Assembly (NCBI GenBank): GCA_018261955.1
Contig: JAGTRK010000004.1
Coordinates: 306,133-370,132 of the forward strand
From: Burkholderiaceae bacterium
GTDB taxonomy: Bacteria; Pseudomonadota; Gammaproteobacteria; Burkholderiales; Burkholderiaceae
Direction: 5' to 3'
Length of the DNA stretch: 64,000 bases
The position numbers were made by a program, and so were the translations under genes. Within the stretch, counting starts at the first letter, position 1, and every line of letters starts with the position of its first letter. The notes under the pieces were generated by a model, which saw only the letters and a program-made list of their open reading frames with translations, did no database searches and had not been told where the DNA came from. Shown piece by piece: positions 1 to 64,000 of this stretch.

Positions 1-2220
1 CTGACCGATGTGCAACTGCGCTTGGGCGGCATTGCTTGCGTGGCGTGTACCGATTTAATCGAGCGTGATTTACAGACTGCCGATGGCGTGGTCAATCCAA
101 CCGCAAATTACACTTTACGTCGTGCATTCCTACAAATTGACCCCTCCAAAACCAGTGTGGATGCGGTGATTGCGCGGATTGAAAAACTCGGTTATTACGC
201 CTATCGCGAATCTGCCAACGAAATGGGCGAAGCCGAGAAGAAAAATCAACGGCGTGAGTTTTTCCGCATGTTGGTCGCCGTGCTGTTGATGATGCAGTCG
301 ATGATGTTTATGTACCCGTATTATTTCGAGCACACGGATATGGACATGAGCACCGATGTGCTAATGCGTTGGTCAAATTTATTCCTCACTTTACCTGCGG
401 TGTTTTACTGTGCGCTACCGATTTTTCGAGGCGCATGGGCAGAATGGCGGCTGCGCCAAATCGGTATGGATACGCCTGTGACGATTGCGATTTGGGTGGC
501 GTTCATCGCCAGCACGGTCGCGGTGTTTACGGGCGAAGGACACTTGTATTTCGATTCAGTAACGATGTTTGTCGCGCTGTTGCTGGTGGTGCGTTACATC
601 CAAAATCGCGCCTTGAGCAAAGCAGGTTTGTACCTGAACAATGTGTTGCAACATCAGCGTCTGTTCGCCGAGCGCGTGCAGGATTATCCGACACAAAAAA
701 ACGCGCAACTGGTTCCAGCCGAAGAACTCAAAATCGGCGACGTGATTTTCATTGCTTCAGGTGAAATCGTGCCGCACGATGCCGAACTCATCGAAGGGCA
801 AACCGCTTGCTCGCAAGCCCTGCTCACAGGCGAGAGCGTACCGATTACCAAACGTGTCGGTGATGCACTTTTGGCGGGTTCGATGAATATTGAGCAAGGT
901 GTTTACGCGCGCATTACGCAGCCCAATGACCACTCTGAACTGGCTGAGATTGAACGATTGGCGCACAAGGCGGCGTTGCACAAACCTGCTTTGGCACTAC
1001 TCGCCGAAAAAGCCGCGCGGGTATTTCTGTGGGGCTTATTAATTGTCAGCGCGATTGCGGCGGTGTATTGGTATCAACACGACCCTTCGCGAGTAGTGGA
1101 AATTGTGGTGGCAGTTTTGGTGATCACCTGCCCGTGCGCTTTGGCTTTAGCAGTGCCAACCGTGATGACCGCAGCGCAGAGTGCGCTCGCCGAGCGGCAT
1201 GTATTGGTCATTCAGCCCGAAGCAATTGAGAAACTCGCCAAGGTCAATCAATACGTATTTGATAAAACAGGAACTCTGACCGAAGATGTGCAAACCTTGC
1301 ACACCGTGCATTTGAGCGAACACGCCGTGGCAATCAATCTGACTGAAGTGGACGCACTGCAAATTGCCGCAACGCTCGAAGCCGCCTCCCGCCACCCGAT
1401 TGCCCTTGCATTGCGCAAAGCACTGCAAGAGCACAACACGCCTGAGCGCATGAACGATGTGATGGCGATGGAATTGGTGGTGGGGCAAGGGGTCACTGGG
1501 ACTTTGTTGGATCAAAATTATCGCATCGGCAAACCGCCCTTCGCGCTCAATCGCGAACCGCTTGCCAATGAAATTCCCACAACCGAACAAGGTTATAGCG
1601 TGGCGGTATTGAGCGTGCAAAACGGTGATACTTGGGACGCGCTCGCGTGGTTCGCGCTGTCGGATCGCACGCGCGCAGGCGCGCAGGCGTTGATAAAGCA
1701 ACTACAAAAAACCGCCAGCATTGCCCTCATCAGTGGTGATAAAACCGATGTGGTGCAGGGCTTCGCACACAGCATCGGCTTGGATGCGCAAAACGTCGTT
1801 GCCAACGCCCACCCTCAAGACAAACTCGACTGGGTGCGCGCACGCCAAGCGCAAGGCTACCGCATCGCCATGACAGGCGATGGGCTGAACGACGCACCTG
1901 TGTTGCAACAAGCCGACGTGGCGATTGCCATGGGGCAAGGCGCATCTCTCGCACAAATGCAGGCGGATTTGGTCGTGCAGTCCTCTGACTTAAACGACAT
2001 CTACGCCGCACATATGATTGCGCGGCGCACGCAGGTACTCATAAAAGAGAATTTGGTCTGGGCGGTGTTGTACAATGTCATCGCCATTCCATTGGCGGCG
2101 ATGGGGTGGGTCACGCCGATTGTCGCCACCATCGGTATGCTCGCTTCATCGATGATTGTGGTCACCAATTCTTTGCGAATTTTACGTTATCAACCCAATC
2201 TAAACCCGACTGAAAACTAA
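1..2220 (+). CDS. ccoI: CcoI/FixI copper-translocating P-type ATPase, 5' end outside window
   Basis: Inner-membrane P1B-type ATPase that moves copper for assembly of cbb3 cytochrome oxidase. The frame is open to base 1, so the true start lies upstream. A GTG at base 10 is available, but family members usually carry an extra N-terminal cysteine-rich segment, so I treat the gene as 5'-partial. Visible motifs: heavy-metal-binding CVAC near residue 13, the transmembrane CPC at about 377, phosphorylation motif DKTGTLTED at about 421, and hinge motif GDGLNDAP near 626. The gene is followed after one base by ccoS, its usual assembly partner. CopA-type copper exporters are similar, but the ccoS neighbour favours CcoI. 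Confidence 0.9.
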   Translation: MTDVQLRLGGIACVACTDLIERDLQTADGVVNPTANYTLRRAFLQIDPSKTSVDAVIARIEKLGYYAYRESANEMGEAEKKNQRREFFRMLVAVLLMMQSMMFMYPYYFEHTDMDMSTDVLMRWSNLFLTLPAVFYCALPIFRGAWAEWRLRQIGMDTPVTIAIWVAFIASTVAVFTGEGHLYFDSVTMFVALLLVVRYIQNRALSKAGLYLNNVLQHQRLFAERVQDYPTQKNAQLVPAEELKIGDVIFIASGEIVPHDAELIEGQTACSQALLTGESVPITKRVGDALLAGSMNIEQGVYARITQPNDHSELAEIERLAHKAALHKPALALLAEKAARVFLWGLLIVSAIAAVYWYQHDPSRVVEIVVAVLVITCPCALALAVPTVMTAAQSALAERHVLVIQPEAIEKLAKVNQYVFDKTGTLTEDVQTLHTVHLSEHAVAINLTEVDALQIAATLEAASRHPIALALRKALQEHNTPERMNDVMAMELVVGQGVTGTLLDQNYRIGKPPFALNREPLANEIPTTEQGYSVAVLSVQNGDTWDALAWFALSDRTRAGAQALIKQLQKTASIALISGDKTDVVQGFAHSIGLDAQNVVANAHPQDKLDWVRARQAQGYRIAMTGDGLNDAPVLQQADVAIAMGQGASLAQMQADLVVQSSDLNDIYAAHMIARRTQVLIKENLVWAVLYNVIAIPLAAMGWVTPIVATIGMLASSMIVVTNSLRILRYQPNLNPTEN

Positions 2221-2221
2221 T

Positions 2222-2386
2222 ATGGACATCCTATTTTTACTCATTCCTTTAAGCCTGCTTTTGGTGTTTGCCATCATCTACGCGATTTGGTGGGCGGTGG
2301 ACAGAGGTCAATTTGAAAACGTTGAAAAATACGGCGACGAAATTTTGTACGATGACGACAGCGTGCACACCGAAACAAAATCATGA
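2222..2386 (+). CDS. ccoS: CcoS, cbb3 oxidase assembly protein
   Basis: A 54-residue single-pass membrane protein. It starts MDILFLLIPLSLLLVFAI, giving one hydrophobic helix, followed by WWAVDRGQF and an acidic tail (GDEILYDDDS). This is the standard CcoS pattern: an N-terminal helix, then xGQFDD-like sequence. CcoS is needed for cofactor insertion into cbb3 oxidase. The ATG lies one base after the ccoI stop, and the stop overlaps the next ATG (ATGA), so the three genes are translationally coupled. It is easily missed because of its size. Confidence 0.88.
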   Translation: MDILFLLIPLSLLLVFAIIYAIWWAVDRGQFENVEKYGDEILYDDDSVHTETKS

Positions 2387-2769
2387 ACCTCGAACAATGG
2401 CGCGAATACCTGCTGAGTTTCCCCGCAAGCGTTGAAGACATGCCTTTCGGACCCGAAGTGCTGGTGTACAAAGTCGCGGGTAAAATGTTCGCGCTGCTCA
2501 GTTGGCAAGACGAGCCGATGAGCATCAACCTCAAATGCGAGCCCAACCTCGCCTTACAATTGCGCGACACCTATCCGCAAGTCACGGCAGGCTACCACAT
2601 GAATAAAAAACACTGGAACACCGTCCTGATGGATAGCGGCTTAACGAATACACACATCAAGGAATGGGTGCGGGCTTCATATGATTTGATTCACAACGCA
2701 CTACCGAAAGCAACTCAAGCGCAATTGCGCGCATCGAACGCACCAGTCATAATTGATAGGGAAAAGTAA
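2383..2769 (+). CDS. MmcQ/YjbR family protein
   Basis: A 128-residue protein of the MmcQ/YjbR (CyaY-like fold) family. Supporting sequence: an N-terminal EDMPFGPEVLVYKVAGKMFA stretch, the central strand motif NLKCEPNLALQLRD, and the HMNKKHWNTV segment typical of the family. YjbR proteins are small double-wing DNA-binding-like proteins of unclear cellular role. The start overlaps the ccoS stop by four bases, so it is probably co-transcribed with ccoIS, although a functional link to oxidase assembly is not established. Confidence 0.8.
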   Translation: MNLEQWREYLLSFPASVEDMPFGPEVLVYKVAGKMFALLSWQDEPMSINLKCEPNLALQLRDTYPQVTAGYHMNKKHWNTVLMDSGLTNTHIKEWVRASYDLIHNALPKATQAQLRASNAPVIIDREK

Positions 2770-2807
2770 ACGGGGTTCGCGCATTGCGCTCTACTTTCGC
2801 AAGCACT

Positions 2808-3737
2808 TCACAAATTGAATCCACTGAAAAATTCCCGCAGTTGTCCCGTCATTGGGTCAGCAAACGCAATTGAGCGCGCCAGCAACTTCAGCGGTTTAGC
2901 ATAATCCACCCCATCCATCGATGTTGGCACGGGGTATAGACCATCGTTGAGCAACGGCATGCCCAGCCCCATCATGTGCACACGCAATTGGTGTTTTTTA
3001 CCTGTGGTAGGACGCAGGCGATACAGTGAATGCGCACCTCGGTTCTCAATTAACTCAATGGTGGTAAAGGCATTGGGCTCGCCCGTGACTTGCTCTGTAA
3101 GGTAAAAGTGTTCGGCATGGCGTTGCAGGCGCGAAGCCATTTCCAATGGGTAAATTAAATCCGTGCGCGTCGGCGCAATCGCTTCGTAGACTTTATTCAC
3201 TTGTTTGAATTGAAACAAACTTTGATACGCGCCGCGCGTGGCGCGGTTGTGTGAGAACAACATCACGCCTGCGGTGTCTTTGTCCAATCGGTGGATGGGC
3301 GTGATGTCGGCAAGGTTCAAGTGCTGCAATTCAGGACGCAAACGCAAGCGCGTGAGCAAGGTCTCTTGCAAAAACCGTCCACTCGGTATCACGGGTAAAA
3401 AATGCGGTTTATCGACCACAATCAAGTGCTCATCAACATGCAAGATTTGCTCATCAAATGGAATGCGCGGCTCATCTGCGCGGCTGATTTCGCGGTAGTA
3501 ATAAATTTTCTCACCCGCACGGTACGGTGCATCTTCGTTCAAAACCGTTCCATCCTGCGCCAAGACAAAGCCACTGTTCAGACGTGCGCGCCATGCTTGC
3601 TCAGTGATGAAGGAAAAGTGCGCACAGAGAAATTCAAGTAGCGTGCGTGTGCTGTAGCGCGCATCATGCGGTAAAAAAAGATAACTGGCTTTAACGCCAT
3701 TGCGCATGGGCAACGGCGGGTGGGTCGATTCGTTCAT
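2808..3737 (-). CDS. RluA-family pseudouridine synthase
   Basis: A 309-residue enzyme expected to convert uridine to pseudouridine in RNA. The signature HRLDKDTAG lies at residues 149-157, with D152 the catalytic aspartate, and the C-terminal motif TGKKHQLRVHM is also present. An S4-like N-terminal part (residues 30-80) precedes the catalytic domain. The specific target (23S rRNA or tRNA) cannot be read from sequence; it resembles the unnamed RluA-like paralogues of betaproteobacteria more than RluD or RluC. The gene is divergent from the DUF2804 gene and convergent with the YjbR gene. Confidence 0.85.
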   Translation of the reverse strand: MNESTHPPLPMRNGVKASYLFLPHDARYSTRTLLEFLCAHFSFITEQAWRARLNSGFVLAQDGTVLNEDAPYRAGEKIYYYREISRADEPRIPFDEQILHVDEHLIVVDKPHFLPVIPSGRFLQETLLTRLRLRPELQHLNLADITPIHRLDKDTAGVMLFSHNRATRGAYQSLFQFKQVNKVYEAIAPTRTDLIYPLEMASRLQRHAEHFYLTEQVTGEPNAFTTIELIENRGAHSLYRLRPTTGKKHQLRVHMMGLGMPLLNDGLYPVPTSMDGVDYAKPLKLLARSIAFADPMTGQLREFFSGFNL

Positions 3738-3798
3738 TGAATGATTTGAAGATGTGTACTATAGTTTGCCCATTGTAACGGTATTTGAAAGACATCTT

Positions 3799-4821
3799 AT
3801 GAAAAACACGTGTTCACCCGCGCCCCATTCTTTTGCACCCAATGGCGTGGTCACAGCAGGTCGCTTCAACGGCGTGATTGCTGATGTATCCACCGCTCAG
3901 TGGGATGGCTCGTGCGGTTTGCTCTCGCCACGGCGCACCCAACGCAAAGGCTGGATATACGGCGGCGTGATGGATGCGCGTTTTATCGTTGGCTTTGCAA
4001 TTGCCGATGCGGGACTGCTCGGCACAGCGTTTGTGTACGTGTATGACCGCATTCACAAAACATTGATTGAGCACAAAGCCACACGCCCTTTGGCATTTGG
4101 CAAAAATTTTCAGCCCTCGCCTCAAACGAATTGGTCTTTAAAAAACGGACGTGACGAATGGCGCATTGAGCCGCTGAATGATCAAGCAGGTTGGCGGTTC
4201 TCATTTCAAAACACCGCTTTAAAACTCGCCTTTGAACTCATGGACGATGGCAAGAGCATCAGCGCGCTCAACAACGCACCGAGCAAAGGCGACAGCCGTC
4301 CGTTTCATTACACCCATAAATTGGTGGGCGCACCTACGCGACTGCATTTGAGTTTAAACGGAGAGGTGCATGAAATCATCGATGCGCGAGGCGTTTTCGA
4401 TTTCACCCTCGGCTATCCACCGCGCACCACACTGTGGCAGTGGGCATGCTGGGTGGGGATGCTCGACGATGGGCGTGCATTTGCGTGTAACTTGGTCGCA
4501 CAAACCATGAATGGTCTGGAAAACTCCGCGTGGTTGCGTCTGAGCGATAGTGATACACAGGTGCTGCCCATGGCGCAAGCGCTGTTCAACTACAACCGCG
4601 CAGACACCCTACAGCCATGGACGATACACACCGCCGATGAACGGTTGCGTGTGCAGTTCACGCCCGAGGGTGAGCGCAGCGAGTCCATCCACATCGGTGC
4701 GATGTACAGTCACTTTACGCAACCGTTCGGTACTTTCTCTGGCGTGTGGGTTGATGAGCAAGGGCACGAGCACACCCTCACGGGCATCGGTGTGGTCGAG
4801 CAGCACCGTGCGCTGTGGTAA
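3799..4821 (+). CDS. DUF2804 family protein
   Basis: About 340 residues from the ATG at 3799. An in-frame ATG at 3754 would add 15 residues, but these look like untranslated leader, and the spacing to the divergent rluA-like gene favours the later start. Features that suggest DUF2804 are the GWIYGGVMDARFIVGFAI segment near residue 50, a Trp-rich beta-strand pattern, and WACWVGMLDDGRAFACNLV in the second half. No signal peptide is visible. The family has no agreed function; the fold is probably an all-beta lipocalin-like barrel. Family assignment is from memory of the profile and is moderate. Confidence 0.65.
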   Translation: MKNTCSPAPHSFAPNGVVTAGRFNGVIADVSTAQWDGSCGLLSPRRTQRKGWIYGGVMDARFIVGFAIADAGLLGTAFVYVYDRIHKTLIEHKATRPLAFGKNFQPSPQTNWSLKNGRDEWRIEPLNDQAGWRFSFQNTALKLAFELMDDGKSISALNNAPSKGDSRPFHYTHKLVGAPTRLHLSLNGEVHEIIDARGVFDFTLGYPPRTTLWQWACWVGMLDDGRAFACNLVAQTMNGLENSAWLRLSDSDTQVLPMAQALFNYNRADTLQPWTIHTADERLRVQFTPEGERSESIHIGAMYSHFTQPFGTFSGVWVDEQGHEHTLTGIGVVEQHRALW

Positions 4822-4855
4822 TCGGTAGTGGGGGTTTTGTCAGTGGTTTTGATGT

Positions 4856-4892
4856 AAAAAAGGTAAAGTTCTGATTGAACTTTACCTTTTTA
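4856..4892. terminator. Bidirectional intrinsic terminator
   Basis: Perfect stem AAAGGTAAAGTT / AACTTTACCTTT around loop CTGATTG, with A-run on the left and T-run on the right. It sits between the convergent DUF2804 gene and the autotransporter, so it can serve both. Confidence 0.85.
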
Positions 4893-4909
4893 TGTCGCAT
4901 CGTCACGAC

Positions 4910-6704
4910 TTAAAACTCGGCATCCAGGCCTAAGTTAAACGCCGTTTCTTCACCCGAATTTTTGCCGAAAGTGCGTTGCGCGCCCACATGCATATTGAGA
5001 CTTTTTGACAAGGCAATGTTTGCGCCCAACCGCACCCGTGTGCCATTCTCACCCTGTAATGCGGGTGTGCTAAAACTGCTGTACGCGGTGTTCAGATGCG
5101 CGCTGACATCGCTGCCACGGGTATCGTCTATCTCGTAACTCACTTGCGCATACGGCTGTATCTTGCCGTAATTGGCCTGCAATTGATAGCCAATGCTCGC
5201 CAACACACCCTCACGGGTTTGTTTGCCAAAAGTCATGGCAGTGCTGCGCGTGCCTGCCTCAGAAAAGCCATTGACCGAGACTTTTTCATATGCAATGCGT
5301 CCAATCGGACCGTGCGTGAACTTGCCTTTGGCAAAACTGCCCGCAGTGATGTGTCCTTGCGCGCTGATGCTGGTGTGCGAACCGTTGGCATCGCCCGACT
5401 CGGTGCGCGTGGCTGCGCCCAGTACAATTTGTCGGCTGATGTCTGAGGCATGCAAACGTCCGTAACTGGCTTGTACCAAGGCCGCGCCCACATCGCCGAT
5501 TGCATGGCTAAAATGCACACCGATGCTCGGCTCATTCATTTTAAAGGAGCCTGCGTTACTGCCAAAATCGCCTTTGTATTGTTGGTAACCAATGCTCGCA
5601 CCGATGCGATTGTTGCCCGTCGTGCCGATGCGTCTGTCTGCCCCCATCAGTAAATAATTGCTGGTGTAATCGGCACGGTCAAAATCGGTTTTGCTGTGCC
5701 CCACATCGGCAAAGGTGTGCCATGTTTGCTGCCCTGTTTTTAAACCATTGAGTGCGTGTGTCCAAACGCTGTCTGCACGCCGTTGCCCACCTGAAAGCGG
5801 CGCGCTGGACAACAGGCTGATTTGAGTCGGTGCATTTAGAGTAGCGGACATATACTGCGCCAATAATTTTTGCCCAGAGGTGGTTGGATGTACACTGTCG
5901 GCAAAGACATAGGTGCTGGCCGCGTCAGGTGTGGCTAAGGTCGCGGGTGAGCACATAATGGATGAACTCGTGGTACATGCCACGCCCGTGGCATTGCTAA
6001 AACCATAAGCCGATGGATTCGCAGCAATTTCGCTAATCAAAGTAAAATCATCAATTGCCACTACAGATACCCCCATCTGAGTCAGTGCACCCGCAACCAC
6101 CGTGTTGTACGCACTACTCAAAGCAGTGGCGGTAGCAGCGTAGGGGGTGTTAACAAATGCTGGCGCAACCCCAATATTCGGCACATTTTGCACCACAATG
6201 TATTTCGCGCCAGATTGAGCCAAGGTCGCCACTTGGGTTGCAAAATCAATGCCTGACTGGTATGTGAGTGCTTGCAAAGTCGCAGGATCTGAACCATAGA
6301 TTTGCAAGTTTTGAAAAATATCATTCGCGCCACCTTGAATCAAATACAAAGCGTTGGGATTGGCCACACCGCCCGTCATCCCAAGATACTGCGCCACTTG
6401 AGTGGAAACGGGGCGTTGCGGCGCACCTGTTGGGGTGCTCAGCGATGGGCTATTGACCTTAGCACCCCCCTTGGGCAAAGTTGGTGCCGCCCGCCACCCA
6501 AGTGGTGGTCGGCAAGCCCAAATCAGTCGCGATGTATTCAGGCGCGGTTTGCCCTGGGTTGGTGGTAAAACGCGAACCATACGTCCCACCATCGGACAAA
6601 CTGTCACCGAAAATCACCACTTGTTCATACGCGCTCACATTCGCACTCGCCCACGCGCACAGGCTACTCAGAATGATTTTATTCAATACGGCTTGGTATT
6701 TCAT
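4910..6704 (-). pseudogene. GDSL-family autotransporter esterase (EstA-like), split by a frameshift
   Basis: Outer-membrane autotransporter lipase/esterase, about 597 residues if repaired. The ATG at 6704 follows a strong AAGGAG site, and residues 1-26 form a signal peptide ending near VSA. GDSL blocks: FGDSLSDGG (catalytic Ser), GGTNFAQGG, GGANDIF, and DSVHPT (Asp-His). The last ~280 residues form a 12-strand autotransporter barrel ending in F. The first frame stops at 6459-6461 just after AQGGC, while the rest continues in another frame from AKVNS. The break lies in a run of six G (6465-6470 on the plus strand); five G would restore one frame. It may be a pseudogene, a phase-variable gene in its OFF state, or a sequencing error. 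Confidence 0.85.
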
Positions 6705-6844
6705 GAGGTCTCCTTGTGTTGTTTATCATTATTGTGTGTCTATGCACTGCGCCCACTATGCCACGCATTTTGGCGCGTTGCAATTAGTTTTACGCATCTC
6801 GCAATGGCGACAAACTCAACGATTGGGCATTCATGCAAACACAG

Positions 6845-6870
6845 AAAAAAGCGCGGCATGAAGCCACGCT
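6845..6870 (-). terminator. Intrinsic terminator after puuB
   Basis: On the minus strand AGCGTGGC-ttcat-GCCGCGCT (one G-U pair) is followed by six T. It lies directly downstream of the puuB stop and ends the putrescine regulon. Confidence 0.75.
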
Positions 6871-6906
6871 TAAAGTCACACTTTTTATATCACGTTCAGA
6901 CCCATG

Positions 6907-8190
6907 TCAGATGCCCAAACGGTCGCGCAAGGTGTACCACGCCGCACCCATCGCAGTGAATGGCACGCGCAAAACGCGACCACCTGGGAAGGGATAATGC
7001 GGCAGTTGCGCAAAGGCTTGCATGCGCTCGGCGTGCCCCAATATCGCCTCAGACAACACTTTACCTGCGAGATGCGTGTAGGTGATGCCATGTCCCGAGC
7101 AACCTTGTGAGTAGTAGATGTTGTTGTTTAAAATCCCGACTTGCGGCAAACGCGATACGGTCAACAGAAAGTTCCCTGTCCACGCAAAGTCGATTTTAAC
7201 GTTTTTCAGTTGCGGGAATGTTTTGAGCATTTTCGGACGTATCATGGCTTCAACATTATCGGGGTCACGCGCACCATACACCACGCCACCGCCATACAGC
7301 AGACGATTGTCGCCCGTGATGCGGTAGTAATCGAGCAGGTAGTTGCAGTCTTCAACGCATTCACCATTCGGTATCAAGTCTTGCACCATTTCGTCTGACA
7401 AGACTTCAGTGGTCACCACTTGCGAGCCGCACGGCATGGCTTTCGCGGCCAGTTCTGGCACCAAGTTACCCAAATAGGCGTTGCCTGCAACCACAACCCT
7501 TTTCGCCAACACGCGCCCCTGCGCGGTGTGCACCACGGGATTTGCACCGCGCTCAATGCGCGTCACAGCTGAATGCTCGTAAATCGTGCCGCCGTTGAGC
7601 TCAATCGCTGCCGCTTCGCCCAGTGCAAGGTTGAGCGAGTGCATGTGTCCGCCACCGTGGTCAATCGAGCCGCCGATATAACCATCGGTGCGCACGATGT
7701 TGCGCAATTGCGCTTGATCGAGCATTTCAACTTTGTCGTAGCCATACCGCGCCCAAAGTTTTTGCTGCGATTCGAGGTGCTGCATTTGCTTGGCATTGAA
7801 GGCGGCAAACACCCCGCCGTTTTTTAAATCACACTGGATGTCGTACCGCGCAATCCGTTCGCGAATGATGCGGTTGCCTTCAAACGCCATTTCACCAATC
7901 AAACGTGCGCCGTGCGCGTCGGTTTGTTTTTCCACCACATCAATGTCACGACTAAAACTGTTCACGAGTTGCCCACCATTGCGTCCCGATGCGCCAAAGC
8001 CGACCTTAACTGCTTCGAGCACAACGACCTTTAAACCCGCTTCGGCGAGAAACAACGCGGTCGATAGCCCCGTATAACCCGCGCCAATCACGCACACTCC
8101 GGCGTGTACATCGCCTTGCAGTGCAGAACGATTGGGCGATGGATTGGCAGTCGCCGCGTAATAAGTTTTTTCCAATGCGGTGTGGGTCAT
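6907..8190 (-). CDS. puuB: Gamma-glutamylputrescine oxidase (FAD-dependent), PuuB-like
   Basis: A 427-residue FAD oxidoreductase of the DAO/PuuB type. It oxidises gamma-glutamylputrescine to gamma-glutamyl-gamma-aminobutyraldehyde in the cytoplasm. The dinucleotide-binding motif GAGYTG is at residues 36-41, followed by the GFGASGRNGGQ segment that contacts FAD in this family. I chose the ATG at 8190 because AGAAAGG precedes it; an upstream extension of 25 residues has no binding site. It is the last gene of the putrescine block, just after puuC, and the pathway context supports the substrate. Other amine oxidases of the same fold (e.g. OrdL) cannot be excluded by sequence alone. Confidence 0.85.
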   Translation of the reverse strand: MTHTALEKTYYAATANPSPNRSALQGDVHAGVCVIGAGYTGLSTALFLAEAGLKVVVLEAVKVGFGASGRNGGQLVNSFSRDIDVVEKQTDAHGARLIGEMAFEGNRIIRERIARYDIQCDLKNGGVFAAFNAKQMQHLESQQKLWARYGYDKVEMLDQAQLRNIVRTDGYIGGSIDHGGGHMHSLNLALGEAAAIELNGGTIYEHSAVTRIERGANPVVHTAQGRVLAKRVVVAGNAYLGNLVPELAAKAMPCGSQVVTTEVLSDEMVQDLIPNGECVEDCNYLLDYYRITGDNRLLYGGGVVYGARDPDNVEAMIRPKMLKTFPQLKNVKIDFAWTGNFLLTVSRLPQVGILNNNIYYSQGCSGHGITYTHLAGKVLSEAILGHAERMQAFAQLPHYPFPGGRVLRVPFTAMGAAWYTLRDRLGI

Positions 8191-8317
8191 GGTATTGCCT
8201 TTCTGTTCATATGCTGCATTCATACAATTTTTCACAAACCACCCCCCAACAGTGGTCAAAACCACGGTCTTTGCAATGCCAAGGGGATTTGTGTGAAGTG
8301 TTTGTGTGTATTACAGT

Positions 8318-9805
8318 TTAATAATCAATCTTGATCCAAGTGGTTTTCAACTCGCAGTATTTATCCATGCTGTGCAAAGATTTATCGCGACCATTGCCCG
8401 ATTGTTTATAGCCACCGAACGGCACAGTGATGTCATCGTCGTTGTATTGATTGATGTGCACCGTACCTGCTTTGAGCGCGCGCGCCACGCGGTGTGCGCG
8501 CGAAATATCGGCCGTCCACACCCCTGCTTGCAAACCATAAATTGAGTCATTCGCCAATGCAATCGCCTCGGCTTCGGTCTCAAATGTCATGGCGGACAAC
8601 ACGGGACCGAAAATTTCCTCACGCGCAATCGTGTGGTCTTTGTTGGTCACAAAAATCGTTGGCTCAATGAAATAACCACCCGATTCTTGGCGACACTGTT
8701 GACCCCCTGCAATCAATTCTGCGCCCTCGGTTTTACCCGATTCAATATATTTGAGCACATTGTTCAGTTGAATATCATCGACAATCGCCCCCATGCTGGT
8801 CGCAGGATCAAGCGGGTCACCGGGTTGAAAACTCGCGACATACGTGGCAACTTTTTTCATAAATGCGTCTTTGATGCTCGCCTCGACATACAAACGCGTC
8901 GGCGCATTGCAACTCTCACCTTGGTTGTAAAACACATTGCCCGCTGCCGCTGCTGCCGCCGCATCCATATCAGGACAATCGGCGAACACAATATTGGGAG
9001 ACTTGCCGCCGAGTTCCATCCATGCGCGTTTGAGATTGCTGTTCGCTGCGGCTGCCATGATGCGCTTGCCCACCGCAGTTGAGCCCGTGAACGCCACGCA
9101 GTCCACATCCATGTGCTCGGCCAATGCCGCGCCTGCTTCATGACCGAAACCCGTCACCACATTAAACACACCTGCGGGAATGCCCGCTTCTAAAGCCAAC
9201 TCGGCCAAACGCAACGCAGTCAAAGGCGATTTTTCCGAAGGTTTTAAAATCACCGAGTTACCCGCCGCCAATGCAGGTGCGATTTTCCAACTGGTCATCA
9301 GCAATGGATAATTCCACGGTACCACTGCCGCCACCACGCCCACTGGCTCGCGCGTGATCAATGCCAAAGAATCACGCGGGGTCGGCGCGACTTCATCGTA
9401 AATTTTATCAATCGCCTCGCCAAACCAACGAATGGTATTTTGCGCACCCATCACATCGACCGCCAGCGCATTGCTAATCGGCTTGCCCATATCCAAAGTC
9501 TCGGTCAAGGCCAATTCGCTTTTACTTTGCACAATCAAATCAGCAAAGCGAATCAAGATTTCTTTGCGCTTGCGCGGTGAGAGATGCGCCCAACGACCAT
9601 CCTCAAACGCCGCGCGTGCGACGCTCACCGCTACGTCCACATCCGCCTTATCACAGCGCGCCACATCGGCCAATTTGCGTCCATCGCACGGACTGATACA
9701 TTCAAACGTTGCGCCTGACAGCGCATCCACGCGCTGACCATTGATAAACGCTTGTCCGTTGAAATTCATGTGTTCTGCTCGTTCTTTCCAATTGATTTGG
9801 CTCAT
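8318..9805 (-). CDS. puuC: Gamma-glutamyl-gamma-aminobutyraldehyde dehydrogenase, PuuC-like
   Basis: A 495-residue NAD(P)-dependent aldehyde dehydrogenase. Catalytic residues are visible: E264 in WMELGGKSPN and nucleophile C299 in NQGESCNAP. The substrate loop (GESCNAPTRL) and the N-terminal FINGQ resemble PuuC/AldH. The reaction is oxidation of gamma-glutamyl-gamma-aminobutyraldehyde to gamma-glutamyl-GABA. The start is set by AAGGAG seven bases before the ATG at 9805. It lies between potI (separated by a terminator) and puuB, consistent with a separate puuCB transcript. Confidence 0.87.
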   Translation of the reverse strand: MSQINWKERAEHMNFNGQAFINGQRVDALSGATFECISPCDGRKLADVARCDKADVDVAVSVARAAFEDGRWAHLSPRKRKEILIRFADLIVQSKSELALTETLDMGKPISNALAVDVMGAQNTIRWFGEAIDKIYDEVAPTPRDSLALITREPVGVVAAVVPWNYPLLMTSWKIAPALAAGNSVILKPSEKSPLTALRLAELALEAGIPAGVFNVVTGFGHEAGAALAEHMDVDCVAFTGSTAVGKRIMAAAANSNLKRAWMELGGKSPNIVFADCPDMDAAAAAAAGNVFYNQGESCNAPTRLYVEASIKDAFMKKVATYVASFQPGDPLDPATSMGAIVDDIQLNNVLKYIESGKTEGAELIAGGQQCRQESGGYFIEPTIFVTNKDHTIAREEIFGPVLSAMTFETEAEAIALANDSIYGLQAGVWTADISRAHRVARALKAGTVHINQYNDDDITVPFGGYKQSGNGRDKSLHSMDKYCELKTTWIKIDY

Positions 9806-9943
9806 GGCAATCTCCTTAATATTCGCGACAGACTGTCGTCATTCATGGTTCGATTATAAATTGAGAGGATGCGCCCGTTAAGCGCATTATGCAAGTGGAC
9901 GAATGTTTTAGATATAAATGGTTCTCAAGGAATACCACATAGC

Positions 9944-9980
9944 AAAACAGCGCAGAACCAATTCTGCGCTGTTTGTCTTT
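9944..9980 (-). terminator. Intrinsic terminator after potI
   Basis: A 13-bp perfect stem (AAACAGCGCAGAA / TTCTGCGCTGTTT) with a CCAA loop. It lies between the potI stop and the puuC start. It can end the pot transcript or reduce read-through into puuCB. T-richness is stronger on the plus strand, so it may act in both directions. Confidence 0.75.
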
Positions 9981-10005
9981 TCCAAATTTTTTCAGAACTT
10001 GGGTT

Positions 10006-10830
10006 TTAAGTCGCATCCCGAAATGCCGCGGCAATTTCCGCCTGACGGCGTTTTTCACGTTTTTGCATCCAAATACTGCCTGAAATCAATACAAACGACA
10101 CCACAAACACAATCATCGCACCCAATGCCACAACCACAGGTTTTGTGCCTTGGCGTGAGTAGTTCATAATCACATTCGGCAAGGTTTGTACGCCAGGACC
10201 TTTCAGGAACTCGGCAATCACCACATCATCAAATGAAATGGTGAATACCAGCAGAGCCGCCGACATCAAGGATTGCGCAATCATCGGCAAAGTGACCAAG
10301 AAAAACACCTGTAGCGGACGCGCACCCAAATCCAAGGCCGCTTCCTCATACGTGAGCGACAACTCGGATAAGCGCGCTTTAATCACCACCGAGGCATACG
10401 CCGCACCGAGCAAGGTGTGACCAAGCACGATGGTCCAGTACGCCCCGCCTTCGACATGAAACAGGTCCTTGAACACAATCAGTAAGGACAAACCGAGCAC
10501 CACTTCGGGCATCACCAACGGCGTGTTTGCCATACCTGAAAACAAAGTTTTACCGACAAAGCCACGGTAACGCACCAAGACAAAGGCAATCAACGTACCA
10601 ATCACCACCGATAAAACCGCGGTAATCGCCGCCACACGCAATGAAGCAAACAGTCCGTCAATCACTTGTTGGTTTTGGAACAAGTCCGCGTAGTTGTCTA
10701 AGGTAAAACCATTCCAGCGTGTCGGACGACCTTCATTGAACGAGAAAATCACCAAGACAATAATCGGCAAGTATAAAAACAGATACACCAAAGTCATCCA
10801 CGAACGAGAAAACCATTTGAAGTTTTTCAT
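10006..10830 (-). CDS. potI: Putrescine ABC transporter permease PotI
   Basis: A 274-residue inner-membrane permease of the spermidine/putrescine ABC importer. It has about six hydrophobic helices. The EAALDLGARPLQVFFLVTLP segment is the EAA loop that docks on PotG. The start overlaps the potH stop (ATGA), showing translational coupling. PotI-type subunits pair with PotH in a heterodimeric channel. The gene order potF-G-H-I matches putrescine-specific systems of E. coli and Pseudomonas (spuEFGH type). Confidence 0.9.
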   Translation of the reverse strand: MKNFKWFSRSWMTLVYLFLYLPIIVLVIFSFNEGRPTRWNGFTLDNYADLFQNQQVIDGLFASLRVAAITAVLSVVIGTLIAFVLVRYRGFVGKTLFSGMANTPLVMPEVVLGLSLLIVFKDLFHVEGGAYWTIVLGHTLLGAAYASVVIKARLSELSLTYEEAALDLGARPLQVFFLVTLPMIAQSLMSAALLVFTISFDDVVIAEFLKGPGVQTLPNVIMNYSRQGTKPVVVALGAMIVFVVSFVLISGSIWMQKREKRRQAEIAAAFRDAT

Positions 10831-11735
10831 TTGATTTCTCCTTGTGCCGCATCTTGGTATTTATTGAGAAACATCATCGGCACAACCACCAGTACAATAA
10901 TTGAAATTGCCAATGCCGATGCCAACGGCCAATCGTTGTTTTGGAAATATTCGCCCGCCAGTACACGCCCAATCATCAAGGTATCTGCACCACCCAACAA
11001 CTGCGGAATCACGTATTCACCGACACATGGGATAAACACGAGCAACATCCCTGCAATAATCCCAGCCTTGGACAAAGGCACAGTCACAAGAAAAAAGGTT
11101 TTTAATGGGGTAGAGCCCAAATCTGCTGCCGCTTCCCAATAACGCACATCGATTTTTGACAAGGTTGAATACAAGGGCAAAATCATAAATGGAATGTACA
11201 CATATACCATGCCAAACAACAGTGAAAACGAGTTGTTCATCAGATGCAAATCCTCGGTGATTAAACCCATCGCTTTGAGCGAGCCGCTCAAAGTGGTGGC
11301 AATGATTCCAGAGTCATTGAACAACACTTTAATCGCATATACACGAATCAACATGGACACCCAAAACGGCAGCATCACAAACAACAACAAGGTCGGTTGC
11401 TTCTCTTGTGGCGCGCGCGCCATAAAGTATGCGAACGGATAACCAATCAGCAAACACAACAACGCAGTGACACCTGCATAGTAAATTGACGAGAGGTATG
11501 CCGAGCGATACGTTCCACCTTTAATGACATCATCTAAAATCGGTGTGTAATTGTCTTTAAAAAACCAACCGCCATCACGGTAAATCGGCAAATAACCACC
11601 ACCCTGAACCATCTCCGAGATACTCACACTGAGTAAATATAAAAACGGTATCATCAACATCAGCATCAGCCACAAGTACGGTGCGCCAATCACCCACCAT
11701 TTACCCCAACGGGTTTTGAGTACATTTTTTTTCAT
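10827..11735 (-). CDS. potH: Putrescine ABC transporter permease PotH
   Basis: A 302-residue membrane permease, partner of PotI. The EAA loop is EAAADLGSTPLKTFFLVTVP, and six hydrophobic helices are apparent. The ATG at 11735 is favoured because GGAGGA lies five to ten bases upstream; a TTG four codons earlier is unlikely. The potG stop is 12 bases upstream, so potGHI are one operon. Confidence 0.9.
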   Translation of the reverse strand: MKKNVLKTRWGKWWVIGAPYLWLMLMLMIPFLYLLSVSISEMVQGGGYLPIYRDGGWFFKDNYTPILDDVIKGGTYRSAYLSSIYYAGVTALLCLLIGYPFAYFMARAPQEKQPTLLLFVMLPFWVSMLIRVYAIKVLFNDSGIIATTLSGSLKAMGLITEDLHLMNNSFSLLFGMVYVYIPFMILPLYSTLSKIDVRYWEAAADLGSTPLKTFFLVTVPLSKAGIIAGMLLVFIPCVGEYVIPQLLGGADTLMIGRVLAGEYFQNNDWPLASALAISIIVLVVVPMMFLNKYQDAAQGEIK

Positions 11736-11747
11736 GGTGTCCTCCAA

Positions 11748-12872
11748 TCAGTATGAAGGTGCGACAGGTACAATCGCAGTCGGTGGCCAAAACACATAAA
11801 CCTGATCACCCCAAGTGAAGCGCTCACCTGCGTACCGTTCAGAATTTTCGTACTGCACTTTAAGCACGCGCCCCGTGCCGTTCAAGCGCACATGGTAAAT
11901 GGTGTCCGAACCAAAATAAATCACCTCGGTCACTTCACCTTGACACTGATTGCCCCGTTGATTGGGCGCGGTTTTCGATAGTTCCATCTTTTCAGGGCGA
12001 ATCGCTACCGAATACTTCATACCTTTTTCACCTGCCATACCGCGGGGCAAAATATGCAGTGCGTCTTCGGTTTGAATCTCGGCGCGCGTCGGCTCATCGA
12101 CCACGATTTCACCGCCTTTGAACAAATTGACATTGCCAATAAAGTCCGCAACAAATTCGGTACGCGGCGTTTCATACACTTCTGAGGGCGAACCGACTTG
12201 TAATAATTGCCCATTGCTCATCACCGCAATACGCGATGCCATGGTCATGGCTTCTTCTTGATCGTGCGTCACCATCACACAGGTCACACCGACTTTCTCG
12301 ATAATATTCACGAGTTCAATTTGGGTTTCCTCACGCAATTTTTTATCCAAAGCACCGAGTGGTTCATCTAGCAAAAGCAAATTCGGTTGCTTGACCAAAC
12401 TGCGCGCCAATGCCACCCGTTGCTGTTGCCCCCCTGAGAGTTGATGCGGTTTGCGTTTGGCAAACTTGGTCAACTGTGTGAGTTTGAGCACATCATCGAC
12501 ACGTTGGGCAATTTCGGCTTTGGCGATTTTTTCACGGCGCAGGCCAAAAGCAATGTTGTCCCAAACATTCAAATGCGGGAATAATGCATAGGATTGGAAC
12601 ATCATGTTGATGGGTCGCTCATACGGCGGGATTTTTGAAATATCCTCGCCCTTGAGCAAAATCTTCCCCGAAGTGGGCAACTCAAAGCCCGCCAACATTC
12701 TGAGCAAAGTCGATTTGCCACAACCTGAACTGCCGAGCAAAGCAAAAATCTCACCTTTGGCAATGTCAATCGATACGTTGTTCACAGCGGCGTGGTCGCC
12801 AAATTTTTTGACCACATTTTGTATGCTCAGATACGGTGCGTCGTTATCTGCGGAGGGTATGTGTTCAGCCAT
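11748..12872 (-). CDS. potG: Putrescine ABC transporter ATPase PotG
   Basis: A 374-residue ATP-binding subunit. Walker [10 protein letters not shown] lies at residues 47-55, followed by the signature LSGGQQQR and Walker [13 protein letters not shown]. The C-terminal ~120 residues form a TOBE-like regulatory domain, typical of PotG/PotA. The start at 12872 is chosen for the AAAGGAG site; the frame extends 20 codons upstream without a binding site. It powers PotHI-mediated uptake of putrescine bound by PotF. Confidence 0.92.
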
Positions 12873-13032
12873 TGTGTGCTCCTTTGGGGTGACGGGTTTA
12901 CCCATCTTTGTGGTTGTGTGGACAATGCCCACTCTAAAATAAACCAGTTTCGCTCATGCTTTTTCTGTAAGCAAAGCGCGCGATGACACATCCATTGTAT
13001 AAGTGGAACGATTGCATCGAACGGTTTTTATT

Positions 13033-13070
13033 AAAAAAACCCTTGCCAACGACATTCGACAAGGGTTTTT
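13033..13070 (-). terminator. Intrinsic terminator between potF and potG
   Basis: Stem AAAACCCTTG / CAAGGGTTTT, with A- and T-runs on either side. It lies immediately downstream of potF. Placement between the binding protein and the rest of the transporter suggests partial termination that makes PotF more abundant than PotGHI, as is common for ABC importers. Confidence 0.8.
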
Positions 13071-13084
13071 CTACACGTTTTTAA

Positions 13085-14245
13085 TTATTTACCAGTTTTG
13101 AATACGCGGAATGCATCATTCATTGCGCGTACTGCGGCTTGGTCAGAAGGTAAGCGACGCGGAGCCATCGTGGCTAAATTTTCTGCTGATAAGAAAATGG
13201 TTTTATTGTCAGCCATTTTTTTATCAACCAATCCTTGATCCAGTGCGGCTTTATTCGCCACCGCATAGCCCAACTCGTTGGTAATGCTGGCAGCGTTTTT
13301 CGGATCCAGCGTGAAGTTCAACCACGCATACGCTTGGTCAATATTTTTCGCATCTGCGGTAACCGCCATGGTGTCAAAGAACACAATCCCACCATGACCC
13401 AACAGCACCTTGATGTCGCTCGTGCCTGCACGCTCTGCCGCCATATTCACGTCACCTGACCACGCCAAGAACACACACAAGTTACCATCGGCGATTTCGT
13501 TCACCACAGATGAATCACCAAATTTGCGCACGTCCTTGCGCACGGTTTTCAACATATCCAAAGCAGCAGTATAGTCAGCAACATTGTTGCTCGAAGCATC
13601 TTTACCGATGTATTGCAAAGCCGCAGGCATGATTTCTGAGGGTGAATCCAGCATGAAAATACCACACTGTTTGAGTTTTGAGGTGTATTCAGGTTTGAAC
13701 ACCAAATCAAATGGATTCTCAGGCATCGGCATATCGCCCAAAGCTTTTTTCACTTTGGCTTCATTGATGCCCACGCCCGTGAAACCCCACGCCCAAGGAA
13801 TCAAATAATCGTTGTTCGGGTCCATTTTTGCGATTTGCGCCATCAATGCAGGATCAAGGTTTTTATAGTTAGGAATTTTGGATTTATCTAATTTCAGGAA
13901 CTTACCTTGCTTGATTTGCATTTCAGCAAATGCGGCACCCGGTACCACCACATCATACCCTGAGTTACCTGCAATCAATTTGGCATTCAAAGCCTCATCG
14001 GTTTCAAAGGTGTCGTAGTTAACTTTCACCCCCACTTCTTTGGTAAAGTTCTCAACGTATTTTTCAGGAATGTATTCCACCCAGTTAAATACATTGACTT
14101 CACCTGTGAGTTTGACTGGCGCAGTTGCGCCCGCTGCGGCAGGGGCTTCTGCGGGTTTGGCGGCTTCTTTTGAACCACCGCAAGCGGCCAATGCCAAGGC
14201 GGCAAAGACGGTTAAACCAAAGTGTTGTAACGATTTCAATTTCAT
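13085..14245 (-). CDS. potF: Putrescine-binding protein PotF, predicted lipoprotein
   Basis: A 386-residue periplasmic polyamine-binding protein of the PotD/PotF family. It has the family's NVFNVVEYI-like start (here NVFNWVEYIPEKYV), followed by the DTFETDEALNAKL and GYDVVVPGA segments. The N-terminus MKLKSLQHFGLTVFAALALAACGG has a lipobox (LAAC, C22), and the mature start is Ala/Pro-rich (residues 24-40). This predicts lipid anchoring, whereas E. coli PotF is soluble. The start at 14245 is preceded by GGGAG. It is first in the potFGHI set. Confidence 0.9.
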   Translation of the reverse strand: MKLKSLQHFGLTVFAALALAACGGSKEAAKPAEAPAAAGATAPVKLTGEVNVFNWVEYIPEKYVENFTKEVGVKVNYDTFETDEALNAKLIAGNSGYDVVVPGAAFAEMQIKQGKFLKLDKSKIPNYKNLDPALMAQIAKMDPNNDYLIPWAWGFTGVGINEAKVKKALGDMPMPENPFDLVFKPEYTSKLKQCGIFMLDSPSEIMPAALQYIGKDASSNNVADYTAALDMLKTVRKDVRKFGDSSVVNEIADGNLCVFLAWSGDVNMAAERAGTSDIKVLLGHGGIVFFDTMAVTADAKNIDQAYAWLNFTLDPKNAASITNELGYAVANKAALDQGLVDKKMADNKTIFLSAENLATMAPRRLPSDQAAVRAMNDAFRVFKTGK

Positions 14246-14432
14246 GGGAGTCTCCAATGTGAAAGTAAGCGAAATACAATGCATTCATCAAAAATTCAAG
14301 TCACTATTTTATCGAATGCGCGTGCTGTATTTTGCACCAATTTTGTACAAAATTCACCATTTGTACGCTTTTTTAGTTATTTAATTTAAAACAAGGTAGG
14401 GACAGCATTATGTGCAGTCCCCAAGCGATGAT

Positions 14433-15821
14433 TTACACCAAACCCTTGGCTTGCAAATCAATCAAGGTGGCATCCAAAGCTTTACGCGCCAAACGCACCA
14501 ACTCATCAATTTCTGCATGGGTAATCACCATCGGTGGCGCAATAATCATGCGATCACCGACCGCACGCATCACTAAGCCATTGCCAAAACAATGCCCGCG
14601 ACAAATCATCCCCACCGCATCATTCGGATTGAAACGCTCGCCTGTGGTTTTGTTTTTCAAAATTTCCAACCCCGCCACCAAGCCAAATGCGCGTGCATCT
14701 GCTACCAACGGATGGTCGTTCAAAGACTCGAATTTTTCTTTCAAATACGGTGCAGTGTCATTTTTGACTTTATTGACAATGTCCAACTCTTGCATGAGTT
14801 TGATGTTTGCAATCGCCACTGCACAAGCCACTGGATGACCTGAGTAGGTGTAACCGTGGTTGAATTCACCACCTTCCTCAATCAGTACTTTTGCCACACG
14901 CTCACCCACGAGCACACCGCCCAACGGAATGTAACCCGAAGTCACGCCTTTGGCAAAAGTAATTAAATCAGGTTTAAAGCCCATGGTTTCGCAGCCGAAC
15001 CACGTGCCCAAACGCCCAAAACCGCAAATCACCTCATCGGAAATAATCAAAACGCCGTATTTATCGCAAATCCGTTGGATTTCTGGCCAATAGGTTTTCG
15101 GCGGCACAATCACACCGCCTGCCCCTTGCACAGGTTCGCCGATGAATGCTGCGACTTTATCCGCGCCGATTTCAAGTATTTTATCTTCTAACCAACCCGC
15201 GGCAATCATGCCAAATTCGTCCTCGGACACGCCCAGTTTCATACCGTTGTCACGGTAATAGGGTTGATCAATATGCACAATCCCAGGAATCGGCAAATCG
15301 CCCTGCTCGTGCATCCCAATCATACCGCCCAACGATGCGCCCGCAACGGTTGAGCCATGATAGCCATTGATGCGACTGATGATGGTTTTGCGTTGTGGCT
15401 GACCTTTGACATCCCAATAACGACGCACCATGCGCAGATTGGTGTCATTGGACTCTGAACCTGAACTGCTGTAAAACACATGACTGAATCCTGCTGGCGC
15501 AACCTCCGACAGCAATTTTGCCAATTCAACCGATGGTGGCGTGGTGGTGTTGAAAAAACTATTATAAAACGGCAAGGTGGTCATCTGCTCAGTCGCAGCA
15601 TCAATTAAGGATTTTTGACCATAGCCCATGTTCACACACCACAGGCCACTCATCGCATCGAGGATTTTCGCGCCGTTGCTGTCATACACATAGATGCCTT
15701 CGCCATGCGTGATGATGCGTGCGCCGCGCGATGCCAAGGATTTGGTGTCGGTGAATGGGTGCATAAAATGCGCTGAATCTTGCTTTTGCAATTCTTGGGT
15801 ATTGTAATTTTTTTGAGTCAT
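14433..15821 (-). CDS. spuC: Putrescine-pyruvate aminotransferase, SpuC-like
   Basis: A 462-residue class III PLP aminotransferase. The PLP lysine is K291 in FAKGVTSGYIPLGG, with DEV at 262-264, GSESND at 121-126 and NGYHGST near 152. The N-terminal SAHFMHPFTD motif is typical of SpuC/putrescine and beta-alanine-pyruvate transaminases. It would transfer the amino group of putrescine (or GABA) to pyruvate. Position between puuA and potF supports a polyamine role, and it may replace PuuE. It starts with AGGAGAAATAA before the ATG. Confidence 0.87.
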   Translation of the reverse strand: MTQKNYNTQELQKQDSAHFMHPFTDTKSLASRGARIITHGEGIYVYDSNGAKILDAMSGLWCVNMGYGQKSLIDAATEQMTTLPFYNSFFNTTTPPSVELAKLLSEVAPAGFSHVFYSSSGSESNDTNLRMVRRYWDVKGQPQRKTIISRINGYHGSTVAGASLGGMIGMHEQGDLPIPGIVHIDQPYYRDNGMKLGVSEDEFGMIAAGWLEDKILEIGADKVAAFIGEPVQGAGGVIVPPKTYWPEIQRICDKYGVLIISDEVICGFGRLGTWFGCETMGFKPDLITFAKGVTSGYIPLGGVLVGERVAKVLIEEGGEFNHGYTYSGHPVACAVAIANIKLMQELDIVNKVKNDTAPYLKEKFESLNDHPLVADARAFGLVAGLEILKNKTTGERFNPNDAVGMICRGHCFGNGLVMRAVGDRMIIAPPMVITHAEIDELVRLARKALDATLIDLQAKGLV

Positions 15822-15894
15822 TTATTTCTCCTATCGCCCGTATATTGGGGGTTTTACATTAATCTATCTGCTCGCAACAAGACGCACTTAAAAT

Positions 15895-17262
15895 TTATAC
15901 TGACAACAATAAATTCTCCCGCTCCCACGGGCTAATCACTTTCATAAACTCTTCAAACTCAGCATCTTTAACTTGGATGTACAAATTGACAAATTCCTCA
16001 CCGAGCACTTCGTGCAGTTCTGGGCATTCGTCCAAGGCTTTGAGTGCTTCGCCCAAACTGCGTGGCAATTCAAAATCCAAGCCATTGATTGCGCCAAAGG
16101 TTTCTGCGGAGGGCTCAATTTTATTTTTCATACCCAAGTAGCCACACGCCAAAGTCACCGCCAAAGCCACATATGGATTGGCATCCGAACCGACAATGCG
16201 GTTCTCGACACGGCGTGCTTGCGCAGGGGCATTCGGCACGCGCAGTCCCACAGTGCGGTTGTCACGCCCCCATTGGACATTGATCGGTGCGGCGGTGTGT
16301 TTGGAAATTCGGCGGTATGAATTCACATACGGTGCAACCAGTGCCATTGCCATCGGCATGTATTTTTGCAATCCGCCGATGTAATGCAAGAACATCTCCG
16401 ACTGCTCGCCATTGTCTTTGCTGAAAATATTTTTACCCGTGCTCAAATCCAAAATCGATTGGTGAATGTGCATCGCTGAGCCAGGTTCATCCTGCATCGG
16501 TTTTGCCATAAATGTAGCAAAGACATCGTGACGAATTGCCGCTTCGCGCAAAGTACGCTTAAAGAAAAATACTTTATCCGCTAAATCCAAAGGCTTACCG
16601 TGCAAGAAGTTAATCTCCATCTGCCCCGCACCCGCTTCGTGAATCAAGGTGTCCACGTCCAAATCCATCGCTTCGGTGTAGTCGTAAATATCTTCAAACA
16701 AAGGATCAAATTCATTGACCGCATCAATGCTGTAGGCTTGACGACCCGCTTCACGACGACCATTACGCCCAATCGGTGGAATCAACAATTGATTCGGATC
16801 GGTGTTTTTACTCACCAAATAAAATTCCAATTCAGGTGCGACAATCGGCTCCCAACCTTCTTTGGCATACAAAGCCTCCACACGGCGCAACACCGAACGC
16901 GGCGCAAATTGCACCAGCGTACCATCGGATTTAAAGCAGTCGTGCAAGACCTGAGCGGTGGCATCCTGCGCCCAAGGCACGAGGCGCACGGTGGTCGGAT
17001 CGGGACGCAGTTCCATATCGTTATCAGTCGGCGCAATAATCGAGTCGAACATTTCCGAACTCGGATATTCGCCCGTCACGGTCGAGCCGAAAATCGCTTC
17101 GGGTAAGCGCATGCCTTTTTCTTCGGAGAATTTATTACGCGGTAAAATTTTGCCGCGCGCCACGCCCGTCAGGTCAGGAACCAAGCATTCAATCTCAGTC
17201 ACTCGGTTTTCATCCAACCAACGTTCCATTTCATTGAATGTAGTAAATTTTTGAAAAGTCAT
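15895..17262 (-). CDS. puuA: Gamma-glutamylputrescine synthetase (glutamine-synthetase fold)
   Basis: A 455-residue glutamine synthetase-like ligase. It carries the beta-grasp N-terminus (TEIECLVPDLTGVARGKI) and the catalytic signatures ELEFYLV, GAGQMEINFLHG, HIHQSI, and NRTVGLRVP. PuuA ligates glutamate to putrescine using ATP, the first step of the Puu route. It lacks the adenylylation-loop tyrosine context of GlnA, and the gene stands between puuD and spuC. The family also has SpuI-type members that act on other polyamines, so the exact amine is inferred from the neighbours. Confidence 0.88.
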   Translation of the reverse strand: MTFQKFTTFNEMERWLDENRVTEIECLVPDLTGVARGKILPRNKFSEEKGMRLPEAIFGSTVTGEYPSSEMFDSIIAPTDNDMELRPDPTTVRLVPWAQDATAQVLHDCFKSDGTLVQFAPRSVLRRVEALYAKEGWEPIVAPELEFYLVSKNTDPNQLLIPPIGRNGRREAGRQAYSIDAVNEFDPLFEDIYDYTEAMDLDVDTLIHEAGAGQMEINFLHGKPLDLADKVFFFKRTLREAAIRHDVFATFMAKPMQDEPGSAMHIHQSILDLSTGKNIFSKDNGEQSEMFLHYIGGLQKYMPMAMALVAPYVNSYRRISKHTAAPINVQWGRDNRTVGLRVPNAPAQARRVENRIVGSDANPYVALAVTLACGYLGMKNKIEPSAETFGAINGLDFELPRSLGEALKALDECPELHEVLGEEFVNLYIQVKDAEFEEFMKVISPWERENLLLSV

Positions 17263-17315
17263 TTTGAGCCTCTTATCTATTTTGCATTTGTAATCATTCT
17301 AATTGGAAACACCAT

Positions 17316-18149
17316 TCATTCATCGTTGCACGAGCCGTCATTTCTCAGCCGCGTCCGTCGATAATCCCGATACTCACGGCAGGCATCGCCAAACGCTGCA
17401 AAAATCGCCACTGAATCAGGGTTGTTGAGCATTTGCCATTCGGGATGCCACTGCACCGCCCAGCCAAAACTATGATGCGAACTGATGCGAAATGCCTCAA
17501 CCAAACCATCAGGCGCGTAGGCTTCTGCGGTCAAGCCATCACCCAAACGCTTGATGCCCTGCCCATGAATCGAGTTGACCATCATTTCTGATTTACCCAA
17601 TAACTGCGCTAACTCGCCATGTTCAACCAAATGCACGGGATGCGCCACGCTGTACTGCGATTCTACGGTCGCGTTTTTATCCTCGCGGTGGTCGTTCAAT
17701 CCAACCACGTCGTGCACCGCTTGATGCAACGTGCCACCAAAGGCAACATTGATTTCTTGAAATCCACGACAGACACCCAAAATAGGAATACCACGCGCCA
17801 CCGCTTGTTTAACCAAAGGAATCGTCACCTCATCGCGAAACACATCCTGCGGCAAATGCGGCTGGCTGATGGTTTCGCCGTATAACTCAGCGTTGACATT
17901 CGAAGGCGAGCCCGATAAAAATATGCCGTCCGCCATGTCGAGTAAGACCTCAATGTCCATCTCCGCACCCATCGCAGGGATAAACAAAGTGGTGCATTGT
18001 GCCCCATAAAACACCGCGTCGGCGTATTTGCGTTGCACCGTGTGCGCCGCGTGTACGCCCACTTGGTTGCTACAAGCGGGAATCAGCACAATGGCTGAAC
18101 GCCGATGTTCACGTGGCAATGTCAACGTTTGTTCAGACCCACCGCTCAT
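17316..18149 (-). CDS. puuD: Gamma-glutamyl-GABA hydrolase (class I amidotransferase-like, C26)
   Basis: A 277-residue peptidase C26 enzyme that releases GABA from gamma-glutamyl-GABA. The nucleophile is C127 in GVCRGFQE and the catalytic His is H235 in VQWHPEW. The FGGTLHQAVHDV segment is typical of PuuD. It is the first gene of the minus-strand regulon and is divergent from the MocR regulator, with AGAAGGGA before the ATG. Confidence 0.9.
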   Translation of the reverse strand: MSGGSEQTLTLPREHRRSAIVLIPACSNQVGVHAAHTVQRKYADAVFYGAQCTTLFIPAMGAEMDIEVLLDMADGIFLSGSPSNVNAELYGETISQPHLPQDVFRDEVTIPLVKQAVARGIPILGVCRGFQEINVAFGGTLHQAVHDVVGLNDHREDKNATVESQYSVAHPVHLVEHGELAQLLGKSEMMVNSIHGQGIKRLGDGLTAEAYAPDGLVEAFRISSHHSFGWAVQWHPEWQMLNNPDSVAIFAAFGDACREYRDYRRTRLRNDGSCNDE

Positions 18150-18422
18150 GTCAATCCCTTCTCATATAATTCAGTATAGTGTAGCGCAGACCAAGTCAGT
18201 AGCACCACTTAGCCAATCTCATTCGAGCCAATGTGTTGCCGTGATTGCTGGCATTATCCATCATTTACACCTACATGGTTTTATCTATCTTGCGTGTGTG
18301 CGTCCATTTTTGTGCAAAATTATTGAATTGATGCACACAAGAGCAGCCATTTTGGTTAGAATTTGCCTATAAAATACAAATACAACGCAAACCATTTTCA
18401 ATGGTTGCAACAGGAGAACATC
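18150..18422. promoter_or_regulatory. Divergent regulatory region between puuD and the MocR-type regulator
   Basis: A 273-base gap between divergent starts, the only point where the putrescine regulon and its probable regulator share control sequence. On the minus strand a TATACT-like -10 lies about 20 bases before puuD. On the plus strand, TATAAA lies about 50 bases before the regulator start. No clear operator repeat could be assigned by eye. Confidence 0.5.
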
Positions 18423-19937
18423 ATGCGACGCACACCTTTAGCAGAACTGCTGCAAAACGAACTCGAACGACAAGACTTTCACCCACGCTTACCCGGTTAC
18501 AAGCGCGTGTATGAAGCCATCCGCAGTGCGATTGTCAATCGCCGCTTGCCTGCTGGTTCTAAACTGCCCAGCTCGCGTGATTTGGCACGCGAACTTTCCG
18601 CCTCACGCAATATGATTGTTGCGGCGTATGACCAATTGCAAGCCGAGGGTTATGTCAGCAGCCAAACAGGCAGTGGCACGTATGTCACCGATGTCTTGCC
18701 CGATGGCATGTCGGACAGTTATGTATTTAACGCGCCGAGCGCAACAAGCGACACATGCCCCCACAATGACTCGGTTATTTTGTCACAACGCGGTCTGCGC
18801 CTCACACGCGAGCAGGGTTATGTCGCCTACGAGGTACAGCCTTTGGCATTGTCGGGCAAAATGGATTTGCTCAATTTCCCTGTCAAAACATGGCAACGCG
18901 TCCAAAATCAAATCTGGCGGCGCGAAGATGTGGCGCTGTACGACTATGACAGCAATGGCGGCTACGCACCTTTGAAAAAAGCCGTGGCAGATTATTTGCG
19001 CATCAGCCGTGGCGTGGTGCTCGACCCTGAGCAGGTGTTGATTACTGCGGGCACGCAGCAATCGCTTGACCTAATCAGCCGCATGTTGGCTGACCAAGGC
19101 GACATCGCTTGGGTTGAAAATCCCTGCTACTGGGGCGCGTGGAGTTCATTTTATGCCAACGACTTGGAGATACGCCCAATTCATGTCGATCACGAAGGCA
19201 TGAGTCCAACTGCTGAAGACTTTGCTTCACCCGCGCCCAAATTTGTCTACATCACCCCGTCGCACCAATACCCAACGGGTGCCATCATGTCGCTCGCACG
19301 TCGCCGTCAACTCATTGACTATGCCCAGCAGTCAGGCGCGTGGTTGTTGGAGGATGATTACGACAGTGAATTTCGTTACTCGGGTCGCCCGATTGCCTCT
19401 TTGCAAGGTTTGGCGCATGAATCAGGCATTGGGCGCATCCTGTACATGGGCACGTTTTCCAAAGTCATGTTCCCAGGGGTGAAATTGTCGTATTTGGTCT
19501 TGCCCAAAGCCTTGATTGAACCGTTCAAAACTGCTCTGTACGATTTGTACCGCCCAGGACAGTTGCATTTACAAGCGAGTTTGGCAGAGTTTATTGAGCA
19601 AGGCCATTTCACCACCCACATCCGCCGTTTGCGCCAAGCCTATGCGCAAAGGCGCACCATACTGTTGGCAGTGCTCAACAAAACCCTCGCGCATAAAGTC
19701 GAGCAAATGATTGATGATGCGGGTCTGCATTTGGTGGTCAAATTACCTGCTCACATCGATGATGTCGAAGTCGCCAATCGCTGCCATTCCGAAGGGGTTT
19801 CCGTCAAACCGTTGTCACGTTATTATATTGGCACGACCGATATGCGCGGCTTGGTGGTGGGATTCGCTTATGTCGATGCGAGTGACTTGGTGACTTGTGG
19901 GCAACGTTTGGGGCAGGTGTTACAAGAGTATTTGTAA
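18423..19937 (+). CDS. MocR/PdxR-family regulator (GntR DNA-binding plus aminotransferase domain)
   Basis: A 504-residue transcription factor. Residues 25-90 form a GntR winged helix (GSKLPSSRDLARELSASRNM, then AEGYVSSQTGSGTYV). Residues 120-500 form a type I aminotransferase-like domain that binds PLP, with the conserved lysine K347 in YMGTFSKVMFPG and EDDYDSEFRY at 310-319. Start 18423 has AGGAG upstream; the 20-codon extension to 18363 lacks one. The divergent position next to puuD suggests it controls the putrescine genes, as related regulators do for GABA and polyamine catabolism. The ligand is inferred, not seen. Confidence 0.88.
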   Translation: MRRTPLAELLQNELERQDFHPRLPGYKRVYEAIRSAIVNRRLPAGSKLPSSRDLARELSASRNMIVAAYDQLQAEGYVSSQTGSGTYVTDVLPDGMSDSYVFNAPSATSDTCPHNDSVILSQRGLRLTREQGYVAYEVQPLALSGKMDLLNFPVKTWQRVQNQIWRREDVALYDYDSNGGYAPLKKAVADYLRISRGVVLDPEQVLITAGTQQSLDLISRMLADQGDIAWVENPCYWGAWSSFYANDLEIRPIHVDHEGMSPTAEDFASPAPKFVYITPSHQYPTGAIMSLARRRQLIDYAQQSGAWLLEDDYDSEFRYSGRPIASLQGLAHESGIGRILYMGTFSKVMFPGVKLSYLVLPKALIEPFKTALYDLYRPGQLHLQASLAEFIEQGHFTTHIRRLRQAYAQRRTILLAVLNKTLAHKVEQMIDDAGLHLVVKLPAHIDDVEVANRCHSEGVSVKPLSRYYIGTTDMRGLVVGFAYVDASDLVTCGQRLGQVLQEYL

Positions 19938-19982
19938 TTCAAACACCATACCTTGGTGTACAAAACCCCCACTGGCACATTA

Positions 19983-20013
19983 AAAAACCCGCTGACTCAT
20001 CGCGGGGTTTTTA
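19983..20013. terminator. Bidirectional intrinsic terminator
   Basis: AAAAACCCGC-tgactcat-CGCGGGGTTTTTAA: GC-rich stem with A-run and T-run. It lies between the convergent MocR gene and ccoH. Confidence 0.85.
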
Positions 20014-20034
20014 ATCTCGGTACATTCAATGCGT

Positions 20035-20541
20035 TTAGGGTTTTAAAATCAAATGCGTTGGAATGGTGTTTTCTATACGCTGGGTGATACGCCATTCTCC
20101 ACCTAAAACCCGCGCATTCCAAGTGGCTCTGCTCACTTGACCATTGAGCTTCCCACGCCATACACCTGCCTCTGCGGGAATCAACACCGCGCTGATATTA
20201 TTGGCTTGAAAACTGAGGTTCTCTAACTCGAATTGTATGGGTCGCCCTTGCATGTCTTTGAGTGCGTTGGCATCTTGCGCAGACAGTTTCAGAGTGATAT
20301 TTGAGCCTGCCAGTTCCACGTCTGCCACCAAACCCAATGCCGCTGCTTTTTTATCCAAGCTCAAGTCGGTATTGATTGCCAAGCCTTCTTTGTAATAGTC
20401 CTTGGAAATCACGCTGTCAATCCCGTTGAGCGCAATGAAATAAGTGACGACAGAGGCAATGACCACCGATGTGGGCAAGCCAATAATCATCCAAGGCCAA
20501 AATTGTTTGTACCAAGGTTTAATGGTTTGAATTTCTTGCAT
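20035..20541 (-). CDS. ccoH: CcoH/FixH-family cbb3 oxidase assembly protein
   Basis: A 168-residue protein with an N-terminal PWYKQFWPWMIIGLP motif and one membrane helix (about residues 15-38). This is followed by SKDYYKEGLAIN, the DYYKxG signature of FixH. The rest is a periplasmic beta-rich domain. FixH/CcoH is required for stable cbb3 oxidase, interacting with subunits during maturation. It is last in the ccoNOQPGH order. Confidence 0.85.
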   Translation of the reverse strand: MQEIQTIKPWYKQFWPWMIIGLPTSVVIASVVTYFIALNGIDSVISKDYYKEGLAINTDLSLDKKAAALGLVADVELAGSNITLKLSAQDANALKDMQGRPIQFELENLSFQANNISAVLIPAEAGVWRGKLNGQVSRATWNARVLGGEWRITQRIENTIPTHLILKP

Positions 20542-20566
20542 GATTTATCCTCAAGGTTTCCAAGTG

Positions 20567-20595
20567 AATACAACCGCCATTATAGCGGTTGTATT
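20567..20595 (-). promoter_or_regulatory. Intercistronic 11-bp palindrome between ccoG and ccoH
   Basis: AATACAACCGC and GCGGTTGTATT form a perfect 11-bp inverted repeat around a seven-base loop. No T-run follows, so it is not a standard terminator. The minus-strand loop sequence contains TATAAT. It could be an mRNA-stabilising or processing hairpin, or a palindromic operator on an internal promoter. Confidence 0.6.
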
Positions 20596-20606
20596 GGGAC
20601 AGCGGT

Positions 20607-22199
20607 TTAGTCTTTCGGTAAATAGTAGATGGATTTGTACTCCAAGTTTTCATTTGTTTCGGGAGACTTGAGATGTATCACAATTGGGTAACTCTTGTAA
20701 TCATCTTGCTCTCCATCTTTTTCTCGTTCCTTATCCTTTTTCTGAGCATCATGATTATCATGCTCGTTCTTCTCTGCTGCTTTAGCCACAGCAGGATCAA
20801 CGCGAACACGAATAATTTTAGTGTCAGTTGACGCAGGATCTAATTCAACCTCAGGTTTACCGACAATTTTAATCCCTTCGATACCATCTACACTTAAAAT
20901 AACGGTATGGAGTTTTTCGTCGGTGTTAGAAAGTTGCAATTTGTAAACATTGTCAATCAGACCATCCTCAGTATGGACTGCCAGTGTGCGTTTGTCGCCT
21001 CGCTCAACCACCATACGAATTTTGGTGCGTTGACCAATACCCACAAACAGAGCAACAAACAAAGCGAGCAAAATCAAACTGTAAACCAACACCCGCGGAC
21101 GCAAAGTGCGTTTAATCAATTGCTGTTTGGTGTACTTATTTTTCACGCCATTTTCGGTATCGTAACGGATCAAACCACGCTCATAGCCCATTTTGTCCAT
21201 GATTTCGTTACACGCGTCAATACATGCGCCACAACCGATACACTCGTATTGCAAACCATTGCGAATATCAATTCCTGTTGGGCAGACATCCACACACACA
21301 CCGCAATCAATACAGTCGCCTTTGCCCACGGTTTTGGGGTCAACGCCTTTTTTGCGTGGGCCGCGCGATTCGCCACGCGCCTCATCGTAAGTCACAATCA
21401 ATGTATCAGGGTCAAACATCACACTTTGGAAACGTGCATAGGGACACATATACAAACACACTTGCTCGCGCATAAAGCCTGCGAACAAATACATAATGAA
21501 GCCGTATAAGCCAATCCAAAATACCTGTGCAAAACTGGTTTCGTGGTTCGCAATTTCACGCAACAACTGTACGCCATTACTCGTGCCCTCAGCACCCGTG
21601 AAATACGCAACCAAAGTGAAACTGGCGGCTAAAGAGACCGCAATCCACAATGCGTGTTTAATGATTTTTTTGACGAGTTTGGACACACCCATAGGCGCTT
21701 TTTCCAAACGAATGCGTGCTGCGCGGTTGCCTTCAACCTTGCGTTCTATCCACATGAAAATCTCGGTGTAAACTGTCTGCGGACAGGTGTAACCACACCA
21801 CAGCCGTCCAGCCACTGTTGTGAATAAAAACAACGCCAACGCACAAATAATCAAGACCAAGGTCATATAAATGACATCAGTCGGTGAAAAAGTCCAACCA
21901 AAAATATAAAAAAAGCGTTTTTGCAAATCCAACCACACGGCTGGACGACCATTCCACATCAACCATGGTGTCACAAAATACAGCAATTGTGTCAACCAAA
22001 CAAACAACCAACGAAAGTTATTAAACTTGCCCTTCACCTCACGAACGTGGATGGTTTTATGGGCAGCGAATAAGCCTTGCCCTTCTGGGTTGTTGGAGCC
22101 TGTAGGAGAGTGGTTGGCAGTCGCTTTGCGCCCTGCCGCACCATGCTGAGCGGTGCTGTCACCCTCTTCTACTTGTGCGAAATAAATGGGATATTTCAT
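20607..22199 (-). CDS. ccoG: CcoG/FixG, polyferredoxin-type cbb3 assembly protein
   Basis: A 530-residue membrane iron-sulfur protein. It has about five hydrophobic helices (e.g. residues 65-85, 105-130, 190-210, 225-245, 370-390). The two cluster motifs are CIDCGVCVDVCP and CIGCGACIDAC. The C-terminal ~130 residues form an Ig-like FixG domain containing a highly charged stretch near residue 475-495. CcoG is reported as a Cu(II) reductase that supplies Cu(I) to cbb3 oxidase. AGAGGA precedes the ATG. It sits downstream of ccoP behind a terminator, so it may have its own promoter in 22200-22300. Confidence 0.9.
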   Translation of the reverse strand: MKYPIYFAQVEEGDSTAQHGAAGRKATANHSPTGSNNPEGQGLFAAHKTIHVREVKGKFNNFRWLFVWLTQLLYFVTPWLMWNGRPAVWLDLQKRFFYIFGWTFSPTDVIYMTLVLIICALALFLFTTVAGRLWCGYTCPQTVYTEIFMWIERKVEGNRAARIRLEKAPMGVSKLVKKIIKHALWIAVSLAASFTLVAYFTGAEGTSNGVQLLREIANHETSFAQVFWIGLYGFIMYLFAGFMREQVCLYMCPYARFQSVMFDPDTLIVTYDEARGESRGPRKKGVDPKTVGKGDCIDCGVCVDVCPTGIDIRNGLQYECIGCGACIDACNEIMDKMGYERGLIRYDTENGVKNKYTKQQLIKRTLRPRVLVYSLILLALFVALFVGIGQRTKIRMVVERGDKRTLAVHTEDGLIDNVYKLQLSNTDEKLHTVILSVDGIEGIKIVGKPEVELDPASTDTKIIRVRVDPAVAKAAEKNEHDNHDAQKKDKEREKDGEQDDYKSYPIVIHLKSPETNENLEYKSIYYLPKD

Positions 22200-22303
22200 G
22201 TCGTCCTCTGTTAAAACATTAAATCTATGTTGGTGAATTTATCAATAATGTAATTTACTTATTACAATTACAATAATTTCATTTAATACTGAAATGATAC
22301 ACG

Positions 22304-22334
22304 AAAAAAAGCGTTCAGTCTCTCGGCTGAACGC
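22304..22334 (-). terminator. Intrinsic terminator after ccoNOQP
   Basis: On the minus strand GCGTTCAG-ccgagaga-CTGAACGC followed by seven T. It is located downstream of ccoP and upstream of ccoG, and separates the structural operon from ccoGH. Confidence 0.85.
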
Positions 22335-22440
22335 TCTCCTATCTTAATTCCGAGTTAAACCATCGGATTTGTTGCAGAACCGCTACGATAAATTTTCAAT
22401 CGCACAAGTATCGCCGCAACACTTTCGACAACCACTCTCA

Positions 22441-23511
22441 TTATTTTTCAGGGTTTTTAACCTTGCCATCATCACCACGGTTGAGCTGCCATACATAAGC
22501 CGCCACGACATGAACACGTTCCGCACCCAAGAGTTTGTCCCATGCAGGCATCACACTCTTGTTACGACCTTTGCTGATGGTTTCAGTCAAGGTTTTCATG
22601 TCGCCACCGTGCAACCAAATTTTATCGGTCAAGTTCGGCGCGCCAATCGCCGCCAATGCGCCCGTTGGGTCAGACAAAGAGCCCGTACCTGCCGCCGTAT
22701 GACACGCCGCACACACCGCAAATTTGTCTTTACCACGCGCAGCGGCAACCGCATCATGCGCACTGTTCGACAATGACAATACATAGTTTGCCATATCATT
22801 CACGCCTTCAGCACCGCCCAATATATCGCCATGCGCAGGCATGACACCAGCACGACCCGCTGTGATGGTTTGCTTAATCACATCAGGGCTACCACCATAC
22901 AACCAGTCACCGTCAGTCAAATTCGGGAAGCCGTTACCACCCGTACCCGCATCACCGTGACACTGCGCACAGTTGTTCAAGAACAAATGTTTACCCACTT
23001 GCATGGCCGCTTTGTCTTCCGCCATTTGCGCAAACGTCATACCCGCAAACTTGTCATACAACGGTTTAGAAGTCGCATCCAATTTAGCCTTTTCGACATC
23101 ATACTGCTTTTGCTCAGTCCAACCGTCTTTATAGGCGGGGTCAATCAAGCCCATATTGCCTTTATACGCGCCCAAGCCTGGGTACATCCACAGATACAAC
23201 GCGCCAAAAACAATGGTGATGACGAACATCCATACCCACCAGCGGGGTAATGGGTTGTTGTACTCTTGCAAAGTTTCATCCCATTCATGCGGTTGCACGT
23301 GTGCTTCACCTGCTTTATTGGTACGCGCTTTTAACTGCGTAATCAACAAAAGAATACAAAATAAAAATCCAATCACCGTAATGGCGATTACAAACCAAGA
23401 CCAAAATGGGCTGACAAAGTCGGCTTCACCGACATTTTTCAGAACCACATCACCGGCCCCGTTCGCCCCAACCAAGAGGTGGGACATTAATGGGTGGACA
23501 AAATCACTCAT
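22441..23511 (-). CDS. ccoP: cbb3 cytochrome oxidase subunit III (dihaem cytochrome c)
   Basis: A 356-residue membrane-anchored dihaem cytochrome. Two hydrophobic segments (about residues 36-60 and 92-110) lie around the NNPLPRWW motif typical of CcoP. Haem sites are CAQCH at 181-185 and CAACH at 267-271. The first fold ends with the methionine motif AGVMPAHG, the second with KSVMPAW. It passes electrons from the bc1 complex or soluble cytochromes to CcoO and CcoN. Confidence 0.93.
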   Translation of the reverse strand: MSDFVHPLMSHLLVGANGAGDVVLKNVGEADFVSPFWSWFVIAITVIGFLFCILLLITQLKARTNKAGEAHVQPHEWDETLQEYNNPLPRWWVWMFVITIVFGALYLWMYPGLGAYKGNMGLIDPAYKDGWTEQKQYDVEKAKLDATSKPLYDKFAGMTFAQMAEDKAAMQVGKHLFLNNCAQCHGDAGTGGNGFPNLTDGDWLYGGSPDVIKQTITAGRAGVMPAHGDILGGAEGVNDMANYVLSLSNSAHDAVAAARGKDKFAVCAACHTAAGTGSLSDPTGALAAIGAPNLTDKIWLHGGDMKTLTETISKGRNKSVMPAWDKLLGAERVHVVAAYVWQLNRGDDGKVKNPEK

Positions 23512-23598
23512 GATCGTTTCCTTTTTCGGGTACTTCTATTGCGTGCAAAAATCGCACAACTTAACTAAACTGCCTTGTTTTTTGGGTACAAATAATGT

Positions 23599-23778
23599 TT
23601 AAAGATTTGATTGCTCCGTTGGCATTTCGATGAGCCGATTGTCATCATCATCGATAATTGAGCGACCGACCGCTTCGTGTGTTGTCTGACTGCGTCGATT
23701 AAACGCAAACCAAACCACATAAGCAAAAGCCACCATACAGAAAATTGTAAAACCAACACGAGCAATCGTTAACATCAT
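23599..23778 (-). CDS. ccoQ: CcoQ, small cbb3 oxidase subunit
   Basis: A 59-residue single-helix membrane protein, translated as MMLTIARVGFTIFCMVAFAY followed by VVWFAFNRRSQ and an acidic tail (IIDDDD). The helix-then-WFAFNR(K/R) layout is the normal CcoQ pattern. It lies six bases after the ccoO stop and upstream of ccoP, the standard place. AAGGTG precedes the ATG pair; the first ATG is used here. CcoQ stabilises the assembled complex. Confidence 0.88.
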   Translation of the reverse strand: MMLTIARVGFTIFCMVAFAYVVWFAFNRRSQTTHEAVGRSIIDDDDNRLIEMPTEQSNL

Positions 23779-23784
23779 GACACC

Positions 23785-24399
23785 TTATTTATTGGCCAAC
23801 GCCAAACCCAAACCTTGCAAGTAGGCAATGACTGCTTCCATCTCGGTTTTACCCTTGACTTCAGCCTCTGCACCAGCGATTTGCTCATCAGTGTATGGAA
23901 CACCTACTTTACGCAAACCCTTCATGTGCGCCGCAATCGTGGTGTGATCGACTTTGTCAGTCGCCAACCATGGGTAAGCAGGCATATTGGACTGAGGCAC
24001 GACTGAGCGTGGATTGGTCAAATGTTTCACATGCCAGTCATCTGAGTTACGACCACCTTCACGTGCAAGGTCTGGGCCTGTACGTTTTGAGCCCCATTGG
24101 AATGGGTGGTCATACACCGACTCGCCTGCCACAGAGTAGTGACCATAACGCAAAGTTTCTGCGCGGAATGGACGAATCATTTGTGAATGGCAGTTATAAC
24201 AACCTTCACGCTGATAAACATCACGCCCCGCCAATTGCAATGCCGTATAAGGTTTTACGCCCTCAGTCGGCTGTGTGGTCGATTTTTGGAAAAACAGCGG
24301 CAAAATTTCTACCAAACCACCAAATATCAATGCCAAAGTGGTGAATATGATTAATAGCGTCACATTACTTTCGGTTTTTTCTTGTGAAAAGATACTCAT
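23785..24399 (-). CDS. ccoO: cbb3 cytochrome oxidase subunit II (monohaem cytochrome c)
   Basis: A 204-residue monohaem cytochrome c anchored by an N-terminal helix (about residues 13-35). The haem site CYNCH is at 67-71, followed by SQMIRPF. The axial methionine lies in the SNMPAYPWL segment. It relays electrons from CcoP to the haem-copper centre of CcoN. It starts 20 bases after the ccoN stop. Confidence 0.93.
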
Positions 24400-24419
24400 T
24401 TTATTCTCCAGTCCGATTC

Positions 24420-25850
24420 TTAGTGAGCATGAACCGCAGGAATTGCAGGATTGTTCACTGCTTTACCCACAGCGATGGTGCGGAACATATTGTAGGCCAT
24501 GATAATCATACCTGTGAGGTATAAAACACCGCCCAACAAACGAATCACGTACAAAGGCCAAGAAGCAGCGATTGATTGAATGTGCGTGTACATCAAAGTA
24601 CCATCAGGATTCACCGCACGCCACATCATGCCCTGCATCACACCAGAAATCCACATAGAAGCGATATACAGAACCACACCAATTGTCGCAATCCAGAAGT
24701 GTGTGTTGATGAGTTTCACGCTGTACATCGTTTCACGATTGAAAAGGCGTGGAATGAGGTAATACAAAGAACCCATAGACACGAAACCAACCCAACCCAA
24801 AGCACCTGAGTGTACGTGACCAACTGTCCAGTCAGTGTAGTGAGACAGTGCATTCACTTCTTTAATCGCCATCATCGGACCCTCAAACGTAGACATACCG
24901 TAGAAAGACAATGACACGATGAGGAATTTCAAAATTGGGTCGTCGCGCAGTTTTTCCCATGCGCCAGACAAGGTCATAATACCGTTAATCATACCGCCCC
25001 AAGAAGGTGCCAATAAGATTAAAGAGAACACCATACCCAAAGATTGTGCCCAATCAGGCAATGCGGTGTAGTGCAAATGGTGAGGACCTGCCCACATATA
25101 CGTGAAAATCAATGCCCAAAAGTGAACCACTGACAAACGATATGAGTAAACAGGACGACCTGCTTGTTTCGGTACGAAGTAATACATCATACCCAAGAAC
25201 GCAGCGGTCAAGAAGAAGCCCACAGCATTGTGACCATACCACCATTGAACCATCGCATCTTGTGCACCCGCATAAGCAGAGTACGATTTCCACATACCTA
25301 CTGGAATCTCAGCACTGTTAACCAAGTGTAATAACGCAACTGCGATGATATACGCGCCATAAAACCAGTTGGCGACATAGATGTGTTTTACTTTACGAAC
25401 CGCGAGTGTACCAAAGAACACCACCGCATACGCCACCCACACCAAAGTCAACAAGATGTCTAAAGGCCATTCCAATTCGGCGTATTCTTTAGAAGTATTG
25501 ATGCCCAGTGGATAAGTAATCACAGCACCCACAATCACCAAATTAAAACCCCAAAACACAAAATCCGCCAAGCGCCCCCCGAACAAACGGACGTGGTTGG
25601 TGCGTTGCACCACATAAAAAGACGTTGCAAACAGTGCAGAACCACCAAATGCAAAAATCACAGCATTGGTATGCAAAGGACGTAAACGACCAAATGACAA
25701 CCAAGGTACTCCAAAATTCAATTCAGGGAAAGCCAGTTGCGCGGCAACAATAACCCCGACCAACATCCCAACAATACCATAAATTACGGCCATCACTGCG
25801 AACCAACGCACGATGCGGTAATTATAGGTTGCGGCTTGTGCTGATGACAT
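24420..25850 (-). CDS. ccoN: cbb3 cytochrome oxidase catalytic subunit I
   Basis: A 476-residue haem-copper oxidase subunit with 12 predicted helices. It carries the histidines expected for haem b ([14 protein letters not shown]) and the binuclear centre: [12 protein letters not shown] for CuB, HHLHYT, and the paired haem ligands in [14 protein letters not shown]. It reduces oxygen to water with high affinity and pumps protons. The ATG at 25850 is used because GGAG lies six bases upstream; an ATG at 25862 overlaps that site. First gene of the operon. Confidence 0.93.
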
Positions 25851-26042
25851 AGCATGCTCCATTAATAAAAAATAACACGTTTAAATTCACCTCACGACAG
25901 CCTTTTTTGAAGAAAAATACACATTTAACGAGTGCCTGAGATTCCTTGTATCCACATTGTAACCTTAATTCATCCAAATTCACAGGCTTTTTCTATGGTT
26001 TTTTTCAGTCATTTGTGGCAGAAATGATGCAACAGAACATAC

Positions 26043-26072
26043 AAAAAGCCACCTGCAGAGAGGTGGCTTTAA
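26043..26072 (-). terminator. Intrinsic terminator after erpA
   Basis: Minus strand: AAAGCCACCT-ctgc-AGGTGGCTTTTT, a 10-bp stem with a T-run. It lies downstream of erpA and upstream of the ccoN promoter region. The rest of 25851-26131 holds the ccoN leader, with TACAAT at about 25965 as a possible -10; no clear FNR box was seen. Confidence 0.8.
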
Positions 26073-26131
26073 GAATAACCTTAATTTATAAGGGGTTTTG
26101 AGGTTTTTCCCGTAATTTTAGTTATTTCACA

Positions 26132-26488
26132 TTACACTGAAAAAGATGAGCCACACCCACACGTGGTTGTTGCATTTGGGTTACGAATCACAAATTGCGC
26201 GCCATCCAAATCCTCTTTGTAATCAATTTCCGCGCCGACCAAGTATTGATAACTCATAGAGTCAACCAATAAGGTCACACCACCTTTTTCCAATTGCGTA
26301 TCATCCTCGTTGACCATTTCATCAAATGTGAAGCCGTATTGGAATCCCGAGCAACCGCCACCCTGCACAAACACGCGCAATTTCAAGTCGGGATTACCTT
26401 CCTCAATAATTAAAGATTTGACTTTTTCAACCGCGCTGTCCGAAAACACAAATGGTGCGGGTGCTAAATTTTCTACGTTGGCATTCAT
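26132..26488 (-). CDS. erpA: ErpA, A-type iron-sulfur cluster insertion protein
   Basis: A 118-residue A-type carrier. Cysteines that bind the cluster are C46 in [11 protein letters not shown] and C110/C112 in the C-terminal CGCGSSFSV. It delivers Fe-S clusters to apo-proteins in the cytoplasm. Three in-frame ATGs exist near the start; the one at 26488 has the best spacing from AAAGGA. It is next to argC and the rplM-rpsI operon, a usual order in Burkholderiales. Confidence 0.9.
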
Positions 26489-26571
26489 CATAATTCCTTT
26501 CAAAACATATGGATCCGGAATTGATTATACCTGAACTTGAGCAGGTGCATCATTCCCAAAAATATCCACCA

Positions 26572-27633
26572 TTACGGCATCAGCGACACGATGTTCAAAC
26601 CCGTAGTTTCAGGCAAATCAAACATGAGGTTCATATTTTGTACCGCTTGCCCTGCCGCACCTTTGACCAAGTTGTCCTGCACAACCAGCACGATGAGTAA
26701 ATCGCCATGACGTTGCAATGCCATACGCAACATATTCGAGCCGCGCACTGAGCGCGTTTCAGGCTGCGCGCCCCACGGCATGACATCCACAAAGGGCTCA
26801 TCGGCGTATTGTTTTTCAAACAATGCTTGAATCTGCTCATCACTCAGGGCGTCACCCACCTCATTCAAACGCACATACAAGGTCGAAAACATCCCACGTA
26901 TCATCGGCACTAAGTGCGGCGTAAATATTAAATTGACCGATGCCAGTTCCGATAAACCCGCAAATTGATTGAGTTGCGCCACGGTTTCGGGGTGATGACG
27001 ATGACCCGCGACACCGTAGGCTTTCATGCTGTCAGCCGACTCAGAGAACAAACTGCCGACATCGGCTTTGCGCCCCGCGCCTGACACGCCTGATTTGCAA
27101 TCAGCGATGATGCTGTCCAATTGAATTAATTTATTTTTTAACAGTGGATACAAACCCAACTGCATGGTGGTCGGATAGCACCCTGGATTCGCCACCACGC
27201 GGGCTTTTTTCACCACGTCACGGTTCAATTCAGTCAAACCATACGCCGCCTCTGCCAAAATCTCTGGGCAAGTGTGTGGGATTTTGTACCACTGTTCAAA
27301 CGTTATTACATCTGCAATCCGAAAATCTGCCGCCAAGTCAATGACTTTGACATCGTGCTTGAGCAACTCTGGTGTTTGCGCCATCGCCACACCATGCGGT
27401 GTCGCAAAAAACACCGCATCACACGTATTGAGCACGCCATCCTTAGGGTCAGAGAAACACAAATCGACCATACCACGCAAGTTCGGGAACATCTGTGCCA
27501 CAGGCAAACCCGCCTCGGTGCGTGAGGTAATCGCAATCAATTCTACATTCGGATGCAGGCTGAGGATGCGCAGCAATTCCACGCCCGTATAACCCGTGCC
27601 GCCGACAATACCCACTTTAATTTTTTGTGTCAT
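26572..27633 (-). CDS. argC: N-acetyl-gamma-glutamyl-phosphate reductase
   Basis: A 353-residue NADPH-dependent enzyme, third step of arginine biosynthesis. The nucleotide-binding GGTGYTG lies at residues 11-17. The catalytic cysteine is C152 in ANPGCYPT, and the HRHHPE motif lies near 217. The length is typical of the type 1 enzyme. The gene sits alone between erpA and the rpsI region. Confidence 0.92.
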
Positions 27634-27700
27634 TTTTCGCTTTCAAGCCATTTGGATAAATTAAATCCGTTTGATTTTTTTGTGTCTTAACAAATCCGCA

Positions 27701-27796
27701 GTCATTGCAAACGATGCTTTATCAACGAAGCAATCCATACGGTCTCAATCTGCTTGACATTGATAATTGCTTCGCGGTAGGTCTGCTCGCAATGAC
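27701..27796. repeat. Palindromic dispersed repeat, copy A
   Basis: A 96-base element with terminal inverted repeat GTCATTGC / GCAATGAC and inner inverted repeat GAAGCAAT / ATTGCTTC. Bases 27697-27740 reverse-complement closely to 47604-47647, so it is a family with at least two copies here. It occupies the argC-rpsI gap, which otherwise holds only the rpsI terminator. An open frame through it is an artefact of the repeat. Confidence 0.75.
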
Positions 27797-27855
27797 GACA
27801 GTCCCCGTTCAGTGGAATCACTATAAATTCACCTCTATCATCGCGTAAGAATAAC

Positions 27856-27887
27856 AAAAAAGACCACTGAAAAGCGGCCTTTTTTGC
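27856..27887 (-). terminator. Intrinsic terminator after rpsI
   Basis: Minus-strand GGCCGCU-uuuc-AGUGGUC (with two G-U pairs), flanked by an A-run and followed by six U. Ends the rplM-rpsI transcript. Confidence 0.75.
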
Positions 27888-27926
27888 TGTTGTTCCAACG
27901 TTTTGACAATCCAAAAACAGATTGAA

Positions 27927-28319
27927 TTAACGTTTTGAGAACTGTTTGCGACGACGCGCTTTGCGGAAACCGACTTTTTTACGTTCGACTTCACGCGCAT
28001 CACGAGTCACCAAACCAGCGTGTGACAGAACGGGTTTCAAACCCGCATCGTAGTCAATCAATGCACGGGTGATGCCATGACGTACTGCACCCGCTTGACC
28101 TGACTCGCCACCGCCATGCACGTTGACCATGATGTCAAATTTTTCAGTGAACTCAGTCAAAACCAAAGGTTGACGAATAATCATCAACGCGGTTTCACGA
28201 CCAAAGTATTCGTTTGCAGGTTTACCGTTGACCACGATATTGCCCACGCCCGCTTTCAAGAACACACGTGCGACCGCGCTTTTGCGACGACCTGTGCCAT
28301 AGTTGTAGTTGCCATTCAT
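27927..28319 (-). CDS. rpsI: 30S ribosomal protein S9
   Basis: A 130-residue S9. It carries the N-terminal [17 protein letters not shown] motif, the central [19 protein letters not shown], and the invariant basic C-terminus ending in FSKR, which reaches the P-site tRNA. It follows rplM by 22 bases, as in nearly all bacteria. Confidence 0.97.
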
Positions 28320-28341
28320 ATCTATGTCCTATCCCTTAAAT

Positions 28342-28770
28342 TTAAATGTCCAACACTTGGGGTTGTTGAGCAGAATGTGGATGCTCGCTACCTGCATACA
28401 CTTTCATTTTTTTAATCATTGCGTAACCCAAAGGACCTTTAGGCAACATGCCTTTAACCGCTTTTTCCAATGCGCGGCCTGGAAAACGCTCTTGCATTTT
28501 GCGGAAATTGGTTTCATAGATACCACCTGGATAACCAGAATGACGATAGTATTTTTTGTCTTCGAATTTAGCACCCGTCACGCGCAGTTTGTCTGCGTTC
28601 ACGATTACAATAAAATCACCCGTGTCAACGTGCGGCGTAAACTCTGGTTTATGCTTACCACGCAAACGACGTGCAACTTCACTGGCTACACGACCCAACA
28701 CTTTATCCGTCGCATCAATGACATACCAGTCATGTGTGACTTCGTGTTGTTTTGCTGAAAAAGTTTTCAT
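28342..28770 (-). CDS. rplM: 50S ribosomal protein L13
   Basis: A 142-residue L13 with the typical [16 protein letters not shown] start, YRHSGYPGG and RMLPKG-like (here GMLPKGPLG) motifs, and C-terminal [14 protein letters not shown]. An early-assembly rRNA-binding protein. Transcribed with rpsI from the promoter at 28872-28900. Confidence 0.97.
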
Positions 28771-28871
28771 TACTTTTTTCCAATAAAATAAAGTTAAACA
28801 ACCATTTCTCTGCGCAACATTGCTTATATTTGCAACCTCTCCCGCGCGCCCATCAATGGACTGAGCCTCGG

Positions 28872-28900
28872 ATTATCAGTTATATCAAGTTAAAAGTCAA
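28872..28900 (-). promoter_or_regulatory. rplM-rpsI promoter
   Basis: On the minus strand TTGACT (28900-28895), 17-base spacer, GATAAT (28877-28872). It is a near-consensus sigma-70 promoter about 100 bases before rplM. Its presence means the upstream small RNA is a separate transcription unit. Confidence 0.75.
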
Positions 28901-28944
28901 GATTTACGCCCGATTCTAATGAAGGAATGGACGTTTTTGTGGCA

Positions 28945-29030
28945 TAAAAAAAACCCAAGCCAAAAGCTTGGGTTATAAATCCACCAAAGAAGGGTGGAGG
29001 AGACAATTTGAGACTGCGTTGCAGTCAACG
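28945..29030 (-). ncRNA. Predicted small RNA (~85 nt) with own promoter and terminator
   Basis: Not recognised as a named family. From a start near 29030 the minus-strand RNA would fold into three parts. The first is a hairpin GACTGC-aac-GCAGTC (29026-29012). Next comes an unpaired CAAAUUGUCUCCUCCACC region with a short hairpin CCACC/GGUGG and pyrimidine loop CUUCUUU (28997-28981). The last is a strong intrinsic terminator, AACCCAAGC/GCTTGGGTT, plus eight U (28974-28946). No open reading frame of note is present. The unpaired CUCCUCC is complementary to Shine-Dalgarno sequences. No other gene is transcribed into this terminator. Confidence 0.6.
28946..28974 (-). terminator. Intrinsic terminator of the predicted small RNA
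   Basis: 9-bp perfect stem, five-base loop, then a run of eight T on the minus strand. Confidence 0.85.
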
Positions 29031-29036
29031 GTTCTC

Positions 29037-29064
29037 ATTATACGGACTTTTGCGCGCTTTGCAA
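29037..29064 (-). promoter_or_regulatory. Promoter of the predicted small RNA
   Basis: Minus strand TTGCAA (29064-29059), 16-base spacer, consensus TATAAT (29042-29037). The predicted start is near 29030. The remaining bases to the OsmC-like gene (29065-29331) are AT-rich and contain its TATAAT at 29301-29306. Confidence 0.7.
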
Positions 29065-29331
29065 GGGAATAGCACTTGATTATATGGGTTGATGCCGATT
29101 ACACAAAATATAGTTTTGTTTATTGGATATTTTTAATATTATTTATCGAATTATTTAAATCAGCATAAGTTATTTTTGTTTTTACTGAAATCAATAAACA
29201 TCAACTTCAAAAAAATTCCGTTGTTGATTTGCAACACTCATTTCTGTTAAGAGTGAAATTGAAGCCGATTTGCAAAAATCACCTCATTTTCATCATCGGT
29301 TATAATGAGGGTCAAATTTTAGGAGTAAAAA

Positions 29332-29787
29332 ATGAAATGTACGGTGCGTTGGGTAGGGAAAAATGCAGGAATGTCGTTTATCGGCGAGTCGGGCAGTGGT
29401 CATGCCGTGGTCATGGATGGCGCACCTGAGGCGGGGGGGCGCAATTTAGGCCCACGCCCTATGGAGATGATACTCATGGGAACAGGTGGCTGTAGCGCAT
29501 TTGATGTGGTATTAATTTTACAAAAATCACGACAAAACGTGTCTGACTGTCAAGTGTATTTGGATGCCACGCGCGCCGAGAGCGACCCCAAAGTATTCAC
29601 CAAAATTCATTTTCATTTTGTGGTCAGTGGTCACGGCTTGTCCGATGCCGCTGTTGAACGCGCAGTCAAGCTTTCTCACGAAAAATATTGTTCAGCGAGT
29701 ATCATGCTTGCTCAAGTGGCTGAAATCACGCACAGTTTTGAGGTCATAGACACACCCGCACCATTGGGGTCTTCTATCAAATCATGA
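29332..29787 (+). CDS. OsmC-family protein (YhfA-like)
   Basis: A 151-residue OsmC-like protein. The two conserved cysteines are C54 in GTGGCSAFDVV and C119 in HEKYCSASIML. OsmC/Ohr proteins are thiol peroxidases that use these cysteines; the YhfA branch has no proven substrate. AGGAG lies nine bases before the ATG, and TATAAT at 29301-29306 is a good -10. An in-frame run of seven G occurs at 29433-29439 (residues 34-36), and an indel there would truncate the protein. Confidence 0.85.
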   Translation: MKCTVRWVGKNAGMSFIGESGSGHAVVMDGAPEAGGRNLGPRPMEMILMGTGGCSAFDVVLILQKSRQNVSDCQVYLDATRAESDPKVFTKIHFHFVVSGHGLSDAAVERAVKLSHEKYCSASIMLAQVAEITHSFEVIDTPAPLGSSIKS

Positions 29788-29870
29788 TTTTGGGTACAGG
29801 TGTGTATTGACCAAACACCATGATTTATTCGCTTGACGATGGTACGCCGCCCGCCCATTGCGACTCAAAC

Positions 29871-29900
29871 AAAAAGCCCCATCTCTCGACAGGGCTTTTC
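29871..29900. terminator. Intrinsic terminator between the OsmC-like and histone-like genes
   Basis: AAAAAGCCC-(10-12 b)-GGGCTTTTC; symmetrical runs of A and T let it serve both convergent genes. It lies just past the -1 frame stop of the histone-like gene (29934). Confidence 0.75.
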
Positions 29901-29933
29901 TTACATCTTAACAACAGCGCGCATCAGGTGAAA

Positions 29934-30076
29934 CTAAGGTCTCCGATAAACGGGAAACGGCCAAATCGTCGCAGACTTCGCCACGGGCGGCTGCACCTCA
30001 GGCTGTACTTCCTTCTTTGCCGTTGATGCCTTCTGCTCAGACGATACGCCCCCTGACGCAGTGGTTACTTTTTTGC
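29934..30076 (-). other. Candidate -1 ribosomal frameshift site and 44-codon C-terminal extension of the histone-like gene
   Basis: The histone-like frame ends GCA AAA AAG TAA (30076-30065). A AAA AAG is the canonical -1 slippery heptamer known from dnaX. After a -1 slip, reading continues from GTA (30068) for 44 codons with no stop, to TAG at 29936-29934. The extension contains VSSEQKASTAKKEVQPEV and ends in IWPFPVYRRP. Six bases after the slip site, bases 30061-30033 can form a stem: CUGC/GCAG plus CAG/CUG with a 12-base loop. The alternative is a lost A in an original A7 run. Confidence 0.55.
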
Positions 30077-30469
30077 GGAATCAGCCGCTTTTGGTGTTGC
30101 AGGTTTTGCTACTGGTTTAGCGGCGGCTTTAGCAACAGGTTTTTTGGCTGTTGGTTTAGCGACCGCTTTAGCAACAGGTTTTTTGGCTGCTGGTTTAGCG
30201 ACTGCTTTAGCAACAGGTTTTTTGGCTGCTGGTTTAGCGACCGCTTTAGCAGCGGCTGCTTTAGCAACAGGTTTTTTGGCTGCTGGTTTAGCGACTGCTT
30301 TAGCAACAGGTTTTTTGGCTGCTGGTTTAGCGGCTGCTTTAGCAACAGGTTTTTTTGCAACAGGCTTGGCTGCAGCTTTAGCAACAGGTTTCTTAGCAAC
30401 AGGTTTCGCTACTGGCTTAGCGGCAGATTTAGCAGCAGTTTTAGTTGCGGGTTTTTTTACTTCGGCCAT
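30065..30469 (-). CDS. Histone H1-like Ala/Lys/Pro-rich DNA-binding protein
   Basis: A 134-residue very basic protein built almost only of A, K, P and V, in imperfect units such as AKPAAKKPVAKA repeated about nine times. The matching DNA is a set of ~39-base direct repeats over 30115-30400, which may vary in copy number. Such proteins resemble eukaryotic H1 tails (e.g. BpH1 of Bordetella, AlgP) and bind nucleoid DNA, affecting gene expression. GGAG lies upstream of the ATG. The coding frame stops at an A AAA AAG TAA signal, discussed separately. The 30470-30734 gap is AT-rich leader and the region downstream of the tRNA. Confidence 0.85.
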   Translation of the reverse strand: MAEVKKPATKTAAKSAAKPVAKPVAKKPVAKAAAKPVAKKPVAKAAAKPAAKKPVAKAVAKPAAKKPVAKAAAAKAVAKPAAKKPVAKAVAKPAAKKPVAKAVAKPTAKKPVAKAAAKPVAKPATPKAADSAKK

Positions 30470-30734
30470 TGACCACTCCTTGAGTTATATAAATTGTTTC
30501 AAACAAAAATATTCAATACGAATATCTCTTTATCAGCGCATTTCTTAATCATCCACCTAAATGCGCAAACTGAAAAATTGACATCACATAGTATTCTCAA
30601 TTCAGTTTCAATGATAACGCCTTTATTCGGATAAGCGTATATTTTTAATCATATTTTAACTCTGTTGTGCACGGTTTATCAAAAAAACCACAGATTTTTG
30701 TTGACAAAATCGGAGATGATATGTTTTGGAATAT

Positions 30735-30810
30735 TGGTGCGCCCGGCGCGAATCGAACGCGCGACCCTTGGCTTCGGAGGCCAATACTCTATCCACTGAG
30801 CTACGGGCGC
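30735..30810 (-). tRNA. tRNA-Arg (anticodon CCG)
   Basis: A full cloverleaf on the minus strand. Acceptor GCGCCCG/CGGGCGC, D arm GCTC...GAGT, anticodon arm TTGGC-CTCCGAA-GCCAA with anticodon CCG, T arm GCGCG-TTCGATT-CGCGC. The 3' CCA is encoded. A TATAAA-like box lies about 20 bases upstream. A weak hairpin with a T-run at 30681-30715 may end transcription. Confidence 0.97.
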
Positions 30811-31024
30811 AAATGTTTGCGGATTTTTATTTTTATAAGGTGTGCATCATACTTGTTTTTAGAGGGCAAGTCTATGTCAAGCCAGCACGACATCAGTCCT
30901 ATTGTCACACTGGTTGACTGATGTCGCGCTTTCTCAACGCTATAACACTGTCTTTGTTTTTACTAACTTTCCCCGCGTAGTCATCTATAATGCGCCACTT
31001 GTAACTTTATTTTTGGAATCTGCT

Positions 31025-31777
31025 ATGACCCTATGGACTCATAAAAAACAATTCACCATTGCGATGCTGTTCAGCGTCGGTTTGCTCATGGGCTGCAATG
31101 TGTCTGCGAACAATACACAAACCGCCGCGCAAGAGAAGAAAATCAAAACCGATTTAGAATCCAAGGTCAAACAATTGGAAGTTAAGTCTGTCAAAAAAAT
31201 GACCTATGGTGATTTGTACGAAGTGGTTTTGTCAAACAACGATATTATCTACACCAATGCCAACACTGACTTTACACTCATCGGTCACATGATCAATAAC
31301 AAAGATATGAGTGACATGACACAAACGCGATTGGATGAATTGAATGTGGTTGATTTTAAAACACTGCCTCTGAATCAAAGCTTTTCTTTGGTCAAAGGCG
31401 CGGGCAAACGCCAAATTATTGTGTTTGAAGATCCCAACTGCGGTTACTGTAAATTGTTTCGAAAAACCTTAGAGCAGATGGACAACCTCACCATTCATAC
31501 GTTTGCAATTGATATTCTGGGCGCGGATTCAACGGTTAAAGCCAAACAATTACTCTGCGCCAAAGACCCAGCACATGCATGGGATGAATGGATGCTACAC
31601 AAAACCTTGCCCAAAAATCAAGGCGATTGTGACACATCGAATTTAGCCAAAAATAACATATTGGCAGAGCAGTTGGGTATCACAGGCACGCCGACGATTA
31701 TTTTTGAAAATGGCAAACGCATCCCTGGCGCTGCGAGTAAAGAAGACATTGAGCAGATTTTAAATGAAATTAAATAG
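31025..31777 (+). CDS. dsbC: DsbC-like disulfide isomerase
   Basis: A 250-residue periplasmic thiol:disulfide isomerase. The N-terminal signal has a possible lipobox (LLMGC, C24) or a type I site after VSA. A dimerisation domain (about 35-115) precedes a thioredoxin fold with active site C139-GYC-C142 context DPNCGYCKLF and cis-Pro loop TGTPT. The extra cysteine pair LLCAKDP/DCDT matches the DsbC structural disulfide. The frame extends 41 codons upstream without ribosome site; the ATG at 31025 begins the signal sequence. TATAAT at 30986 could be the -10. Confidence 0.85.
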   Translation: MTLWTHKKQFTIAMLFSVGLLMGCNVSANNTQTAAQEKKIKTDLESKVKQLEVKSVKKMTYGDLYEVVLSNNDIIYTNANTDFTLIGHMINNKDMSDMTQTRLDELNVVDFKTLPLNQSFSLVKGAGKRQIIVFEDPNCGYCKLFRKTLEQMDNLTIHTFAIDILGADSTVKAKQLLCAKDPAHAWDEWMLHKTLPKNQGDCDTSNLAKNNILAEQLGITGTPTIIFENGKRIPGAASKEDIEQILNEIK

Positions 31778-31792
31778 CCAGTGATTCAACGT

Positions 31793-31823
31793 AAAAATCC
31801 CCAAATCTCATTCGGGGATTTTT
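31793..31823. terminator. Bidirectional intrinsic terminator
   Basis: AAAAATCCCC-aaatctcatt-CGGGGATTTTTG between the convergent dsbC and sulP genes. Confidence 0.85.
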
Positions 31824-31839
31824 GTTTAATGCACTGCAA

Positions 31840-33543
31840 TTATGATTGCAGCTTCGCCCGCACATCGTCCAAATTTTGGCAAAAATTTCCCTCGCCCAGT
31901 TTTTTCAACCAGCCCACACGCGTGAGCATTTCCACAGGTTGTTGACGCAGTCCATAAACATAAATTGGCACATGTTTGTCATGGTAAGTTTCCCATAGCT
32001 CCTGTAGCGATTCCGCGCCCGATGAGTCAATATAAATCACCCCCGAAAAATCCAAAATCAAGGCGCGCTTGGGTATGTCTGCTTGCATCTGTTCAATGAA
32101 TTTCACCGCCCCGAAAAACAAAGCACCCGACAAACGATACGCATGAATCTCATCTGGATTGATGCGCCAATCAGCGGGCAAATCAAACTTATCTTCGGTC
32201 GACAAACTCGAAATGCGGTAAATAAAGGTAAAGCACGCCGCCAAAATCCCGACCTCAACCGCCGCGGTCAAATCCACCACCACGGTTAAAATAAACACCG
32301 CGAGCAAAGTCATGCGATACGGAATGCGATACGTTTTCAGTCGTGCAAATTCGCGCCATTCACCCATATTCCACGCGACAAACATCAAAATTGCCGACAA
32401 AGCCGCCAACGGAATATACTGGGCCAACGGTGCGGCGACCAACACCACAACCAACAATACCACGGCGTGAATCATGCCCGAAATTGGACTGGTTGAACCG
32501 TTTTTAATATTCGTCACCGTGCGCGCAATTGTACCTGTCGCAGGCATGCCGCCAAAAAACGGCACGACCATATTGGCAAAACCTTGCGAGAGCAACTCTT
32601 GATTCGGGTCGTGTTTGTCACGAATCATATTGTCCGCTACGCGTGCGCACAGCAAAGACTCAATCGCACCCAAAACCGCCAAGGTCACCGCAGGCGCGGC
32701 CAAACCTTTCATCGCACTCCACAACAAAGCCATGCTAAAACTGCCATCCGCCTGCATCGGCAACGGAATAGTAAACGACGGCAAACCCTGCGGAATCCCG
32801 CCAAAACGTGAACCGATGGTTGCGACATTCAAGCCCAACACCTGCACCAAAACCGTCGCCACTACCAAAGCAATAATTGAACCAGGGATTGAGGCACGGA
32901 TGCGGTTGAGTGCGCTCGCACGCTCACCATTGGGTCCTAATTTTGGCGGTACACGTAACTGCCAGCCGATGATAATTGCCAAAGACAACAGCGCAATAAA
33001 AAACGCTGCAGGACTCCATGTAGGCAAAGCCCGCCACAAGGTTTCGAGCAAACCAAAAAACTCCGCAGGCACTTTGCCCTCAATATCCAAACCCAAAAAA
33101 TCCTTGATTTGCGAAATCCCAATCAACACGGCAATCCCATTGGTAAAACCAATAATCACCGCCACAGGAATGAACTTAACCAACACCCCCATGCGAAAAA
33201 ATCCCATCATCCACAATATGCCGCCCGACATCAAGGTCGCCAACAACAAACCCGACACGCCGTACTTCTCGACAATACCGTACACAATCACGATAAATGC
33301 GCCTGCTGGGCCGCCAATTTGCACGCGCGAGCCGCTGAACAGCGAAATTAAAAACCCCGCGATAATCGCGGTGAAAATACCTGATTCGGGCTTTAACCCA
33401 GAGGCAATCGCAAAAGCCATTGCCAAGGGTAACGCGACCACAGCCACCGTCAAACCTGCTCCCAAATCCTTGACGAATCGCTCGGAATTGTACCCGCGCA
33501 TGATTTCGTAAATTTTGGGGTTAAAGCGCGTCATCACTTTCAT
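31840..33543 (-). CDS. SulP-family anion permease with STAS domain
   Basis: A 567-residue SulP/SLC26-type transporter. The N-terminal LGAGLTVAVVALPLAMAFAI motif and GSRVQIGGPAGAFIVIV are diagnostic for the family. About 10-12 helices are followed by a cytoplasmic STAS domain (about 450-560), with LDFSGVIYIDSSGAESL as its core. Substrate may be sulfate, bicarbonate or a dicarboxylate; nothing in the context decides it. AGGTG precedes the start. An alternative ATG lies three codons in. Confidence 0.88.
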   Translation of the reverse strand: MKVMTRFNPKIYEIMRGYNSERFVKDLGAGLTVAVVALPLAMAFAIASGLKPESGIFTAIIAGFLISLFSGSRVQIGGPAGAFIVIVYGIVEKYGVSGLLLATLMSGGILWMMGFFRMGVLVKFIPVAVIIGFTNGIAVLIGISQIKDFLGLDIEGKVPAEFFGLLETLWRALPTWSPAAFFIALLSLAIIIGWQLRVPPKLGPNGERASALNRIRASIPGSIIALVVATVLVQVLGLNVATIGSRFGGIPQGLPSFTIPLPMQADGSFSMALLWSAMKGLAAPAVTLAVLGAIESLLCARVADNMIRDKHDPNQELLSQGFANMVVPFFGGMPATGTIARTVTNIKNGSTSPISGMIHAVVLLVVVLVAAPLAQYIPLAALSAILMFVAWNMGEWREFARLKTYRIPYRMTLLAVFILTVVVDLTAAVEVGILAACFTFIYRISSLSTEDKFDLPADWRINPDEIHAYRLSGALFFGAVKFIEQMQADIPKRALILDFSGVIYIDSSGAESLQELWETYHDKHVPIYVYGLRQQPVEMLTRVGWLKKLGEGNFCQNLDDVRAKLQS

Positions 33544-33630
33544 ACCAACACCTAATAATAAAATAATTAATTTTGATAACGTGATTATAGGCTTTGATTA
33601 TAAGGATGTCTGCGGTTTTTCAAGGCAAGC

Positions 33631-33664
33631 AAAAAAATAATGCACCCTTATAGGTGCGTTATTT
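33631..33664 (-). terminator. Intrinsic terminator after the DUF2061 gene
   Basis: Minus-strand AAATAACGCACC / GGGTGCATTATTT stem with a TTTTTTT tail, between DUF2061 and sulP. Confidence 0.75.
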
Positions 33665-33685
33665 GCATGTTTAAATGACTTTGTA

Positions 33686-33910
33686 TCAGGCCGCACGGCG
33701 ACGTAGAAATTTTTGCCAAGCTTTTTCGTGCGTAAAGAACGCAACTGCTTGCACAGAAGGCTCAATCAAACTCAAAGCCAACGCCGTACCCCAATTTCCC
33801 GTGATGGCATAAGCCACGCCCATCGCAACAGAAATATGCATCACGTAATAAGTCGCTGTTTTAGACAGTACCACTGAATTTTTTTGATAGAACAATTGTA
33901 TCGCACTCAT
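33686..33910 (-). CDS. DUF2061 small membrane protein
   Basis: A 74-residue protein. It resembles DUF2061: a basic start (SKTATYYVMHISVAMGVAYAITGN), two helices, the motif ALSLIEPSVQAVAFF, and the C-terminal HEKAWQKF. Family members are small two-helix membrane proteins without known function. The start at 33910 is chosen for the GGGGGTG site and because the 29-residue upstream extension is not family-like. Confidence 0.75.
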   Translation of the reverse strand: MSAIQLFYQKNSVVLSKTATYYVMHISVAMGVAYAITGNWGTALALSLIEPSVQAVAFFTHEKAWQKFLRRRAA

Positions 33911-34079
33911 CGCACACCCCCATTGATTTACTTTGCTATGGTGGTAGTGTATCGAAAAACCACCATAGTTAAAAATGATAAATATCAATAAAAGCAATAG
34001 TTAAAGCCTATGGAATATAGGCTCTAAATATTCACAAAAGCACGACACATCAAAGTCAACATCGCAAAAATCAGAACCA

Positions 34080-36935
34080 TCAAGCCTGAGGCAAAGCGCT
34101 TAACTGAACTTCTAATTTTGCCAGTGTCTCACCAAAATCAACCACCCGTTTTTTCTCTTGCTCAATCACCGCTGGAGGTGCTTTGGCCACAAAGCCCGCA
34201 TTGTTCAGCTTGCCATTGGCTTTCGCAATTTCACCTTGCAAACGTGTGATTTCTTTGGTCAACCGTTCACGCTCGGCTTTAACATCAATTTCCACCTTGA
34301 GCATCATCTCAACACTGCCGACTACTTGCACGGGCGCACCTTGGTTTTCGGGCAATTGTGCATCCACACTGACCTCTGAGAGTTTTGCCAAGGCTTTGAG
34401 GTAAGGCGCGAAAGCGTTGAGTTTATCGTGCTGTTCGCTGGACGCACTGATGAACAAGGGGGCTTTTTGCGCAGGCGATAAGTTCATTTCACCACGCAAG
34501 TTACGTGTTGCATCCACCAAGCCCTGTAATTCGTTCATCCAAACATCAGCATTCGCATTGATTTTGCTCGCATCTACAACTGGGTATGCGGCAAGCATAA
34601 TGGATTCAGTGTGCTTCATACCCGCCAACGGCGCAACAGTTTGCCACAATTCCTCGGTGATGAACGGCATGATGGGGTGCATCAGGCGCAGTGTGGCTTC
34701 TAATACGCGCAACAGTGTGCGGCGGGTTGCGCGTTGCTGGGCGGGCGTACCGTTTTGCAAAGTCACTTTCGCCATTTCCAAATACCAATCGCAATACACA
34801 TTCCACACGAATTGGTAGAGGTTTTGCGCGATTAAATCAAGGCGGTATTCGGGGAAGTTTTTATTGACTTGCTCTTCAAGGCGTTGCAATTCGTTAATCA
34901 CCCAATGGTCAACGGGCGTGTATTCGAGTTCAGCATTATCCTCAATCCCGCAGTCTTGCCCCTCGCAGTTCATGAGCACAAAGCGCGTGGCGTTCCACAG
35001 TTTGTTGCAAAAATTGCGATAGCCTTCGCAGCGTTTCGAGTCAAAGTTGATGCTGCGCCCTTGTGTGGCGAGCGAGGCAAATGTAAAACGCAATGCATCC
35101 GTGCCGTAGGCTGGGATACCGTTGGGAAATTCTTTTTCGGTCGCTTTGCGCACTTGCGGCGCGGTCTCGGGACGGCGCAATCCTGTGGTACGTTTGTCGA
35201 GCAGCGGCGCAAGTTCAATCCCGTCAATCAAGTCAACGGGGTCAAGCACATTGCCCTCGGATTTGGACATTTTTTTGCCCTCGGCATCGCGGATGAGTCC
35301 ATGCACATACACGTCTTTGAATGGGATTTTGCCAGTGAAGTACTGGGTCATCATGACCATACGCGCGACCCAGAAAAAGATGATGTCGTAGCCAGTCACT
35401 AAAACTGATGAAGGTAAAAAGTGTTCAAGGTCGGCAGTTTTCTCTGGCCAACCGAGTGATGAAAACGGCACCAGCGCAGATGAGAACCATGTATCGAGCA
35501 CGTCTTCTTCACGACGCAATGCGCCTGTATAACCCTGTGCCACCGCTTTGGCTTGTGCATCCGCTTCAGTACATGCAACAATCACATCGCCATTGTCCGC
35601 ATACCACGCGGGAATTTGATGTCCCCACCACAGTTGGCGACTGATGCACCAGTCTTGAATATTTTCTAACCAATGGTTGTAGGTGCTGTTCCAGTTGTCG
35701 GGAATCAGGCGGATTGCGCCACCGTTGACCGCGTTCAGGGCCGGCTCGACAATCGCAGTTTTGCCTTTTTCGGTCAAGTCCATAAACCACTGACTGGTGA
35801 GCATGGGCTCAATCACCGTGCCTGTGCGCTCGGATTTCGGTTGCATGAGTTTGTGCGGCGCAGTTTTCACCAGCAAACCTGCGGCATCCAAATCGGCAAC
35901 GATTTGCTTGCGCGCAACGAACCGATCCATGCCCTGATACGCTGCGGGTGCATTGCTGTTGACCGTTGCATCGAGGTTTAAAATCGAAAGTAATTCGAGT
36001 TCGTGGCGTTTACCCACCGCGTAGTCATTGAAGTCATGCGCAGGGGTGATTTTGAGTGCGCCCGTGCCGAACTCAGGGTCGGCGTATTCGTCGGCAATAA
36101 TCGGAATAGTTCGGTTGCACAAAGGCAATTCGACCATTTTTCCGATGAGGTTTTGATAGCGCACATCATCAGGATGCACGCAAATCGCCATATCGCCGAG
36201 CAAGGTTTCAGGGCGCGTGGTGGCAATCGTGATGCCCGTCCATTGTTCGTTGTTGCCGTCTTTATCGGTGATGGTTTGCACGCCATCGACGAATGGATAG
36301 TTGATGTGCCACATGCTGCCATCAACCTCAACGGTTTCCACCTCAAGGTCAGAGACCGCTGTGCCGAGCACAGGATCCCAGTTGACCAAGCGTGTGCCAC
36401 GGTAAATCAAGCCATCTTCGTACAAACGCACAAAAGCTTCGATCACGGCTTTGGACATTTTCTCATCCATAGTGAAGTACTCACGCGACCAGTCAATCGA
36501 CGAGCCCATGCGGCGAATTTGCTCGCTGATGATATTTCCCGACTGCTCTTTCCACTCCCAAACTTTGGCGGTGAAGGCTTCGCGCCCCAAGTCGGTACGG
36601 TTCACGCCTTGCGCGGCGAGTTGGCGCTCGACCACAATTTGCGTGGCAATGCCTGCATGGTCGGTGCCAGGAATCCATGCCGCATCCCTGCCACTCATGC
36701 GCGCATGGCGCATACAGGCATCCATCACGGTTTGATTGAATGCGTGCCCCATGTGCAGCGTGCCTGTGACATTCGGCGGTGGTAGAAAAATACTGTAGGC
36801 TTGTTTATCCGTATGTACGTCTGAATGGCTGTAATTTTCGCGCTCCCAAATGCCTTGACTACCGCCGTATTTGGCTTCAATCGGTGCGGGTTCAAAAGAT
36901 TTGGCGAGTTGGTCGAGTAAGGGTGTTTGGCTCAT
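34080..36935 (-). CDS. valS: Valyl-tRNA synthetase
   Basis: A 951-residue class I synthetase that charges tRNA-Val and edits Thr-tRNA. It carries the HIGH-type motif in [15 protein letters not shown] (near residue 55), the CP1 editing domain ([12 protein letters not shown]), the [12 protein letters not shown] segment, KMSKS in [11 protein letters not shown], and a C-terminal coiled coil (about 885-945). The ATG at 36935 fits family length; it lacks a clear ribosome site, and another in-frame ATG at 36962 lies inside a hairpin. Confidence 0.95.
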
Positions 36936-36947
36936 AATATTGGCATT

Positions 36948-36998
36948 AAAAACCACGCGCATGTGCGTGGTGGGTTATCGGTAAGTGGCGATATTATA
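36948..36998 (-). promoter_or_regulatory. valS promoter -10 and terminator-like leader hairpin
   Basis: On the minus strand TATAAT (36998-36993) would start transcription near 36986. The resulting ~50-base leader contains CCACGC-acatgc-GCGTGG followed by TTTTT, ending 13 bases before the ATG. This is the form of an intrinsic terminator, so transcription of valS may be attenuated. Confidence 0.5.
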
Positions 36999-37199
36999 AG
37001 GGTTTTAAGCATACTTTTGGCTGAATATCGGTGCGTGCGTATATTCGCCAAAAGGTTTCGACACATTAGGTTTGTAAAGTCGGGCAAAGAATGGCAGAAT
37101 TCGTCAACCATACCGACTGCCCCGTCATTGTATGCAGAGATCCATTTTGGGTACATGATGAAAATTGGCAGTACATTCATTCACATCAGGAGTTTTAAC

Positions 37200-37505
37200 A
37201 TGAAATTATCAACCTTATTCACAGCCGTCACCTTGTCCGCAGGCTTATGGTTCAGTGCTGCTGCTTTTGCGCAAAATGAGCAGCCTGCTCCTCCAACCCT
37301 ACCTCAAAAAGCCGCTGTGGCACAGCAAAATCAAGCCATGCACCCAAACCAAAAAATGGACGCGGAACAAGGCTGCAATATGGTCAAACCCAGTTGCGAT
37401 ATGCCCAAAAAAGCACAAAAGCAACACAAAAAGAATAAAACCAAAAAAACCAAGAAAACACGCCAACATGCTGTCCGAAGTGGACATAAAACCTCCACCC
37501 CTTGA
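37200..37505 (+). CDS. Small secreted basic protein, unknown function
   Basis: 101 residues, not recognised. A clean signal peptide (MKLSTLFTAVTLSAGLWFS then AAAFA-QNE) is followed by a Gln/Pro-rich linker, two cysteines in GCNMVKPSCDMPKK, and a lysine-rich tail (KKAQKQHKKNKTKKTKKTR). CAGGAG lies about ten bases upstream of the ATG. The frame is open upstream to 36927 but this part is not credible. It stands alone between valS and psd. The tail could bind DNA, LPS or other polyanions; this is speculation. Confidence 0.6.
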   Translation: MKLSTLFTAVTLSAGLWFSAAAFAQNEQPAPPTLPQKAAVAQQNQAMHPNQKMDAEQGCNMVKPSCDMPKKAQKQHKKNKTKKTKKTRQHAVRSGHKTSTP

Positions 37506-37537
37506 TCCCTTGTTGGAACCTATGCTCACCAAATAAC

Positions 37538-37612
37538 TTGGGAGAACCCACTAAAATCAAGTAAAATACGACTTGTTCAATGGATGCTGGCATCTGTCAG
37601 CATTGTTTTTTA
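37538..37612 (+). promoter_or_regulatory. psd promoter and terminator-like leader hairpin
   Basis: TTGGGA (37538-37543), 18-base spacer, TAAAAT (37562-37567). The leader then contains ATGCTG-gcatctgt-CAGCAT-tg-TTTTTT (37583-37612), an intrinsic-terminator-like structure ending only 10 bases before the psd ATG. It either ends upstream transcripts or attenuates psd. Confidence 0.5.
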
Positions 37613-37622
37613 GTGAGATATC

Positions 37623-38345
37623 ATGTCTACTCCAACCAATTCTTCAAATTACCCCCATCCCATTTTAGCCAAAGAGGGCTGGCCGTTTATCGGCATCGCT
37701 GTTTTTTTAGCGTTATTCATCCATTTCTTGGGTGGTTTTGGCTGGGCTTTGCCTTTTTATATCATCGCGATTTTTGTGGTGCAATTTTTTCGCGACCCTG
37801 TACGCGATATTCCGAGCGCACCGAATGCCGTGCTGTCACCTGCCGATGGTCGCGTGATTGTGGTGGCAAAGGTGTATGACGACTATGCCGAGCGCGAGGC
37901 TTTGAAAATCAGTGTCTTTATGAATGTATTTAATGTGCATTCAAACCGCCTACCTGTGGATGGCACAGTGGTCAAAGCCCAGTATTTCCCTGGTAAATTT
38001 TTCAACGCCGATTTGGCCAAAGCCTCTGAGCAAAACGAGCGCAATGCCTTGGTATTGACCACGCCTGATGGCCAAACGGTCACCTCGGTTCAGGTGGCAG
38101 GTTTAATCGCCCGTCGAATTTTATGCTATGTTGGTGTGGGACACGTGGGCAAACGCGGCGAGCGTTATGGCTTTATCCGTTTCGGTTCGCGCGTGGATGT
38201 GTATTTGCCTTTGGATGCCATGCCCAAAGTGGCAATTGGTGATAAGGTGTCGGCATCCTCAACGGTTTTGGCTGTTTTGGCGAGCACAAATGCACAGGCG
38301 TTGCCTGAAGTGGAAACTGAAATCAACCAAACAGCGAGCAATTGA
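37623..38345 (+). CDS. psd: Phosphatidylserine decarboxylase proenzyme (short form)
   Basis: A 240-residue proenzyme that forms phosphatidylethanolamine from phosphatidylserine. Self-cleavage at Gly188-Ser189 in [11 protein letters not shown] would create the pyruvoyl group. Other family motifs are LSPADGRV and [16 protein letters not shown]. The N-terminal hydrophobic part (about 22-55) anchors it to the inner membrane. Length and motif match the short Psd type. It is followed by pssA, the preceding step of the pathway. Confidence 0.93.
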
Positions 38346-38371
38346 GCCATGCGGCGATAACTGAGGCAATC

Positions 38372-39160
38372 ATGGGCGAACACCAAACAGATATTAAAAT
38401 TATCGACGAATACGGTCAGGAATCGGGGCACATTCCCGCACGGCATCGGGCGATTTATTTACTGCCCAATGCATTCACCACGGCGGCTTTATTCGCTGGT
38501 TTTTTCGCGATTGTCAAAGCGATGAACCGCGAGTTCGATATTGCGGCAGTGGCGATTTTTTGCGCGATGGTGCTCGATGGCATGGATGGACGCGTGGCAC
38601 GTTTGACCAACACTCAAAGTGCGTTTGGCGAGCAATACGACAGTTTGGCGGACATGGTGTCATTCGGGGTTGCGCCTGCTTTGGTGGTGTTTATGTGGCA
38701 GTTGCAGGGCTTGGGCACGGGGCGTTTGGGATTGATTGTGGCGTTTGTGTACTGCGCCTGCGCGGCCTTGCGCTTGGCGCGGTTCAATATCAACACCGAT
38801 GTGATTGACAAGCGTTATTTCCAAGGACTACCGAGCCCATCTGCCGCCGCTCTGATGGCAGGTATGGTGTGGTTGGTCAGTGAAAAAGATTTACCGATTT
38901 CCGAGCAGGCTCTGCCGTATATTGCAATCGCCATGACTTTGTTCGCGGGTTTGTCGATGATTACCAATGTGCGTTATTGGAGTGGCAAAGCCATTGGTAT
39001 CCAGCACTCGGTACCATTTTTTAAACTTTTGATTTTCGTTGCTGTGATGCTGTGCATCATTTCATGGCCAGCATTTACGCTGTTTGGTTTGGCGTTTGGC
39101 TATGCGCTGTCGGGCTATGTTCAATGGGCAATGGAGGCGGTGCGTTTGAAAAAACGTTGA
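38372..39160 (+). CDS. pssA: CDP-diacylglycerol-serine O-phosphatidyltransferase
   Basis: A 262-residue integral membrane CDP-alcohol phosphatidyltransferase. The signature D-G-x2-A-R-x8-G-x3-D-x3-D appears as DGRVARLTNTQSAFGEQYDSLAD. It makes phosphatidylserine, the substrate of Psd. Start 38372 is preferred for GAGG upstream; a TTG at 38342 overlapping the psd stop is possible. Together psd-pssA form one operon ending at the terminator at 39187. Confidence 0.92.
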   Translation: MGEHQTDIKIIDEYGQESGHIPARHRAIYLLPNAFTTAALFAGFFAIVKAMNREFDIAAVAIFCAMVLDGMDGRVARLTNTQSAFGEQYDSLADMVSFGVAPALVVFMWQLQGLGTGRLGLIVAFVYCACAALRLARFNINTDVIDKRYFQGLPSPSAAALMAGMVWLVSEKDLPISEQALPYIAIAMTLFAGLSMITNVRYWSGKAIGIQHSVPFFKLLIFVAVMLCIISWPAFTLFGLAFGYALSGYVQWAMEAVRLKKR

Positions 39161-39186
39161 CCGCACTACCTTATCTGAACAATGTA

Positions 39187-39217
39187 AACCCCCTCGGCAT
39201 CAACCGAGGGGTTTTTG
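39187..39217 (+). terminator. Intrinsic terminator after pssA
   Basis: AACCCCCTCGG-catcaa-CCGAGGGGTTTTTG, strong GC stem and T-run; lies between the convergent pssA and glnS genes and may act both ways. Confidence 0.88.
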
Positions 39218-39252
39218 TTTGACTGAGCATTTCAATAAAAAATCGTGGCTTT

Positions 39253-41007
39253 TTATTTTTTGCCCCAACTGTCTTTTAAACCAACAATGCGATTAAACAC
39301 CAATGCGCCTGCCTTCGAATCCACGCGATCGGTCACGAAGTAACCGAGCCTTTCAAACTGGTAGTGGGTTTCAGGCGCAGCACTCGCCAAACCGCTTTCC
39401 ACAAAGCCTTGTGAGATATGTTTAGAGTTCGGATTCAGCGCAAGCAAGAAGTCTTTACCGCCCGCGTCGGGATGAGCATCATTGAATAGACGGTCATAAG
39501 CACGAATTTCGCACGATACCGCATCCGTGCTCGAGAGCCAGTGGATATTGCCTTTGACTTTGTAGTTGTTTGAGCCTTCAGTGCCGCTTTTCGAATCAGG
39601 GAAATAATTGGCATGTACTACGCTCACCACTCCGTTGGCATCGGTGTCAAAGCCTGTACATTCAATCACAAAACCATGACGCAAGCGCACTTTATTGCCG
39701 ACAAATAATCTGAAAAAGCCTTTAACGGGTTCTACCATAAAGTCATCTTGCTCTATCCACAACTCACGCGAAAATTGAAATTCGCGTTGCCCCATCTCTG
39801 GGTGGTGCGGATGCACAGGTGCGTGGCATTGCTCGGTTTGCCCCTCTGGATAGTTGTCGATAATAAGTTTGAGCGGTTGCAACACACCGACTGCACGCGG
39901 GACTTTGACATCCAAATCATCGCGCACCGCTTGCTCGAGCACACTCATGTCTATCCATGAATCGGCTTTGGACACCCCAATGCGCTCGGCAAACAGGCGC
40001 AAACTCTCTGGCGTAAAGCCACGACGGCGAATGCCCACCAGTGTCATCATGCGCGGATCGTCCCAACCATCAACGTGTTTTTGCTCAACCAATTGCAGCA
40101 ATTTACGTTTACTGGTAATCGCGTAAGTGAGGTTCAGACGCGCAAATTCGGTTTGCTCGGGTAACGGTTGTTCAAACACACCCACTTCAACCAATCGCTC
40201 TAAAACCCAGTTGTACAACGGGCGGTTGTTCTCAAATTCCAGTGTACACAGTGAATGGGTCACGCGCTCAAGCGCATCGGAAATACAATGAGTGAAGTCA
40301 TACAGTGGATAAACACACCACGCATCACCCGTGCGGTGGTGATGGGCATAACGAATGCGATAAATCACCGGATCGCGCATCACGATAAAACTCGATGCCA
40401 TATCAATTTTTGCACGCAAGACATGCGCGCCTTCAGGGAACTCTCCCGCACGCATACGGCGGAATAAATCCAACGACTCACTCGCAGGGCGCTCGCGATA
40501 CGGTGAGTGAGTACCCGCTTCGTGCAATTGCCCACGCTGGGCGCGAATGGTATCGGCATCTTGTGAATCAATATACGCGTGACCCGCTTCAATCAATTTT
40601 TCAGCGAATTGGTACAACTGCTCAAAGTAGTCCGACGCGTAATACAAATGCTCTGCGCCATCGGCATCGACCCAGTCAAAACCAAGCCAGCGCACCATGT
40701 CTTTAATCGAATTGACATACTCAGTCGATTCCTTCTCAGGATTGGTGTCGTCAAAACGCAGGTGACAACGCCCGCCATAACTTTGTGCTGTACCAAAGTT
40801 CAAACAAATGCTTTTTGCGTGACCGATGTGCAGGTAGCCGTTCGGCTCAGGTGGGAAACGCGTGACCACGTTCGGCAGTGGCTTGCCCTGCGCATCCATG
40901 CGATGGGCGTATTTGCCTGCGGCGATGTCGGCATCCATTTTTTGGCGAATGAAGTTGGACGCTTCAGTGTGTTCAGAATTGTAATCAATGGGGCTTGCTG
41001 TGCTCAT
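39253..41007 (-). CDS. glnS: Glutaminyl-tRNA synthetase
   Basis: A 584-residue class I synthetase. FPPEPNGYLHIGHAK (HIGH at 60-63) opens the catalytic domain and ITSKRKLLQLVE carries the KMSKS-equivalent. The C-terminal two-barrel anticodon-binding domain contains ELWIEQDDF and FRLFVGNKVRLRHGF. The presence of GlnRS fits beta- and gammaproteobacteria. It is probably monocistronic. Confidence 0.95.
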   Translation of the reverse strand: MSTASPIDYNSEHTEASNFIRQKMDADIAAGKYAHRMDAQGKPLPNVVTRFPPEPNGYLHIGHAKSICLNFGTAQSYGGRCHLRFDDTNPEKESTEYVNSIKDMVRWLGFDWVDADGAEHLYYASDYFEQLYQFAEKLIEAGHAYIDSQDADTIRAQRGQLHEAGTHSPYRERPASESLDLFRRMRAGEFPEGAHVLRAKIDMASSFIVMRDPVIYRIRYAHHHRTGDAWCVYPLYDFTHCISDALERVTHSLCTLEFENNRPLYNWVLERLVEVGVFEQPLPEQTEFARLNLTYAITSKRKLLQLVEQKHVDGWDDPRMMTLVGIRRRGFTPESLRLFAERIGVSKADSWIDMSVLEQAVRDDLDVKVPRAVGVLQPLKLIIDNYPEGQTEQCHAPVHPHHPEMGQREFQFSRELWIEQDDFMVEPVKGFFRLFVGNKVRLRHGFVIECTGFDTDANGVVSVVHANYFPDSKSGTEGSNNYKVKGNIHWLSSTDAVSCEIRAYDRLFNDAHPDAGGKDFLLALNPNSKHISQGFVESGLASAAPETHYQFERLGYFVTDRVDSKAGALVFNRIVGLKDSWGKK

Positions 41008-41049
41008 GCAGGTCTTTCAAATGTGGTTGGTTGTGTTGCGTGTTTTATT

Positions 41050-42822
41050 TTAATGAACTGTCGCGCTGATTGTGATTGGCTCATTCATCCCCTGTGCATT
41101 GAGTTCTCGAATGTGTTTTTTAATACTGGCAACATCAAAGGACTGCAATACGCGGTTCAACGCCTCTTGCGATTGCTCAATCGAGGTCTCTAAAATCTGC
41201 GCTTTGACGGGCAAAATCTGGGTTTGTTGCATTGAAAATTCATCCAATCCCATTGCGAGAAACAGACGTGTGAGTTTGGCGTTACCCGCCATTTCGCCAC
41301 AAATCGACACCGACTTCTGCGCCAATTGCGTCGCGCGAATGGTAAATACGATGAGTTGCAACACCGCAGGGTGCAGTTCTTCATACAAATGCGCCACATC
41401 CGAATCACCGCGATCCACTGCGAGGGTGTATTGGGTCAAGTCATTCGTACCAATCGAGACAAAGTCAATCAATGGTAACAAAGCATTGAGTATCAATGCC
41501 GCTGAAGGAATCTCAACCATAATCCCGATGGGCATCTGCGCATCAAATGGGATACCCGCTTCGCGCAACTGCACCCGTGCTTGTTCGATTAAATGCAAGG
41601 TCTGTTGCAACTGCTCCAATCCACTGACCATCGGGATGAGCAGTTTTGCCGAACCATAATGCGACGCGCGCAAAATCGCCCGAATTTGCGTGATGAACAT
41701 ATTGGGATTGGCCAAACAATAGCGCACCGCGCGCAAGCCCAAAGCAGGATTGACCGAGGTTTCGTAGTCATCGGTTGAGAGTTCTTTGTCCGCGCCAATG
41801 TCCAAAGTGCGAATGGTCACGGGTTTGCCGTTCATCGCCACCACGGCGGCTTTGTAAAAATTAAATTGCTCAGACTCATCAGGTGAGTCTTTGCGGTTCA
41901 TAAATAGATATTCAGAGCGAAATAAGCCCACGCCGTCCGCGCCAATGGTGTGCAAACGCGCAATGTCATTGGGCGATTCAATGTTTGCCATAAGCTTGAT
42001 GGGCGTTCCATCAAGGGTGCGGGCATCGCGCCCAATCAACTCGGCCAAGCGTTGCTCTGCTTCAATCTGTGCTTGTTGGACTTGGCGGTAATGCGAGAGA
42101 ATGAGCTCGTCAGGATTGACCAACACCACACCGTTCACCCCATCGACAATCACCCATTCATTGGAACGAATGATGCTGCGCGCTTGCCCCGTCGAGACCA
42201 CCGCGGGCAAGCCTAAACCGCGTGCGACAATCGCGGTGTGGCTGTTCGGCCCACCCGTGTCGGTGATGAAACCTGCGAGTGAGCGGCCTTTGAACTGCAA
42301 CATATCCGCAGGCGCGATGTCGTGCGCGACCAAAATCATCTCCGAGTCAAACGCTTGCGGCAATTCGCATACCAATTGATTGTTCTCGCGCAGAGCGCGC
42401 ATGATGCGCGTACCGACTTGCATCACATCGTGCTTGCGCTCGCGCAGGTATTCGTCCTCAAACGCATCGAACTGCGCGATGAGTTGGTTCACTTGCTCAG
42501 ACAACGCCCATTCGGCGTTGTAGCGTTTTTCCGTAATCAAATCCAGCGTCGCCTGCGCAATCAATTCATCGCGCACAATCATGCTGTGCACCGCCAGCAT
42601 CGCGCTCATCTCAACGGGTGCGTCCTCGTCTAAATTGGCTTGTAAATGAGTGAATTCATCTTGCACCGACTGCAAAGCATCGGCAAAGCGTCTCAACTCA
42701 TCGATAATTTGGTCGCCTGTGACCAAATAGTGCTGCGCTTCAAGGCTGACGTGCGAGAGCAAATGGGCGCGACCAATCGCGACCTTATCACTCACACCGA
42801 TGCCATGAATGCTAAAGGTCAT
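41050..42822 (-). CDS. ptsI: PTS enzyme I (phosphoenolpyruvate-protein phosphotransferase)
   Basis: A 590-residue enzyme I. The phosphorylated histidine is H195 in GGPNSHTAIVARGLG. The PEP-binding domain carries GVGLFRSEYLFMNR and MPIGIMVEIPSA, with the signature SIGTNDLTQYTLAVDRG. It takes phosphate from PEP and passes it to HPr. It lies two bases after the ptsH stop; with EIIA upstream the three form one operon. Confidence 0.95.
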   Translation of the reverse strand: MTFSIHGIGVSDKVAIGRAHLLSHVSLEAQHYLVTGDQIIDELRRFADALQSVQDEFTHLQANLDEDAPVEMSAMLAVHSMIVRDELIAQATLDLITEKRYNAEWALSEQVNQLIAQFDAFEDEYLRERKHDVMQVGTRIMRALRENNQLVCELPQAFDSEMILVAHDIAPADMLQFKGRSLAGFITDTGGPNSHTAIVARGLGLPAVVSTGQARSIIRSNEWVIVDGVNGVVLVNPDELILSHYRQVQQAQIEAEQRLAELIGRDARTLDGTPIKLMANIESPNDIARLHTIGADGVGLFRSEYLFMNRKDSPDESEQFNFYKAAVVAMNGKPVTIRTLDIGADKELSTDDYETSVNPALGLRAVRYCLANPNMFITQIRAILRASHYGSAKLLIPMVSGLEQLQQTLHLIEQARVQLREAGIPFDAQMPIGIMVEIPSAALILNALLPLIDFVSIGTNDLTQYTLAVDRGDSDVAHLYEELHPAVLQLIVFTIRATQLAQKSVSICGEMAGNAKLTRLFLAMGLDEFSMQQTQILPVKAQILETSIEQSQEALNRVLQSFDVASIKKHIRELNAQGMNEPITISATVH

Positions 42823-42824
42823 GC

Positions 42825-43094
42825 TTATTCACCTTCACCAAACTTATCGGCGATGATCGCCAATACCGCATCCAATGCGGCTTGCTCGTCCTCGCCGTCC
42901 GCTTCGATGGTGATATTGGAGCCAATACCTGCCGCGAGCATCATCACACCCATAATCGATTTGGCATTGACACGGCGACCATTGCGGATAATCCATACTT
43001 CACTTTTAAACGGGGTGACGGTTTGGGTCAATACCCCCGATGCGCGTGCATGCAATCCGAGTTTATTGATAATGGTGGTGTCGCTTTGAACCAT
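42825..43094 (-). CDS. ptsH: HPr phosphocarrier protein
   Basis: An 89-residue HPr. The phosphorylated histidine is H15 in KLGLHARAS, and S46 in KSIMGVMMLA is the regulatory serine position. It relays phosphate from EI to EIIA. Confidence 0.95.
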   Translation of the reverse strand: MVQSDTTIINKLGLHARASGVLTQTVTPFKSEVWIIRNGRRVNAKSIMGVMMLAAGIGSNITIEADGEDEQAALDAVLAIIADKFGEGE

Positions 43095-43120
43095 GGGAAT
43101 TCCTTAAATATTCAAAAAAA

Positions 43121-43537
43121 TTAACAAGTCGGGCAAACATTGCCTTGTTCGATTTGATAGGTAAATACGCCACGCTGACCGCCCTCCACCACTTTGGCGG
43201 TCAACTCAGACAAAGACAAATTGCGATAGCACATTGCGCGTAACAGCGCGGGTAAATTCACACCATATACCAAAGACACAGGTTCGCCCGCTTCAATTAA
43301 ACGCACCGCGCAATTGGCAGGGGTCGCGCCGCAAATATCGGTGAACACCAACACGCCCGCGCCACTATCGAGAGCACGAATGGTGTCGTGCGCCAATGCT
43401 TGCACTTGCTCGGTGTCTTGATCTGCAAGCACGTCCATCACCTCAACGGCAATGGGCTTGGATTTATACACATGCGTGAGTGTTGCCAAAAAGGCTTCGC
43501 CAAGCGGGGCGTGTGTTAGAAGTAAAATGCCAACCAT
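43121..43537 (-). CDS. PTS EIIA component, mannose family
   Basis: A 138-residue EIIA-Man domain with the phosphorylatable H9 in ILLLTHAPLG and the DICGATPANCAVRL core. No EIIB, EIIC or EIID gene is nearby. In betaproteobacteria this EIIA-HPr-EI set works as a regulatory chain rather than a sugar importer. The C-terminus is extended with a CPTC motif. First gene of the ptsHI operon, divergent from the TrmB-like gene. Confidence 0.88.
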   Translation of the reverse strand: MVGILLLTHAPLGEAFLATLTHVYKSKPIAVEVMDVLADQDTEQVQALAHDTIRALDSGAGVLVFTDICGATPANCAVRLIEAGEPVSLVYGVNLPALLRAMCYRNLSLSELTAKVVEGGQRGVFTYQIEQGNVCPTC

Positions 43538-43622
43538 GATGAACTCTAAGCGTTTTGATAACGTCGTATTTTATCCTGAAAATGACCTACCGACAGCGGA
43601 TTGTTTGTGAAATAATCACGCC

Positions 43623-44345
43623 ATGAACGCCACAACCCCCACAAACCACACCGATGCGCCCAGCAGCATCCACACCGATCAATCCAGTATCCATGCCGAT
43701 TTGAGCAAAATCGTTGCGCGCCACGCCCAACATCCCTTTCAAAAACCGATTGCCTTACACAACCAACTTGCCTTTGATGAGTTGATTGATCAATGGGCGC
43801 AACGCGGATTTGCACCACTCATACTCGATTCGGGTTGTGGTGTGGGTGAATCCACTCTGCACATTGCACAGGCGCATCCAGAGTGTTTTGTGGTTGGGGT
43901 GGATCAATCGCAGGTGCGCATTCAAACCCAAAAAACATGGTGGCGCGAACCCACCCCTGAAAATCTATTGTGGCTGCGCGCGGATGTGGTGGATGTTTGG
44001 CGACTGCTGGCGGCATGTCTGACCGAACGTGGTCAAACCCTTTACAAGCACTATATTCTCTACCCCAACCCTTATCCAAAAATCGGACAATTGCACAAAC
44101 GCTGGCACGGGCACGCGGTGTTTCCAGCGCTATTGAGTTTAGGCGGTATGCTTGAAGCGCGCAGCAACTGGGACATCTACATACAAGAATTCACCGTGGC
44201 GACCACACAACTGACTCAAAAAAACCCGGAATTTTTGGGTGAACTCACAAACACTCAAGCCATCACCCCGTTTGAACGAAAATATCAAACACGTGGCGAA
44301 CATTTGTGGGGCGTGCGTTTTGAATTAAGCACATTGAATCAATAA
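43623..44345 (+). CDS. TrmB-like SAM-dependent methyltransferase
   Basis: A 240-residue Rossmann methyltransferase. The SAM motif LDSGCGVGESTLHIA (about 61-75) and VVGVDQSQVRI fit the tRNA (guanine-N7) methyltransferase fold. The substrate motif, however, reads YPNPYPKIGQLHKRWHG where canonical TrmB has a PDPWPK...H.KRR pattern. A C-terminal SNWDIYIQEF strand matches the family. It is therefore a divergent paralogue, with its RNA or other substrate unknown. The start lacks a clear ribosome site and is the first in-frame ATG. Confidence 0.65.
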   Translation: MNATTPTNHTDAPSSIHTDQSSIHADLSKIVARHAQHPFQKPIALHNQLAFDELIDQWAQRGFAPLILDSGCGVGESTLHIAQAHPECFVVGVDQSQVRIQTQKTWWREPTPENLLWLRADVVDVWRLLAACLTERGQTLYKHYILYPNPYPKIGQLHKRWHGHAVFPALLSLGGMLEARSNWDIYIQEFTVATTQLTQKNPEFLGELTNTQAITPFERKYQTRGEHLWGVRFELSTLNQ

Positions 44346-44883
44346 AACCTCTGCGCAACCCAGCAAAAAATCGTACTTGCCGCAAGTTTACGCCACCCAT
44401 TTGCCCAACCAATCTAACCAAACCCCGCAGTGGGGGATGCACACAGAAATACCGCAATACCTATGTGCACGGTTTATGCAAAAAATCAGACATTTTATCC
44501 GCGCCACAAAAAAAATTTAACCTTGCACCAAAAAAACGCAGCCTGAGGGAAATGCAATTCCCATTACTGCCCTCGCACCATCGCAGTGCACATGCTTGGA
44601 CTTATCCACACGAATCGCACCATTCGGTTGCAAATTCCAAATAAATCAAGTGCTTATAACGGTTTTTCGACTGCCCTCTTGCTTTACAAATCTTTTTTTT
44701 TCACTCAAACTGCACCCAGTCTGCTCGAAAATTATTTTTTTGAGTGTCCTCAATTTTTAATGAATCCGAGGCTTCTGCGCCACCTAAATGGTTCGTTGTT
44801 CAACATGGTTTGCGACGAAATCTGAGCAATAAAAGTTGTGTAGAAATCTCACCCATTCACAAACAGTTCCACAGGAGAATGAT
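44346..44883 (+). other. 538-base region without a gene, upstream of amtB
   Basis: Holds no credible open frame. It contains several GCACC and TGCA motifs (e.g. 44615-44632, GCACC-attc-GGTTGC), which loosely recall NtrC half-sites, and long A and T homopolymers (A8 near 44512, T9 near 44692). A nitrogen-controlled promoter for amtB is likely here but could not be placed. Confidence 0.35.
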
Positions 44884-46215
44884 ATGAAACGTAAATTACT
44901 GCCTTTACTGCCCCTGCTACTCATGCTTGCCACAGGAGCTGCTTGGGCGCAAACCGCGCCCGAAGCCGCTCCTGCAGCACCCGAAGTGGTTGCTGCTGTG
45001 GATTTTGCAGACACCGCTTTTGTCTTAATCTGCTCGGCTTTGGTGTTATTGATGACCCCCGCGCTGGCTTTTTTCTACGGCGGTTTGTCGCGCAGCAAAA
45101 GCGTGCTCAACACCATGATGATGTCTTTCACCGCCATTGGTGTGGTGACCATTGTGTGGGTGGTGGCAGGTTACTCCATTGCTTTTGGTGATGAGTCGAT
45201 GGGCGCGTACTTCGGCAGTTTTCAAAACATCATGCTCGCAGGGATGGACAAAGATTCAACCGCAGCCACCTTTAATGCGGCTCATTTGATTCCCAAATAT
45301 GTATTCGTGATGTTCCAAGCGACCTTTGCCATCATCGCGGCCGCATTGATTAGCGGTGCTTTGGTTGATCGTATGAAATTTGGTGCGTACATCGTCTTTA
45401 TCGCTCTGTGGAGCGTACTGGTCTACGCACCTGTGGCACACTGGGTATGGGATGCATCGGGTTGGTTGTTTGAATTGGGCGCTTTGGACTTTGCAGGCGG
45501 CACCGTGGTACACATCAACGCAGGCGTATCGGCTTTGGTCGCTGCTAAATTGCTTGGCCCTCGCCTACAAACCACTAAAAACGGCGCGATTCCACACAAT
45601 ATTCCATTCGTGATTTTGGGTGCTGGTCTGCTGTGGTTCGGCTGGTTCGGCTTTAACGCAGGCAGCGCATTAAGCGCTGATGGCAATGCGGGCTTGGCGA
45701 TGTTGACCACACAAATTGCCACAGCAGTCGCGTTGATGATTTGGATTTTTTGGGAAAAAGCCACAGGTCACGCCATGAGTGCGGTCGGTGCGGCAACGGG
45801 TGCAGTGGTTGGTTTGGTGGCGATTACACCAGCCGCAGGCATTGTCAGTCCAGCGTATGCAATTGTGATTGGTGCTTTGGGTGCAACCGCCAGTTTCTGG
45901 GCTGTACAAAGCAAACGCTTCTTTAAAGTGGATGACGTGTTGGATGTGTTCGCATGTCACGGCGTTGCGGGGATTGTTGGCGCGATTTTGACAGGTGCAT
46001 TCGCATTCTCAACTGGTTTGGGCAAAGAAAGCACTTTGGAACAAGTTAAAATCCAAGCCATCGGCGTCGGTGCAACCATCGTTTATGCGGCTGTCGGTAC
46101 ATTTGTCATCATTAAATTGATTGATCTCGTGATGGGCATCCGTTTGGCTAAAGACGATGAGTTGCAAGGTGTGGACATCATCAACCACGAAGAGTCTGCC
46201 TACACCAATAAGTAA
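44884..46215 (+). CDS. amtB: AmtB ammonium transporter
   Basis: A 443-residue ammonium channel. A cleaved signal peptide (to about residue 22) precedes 11 helices. Family motifs: ALAFFYGGLSRSKSVLNTMMM, GGTVVHINAGVSALVAAK with the first pore histidine, and DVFACHGVAGIVGAI with the second. CAGGAG precedes the ATG at 44884; a 16-codon upstream extension is spurious. A GlnK gene, the usual partner, is not in the window. Confidence 0.94.
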   Translation: MKRKLLPLLPLLLMLATGAAWAQTAPEAAPAAPEVVAAVDFADTAFVLICSALVLLMTPALAFFYGGLSRSKSVLNTMMMSFTAIGVVTIVWVVAGYSIAFGDESMGAYFGSFQNIMLAGMDKDSTAATFNAAHLIPKYVFVMFQATFAIIAAALISGALVDRMKFGAYIVFIALWSVLVYAPVAHWVWDASGWLFELGALDFAGGTVVHINAGVSALVAAKLLGPRLQTTKNGAIPHNIPFVILGAGLLWFGWFGFNAGSALSADGNAGLAMLTTQIATAVALMIWIFWEKATGHAMSAVGAATGAVVGLVAITPAAGIVSPAYAIVIGALGATASFWAVQSKRFFKVDDVLDVFACHGVAGIVGAILTGAFAFSTGLGKESTLEQVKIQAIGVGATIVYAAVGTFVIIKLIDLVMGIRLAKDDELQGVDIINHEESAYTNK

Positions 46216-46261
46216 GCATTGGACTTCAAAGTCTTTACTTGATAGGTTATCAATTGAGCAC

Positions 46262-46285
46262 AAACCCTCCACACGGAGGGTTTGT
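46262..46285 (+). terminator. Terminator-like hairpin after amtB
   Basis: AAACCCTCC-acac-GGAGGGTTT, 9-bp perfect stem; the T-run is short, so efficiency is uncertain. Confidence 0.65.
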
Positions 46286-46395
46286 CGCGTTTAAAAAAGC
46301 ACCTTTAAACAGTGAATAAACCACGCTGACCATCAAAAGCGCGTGCGTCAACCCATACAAAAATGCGATAATGCACCCATTCAATTGGAGGACAT

Positions 46396-46632
46396 ATGAA
46401 TACCAACGACTGGAAATCCACCATCGAGGCCACCGTAGAGTCGTGGACGCACAACACACCGCTACAAGATTTGGGCGCGAATGCCAAAACCTTCCTCATC
46501 GCTGCGCTACAAAAACTCGATGTGGTCACGCGTGAAGAGTATGAAGTACAAGTCGCTGTGCTCGCACGCACGCGTGAAAAATTGGAGGCATTGGAAAAGC
46601 AGGTGCAGGCGTTGGAGCAAAAAATGCCTTAA
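46396..46632 (+). CDS. ubiK: UbiK/YqiC-family protein (BMFP domain)
   Basis: A 78-residue protein. The C-terminal half is a coiled coil (VLARTREKLEALEKQVQALEQK). The FLIAALQKLDVVTREEYEVQ motif is typical of the BMFP/YqiC group. In E. coli UbiK supports aerobic ubiquinone synthesis by binding UbiJ and lipids. GGAGG lies upstream of the ATG. Convergent with apaH. Confidence 0.85.
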   Translation: MNTNDWKSTIEATVESWTHNTPLQDLGANAKTFLIAALQKLDVVTREEYEVQVAVLARTREKLEALEKQVQALEQKMP

Positions 46633-46642
46633 ATGTAAAAAA

Positions 46643-47461
46643 TTAAAGCATCGCTGGCACACTGATGGTTTCACCACTTGGGTAATGATAAGCGGTGAGC
46701 TCCAAACCCCACACACAACCTGTGTCCAAACAAACTGTGTTGTTTTCGTAGTGCAAACCCAAAGCCGACCAGTGACCATAGATGATTGGCTGATTAACAG
46801 TTTTGCGCGAGGGCACTCGAAACCACGGTATCAATCCCTCGGGGACATCGGGTAATTCACCTTTGAATTGAAAGTCCATCGCGCCTTGTGCGTCACACAC
46901 ACGGATGCGTGTAAACGCGTTGATGATGGCGCGGGTACGCTCTGCCCCGCGAAGCGTGTTTTTCCAGCGGTTGGGCGAACTACCAAACAGGGTTTTGAGT
47001 TGCTCAACGTAATCGTCTGCAGACAGTATTTGTTGCGCTTCTTGTGAATATTTTAGCGTCTGTGCCAACGACCATTGCGGCAATACGCCCGCATGTACCA
47101 ACAACACGCCCTGCTCGTAATGCGCCAGCGGCCATTGGCGCAACCAATCAAGCCACGCGTCGCGCTCGGGGCAATTGAGAATATCGGAGATACTGTCCAA
47201 TCGCCCTGCTTCACGTACACCTGCGGCAACACCCAATAAATGAATGTCATGGTTGCCCAACACCACCCGCGCCCGCACGCCCAAATCACGCACTTGACGC
47301 AACACACCCAAATTATCGGGGCCACGGTTAATCAAATCACCGCAAAACCACACATCGGCATCCACAGGAATCTGAACCAGTAAGCGCGTGAGCGCGTCTG
47401 AGCAGCCTTGTACATCACCGATGACGTAAAAATTGGGGGAAGTGTTTCTGGATGTATTCAT
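46643..47461 (-). CDS. apaH: Symmetrical diadenosine tetraphosphatase ApaH
   Basis: A 272-residue metallophosphatase that cleaves Ap4A to two ADP. The phosphoesterase motifs are GDVQGC (about 17-22), GDLINRGPDN (about 41-50), GNHDIHLLG and LVHAGVLPQW. The C-terminal YGHWSALG and CLDTGCVWG also match. ApaH links stress nucleotides and mRNA cap (Np4) removal. Confidence 0.93.
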   Translation of the reverse strand: MNTSRNTSPNFYVIGDVQGCSDALTRLLVQIPVDADVWFCGDLINRGPDNLGVLRQVRDLGVRARVVLGNHDIHLLGVAAGVREAGRLDSISDILNCPERDAWLDWLRQWPLAHYEQGVLLVHAGVLPQWSLAQTLKYSQEAQQILSADDYVEQLKTLFGSSPNRWKNTLRGAERTRAIINAFTRIRVCDAQGAMDFQFKGELPDVPEGLIPWFRVPSRKTVNQPIIYGHWSALGLHYENNTVCLDTGCVWGLELTAYHYPSGETISVPAML

Positions 47462-47603
47462 AGACAGTGTTTGATTGGGTTTGACGTCATTGTAAACGGC
47501 TTTGATGAGCGTGGTATTTTATCGTGATTGCGTTGATTCAATCAATGCCATGCTTGCGACAGATGGATGGCGCATGGTCAGCAGACGCAGCGAGTTTAAG
47601 GGG

Positions 47604-47647
47604 GTATGGATTGCTTCGCTAATAAAACGTCGCTCTCAATGACGGCG
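47604..47647. repeat. Dispersed repeat, copy B (partial)
   Basis: GTATGGATTGCTTCG, a variable core, then CTCAATGACGGCG. It aligns to the reverse complement of 27697-27740 with only scattered differences. Only one arm is clear here. It lies in the 329-base gap between apaH and wzm, which has no gene. Confidence 0.65.
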
Positions 47648-47721
47648 TTGGATATTGGTGGCGCGGACGGGCACATTGTTATTGCACACGATGATGGCTC
47701 AATTGTCTGAGACACACTGAT

Positions 47722-47754
47722 TTTTACGCTTTGTGGGTGGATTATGGCGTAAAA
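47722..47754 (+). promoter_or_regulatory. Inverted repeat in the wzm promoter region
   Basis: TTTTACGC (47722-47729) and GCGTAAAA (47747-47754) form an 8-bp inverted repeat with a 17-base spacer. The right arm overlaps a TAAAAT -10-like box about 40 bases before the wzm ATG. It may be an operator. Confidence 0.4.
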
Positions 47755-47790
47755 TGTCGGTTTTATTGTTCGCCCCTTTTTTGAGTCACT

Positions 47791-48561
47791 ATGTCTGATT
47801 TTATCAAAAGTTTAAAATCCACCAACCAATGGTGGTTGTTGGCGTGGTTTGATATTCGCCAACGCTATCGCCGCTCGGTCTTGGGCCCGTTTTGGATCAC
47901 CATGAGCACGGCAGTGATGATTATCGCCTTGGGTTTTCTGTGGACGCAAATTTTCCATGTCGATGTGCCGAATTTCCTACCTTTTTTTGCGGCGGGAACC
48001 ATTATGTGGGTGTTTATCTCCACCCAAATCAACGATGCCTGCACGGGATTTTCACAATTTGAAGGCTATATCCGCCAAATCAATTTGCCTTTGCCTGTGT
48101 ATATTTTGCGCTTGTGGGCGCGTAATTTGATTTTTCTTGCACACAACTTTGTAATCTTCATCGGTTGTTGGATCTATTTGGATTTCGCTTGGCGACCCTT
48201 AATCCTCCAATCCATCTTGGGGTTTGCCTTGCTCAGTTACACCTTGCTCATGGTTTCCGTCCCAATCGCCTATCTGTGCGCGCGTTTTCGTGACATTCCC
48301 CCCATCATTCAAAGCATCATGCAGATTGTGTATTTTCTCACGCCGATTTTTTGGCAACCGCATTTATTGCCCGTGGACAAACATTATGTGACAGGCAACA
48401 ATCCGTTTTTCCACGCACTCGAAATTGTCCGCGCGCCATTGACAGGGCATGCTGTGGCGATGACTTCTTGGGTGTGGATGCTCTCTACCGCGGTGATTTG
48501 TACTGTGGTGGCATTGTGGGCGCAAGCGCGCTTTAAAACCCGCGTGGCGTATTGGTTGTAA
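47791..48561 (+). CDS. wzm: Polysaccharide ABC exporter permease (Wzm-like)
   Basis: A 256-residue ABC-2 type permease with six hydrophobic segments. The start LLAWFDIRQRYRRSVLGPFWI is a hallmark of O-antigen/teichoic acid exporters. It moves undecaprenyl-linked glycan across the inner membrane with Wzt. First gene of a seven-gene plus-strand locus. Confidence 0.87.
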   Translation: MSDFIKSLKSTNQWWLLAWFDIRQRYRRSVLGPFWITMSTAVMIIALGFLWTQIFHVDVPNFLPFFAAGTIMWVFISTQINDACTGFSQFEGYIRQINLPLPVYILRLWARNLIFLAHNFVIFIGCWIYLDFAWRPLILQSILGFALLSYTLLMVSVPIAYLCARFRDIPPIIQSIMQIVYFLTPIFWQPHLLPVDKHYVTGNNPFFHALEIVRAPLTGHAVAMTSWVWMLSTAVICTVVALWAQARFKTRVAYWL

Positions 48562-48570
48562 GAGGAAAAA

Positions 48571-49284
48571 ATGACTGCACACATTAAAGCACACGACCTT
48601 TGCGTTGAGTTCCCGATTTACAATACGTCCAATCGGTCACTGAAAAAGCAGATTATTCAAGCAGCCACAGGTGGGCGCATTGCTGAGGATGCCAAAAAAC
48701 ACGTCGTGGTGCGCGCGCTCGATGAAATTGATTTGGATTTAAAACCAGGTGACCGCCTCGGTTTGGTTGGACACAATGGCTCGGGCAAATCAACTTTACT
48801 GCGCGTATTGGCAGGAGCCTACACGCCAACTTCAGGACACTTAGACGTTGAAGGCAAGGTCGCGAGTTTGCTCGATATTGGCTTGGGCATGGATGGTGAA
48901 GCCAGCGGCTACGAAAACATCCTCATTCGCGGCATCCTTATGGGCATGAGCAAATCCGAAGTCGAAGAGAAAATCAAAGACATCGCCGAATTCACCGACT
49001 TGGGGGACTATCTGTATATGCCGATGCGCACGTATTCTTCTGGGATGTCGATGCGCTTGGGCTTCGCGGTCTCGACCAGCACCAATGCGGACATCATCTT
49101 AATGGATGAGTGGCTATCGGTCGGCGATTCAGCATTTGCCGAGAAAGCCACGGCACGGATGAACGACTTGCTCAATCGCTCATCCATCATGGTGTTGGCA
49201 TCACACGATATGGGTATGATTGAGCGCGTGTGCAACACCGCGATTCGTTTGGAGCACGGTAAAATTTCGGAAAAATTATTTTAA
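48571..49284 (+). CDS. wzt: Polysaccharide ABC exporter ATPase (Wzt-like, short)
   Basis: A 237-residue ATPase. Walker A GHNGSGKST lies at 67-75, and the signature YSSGMSMRLGFA is the variant typical of the Wzt/TagH/KpsT group. Walker B is IILMDEWLSVGD. At 237 residues it lacks the C-terminal carbohydrate-binding domain of Wzt proteins that recognise capped chains. It therefore resembles the Klebsiella D-galactan type. It starts nine bases after wzm. Confidence 0.88.
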   Translation: MTAHIKAHDLCVEFPIYNTSNRSLKKQIIQAATGGRIAEDAKKHVVVRALDEIDLDLKPGDRLGLVGHNGSGKSTLLRVLAGAYTPTSGHLDVEGKVASLLDIGLGMDGEASGYENILIRGILMGMSKSEVEEKIKDIAEFTDLGDYLYMPMRTYSSGMSMRLGFAVSTSTNADIILMDEWLSVGDSAFAEKATARMNDLLNRSSIMVLASHDMGMIERVCNTAIRLEHGKISEKLF

Positions 49285-49302
49285 AATTTAAAGGGACACG
49301 TT

Positions 49303-50148
49303 ATGAAACCACTGCGTAAAGCCATATTTCCCGTTGCTGGCATGGGCACGCGCTTTTTGCCTGCCACTAAGTCGGTGCCCAAAGAAATGCTCACCGTGGT
49401 CGATAGACCCGTGATTGATTACGCGGTGCGCGAAGCGGTGGAAGCGGGTTGCGATACTTTGATTTTCATCACGGGGCGTTCCAAACAAGCGATTGCCAAT
49501 TATTTTGACCGCAGCCCTGAACTTGAAAACGAGCTGGAAGAAAAGAACAAAACCGAAGCACTCGAAATCGTGCGCAACATCATTCCCTCGCATGTCAACT
49601 GCATTTATATTCGCCAAGCAGAGCCTTTGGGCTTGGGTCACGCGGTGCATTGTGGTGCGCCATTGGTGCATCCCGATGAATATTTCGCGGTGCTTTTGCC
49701 CGATGATTTGATTGACGGCTATCAAAAAGGCGCATTGCAACAAATGAACGAAGTCCACGAGCGTACAGGCAGCAGTGTGATTGCGCTGGAGCAAGTCTCG
49801 TGGGATGAGGTCTCGCAATACGGCGTGGTCGCGCCCAAGAATGAACATCAAATTCCGATTGAATTGGCAGGGATTGTCGAGAAACCCAAACGCGAGGACG
49901 CGCCATCCAATTGGACGGTGGTTGGACGCTACATTCTCAATGGCAAAATCATGCAACTGCTCGAAACCACCCAACGCGGTACAGGCGGTGAAATTCAATT
50001 GACCGACGGCATCAGCGAATTGCTCAAAACCGAAACGATTTTGGGTGTGCCATTTTCAGGTAAACGCTTTGATTGCGGTTCTAAGGCGGGATTTTTAGAG
50101 GCGAATTTACACTTTGGCTTGGGTTTGCTCAAGCGTGGTGGGCGTTAA
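49303..50148 (+). CDS. galU: UTP-glucose-1-phosphate uridylyltransferase
   Basis: A 281-residue nucleotidyltransferase. PVAGMGTRFLPATKSVPKEML is the GalU signature, and GLGHAVHCG and VEKPKREDAPSN also match. It forms UDP-glucose, the precursor for UDP-galactose and then UDP-galactofuranose. Position in the glycan locus between wzt and a glycosyltransferase supports sugar supply for this polymer. Confidence 0.93.
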   Translation: MKPLRKAIFPVAGMGTRFLPATKSVPKEMLTVVDRPVIDYAVREAVEAGCDTLIFITGRSKQAIANYFDRSPELENELEEKNKTEALEIVRNIIPSHVNCIYIRQAEPLGLGHAVHCGAPLVHPDEYFAVLLPDDLIDGYQKGALQQMNEVHERTGSSVIALEQVSWDEVSQYGVVAPKNEHQIPIELAGIVEKPKREDAPSNWTVVGRYILNGKIMQLLETTQRGTGGEIQLTDGISELLKTETILGVPFSGKRFDCGSKAGFLEANLHFGLGLLKRGGR

Positions 50149-50172
50149 TTTAAAAGTTATTCGGAGATTTTT

Positions 50173-51198
50173 GTGCTGTTATCCATCGTCATTCCTTATT
50201 TCAATGCGGGCAAGTACATCTACACCGCAGTACAAAGCATCTTGGATGCCTGCGTGCAAGACGCGCCCTATGAAATCATCATCATCAACGATGCTTCTGA
50301 CGCGCTCAATACCCAACAGTTGCAGGACATTTACCAACGCTGTTGGCAACATTCAGAAGTGCCCGTGCGCATTGAGACTTTGGCAGAGAATCAAGGTCTG
50401 AGCGGCGCGCGCAATCATGGCATTCAAATCGCGCAGGGTGAGTATGTGTTCACATTGGATGCAGATGATTATGTGAATAAAAAAGCCTTCGTTAAAGTAC
50501 TCACAGATGTTAAAAATTTAAACATGGACATGGTTTTTTTTGGCAGTTATTGGTACGAAAAAGACCACGCATGGGGCATGAAAGGCTTTTTGTTTGAACC
50601 CAAAGCCGTGGTGACTGTGGATCAAGCCGTGATTGCCAGTTATATCAACGCACAGACTTTTTATGCGTGGCGATTCATCGCCAAACGCGAACTGCTGCTA
50701 CAAGTGCCTTATCCATCACGCTTATACATGGAGGATGTCGCCACTTCAACCCCGTTGCTCTCGCGCGCCACAACCATTTGGTATGAGCCTGAGCATGTGG
50801 TGTACTACCGCCAAAATCCCAACTCAATTATGAAAGTCTGGACGGCGAAAAAAAGTTTTGATTTTCTCACCACGGTACAGATGTTGCGCGAACGTTTACA
50901 ACTATCCGAACCGATGAGTCCAGCATTGGCGGATGCGTACTTTGGTTTGACGTGTAAAGCCTATTTATGGGCTTGTGCCGATGCGATTCGCCACGAACTG
51001 CCCGATGCCATGGGCGTGTGTGCTCGAATAAAAGCCACGCATACAGAAATGTTTGGTAAAATTGAATTTTCACATTGGTCAAAGATTGTAAGCCTATTGG
51101 ACCGTAGGCAGACAGTTTCTTTTGGTTTACTGTATTACAGCCCAAAACTGTATCGAACCGCGCTCAAAGCAAAACAAAAAATTTTCCCTAAAAAATAA
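50173..51198 (+). CDS. Family 2 glycosyltransferase
   Basis: A 341-residue GT-A fold enzyme. LLSIVIPYFNAGKYI opens the nucleotide-binding part, LSGARNHGI follows near residue 77, and the metal-binding DADD lies at 96-99. The C-terminal half is less conserved. The start is a GTG at 50173 with GGAG seven to ten bases upstream. Donor and linkage are not readable from sequence; the locus suggests galactose-containing glycan. Confidence 0.82.
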   Translation: MLLSIVIPYFNAGKYIYTAVQSILDACVQDAPYEIIIINDASDALNTQQLQDIYQRCWQHSEVPVRIETLAENQGLSGARNHGIQIAQGEYVFTLDADDYVNKKAFVKVLTDVKNLNMDMVFFGSYWYEKDHAWGMKGFLFEPKAVVTVDQAVIASYINAQTFYAWRFIAKRELLLQVPYPSRLYMEDVATSTPLLSRATTIWYEPEHVVYYRQNPNSIMKVWTAKKSFDFLTTVQMLRERLQLSEPMSPALADAYFGLTCKAYLWACADAIRHELPDAMGVCARIKATHTEMFGKIEFSHWSKIVSLLDRRQTVSFGLLYYSPKLYRTALKAKQKIFPKK

Positions 51199-51213
51199 AA
51201 CAGGAGTAGTTAA

Positions 51214-52329
51214 ATGACGCAAACAGCAGTAGCGCCAAAACCACGCGCGCGTTTGGATGCCGTGGATGGTGTCCGTGGACTGATGGCCTTGATGATTGTC
51301 TTGAACCACTGGTCTACGGGCAATATGTGGGGCAAATTCGGTTGGACAGGTTTGTACAATCTGCTTGAAATATTCTTCATGATTTCGGGCTTTTTCATTG
51401 CCTTGTCGGCACTCAAACCCAAACCATGGGATCCCGCCGTTGTGGTGGATCACATCATCAAACGTTCTGATCGCCTGTGGCTACACTATTTGTTCTCAGT
51501 GTTGATTGTATTGGTTTTGGTCATTGTGATGGCTTTGGCTCGTGGTCATTTTGATGGCAATTATGGGCTGCTCGATGCGGTGGTGAAAAATTACCATTCT
51601 GAAGGCTTCTCACTGAATTTGTTCAAAAACATTTTCTTGTTGCAAGCGTTCTCAATTCAGCACTATGAAATCAACTACAACTACCCTGGTTGGTCATTGT
51701 CGGTCGAGGTATTTGGTGGTGCGGTGTTGTTCGCGGTGTTGAGCCGTTTTAAAGCCCAAGCCCCTTGGATTACTGCGTTTTTTGGCTTTTTCTTTTGGGT
51801 TTTGTTGCAACACGATTACAATTCGCTCGAAGTACACGTCCAAGAGTACAACGCTTTTGTGGTGGCGGGCTTATTGCGCTTCTTTATGGATGCGTGTATC
51901 GGTGCATTCATTTTCACACAAGTCTCAAAAATCGAATGGTCAAAAACTTGGCAGTTTTTTGAGCCATTGATTTGGATCGCCATGCTCTACATCTTGTGGC
52001 GTCCTGATAGCCCACACGCTTACAAAGACTATATGATGTTGCCGTTTGGTGGCCTGTTCGTGATTATGCTGACCAAATCTGAAAGCCTGTCACAAAAGAT
52101 GTTCTCAACCGCCCCGTTTAAATTCTTGGGCAAATATTCGTTGAGTGTCTTTTTGTTCCACGCACCCATTCTGATGATTTTGCAATTTTTAAATGTGTTC
52201 CAACACGACAAAGGCATCATGGTGTTGGTTGATAAAATCTTGGTGTTGATTGTGGTGGTGATTTTAGTCATCGTTTTCGAAAAAATGTATTTTGCTTTGC
52301 GCGAAAAATTCAATTTGAAAATTGGTTAA
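51214..52329 (+). CDS. Acyltransferase family 3 (OafA/YrhL-like)
   Basis: A 371-residue membrane acyltransferase with about ten helices. The N-terminal DGVRGLMALMIVLNHW contains the catalytic-site histidine H32 typical of this family, and FFMISGFFIAL follows. It would O-acetylate sugar residues of the exported glycan. AGGAG precedes the ATG. The gap to the previous gene is 15 bases. Confidence 0.83.
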   Translation: MTQTAVAPKPRARLDAVDGVRGLMALMIVLNHWSTGNMWGKFGWTGLYNLLEIFFMISGFFIALSALKPKPWDPAVVVDHIIKRSDRLWLHYLFSVLIVLVLVIVMALARGHFDGNYGLLDAVVKNYHSEGFSLNLFKNIFLLQAFSIQHYEINYNYPGWSLSVEVFGGAVLFAVLSRFKAQAPWITAFFGFFFWVLLQHDYNSLEVHVQEYNAFVVAGLLRFFMDACIGAFIFTQVSKIEWSKTWQFFEPLIWIAMLYILWRPDSPHAYKDYMMLPFGGLFVIMLTKSESLSQKMFSTAPFKFLGKYSLSVFLFHAPILMILQFLNVFQHDKGIMVLVDKILVLIVVVILVIVFEKMYFALREKFNLKIG

Positions 52330-53481
<1,152 letters not shown>

Positions 53482-53484
53482 CTT

Positions 53485-54414
53485 ATGCGTATTTGTGCCG
53501 TTGTCGTCACCTTTAACCGCCGCGCGTGGTTGCTTGAATGCTTGGACACCTTGCTCGCGCAAACACAGGCATTGTCAGGCATTGTGGTCATCAACAACGC
53601 CAGCACCGACGACACACACATCGAGTTAGACCGCTATGTGGCAGCGCATCCTGAAATGACTTGGCACATCCACCACAGCAACGTCAACACGGGCGGTGCA
53701 GGCGGTTTTGCGCAGGGAATGCAAACGTCACACAAAGCAGGCTACGACTGGGTTTGGGTGATGGACGATGATGTGCTGGCACGTCCCGAAGCCTTGTCGG
53801 GTCTGATGAAATTTTCCAGCCAAGCGCACATTCTGCATGGTCGCCGCACCAACCCAAATGGCACGGTGTTTTACTGGCAAAACACTTTTTTGCCGTGGAT
53901 AGGATTTGCGCGTCCTTACCCCGACAGTATTTTTAAAACCTCTGATATTTGGCACACCAACTGCGCGTGCTTTGAAGGTGCGCTGATTCATCGTTCTGTA
54001 TTTGATAAAATCGGTTACGCCGATGCGCGTTATTTTCTCGCGTGGGACGACACCGAGTTTGGCTACCGCGCCAGTGAATTTTTTAAAATTGCCTATGTCA
54101 ACGCCATGACCTTGATTCGCCAACGCGGTCACGACAACATCGACATCGGCGTGCGCTCACTGTACCGCGCATCGGATATGTACCGTTATTTTCACATCCG
54201 CAACCGTTTTCTCATCATTCAAACCATACTCCAGCGCGAAACCCGCGCATGGGCGCGAGCGGGCAAACGCATCACGTTTCATGCCTTTACAGCGGTGTTG
54301 GTCGTCAAAGAAATGGTGCGCGCCGCGATGTTTAAAGAGTGGTCTTTGGGTGTGCCATCGTTGTGGCGCGGCTTGAGGGATGGCATCGCGGGCAAATGGG
54401 GCGCGCAATCCTAA
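53485..54414 (+). CDS. Glycosyltransferase, probable galactofuranosyltransferase (GT2)
   Basis: A 309-residue enzyme starting RICAVVVTFNRRAWLLECL, with NNASTDDT, the NTGGAGGFAQGM loop, and metal-binding MDDDV at 93-97. The GGAGGF loop and DDD are typical of the GlfT/rhamnosyl-galactofuranosyl group. It lies three bases after glf, matching the idea that it uses UDP-galactofuranose. Last gene of the locus. It meets yqaA tail to tail, with no terminator seen. Confidence 0.83.
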   Translation: MRICAVVVTFNRRAWLLECLDTLLAQTQALSGIVVINNASTDDTHIELDRYVAAHPEMTWHIHHSNVNTGGAGGFAQGMQTSHKAGYDWVWVMDDDVLARPEALSGLMKFSSQAHILHGRRTNPNGTVFYWQNTFLPWIGFARPYPDSIFKTSDIWHTNCACFEGALIHRSVFDKIGYADARYFLAWDDTEFGYRASEFFKIAYVNAMTLIRQRGHDNIDIGVRSLYRASDMYRYFHIRNRFLIIQTILQRETRAWARAGKRITFHAFTAVLVVKEMVRAAMFKEWSLGVPSLWRGLRDGIAGKWGAQS

Positions 54415-54435
54415 AGAAATATGCGTTTGATACAC

Positions 54436-54912
54436 TCAAAAAAGACGTTGCCAAAAAGATTCGGGAATCCACAGCAACGCAGCCGTCATCACCACAAAAC
54501 GGATCAACTTGCCCAACGACATCCACAGCAAAACTGGCTTCCACGCCAATTTCAACCAACCTGCCATTGCACACAGCGCATCACCGATGAGCGGCACCCA
54601 CGAGAGCAACAACACGGGCGCGCCGAGTTTTTGTAGCCAGCGCAAATGCACAGGCGGTTTGTCATGCGCGAGCAACTCATGCGCACCATAGCCCATAAAA
54701 TAAGTCACCATACCCCCTAAAGTATTGCCGATGGTGGCAACGACAATCGCGAGCCAAAACATGTCGGGATTGAGTTTGATAAACCCAAACAAAACAGGCT
54801 CGGTTGCCATTGGCAAAATCGTCGCCGACACAAACGCCACCACAAAAATCGCGGGCAAGCCCACCGATGAGAGTGAAAACAGTTGGAGTAAATGATTGAG
54901 CCAATCGGGCAT
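54436..54912 (-). CDS. YqaA-family inner-membrane protein (DedA-like)
   Basis: A 158-residue membrane protein. Family motifs include ATILPMATEPVLFGF, NTLGGMVTYFMGY and LLSWVPLIGDALCAMAGW, giving four to five helices with re-entrant loops as in the SNARE-associated/DedA/VTT fold. Related proteins affect lipid-carrier flipping and membrane potential; the exact role is not known. Confidence 0.8.
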   Translation of the reverse strand: MPDWLNHLLQLFSLSSVGLPAIFVVAFVSATILPMATEPVLFGFIKLNPDMFWLAIVVATIGNTLGGMVTYFMGYGAHELLAHDKPPVHLRWLQKLGAPVLLLSWVPLIGDALCAMAGWLKLAWKPVLLWMSLGKLIRFVVMTAALLWIPESFWQRLF

Positions 54913-55055
54913 GAGTCATCCTTATTCAATGTGCGCCATTTAAACACAGAATTTGGGACAAATTGAGAAAAACGCACAGCTCACTCAAGGTCTCAAGGAC
55001 AAATAGGGTGGGTTGTGGTATCTTTAAGGTTTAAAAAATCAACCTCAGAAGCACC

Positions 55056-56606
55056 ATGCCTTATACCAACTACCTCAAAAAAATCCTCACCTCACGCGTG
55101 TATGAAATCACCTCGGAAACCCCCTTGGAGTTCGCACCCCAAATTTCACGCCGTATTCACAACCACGTATACCTCAAACGCGAGGACACCCACGCCGTAT
55201 TCTCATACAAAATTCGCGGTGCGTACAATAAAATGGCGCAGCTCACATCCGAGCAACTCAAAAAAGGTGTGATTACTGCCTCGGCGGGCAACCATGCGCA
55301 GGGCGTGGCATACTCAGCCGCCAAACTCAAATGCAACGCGACCATCGTTGTGCCTGAAACCACACCTGCGATTAAGGTCGAAGCCATCAAACGCTTTGGT
55401 GGCGAGCATGTCGAAATTGTATTACACGGCGGTTCGTATTCGGATGCGTTGGACAAAGCCTTGCAATTGGAAAAAGAGCGCAAACTCACCTTCGTTCACC
55501 CATACGATGACCCTGATGTGATTGCGGGGCAAGGCACGATTGGTATGGAAATCATGCGTCAGTTTAATAGTGTCAATGCCAGCGCAAAAGGCCCGATACA
55601 CGCGGTCTTCGTCTCCATCGGTGGCGGTGGCGCGGTCACGGGCGTGGCGGCGTACATCAAAAGCGTCAATCCAGACATCAAAGTCATCGGTGTGCAAAGT
55701 GTGGACTCGGATGCCATGCTGCAATCCATCCGTGCGGGCAAACGCGTGACGCTCAAAGAAGTCGGGATTTTTGCCGACGGCACCGCAGTCAAGCAAGTCG
55801 GTAAGGAAACTTTCCGCCTCGCGCAAGATTTGGTCGATGACTATGTGGTGGTCGATACCGATGCGATTTGTGCCGCGATTAAAGACGTGTTTCAAGACAC
55901 ACGCTCTATTCTCGAGCCCTCAGGTGCGATGGCCTTGGCAGGACTGAAAAAATACGCCGAGGACAAAGGTTTAAAGGGGCAAAACCTCATCGCCGTCGCA
56001 TCGGGCGCAAACACCAATTTTGACCGATTGCGCTTCGTCGCGGATCGCGTGGAAATTGGACAATCCCGTGAGGCTTTATTCGCGGTGAGCATCCCAGAGG
56101 AGCGCGGTTCGTTCTTGCGCCTGTGCGAATTGGTGGGGCAAGAGCGCAGTGTGACCGAATTTAACTACCGCATGAATGACAAAGCACAAGCGCACATCAT
56201 GGTCGGTATTGCGGTACACAATGCCAAAGAATCAGGCAAAATCGCCGAAAAATTCAGTAAAAAAGGTTTTGAAACCACCGATTTGACCCACAATGAGTTG
56301 GCCAAACAACACGTGCGCAATATGGTCGGCGGTGTGAGTGGCAATGTCACCGATGAATTGATTTATCGCTTTGAATTTCCTGAGCGTCCTGGTGTGTTGA
56401 TGCACTTTTTAACCCATGTCTCACCGCATTGGAATATTTCATTGTTCCAATACCGCTCTGAGGGTGGTGACTACGGCAGCGTGTTGGTTGGCATTCAAGT
56501 GGCGAAAAAAGACCGCGCGCAGTTTAAGAAATTTGTCACAACCTTGGGGTATCGTTATTGGGATGAAACCGAAAACCCTGCGTATCAACTGTTTTTAAAG
56601 GCTTGA
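55056..56606 (+). CDS. ilvA: Threonine ammonia-lyase, biosynthetic
   Basis: A 516-residue PLP enzyme, first step of isoleucine synthesis. The PLP lysine is K52 in FSYKIRGAYN, with SAGNHAQGVA and GGGGAVTGVA as cofactor loops. Two ACT-like regulatory repeats follow (about 340-420 and 430-510), for feedback by isoleucine. Length matches the long biosynthetic form rather than the catabolic TdcB. One base separates it from the next gene. Confidence 0.94.
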   Translation: MPYTNYLKKILTSRVYEITSETPLEFAPQISRRIHNHVYLKREDTHAVFSYKIRGAYNKMAQLTSEQLKKGVITASAGNHAQGVAYSAAKLKCNATIVVPETTPAIKVEAIKRFGGEHVEIVLHGGSYSDALDKALQLEKERKLTFVHPYDDPDVIAGQGTIGMEIMRQFNSVNASAKGPIHAVFVSIGGGGAVTGVAAYIKSVNPDIKVIGVQSVDSDAMLQSIRAGKRVTLKEVGIFADGTAVKQVGKETFRLAQDLVDDYVVVDTDAICAAIKDVFQDTRSILEPSGAMALAGLKKYAEDKGLKGQNLIAVASGANTNFDRLRFVADRVEIGQSREALFAVSIPEERGSFLRLCELVGQERSVTEFNYRMNDKAQAHIMVGIAVHNAKESGKIAEKFSKKGFETTDLTHNELAKQHVRNMVGGVSGNVTDELIYRFEFPERPGVLMHFLTHVSPHWNISLFQYRSEGGDYGSVLVGIQVAKKDRAQFKKFVTTLGYRYWDETENPAYQLFLKA

Positions 56607-56607
56607 G

Positions 56608-57282
56608 ATGGATGAACAAGTTCCATTGAGCATCGCCATCGTTCCCGTCACACCTTTTGCACAGAACTGCTCAATTGTGATGTGCAATGCCACGCACGAC
56701 GCGGTGGTGATTGACGCGGGTGGCGATGTGCCCACACTCATGAAACAAATTCGTGAGATGGGCGCACAAGTACGTGCACTGTGGCTCACACATGGGCATG
56801 TGGATCATGCCAGCGGCGCGCCTGAGTTGGCAGACGCTTTGCAGACCGAATACGGTTTGGATGTGCCCATGCCCATCATCGGCCCGCACGAGGCCGATCA
56901 ATATTGGATAGACGATTTAGCCGCGCGGGCGCGGGTGTATGGTTTTTCGGGCAATGCACGTTCGTTCGTACCAACACGTTATTTGCAGGATGGTGATGTG
57001 TTGCACATTGGCACAGAAACGGTGCAGGTTTTGCACTGCCCAGGACACACCCCAGGACATGTGGTGTTTTATCATGCCAATATGCGTTTGGCTTGGGTGG
57101 GCGATGTGTTGTTTGCTGGCTCGATTGGGCGCACCGATTTTCCAGGCGGTAACCATGCGGATTTAATCAACGCCATTAAAAGCAAACTACTACCGTTGGG
57201 CGATGATGTGCAATTTATTTCAGGGCATGGTCCGATGTCCAATTTTGGACAGGAACGCCGTTTTAACCCCTATTTGGTGTGA
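56608..57282 (+). CDS. MBL-fold hydrolase (glyoxalase II-like)
   Basis: A 224-residue metallo-beta-lactamase fold. The metal motif THGHVDHASG lies at 61-70, HCPGHTPGHVVFY and the bridging aspartate in WVGDVLFAGSIGRTDFPGG follow, and FISGHGPMSNFGQER ends it. This matches the YcbL/type II glyoxalase group, which hydrolyse thioesters. Substrate not determined. It is coupled with ilvA. Confidence 0.87.
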   Translation: MDEQVPLSIAIVPVTPFAQNCSIVMCNATHDAVVIDAGGDVPTLMKQIREMGAQVRALWLTHGHVDHASGAPELADALQTEYGLDVPMPIIGPHEADQYWIDDLAARARVYGFSGNARSFVPTRYLQDGDVLHIGTETVQVLHCPGHTPGHVVFYHANMRLAWVGDVLFAGSIGRTDFPGGNHADLINAIKSKLLPLGDDVQFISGHGPMSNFGQERRFNPYLV

Positions 57283-57290
57283 GAACAATC

Positions 57291-58604
57291 ATGAGCCAAC
57301 TCAATCGTGCCTATTTGTATCAAGAAACCCACGCCCGCCCGTATTTAAATTTACCCGTGCCGTGCGCGGTGGCGCATCTGTTGTACTGGAAAGGCGACAG
57401 CCAATCGACCGCTTTATTGGATTTGGCAAAAAACTTAGCACAACGCCAAGGGGTCACGCCGAAGAGTCATCAAAACTCATTTTTTGAATACGCCTGTCAA
57501 AATTACCACATCCGTTTTGAGCAACACACAGAGTTTGATACGTTGACCATAGCGCAGTCTTTGGAGTTGGACGCACCTGTCTTTAGTGCCAATCCTTTGT
57601 CGATTGTGGACGAAACCGCATTGGCGAGCATTGATGCGCAGGTTTTGGTCAAAACCCATCTGCACATCGCGCTTGAACCTGAGGACATCCACGAGATTAA
57701 AGACGAAGTCACTCGCCAATTTGCCGACATCAATGGCGACACACTGGTCTATGGCTCCTACGTGATGGAGCGTCGCGCCGAGGTGTACACTGACTTTAAA
57801 CTCGATATCCAAGGTCATTCCCGCTATTTTGCTGTGAGCCACAGCTTGAACAGTACCGACGCAGGGCGACTGGTCACGCGCTTGATTGAAATGGAAAACT
57901 ACCGCATCCTCGCGTTGATTCCGATGAAAGATGTGCGCACCGTGAGTAAAGAGCTCACTGGTATTGATACACATCTGGCACAAATTCTCAGTGCGATTTC
58001 CGACAACGCCGATGAAAACGATCCGCAGGTGCAACACCGCCGCTTGGATGAGTTGCTCGAAATCGCCAAAGTGGTTGAGAGCCACCGCAACACCCTATCC
58101 TCACGTTTTGCCGCCAGCCGCGCCTACTATCAAATCGTGCAATTTTCATACGACAAGTTGCACGAAGAAAAACTCGGCTCTTTACAACGCTTACAAACTT
58201 TTGTCGAGCGACGTTTGGGGCCTGCGGTGCGCACATTTGACTCGATGCACCGTCGTCTCGACGACATCTCGCACCGCATAGACCGCATCGCGGAACTCTT
58301 GCGCACCGAAATCAATGTACAAATGCAGTTGCAAAACAGTGCCATGCTCGCAGGCATGAACAACAGCGCGAAAATGCAGTTAAAAATGCAAAAAACGGTT
58401 GAGGGCATCTCGATTGTCGCGTTGACCTATTACGCGATTAGCGTGCTCGGCTACTTATTAGGGATTTTTGTACATGGGGATGCCAAGTACACCGCGATGG
58501 GACTTTTGGTTTTGCCTGTGGCGGGTTTGATTTGGCAAGTGCAAAAAAAGTTGTTACACAAAACCAAACCAACAAAAACAGAAAATACCCACACGATGCT
58601 TTAA
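57291..58604 (+). CDS. DUF3422 family membrane protein
   Basis: A 437-residue protein. ETHARPYLNLPVPCAVAHL at the N-terminus is the HARP motif of DUF3422. A long helical region (about 230-365) has coiled-coil character, and two C-terminal helices (about 375-425) anchor it in the membrane. Function unknown; the architecture (N-terminal domain, coiled coil, TM pair) recalls CorA-like or scaffold proteins, but this is only resemblance. Start 57291 overlaps no gene; an upstream GTG is in frame but poorer. Confidence 0.8.
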   Translation: MSQLNRAYLYQETHARPYLNLPVPCAVAHLLYWKGDSQSTALLDLAKNLAQRQGVTPKSHQNSFFEYACQNYHIRFEQHTEFDTLTIAQSLELDAPVFSANPLSIVDETALASIDAQVLVKTHLHIALEPEDIHEIKDEVTRQFADINGDTLVYGSYVMERRAEVYTDFKLDIQGHSRYFAVSHSLNSTDAGRLVTRLIEMENYRILALIPMKDVRTVSKELTGIDTHLAQILSAISDNADENDPQVQHRRLDELLEIAKVVESHRNTLSSRFAASRAYYQIVQFSYDKLHEEKLGSLQRLQTFVERRLGPAVRTFDSMHRRLDDISHRIDRIAELLRTEINVQMQLQNSAMLAGMNNSAKMQLKMQKTVEGISIVALTYYAISVLGYLLGIFVHGDAKYTAMGLLVLPVAGLIWQVQKKLLHKTKPTKTENTHTML

Positions 58605-58720
58605 GTTAACAGAAGTTTGCCATCAGCCAACACGCAAACATTAAAAATCAGGCCAGCTCAAGAAAAAATGCACTACAATGCGCCGCTTATGTTGCTTTAT
58701 TTTAAAGTAAAGGAGACGCT

Positions 58721-60982
58721 ATGAAGTTTGATTACCCCATCATCATCGTTGACCAAGATTTCAACGTCGACAACATCTCAGGTTCAGGCATGCGTGCGCT
58801 TGCCGAAGCCCTGCAAGCACAGGGCGAGTCGGTGGTGGTGGTCACACAAGCACGGGATTTTTTGGGGTTGGCACAGCAATCTGCGCGCGCCTCAGCATTC
58901 ATCGTTTCGGTGGATGAGCCCGAAAATGGTGAAATTGAGTTAGAAGACGCGAAAGCACAAACCGTCGAAGACCTCCGCGCAATGGTGCAGTCGATTCGCG
59001 CCCGCAATTTAGACATCCCGATTTTCCTCTATGGGCGCACACACACCTCGCGCGATTTACCCACCGATATTTTGCGTGAAATGCACGGCTTTATGAATAT
59101 GTTTGAAGACACCAATGAATTCATGGCTCGACGCGTCCGACGTGAAGCCAAATTGTATGTGGATGGCTTGTTCACCCCGTTCTTCCGCGCTTTGGTGAAC
59201 TATGCTCAAAACTCATCCTACTCGTGGCACACACCTGGGCATTCAGGTGGTGTGGCATACTTAAAAAGCCCTGTGGGACAATTGTTTCACCAGTTTTACG
59301 GTGAAAATATGTTGCGCTCAGATGTGTGTAACTCGGTCGAAGAACTGGGGCAGCCACTCACGCACACTGGACCAATCTTAGATTCAGAAATCAACGCCGC
59401 ACGAATTTTCAAAGCCGATCATTGCTTTTTCGTCACCAACGGCACATCCACCTCAAACAAAGTTGTCTGGCATGCCAATGTCGCCCCAGGGGACATCGTG
59501 GTGGTGGATAGAAATTGTCATAAATCAAATCTACACGCGATTATTATGACCGGAGCCATCCCCGTGTTCCTCGCGCCGACACGCAATTACCACGGGATTA
59601 TTGGACCGATTCCAAAATCTGAGTTTTTAATGGAAACCATACAGGCAAAAATCGACGCGCATCCACTCATCGAAGACAAAACACGCAAACCCAAAATCCT
59701 CACACTCACACAGTGTACCTACGATGGCGTGATGTATAACGCCCACACGATTAAATCCATGCTCGATGGTAAAATTGACACCCTGCATTTTGACGAAGCA
59801 TGGCAACCCCACGCGTATTTCCATCCGTTTTACAAAAATTATTACGCCATTGATGGCGAGTATGGGCGCACGCAAAAATCCATCGTGTTTTCCACCCAAT
59901 CAACCCACAAACTGCTTGCCAGTTTGTCGCAAGCATCACAAATTTTGGTGCAAGACGCAGTGAATAACCCGCTGGATCGTTATCGCTTTAACGAAGCCTA
60001 CCTAATGCACGCGTCAACTAGCCCACAATACTCCATCATCGCATCGTGCGATATCGCTGCCGCCATGATGGATGAACCAGGGGGTACAGCCTTAACCGAA
60101 GAGTCACTCATCGAAGCAATGGATTTTCGCCACGCAATGCGCAAAGCCGAAGCCGAGTTTGCCGATTTGCATACATGGTGGTTTAAGGTTTGGGGACCTG
60201 AGCATTTACCCATGAATGGTATCGGCAACCCAACCGACTGGCAAATCAAAGCGGGCGATGATTGGCATGGTTTCGGTGCGATCGATCCCGATATGAATAT
60301 GCTCGACCCCATCAAAACCACAGTGATGATGCCTGGTCTGAACATGACAGGCACATTTGAAGAGACGGGGATTCCTGCGGCGATTGTGGCAAAATACTTG
60401 GCGGATTACGGCATTATCATTGACAAAGTCGGCTTGTATTCATTCTTTGTGATTTTCAACATCGGGATTACCAAAGGACGTTGGAGCAGTTTACTCATCG
60501 AATTGCAACAATTTAAAGACATGTACGATGACAATAAGCCTGTTTGGCGGATTTTCCCTGATTTTGCCAAATCCTATCCGCAATACGAAACGATGGGTAT
60601 CAAAGACTTATGCCAAGCCATTCACACCACCTATCAAAAATACAATATTGCACATACGCTACACGATATGTATGTCAAACCGATTGTACCCGCGATGACA
60701 CCTGCGGATGCGTGGGGTCGTGTCGCGCACCGCAAGGTGATGCGTGTGAATGTGCGCGATTTAACCACCCAGCATGTTACGGGCGTATTACTCACTCCAT
60801 ATCCACCTGGCATCCCCTTACTGATTCCAGGTGAATACATCACCCAAGAAGTCATCGATTACCTACATTTTACTTTAGAGTTTAATACACAATTCCCTGG
60901 TTTTGAGCAATCGGCACATGGCTTGATTAAAAGCACCATCAATGGGCAATTGGAATACTTTATAGATTGCGTTGAAACCTAA
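58721..60982 (+). CDS. Orn/Lys/Arg decarboxylase (large, PLP-dependent)
   Basis: A 753-residue fold-type I decarboxylase. An N-terminal receiver-like wing domain (about 1-130) is followed by the PLP domain with SYSWHTPGHSGGVAY, VTNGTSTSNKV, HFDEAW and the cofactor lysine K397 in STQSTHKLLASLSQ. The C-terminal domain includes TGVLLTPYPPGIPLLIPGE. It decarboxylates arginine, lysine or ornithine; residues do not decide which. AAGGAG precedes the ATG. A product such as putrescine or agmatine would link to the putrescine genes at 7-20 kb. Confidence 0.88.
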   Translation: MKFDYPIIIVDQDFNVDNISGSGMRALAEALQAQGESVVVVTQARDFLGLAQQSARASAFIVSVDEPENGEIELEDAKAQTVEDLRAMVQSIRARNLDIPIFLYGRTHTSRDLPTDILREMHGFMNMFEDTNEFMARRVRREAKLYVDGLFTPFFRALVNYAQNSSYSWHTPGHSGGVAYLKSPVGQLFHQFYGENMLRSDVCNSVEELGQPLTHTGPILDSEINAARIFKADHCFFVTNGTSTSNKVVWHANVAPGDIVVVDRNCHKSNLHAIIMTGAIPVFLAPTRNYHGIIGPIPKSEFLMETIQAKIDAHPLIEDKTRKPKILTLTQCTYDGVMYNAHTIKSMLDGKIDTLHFDEAWQPHAYFHPFYKNYYAIDGEYGRTQKSIVFSTQSTHKLLASLSQASQILVQDAVNNPLDRYRFNEAYLMHASTSPQYSIIASCDIAAAMMDEPGGTALTEESLIEAMDFRHAMRKAEAEFADLHTWWFKVWGPEHLPMNGIGNPTDWQIKAGDDWHGFGAIDPDMNMLDPIKTTVMMPGLNMTGTFEETGIPAAIVAKYLADYGIIIDKVGLYSFFVIFNIGITKGRWSSLLIELQQFKDMYDDNKPVWRIFPDFAKSYPQYETMGIKDLCQAIHTTYQKYNIAHTLHDMYVKPIVPAMTPADAWGRVAHRKVMRVNVRDLTTQHVTGVLLTPYPPGIPLLIPGEYITQEVIDYLHFTLEFNTQFPGFEQSAHGLIKSTINGQLEYFIDCVET

Positions 60983-61095
60983 ACAATATTCAATAATATT
61001 ATATATATAAAGATTTTAATTAATCCCTTATTGAATATATTTGGTTTACAATTGCATTGTTTCACAAACCATGTAATCACACCTTTATTTATTTG

Positions 61096-61840
61096 GGGCA
61101 TTAGGAAGCAGATTGGTTACAAAGGGTCATTGCGTAGCATGACGAGCAAGGACTTATAAAGGTTGGTTTTGCGGTTATTAAATCTAAACTCAGTTTCCTT
61201 TAAATACAAAAGGAAAGTGTGTTTGTGAACACCGTTAAATTGTACCATACGGCGTTTGGCGTAGCTCCAAAACGACTCGATACCATTGACATGGTTAGAG
61301 CCGATGGCAAACTCATCTGCACCATGATTGACGCGGAAATGTTTGTCAAATCCGATGTCCACCAAACCATCGTAACCGCGCCAACCATCGGTATGAATGA
61401 TGCTGTTAATGTCGGCTCTACCGCGAATGATGGCTTGTAGGCTGGCTCTTGAAGCATCTGGGATTATTTCGGTATAGATGTTGCCATTGCGCTTGAGTAA
61501 ACCAAAGACGATGGTTTTACCCGAAGCGCAACGACCGCGTTTGCCTCTAACGCGTCGTGCACCAAAGTAGGACTCGTCTGCTTCTAAGTCGCCTTTTAAA
61601 AGTGAGTTTTGTAGGTAGATGACAACCAAACCTTGGCGTATTTTAAGGTAGATGTCATTGATAGAACGAACACTGACGTGGCTTAATGCTGCACATTCAG
61701 TTGCCGTTAAATCAAGGGCAAAGTAGCGCAAGATTTCGCGAAATTTGGCTTCGCTTAATTTTGAATTTTTGAAATAACGATTTTTCATTTGGATTCAGGT
61801 AGTTGGCGCGATATTCTATCGCGTTTGTCTCCTAATGCCC
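61096..61840 (-). mobile_element. IS1595-family insertion sequence (IS1016-like)
   Basis: A ~745-base element bounded by inverted repeats GGGCATTAGGA (61096-61106) and TCCTAATGCCC (61830-61840). It contains one transposase gene on the minus strand. No matching 8-base target duplication is visible (left TTTATTTG, right TCTAATAA), so the insertion may be old or its flanks rearranged. Confidence 0.8.
61117..61788 (-). CDS. IS1595-family transposase (ISXO2/IS1016-like)
   Basis: A 223-residue DDE-type transposase. The acidic triad is suggested by D71 in LEADESYFGARR, D134 in IHTDGWRGY, and E171 in HVNGIESFWSYAKRR. It lacks an N-terminal zinc ribbon, as in the short IS1016 branch. The reading frame appears intact, so the element may be active. 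Confidence 0.87.
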   Translation of the reverse strand: MKNRYFKNSKLSEAKFREILRYFALDLTATECAALSHVSVRSINDIYLKIRQGLVVIYLQNSLLKGDLEADESYFGARRVRGKRGRCASGKTIVFGLLKRNGNIYTEIIPDASRASLQAIIRGRADINSIIHTDGWRGYDGLVDIGFDKHFRVNHGADEFAIGSNHVNGIESFWSYAKRRMVQFNGVHKHTFLLYLKETEFRFNNRKTNLYKSLLVMLRNDPL

Positions 61841-61990
61841 TCTAATAAATTCTTTGCAAATATCTTAGCCTTTCAAAACATTGCTTGTGGCTCAAAAGCA
61901 ACCAAAAAAAACTTAATCAATGTTTTTTAATATTATTTAAACAACAGAATATTGTTTTTGATTTTTAAATGTTTAATAAAAAAAACAAAC

Positions 61991-62047
61991 TTGACCTTGA
62001 GATTACTAAAAATATAATACATGGTACATAGGCTGAATACTGTACCA
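61991..62047 (+). promoter_or_regulatory. Promoter and palindromic operator for the OmpA-Bap operon
   Basis: TTGACC (61991-61996), 16-base spacer, TATAAT (62013-62018). The start site would be near 62025. An inverted repeat TGGTACA (62022-62028) / TGTACCA (62041-62047) covers it, a good place for a repressor or a leader hairpin. The rest of 61841-62110 is AT-rich and has no gene. Confidence 0.65.
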
Positions 62048-62110
62048 GATCAACCCGCCTTCTTCATATAGATACAAAAGATTGGTTATTAGTCAAAAAA
62101 AGGTATAAGA

Positions 62111-62971
62111 ATGAAAAAAAATTTTTATCATCGTTTCACGAAGTTGCTGTTCTTGCAAGTTGTGTTTTTTAGTTCTTTCAATGCTTATGCACAAAGTGCG
62201 GGCGTTCCTTTATCTGCTGCTAAGAACGCGTCAGTTAATAAGGAGGCTCTGCCCGTGGTTATTTATAGAGAATATGGCGAAAGTAAAAATGCGGTAACTG
62301 CGTACATTAACGGTCATGTTACTGGGGTTTTGTTGCCGGGTGCTTATACTCAAGTTGGAGTTTGTCAAGGCACATTCAATCTGTCTATTCAAGAACAAAA
62401 GACCGAGACCAAGAAAGTTGAGACTCAGAAATTTGCCACAAAACAGAGTGAAACCACCTACATTAAGGTGAGTGGCGATGGTATTGCATTCCGTGAGGTT
62501 TTACCAACTGAGGCCTTGCAAGATTTAAAAAGCATCAAGGTGACTAGCAATGTAATCAATCGTTTCTCTGCTATCTGTAAGTCTTCGGAGCGCATTGTGA
62601 ATTTGGGCGCTGATGCTTTGTTTGCATCTAATGGATCCGATATATCACCTACTGGAGTGGCTCAGTTGAATAGCCTTATCGCTGACTTAAAAACCCAGAT
62701 GAATGAAGTGTCTGGTTTGAAAATTATTGGTCACACAGATTCTTTAGGTGATGAGCGTTACAACGAGGCCCTTTCTTTGGCTAGGGCCAGCAGTGTTGCT
62801 CGCTACTTGGGAAAACAAGGTTTAAGTTTGCCCATGGAAACTGAGGGACGAGGAGAGCGCGAACCAGTAAGTGTGGGGTGTGATCAGTTTAAAGCTGAAC
62901 GAAGCAATATGATTGCCTGCTTGCAGCCTGATCGACGGGTTGTGATTGAATTGCTGGATAAACAGCAGTAA
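62111..62971 (+). CDS. OmpA-domain outer-membrane protein
   Basis: A 286-residue secreted protein. Residues 1-28 form a signal peptide (ending AYA-QS). The middle part (about 45-150) resembles a small beta domain with PGAYTQVGVC and a charged repeat (KTETKKVETQK). Residues 165-285 are an OmpA C-terminal peptidoglycan-binding domain: LFASNGSDISPTGVAQLNSL, GHTDSLGDERYNEALSLARA, and CLQPDRRVVIE. It may anchor the adjacent giant adhesin or its surface layer to the cell wall. AAAAAGG lies upstream of the ATG. Confidence 0.85.
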   Translation: MKKNFYHRFTKLLFLQVVFFSSFNAYAQSAGVPLSAAKNASVNKEALPVVIYREYGESKNAVTAYINGHVTGVLLPGAYTQVGVCQGTFNLSIQEQKTETKKVETQKFATKQSETTYIKVSGDGIAFREVLPTEALQDLKSIKVTSNVINRFSAICKSSERIVNLGADALFASNGSDISPTGVAQLNSLIADLKTQMNEVSGLKIIGHTDSLGDERYNEALSLARASSVARYLGKQGLSLPMETEGRGEREPVSVGCDQFKAERSNMIACLQPDRRVVIELLDKQQ

Positions 62972-63030
62972 TTATATGTGCGATGAATGGCTGCTCAGGT
63001 AAAAGGGCAGCGGTGAAATTTAAATTTAGT

Positions 63031-63052
63031 GCGAATGGTCATGTCCATTCGC
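63031..63052 (+). promoter_or_regulatory. Intercistronic hairpin between the OmpA-like gene and the adhesin
   Basis: GCGAATGG-tcatgt-CCATTCGC, an 8-bp perfect stem, followed by a weakly T-rich stretch (TGTTCGGTTTT). It may reduce or modulate read-through into the adhesin, which starts 24 bases on. Confidence 0.55.
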
Positions 63053-63076
63053 TGTTCGGTTTTAACGGAGAACGAA

Positions 63077-64000
63077 ATGAGTCAAATTCAAGTCATTATC
63101 AAAGATGGTCAAGAACAAGTGTCAACAGTAGAAGCTGGTGCGGGTAAGCAAGGCAAAACGCTAACAATCAAGGCAAAAAACGGTGTTAATTACGAATTGA
63201 AAGATTTGGGTACGCAACACGCGCCTGAAGAGGTTTTGTTGACGCGCAAAGGCAAAAACTTATTGATTAAATTTAAGGTTGAGGGAGAAGAGTTTGATAA
63301 AGACGCTCCTGCAGATGTGGTTTTGGAGGATTACTATGACACAGAGGATTCTGAGTTAATTGGTTTGGCTGAAAACGGAGAGTATTACAGCTATGTGCCT
63401 CAAGAGGGAGATCCCTCATTTTTGTCATCAAGCTTGAATGACGGTATGAGTTCGTATCAGAGTTTAGGTTATGCAACGCCAGAGGCTTCTAATAATTTTG
63501 CTTACCTACTTGGTGCTTTGGCGCTCGGTGGGTTGGGTGCTTTGGCTGCCAGTGGGGGATCTGACTCTTCATCGCCTGCGCCAGACACTACGCCACCTGC
63601 TGCACCAGTTCTTAATGTGCGAACCAATGATGATGGTAGTGTGACAATATCTGGTAGCACAGAACCAGGTGCAGCGGTTACGATTACATATCCTGATGGA
63701 ACAACAACGACAGTGAAAGCCGACTCAAATGGCAACTATGGTCCAGTGACGTCCGAGCCAGACCAGCCATCTGGCAATGTGACGGCTGGCGCGACAGATC
63801 CTTCAGGTAATACAGGACCGACGACTGTGGTGCCATATATCGACACGACCGCACCAGAAGCGCCAACAGTGACTGTGACGACTAATTCGAATGGTTCTGT
63901 TGATGTCAGCGGTACAGCTGAACCAGGCTCAACGGTGACTGTGACCTTCCCTGACGGCACGACAGCGACAGCGACCACCAATGCCAGCGGTAATTACGGT
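63077..64000 (+). CDS. Bap/LapF-type repetitive surface adhesin, 3' end outside window
   Basis: 308 codons with no stop to the window edge. Start is the ATG at 63077 behind ACGGAG. Residues 1-130 (MSQIQVIIKDGQEQVSTVEA onwards) resemble the BapA/LapF prefix domain. A glycine/alanine-rich hydrophobic segment (LLGALALGGLGALAASGG, about 150-167) follows. Then come tandem Ig-like repeats of about 95 residues, with TTPPAAPVLNV, STEPGAAVTITYPDGTTTTV, and again TTAPEAPTVTV, GTAEPGSTVTVTFPDGTTATA. Such proteins are huge, secreted by type I systems, and mediate biofilm. The secretion genes are not in view. Confidence 0.85.
   Translation, partial: MSQIQVIIKDGQEQVSTVEAGAGKQGKTLTIKAKNGVNYELKDLGTQHAPEEVLLTRKGKNLLIKFKVEGEEFDKDAPADVVLEDYYDTEDSELIGLAENGEYYSYVPQEGDPSFLSSSLNDGMSSYQSLGYATPEASNNFAYLLGALALGGLGALAASGGSDSSSPAPDTTPPAAPVLNVRTNDDGSVTISGSTEPGAAVTITYPDGTTTTVKADSNGNYGPVTSEPDQPSGNVTAGATDPSGNTGPTTVVPYIDTTAPEAPTVTVTTNSNGSVDVSGTAEPGSTVTVTFPDGTTATATTNASGNYG

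What the first reader, a model, noticed from the sequence alone, without database searches (positions are those of the whole stretch)
29934..30076. Possible programmed -1 frameshift extends the histone-like protein
Seen: the frame ends in A AAA AAG directly before UAA. The -1 frame then runs 44 codons without a stop and encodes a distinct, non-repetitive tail ending IWPFPVYRRP. A 7-bp stem (CUGC/GCAG + CAG/CUG) begins six bases after the slip site. Known: A AAA AAG plus a downstream stem-loop is the dnaX -1 frameshift signal. From memory, histone-like proteins of Burkholderiales often end in a WPFP motif, which supports the tail being real coding sequence. Inference: two forms of a nucleoid protein, with and without the tail, may be made in a fixed ratio. 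If the frame was simply broken by loss of one A, it is a truncated allele.
Basis: partly seen in the sequence, partly recalled or inferred. Interest (0 to 1): 0.8.

Follow-up and report, generated by a model that had tools for sequence, protein, structure and literature searches.

The report
Frameshift adds tail to bacterial histone
A small histone-like protein gene in this Hydromonas-like bacterium, and in most of the Polynucleobacter genomes sampled, has its conserved tail in a different reading frame just past the stop codon, so cells are predicted to slip one base at a run of A's to make a second, longer version, which would be an apparently unreported way to set the make-up of bacterial chromatin.

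Summary
A 134-residue Lys/Ala/Pro-rich histone-like ORF (30065-30469, minus strand) ends GCA AAA AAG UAA. The -1 frame encodes 44 residues ending IWPFPVYRRP. The 3 genomes of the genus that were searched all keep this layout. Of 60 Polynucleobacter genomes sampled, 51 have AAA AAA AAG UAA with the tail in the -1 frame, 1 is out of frame with A8, and 8 have the tail in frame. In both genera the tail evolves as protein in the shifted frame (dN/dS about 0.22; 1.3 to 1.9 in the other frames). In the sister genus, and in 46 of 46 classified genomes of other genera, the tail is fused in frame. A two-protein tree rejects a single origin of the shifted state (p-AU 0.002), so it probably arose at least twice. 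A predicted stem-loop starts 6 nt after the slip site, but is only modestly stronger than synonymous shuffles. Best reading: programmed -1 ribosomal frameshifting in this genus, with RNA polymerase slippage a possible contributor at Polynucleobacter's A9 run. No protein was seen; the ratio of forms and the tail's function are unknown. Known type of signal, apparently new gene family.

The parts
30065..30469 (-). 0-frame ORF: 134-aa Lys/Ala/Pro-repeat histone-like protein (predicted short form)
   Evidence: ATG preceded by AAGGAG at 30481-30476; K/A/P repeats
30068..30074 (-). Slippery heptamer A_AAA_AAG (GCA AAA AAG in the 0 frame)
   Evidence: kept in 3 of 3 genomes of the genus searched
30065..30067 (-). 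0-frame stop codon UAA directly after the slip site
   Evidence: UAA in 3 of 3 genomes of the genus and in 62 of 62 distinct Polynucleobacter-type rows with A9 or A10
30081..30083 (-). -1-frame stop (TGA) that confines the frame switch to the A run or the two codons before it
   Evidence: four sense codons between it and the tail here and in G001, but 25 in G002
30033..30061 (-). Predicted stem-loop, 6-nt spacer after the slip site (CUGC.UCAG...CUGAGCAG)
   Evidence: (-12.6 kcal/mol, z -2.18 against dinucleotide shuffles, 9 of 200 as good); z -1.62 against synonymous shuffles; not in the minimum-energy fold of the 147-nt region
29934..30068 (-). -1-frame tail, 44 codons plus TAG, VTTASGGVSSEQKASTAKKEVQPEVQPPVAKSATIWPFPVYRRP
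   Evidence: dN/dS 0.216 in this frame against 1.85 and 1.27 in the others across three genomes
29871..29900 (-). Terminator-like hairpin whose 3' arm ends in U's, downstream of the tail's stop, so the tail would be inside the transcript
   Evidence: -18.4 kcal/mol, z -5.27; the consensus scan did not list it

Best explanation
The minus-strand gene at 30065-30469 encodes a 134-residue histone-like protein that ends at A_AAA_AAG UAA, and ribosomes likely slip back one base there, on a signal predicted to be helped by a stem-loop six bases downstream, to add the conserved 44-residue tail ending IWPFPVYRRP that lies in the -1 frame. Shown: the layout, its conservation, and purifying selection on the tail in the shifted frame. 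Inferred: most ribosomes terminate and make the tail-less basic protein, while a fraction re-pair the two tRNA-Lys(UUU) one base back, continue at GUA and make a 178-residue form. Inferred: the K/A/P repeats bind DNA in both forms and the tail supplies a partner-binding or localisation end that relatives with the fused gene carry on every copy. In Polynucleobacter the same output probably comes from A9-G-UAA, by ribosomal slippage, RNA polymerase slippage (adding one A), or both.
For: (1) Layout kept in 3 of 3 genomes of the genus searched, at about 73-75% DNA identity. (2) Tail dN/dS 0.216 in the -1 frame (26 nonsynonymous, 33 synonymous pairwise differences) against 1.85 and 1.27 in the other frames; in 62 distinct Polynucleobacter-type rows 0.225 against 1.87 and 1.78. 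(3) 51 of 60 Polynucleobacter genomes have A9-G-TAA with the tail in the -1 frame. In the 62 rows the last three Lys codons are always AAA AAA AAG, whereas none of 185 KKK triplets elsewhere in the same ORFs is coded so, and no other A run there exceeds 7. (4) Five of five tail genes in sister genus g22 and 46 of 46 classified tail-bearing genomes outside the two shifted genera have the tail in frame, so the tail belongs to the protein. (5) Separate gains: g1 groups with g22 (97/100); holding the shifted species together is rejected, p-AU 0.002 (272 columns, two proteins). (6) Predicted hairpin 6 nt downstream in 3 of 3 genomes of the genus, and 6-8 nt downstream in 54 of 62 Polynucleobacter-type rows, 10-12 nt in the other 8. 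(7) The only tRNA-Lys detected in the held genome has anticodon UUU. (8) A_AA.A_AA.G is among the three most shift-prone heptamers in E. coli with a stimulator (PMC4066793, passages). (9) Upstream -1-frame stops confine the switch: 4 tail-frame codons in the window's genome and G001, 3 to 12 in the 62 Polynucleobacter rows; G002 is the exception with 25.
Against: No expression data. The hairpin is only modestly better than synonymous shuffles (z -1.11, -1.62, -1.76 in the genus; mean -0.65 over 31 Polynucleobacter rows, 6 of them not below zero), and in the 147-nt fold of the whole region the local stem is not in the minimum-energy structure (z 0.64). No Shine-Dalgarno-like stimulator is visible upstream (read by eye). 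8 of 60 Polynucleobacter genomes have the tail in frame, so two forms are not indispensable there. Only three genomes of the genus were searched, one 70% complete; G002 allows reinitiation at UAAUG and a switch anywhere in 25 codons. The conceptual long protein reaches 14.6 bits against the family model's cut-off of 80. A weak terminator-like site lies inside the tail at 29958-29939 (3 sites found against 2.1 expected).
Confidence: 0.78

Rival explanations
1. Transcriptional slippage: RNA polymerase adds an A (or drops two) at the A run, and normal translation of the edited mRNA gives the long form.
For: Polynucleobacter has A9 in 51 of 53 pattern hits. Runs of nine A are slippage-prone in many bacteria (PMC1088944 passages), and adding one A to A9 puts the tail in frame, as in the in-frame A10 genome G302.
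Against: In this genus the run is only A6, A6 and A7, below the n > 7 given for polymerase slippage in PMC3711429.
Confidence: 0.12
2. Truncated allele, pseudogene or sequencing error: the tail is dead sequence after a lost or gained A.
For: The relatives' tail is in frame, so a frame-changing indel relative to the ancestor must have occurred.
Against: The shifted state is shared by 3 of 3 genomes of the genus and 51 of 60 Polynucleobacter genomes, while tail dN/dS stays at 0.22 without internal stops. Isolate records whose titles give 153- and 234-fold coverage show it too (L162, L169).
Confidence: 0.03
3. Phase variation: DNA-level slippage at the homopolymer switches populations between short and long forms.
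For: Rare A7, A8 and in-frame A10 states exist in Polynucleobacter.
Against: A9 is nearly fixed across species rather than mixed (51 of 53), and the window's genus has only A6/A7, always in the same frame.
Confidence: 0.04
4. Termination-reinitiation: the tail is translated as a separate small peptide.
For: G002 has an ATG overlapping the stop (UAAUG), and G001 a GTG at tail codon 14.
Against: The window's own gene has no ATG, GTG or TTG in the first 15 tail codons; only 1 of 62 Polynucleobacter rows has one. In relatives the tail is fused.
Confidence: 0.03

Closest known systems
dnaX -1 programmed ribosomal frameshift (E. coli, A_AAA_AAG plus hairpin)
   Same: Same heptamer and a predicted 3' hairpin at short spacing
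   Different: Here the shift makes the longer product and a UAA follows the slip site at once; no Shine-Dalgarno-like stimulator visible; the gene is a histone-like protein
Thermus thermophilus dnaX and IS-element transcriptional slippage at A9
   Same: Polynucleobacter's A9 run and the two products expected
   Different: The window's genus has only A6/A7
NCBIfam NF038053 hist_H1_lk_Burk (histone H1-like DNA-binding protein)
   Same: Lys/Ala/Pro repeats; in-frame relatives match through to the model's last position; the conceptual long form aligns over 2-195 of 195
   Different: Window protein far below the curated cut-off; in other classified genera the tail is encoded in frame
Pseudomonas AlgP / PhaF C-terminal KPAA-repeat domain
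   Same: KPAA-type DNA-associated repeats
   Different: The word frameshift does not occur in the main text of the AlgP paper (PMC9239181, passages); AlgP has a predicted helical N-terminal domain

Membership tests
-1 programmed ribosomal frameshifting, dnaX type | X_XXY_YYZ heptamer in the 0 frame | tested here: met
   A_AAA_AAG at 30074-30068
-1 programmed ribosomal frameshifting, dnaX type | Slip site and frame layout conserved among relatives with sequence divergence | tested here: met
   3 of 3 genomes of the genus; 51 of 60 Polynucleobacter genomes
-1 programmed ribosomal frameshifting, dnaX type | Coding selection in the shifted frame | tested here: met
   dN/dS 0.216 and 0.225
-1 programmed ribosomal frameshifting, dnaX type | 3' stimulatory structure | tested here: inconclusive
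   Predicted at 6-nt spacing in 3 of 3, but z only -1.11 to -1.76 against synonymous shuffles and absent from the 147-nt minimum-energy fold
-1 programmed ribosomal frameshifting, dnaX type | 5' Shine-Dalgarno-like stimulator | tested here: not met
   None in the 30 nt upstream, read by eye; not obligatory for the class: a conserved one was found in 3 of 13 IS and prophage clusters in PMC4066793 section 20
-1 programmed ribosomal frameshifting, dnaX type | Frameshift product demonstrated | not testable with these tools
   Needs a reporter or mass spectrometry
Programmed transcriptional slippage | A run longer than about 7 | tested here: not met
   A6 in the window, A6 and A7 in congeners; A9 in most Polynucleobacter
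NF038053 hist_H1_lk_Burk | Curated score of 80 bits | tested here: not met
   14.6 bits for the conceptual long form, 6.5 for the short form; the in-frame relative L008 scores 97.5
NF038053 hist_H1_lk_Burk | Lys/Ala/Pro repeats and WPFP...RP C-terminus | tested here: met
   The C-terminus is present only if the -1 frame is read; relatives
Pfam HC2 (PF07382) | Gathering score of 40 bits | tested here: not met
   11.4 bits for the short ORF; the long form was not scanned against Pfam

The most novel reading that the evidence does not exclude
Frameshifting has evolved at least twice to meter the tail of a bacterial linker-histone-like protein: every cell carries a set mix of tail-less and tailed chromatin protein, fixed by ribosome (and in Polynucleobacter perhaps RNA polymerase) slippage, and possibly tuned by termination or lysyl-tRNA status.
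Probability: 0.5. Interest if true: 0.85.

Novelty: new member of a known kind. Interest (0 to 1): 0.72.

Why it matters
In the survey seen, transposase genes are the largest group of known programmed frameshift genes, with dnaX and prfB among the cellular ones (PMC3711429 section 19). A chromatin-protein gene doing it across much of Polynucleobacter, with an apparently separate origin in the Hydromonas-like genus, would show natural selection repeatedly installing a two-form switch. Gene callers that stop at the first UAA would miss the long form; whether public annotation does miss it is not settled here, because two protein searches with the tail region returned almost nothing even for a tail that is naturally in frame, so they are insensitive to such low-complexity proteins. 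Cultured Polynucleobacter strains make the idea directly testable, and species with the tail in frame are natural controls.

Tried and rejected
Second WPFP pattern hit in the same genome (C3, L081): antisense inside a long ORF on the other strand, a chance match. Hits that are not shifted: L166 (Alcaligenes endophyticus) and L178 have the tail in frame, L164 is cut by the contig start but its tail frame is open to that edge, and L167 is a chance match; the other 14 of 18 are shifted. Chance matches of the tail pattern that I looked at: L051, L072, L151; L074 is cut off by the contig end. My first frame bookkeeping mislabelled the 0 frame; one search replaced it. A Pfam/NCBIfam label for the short ORF: none over a cut-off. 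Protein searches with the tail: none found for the Hydromonas-like long form (18 candidates) and one 61-residue protein for the Polynucleobacter in-frame form (303 candidates); uninformative, since in-frame relatives were missed as well. Public annotation of the locus in a named isolate record: not held. Papers: the library holds open-licence PMC papers only. Searches gave 0 papers; one search listed 3 and one search listed 2, all unrelated by title and abstract; one search listed 8 of 257, none with 'WPFP'. The words 'histone' and 'Polynucleobacter' do not occur in the main text of PMC3711429 or PMC4066793; in the held part of PMC5009743 (300,000 of 475,107 characters) 'histone' occurs once, about acetylation, and 'Polynucleobacter' not at all. 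Supplements were not read.

Full report
What is there. The minus-strand ORF 30469-30065 starts ATG after AAGGAG and encodes MAEVKKPATKTAAK...PKAADSAKK, 134 residues of Lys/Ala/Pro repeats. It ends GCA AAA AAG UAA. From the last G of the slip site the -1 frame is open for 44 codons, ending IWPFPVYRRP* at 29934. A TGA in the -1 frame at 30083-30081 means the switch can only happen on TTC CGC AAA AAA. A strong terminator-like hairpin follows at 29900-29871 (not listed by the consensus scan, which does list a weak site inside the tail at 29958-29939, with 3 sites found against 2.1 expected), so the tail would probably lie within the same transcript.

Who it is. The window lies in G000 (1.85 Mb held, 88.7% complete). 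Two congeners were searched. A second shifted genus, g13, is Polynucleobacter: G276:C8 (748,086 bases) matches Polynucleobacter sp. IMCC 30228.

Conservation in the genus. All three genomes carry A AAA AAG UAA and a -1 tail ending WPFPVY(R/K)RP, although the DNA of the gene is only about 73-75% identical to the window's. The codon before the slip site varies (GCA or GAA) while the heptamer and UAA stay.

Conservation in Polynucleobacter. The pattern AAAAAAGTRA-N75-105-TGGCCNTTYCC hit 56 of 398 family genomes: 3 of 3 in this genus and 53 of 60 in g13; no other genus (2 of 25 genera). I had all 53 as loci (27, 26) and classified them: 51 have A9-G-TAA with the tail in the -1 frame, one has A8 (G117), one has A7 and is in frame (G287). 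The other seven have the tail in frame: G211, G223, G302 (A10), G327, G352, G357 and G362. Adding 11 further distinct rows from named contigs (a twelfth duplicates G276; some are titled only Burkholderiaceae or beta proteobacterium) gave 64 distinct Polynucleobacter-type rows, 62 of them AAA AAA AAG TAA, one of these with A10 because the codon before is GAA. The A7 and A8 rows were left out of the selection counts; two or three of the 62 are cut short upstream by a contig end. In these 62 the last three codons are AAA AAA AAG every time; none of 185 other KKK triplets in the same ORFs is, and the longest A run elsewhere is 7. In the window's genus the coding of the last two Lys is not itself remarkable: 75 of 90 other Lys codons are AAA, and runs of 7 or 8 A occur elsewhere in the ORFs.

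Selection. In the tail's own frame dN/dS is 0.216 (three genomes) and 0.225 (62 rows). Read in the short ORF's frame it is 1.85 and 1.87; in the third frame 1.27 and 1.78. Third codon positions of the -1 frame vary two to three times as much as first and second positions. So the tail is translated in the shifted frame, or was until very recently in every lineage.

Origin. A pattern for the tail end matched 86 of 399 order-level genomes (some matches are chance). Outside the two genera I classified 46 genomes with a tail; all 46 have it in frame (44, two). Other matching genomes were not fetched, were chance, or were cut off. Five of six genomes of genus g22 have a tail and all five are in frame; in G023 the gene lies upstream of rplM on the same strand, as it does in the window. 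On an RplM+RpsI tree (29 rows, 272 columns) g1 groups with g22, represented by G023 alone, at 97/100, apart from Polynucleobacter, and forcing g1 and Polynucleobacter together is rejected (p-AU 0.0023). Most deeper branches of that tree are poorly resolved. Within Polynucleobacter the shifted state lies on both sides of the deepest split, with five state changes at least on the 30-row tree, outgroup included (the one row of unknown state was left out there and later found in frame). The simplest history is one gain in each genus and several returns to the fused state in Polynucleobacter; other histories of equal or near-equal length were not excluded.

Mechanism. A_AA.A_AA.G is one of the three most shift-prone heptamers in E. 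coli with a stimulator, and the three best V_VV.A_AA.G heptamers reach about 0.3% without one (PMC4066793, passages). The only tRNA-Lys detected in the held genome has anticodon UUU: of 35 tRNA places 30 were read directly and two more as neighbours (Ser, Tyr); the remaining three, not read, are 82-85 nt long, the size of long-variable-arm tRNAs rather than tRNA-Lys (from general knowledge), and the genome is incomplete. A hairpin is predicted 6 nt after the slip site in 3 of 3 genomes of the genus and 6-8 nt after it in 54 of 62 Polynucleobacter-type rows, 10-12 nt in the other 8. Against this, synonymous shuffles fold nearly as well: z -1.11, -1.62 and -1.76 in the genus; mean -0.65 over 31 distinct Polynucleobacter rows, 25 of 31 below zero. 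In the 147-nt fold the local stem is not formed. The stem is therefore plausible, not proven. Transcriptional slippage needs longer runs (n > 7 in PMC3711429 section 19 part 1; nine nucleotides is the length at which selection is evident in many genomes, PMC1088944 passages). The window's A6 argues for ribosomes; Polynucleobacter's A9 leaves both routes open. Reinitiation is unlikely: there is no start codon in the first 15 tail codons of the window's gene, nor in 61 of 62 Polynucleobacter rows, though G002 has UAAUG and G001 a GTG at codon 14.

Family. In-frame relatives match NCBIfam NF038053, histone H1-like DNA-binding protein, through to the model's last position (97.5 and 118.3 bits against a cut-off of 80 for L008 and L095; below the cut-off L118 56.9 and L106 26.1; L214 of genus g22 no match). 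The conceptual long form from the window aligns over 2-195 of the model but scores 14.6 bits; the short form scores 6.5. A Polynucleobacter in-frame form scores 46.4 and a short form 43.0. So membership is by resemblance and by the shared tail, not by the curated threshold. DNA binding is inferred from the family name and from KPAA-repeat proteins such as AlgP (PMC9239181 passages).

Novelty. No paper found reports this (searches, in an open-licence library; passages). The main texts of the frameshift surveys seen do not contain the words for this family or genus; supplements were not read. The signal type is known; the gene family using it appears new.

Limits. No expression data; three genomes in the genus; the all-species scan covered only gaps of 97-127 nt between stop and WPFP and one exact pattern, so shifted genes of other shapes elsewhere were not sought; the function of the tail is unknown, and that it does something is an inference from its conservation.

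Noticed in passing
window 28945-29005 (-): Rfam match RF02278, Betaproteobacteria toxic small RNA (57.6 bits, gathering score 50), upstream of the rplM-rpsI genes and about 1 kb from the histone-like gene.
   Followed up: no
window 57279-58604 (+), heptamer at 58544-58550: The only in-frame A_AAA_AAG among 52 non-overlapping ORFs of at least 120 aa (histone-like ORF not counted) lies at codons 422-424 of a 441-residue ORF with no NCBIfam match at E 0.001; likely incidental.
   Followed up: partly
L178 near 5632 (minus orientation), L164 start, L166 6540: Lineages with the tail in frame but with A6-G-TAA or A6-G-TGA at or near the same boundary, so that a slip the other way would give a short form: a possible mirror-image arrangement.
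   Followed up: partly
L039 (G117) and L160 (G287): Polynucleobacter genomes with A8 (tail out of frame in a different way) and A7 (tail in frame) beside 51 with A9; either true changes or run-length errors.
   Followed up: partly
window 30104-30421: Tandem repeats, 39 bases and multiples among them, coding the K/A/P repeats; ORF length differs between the window and G001, so repeat number varies.
   Followed up: no
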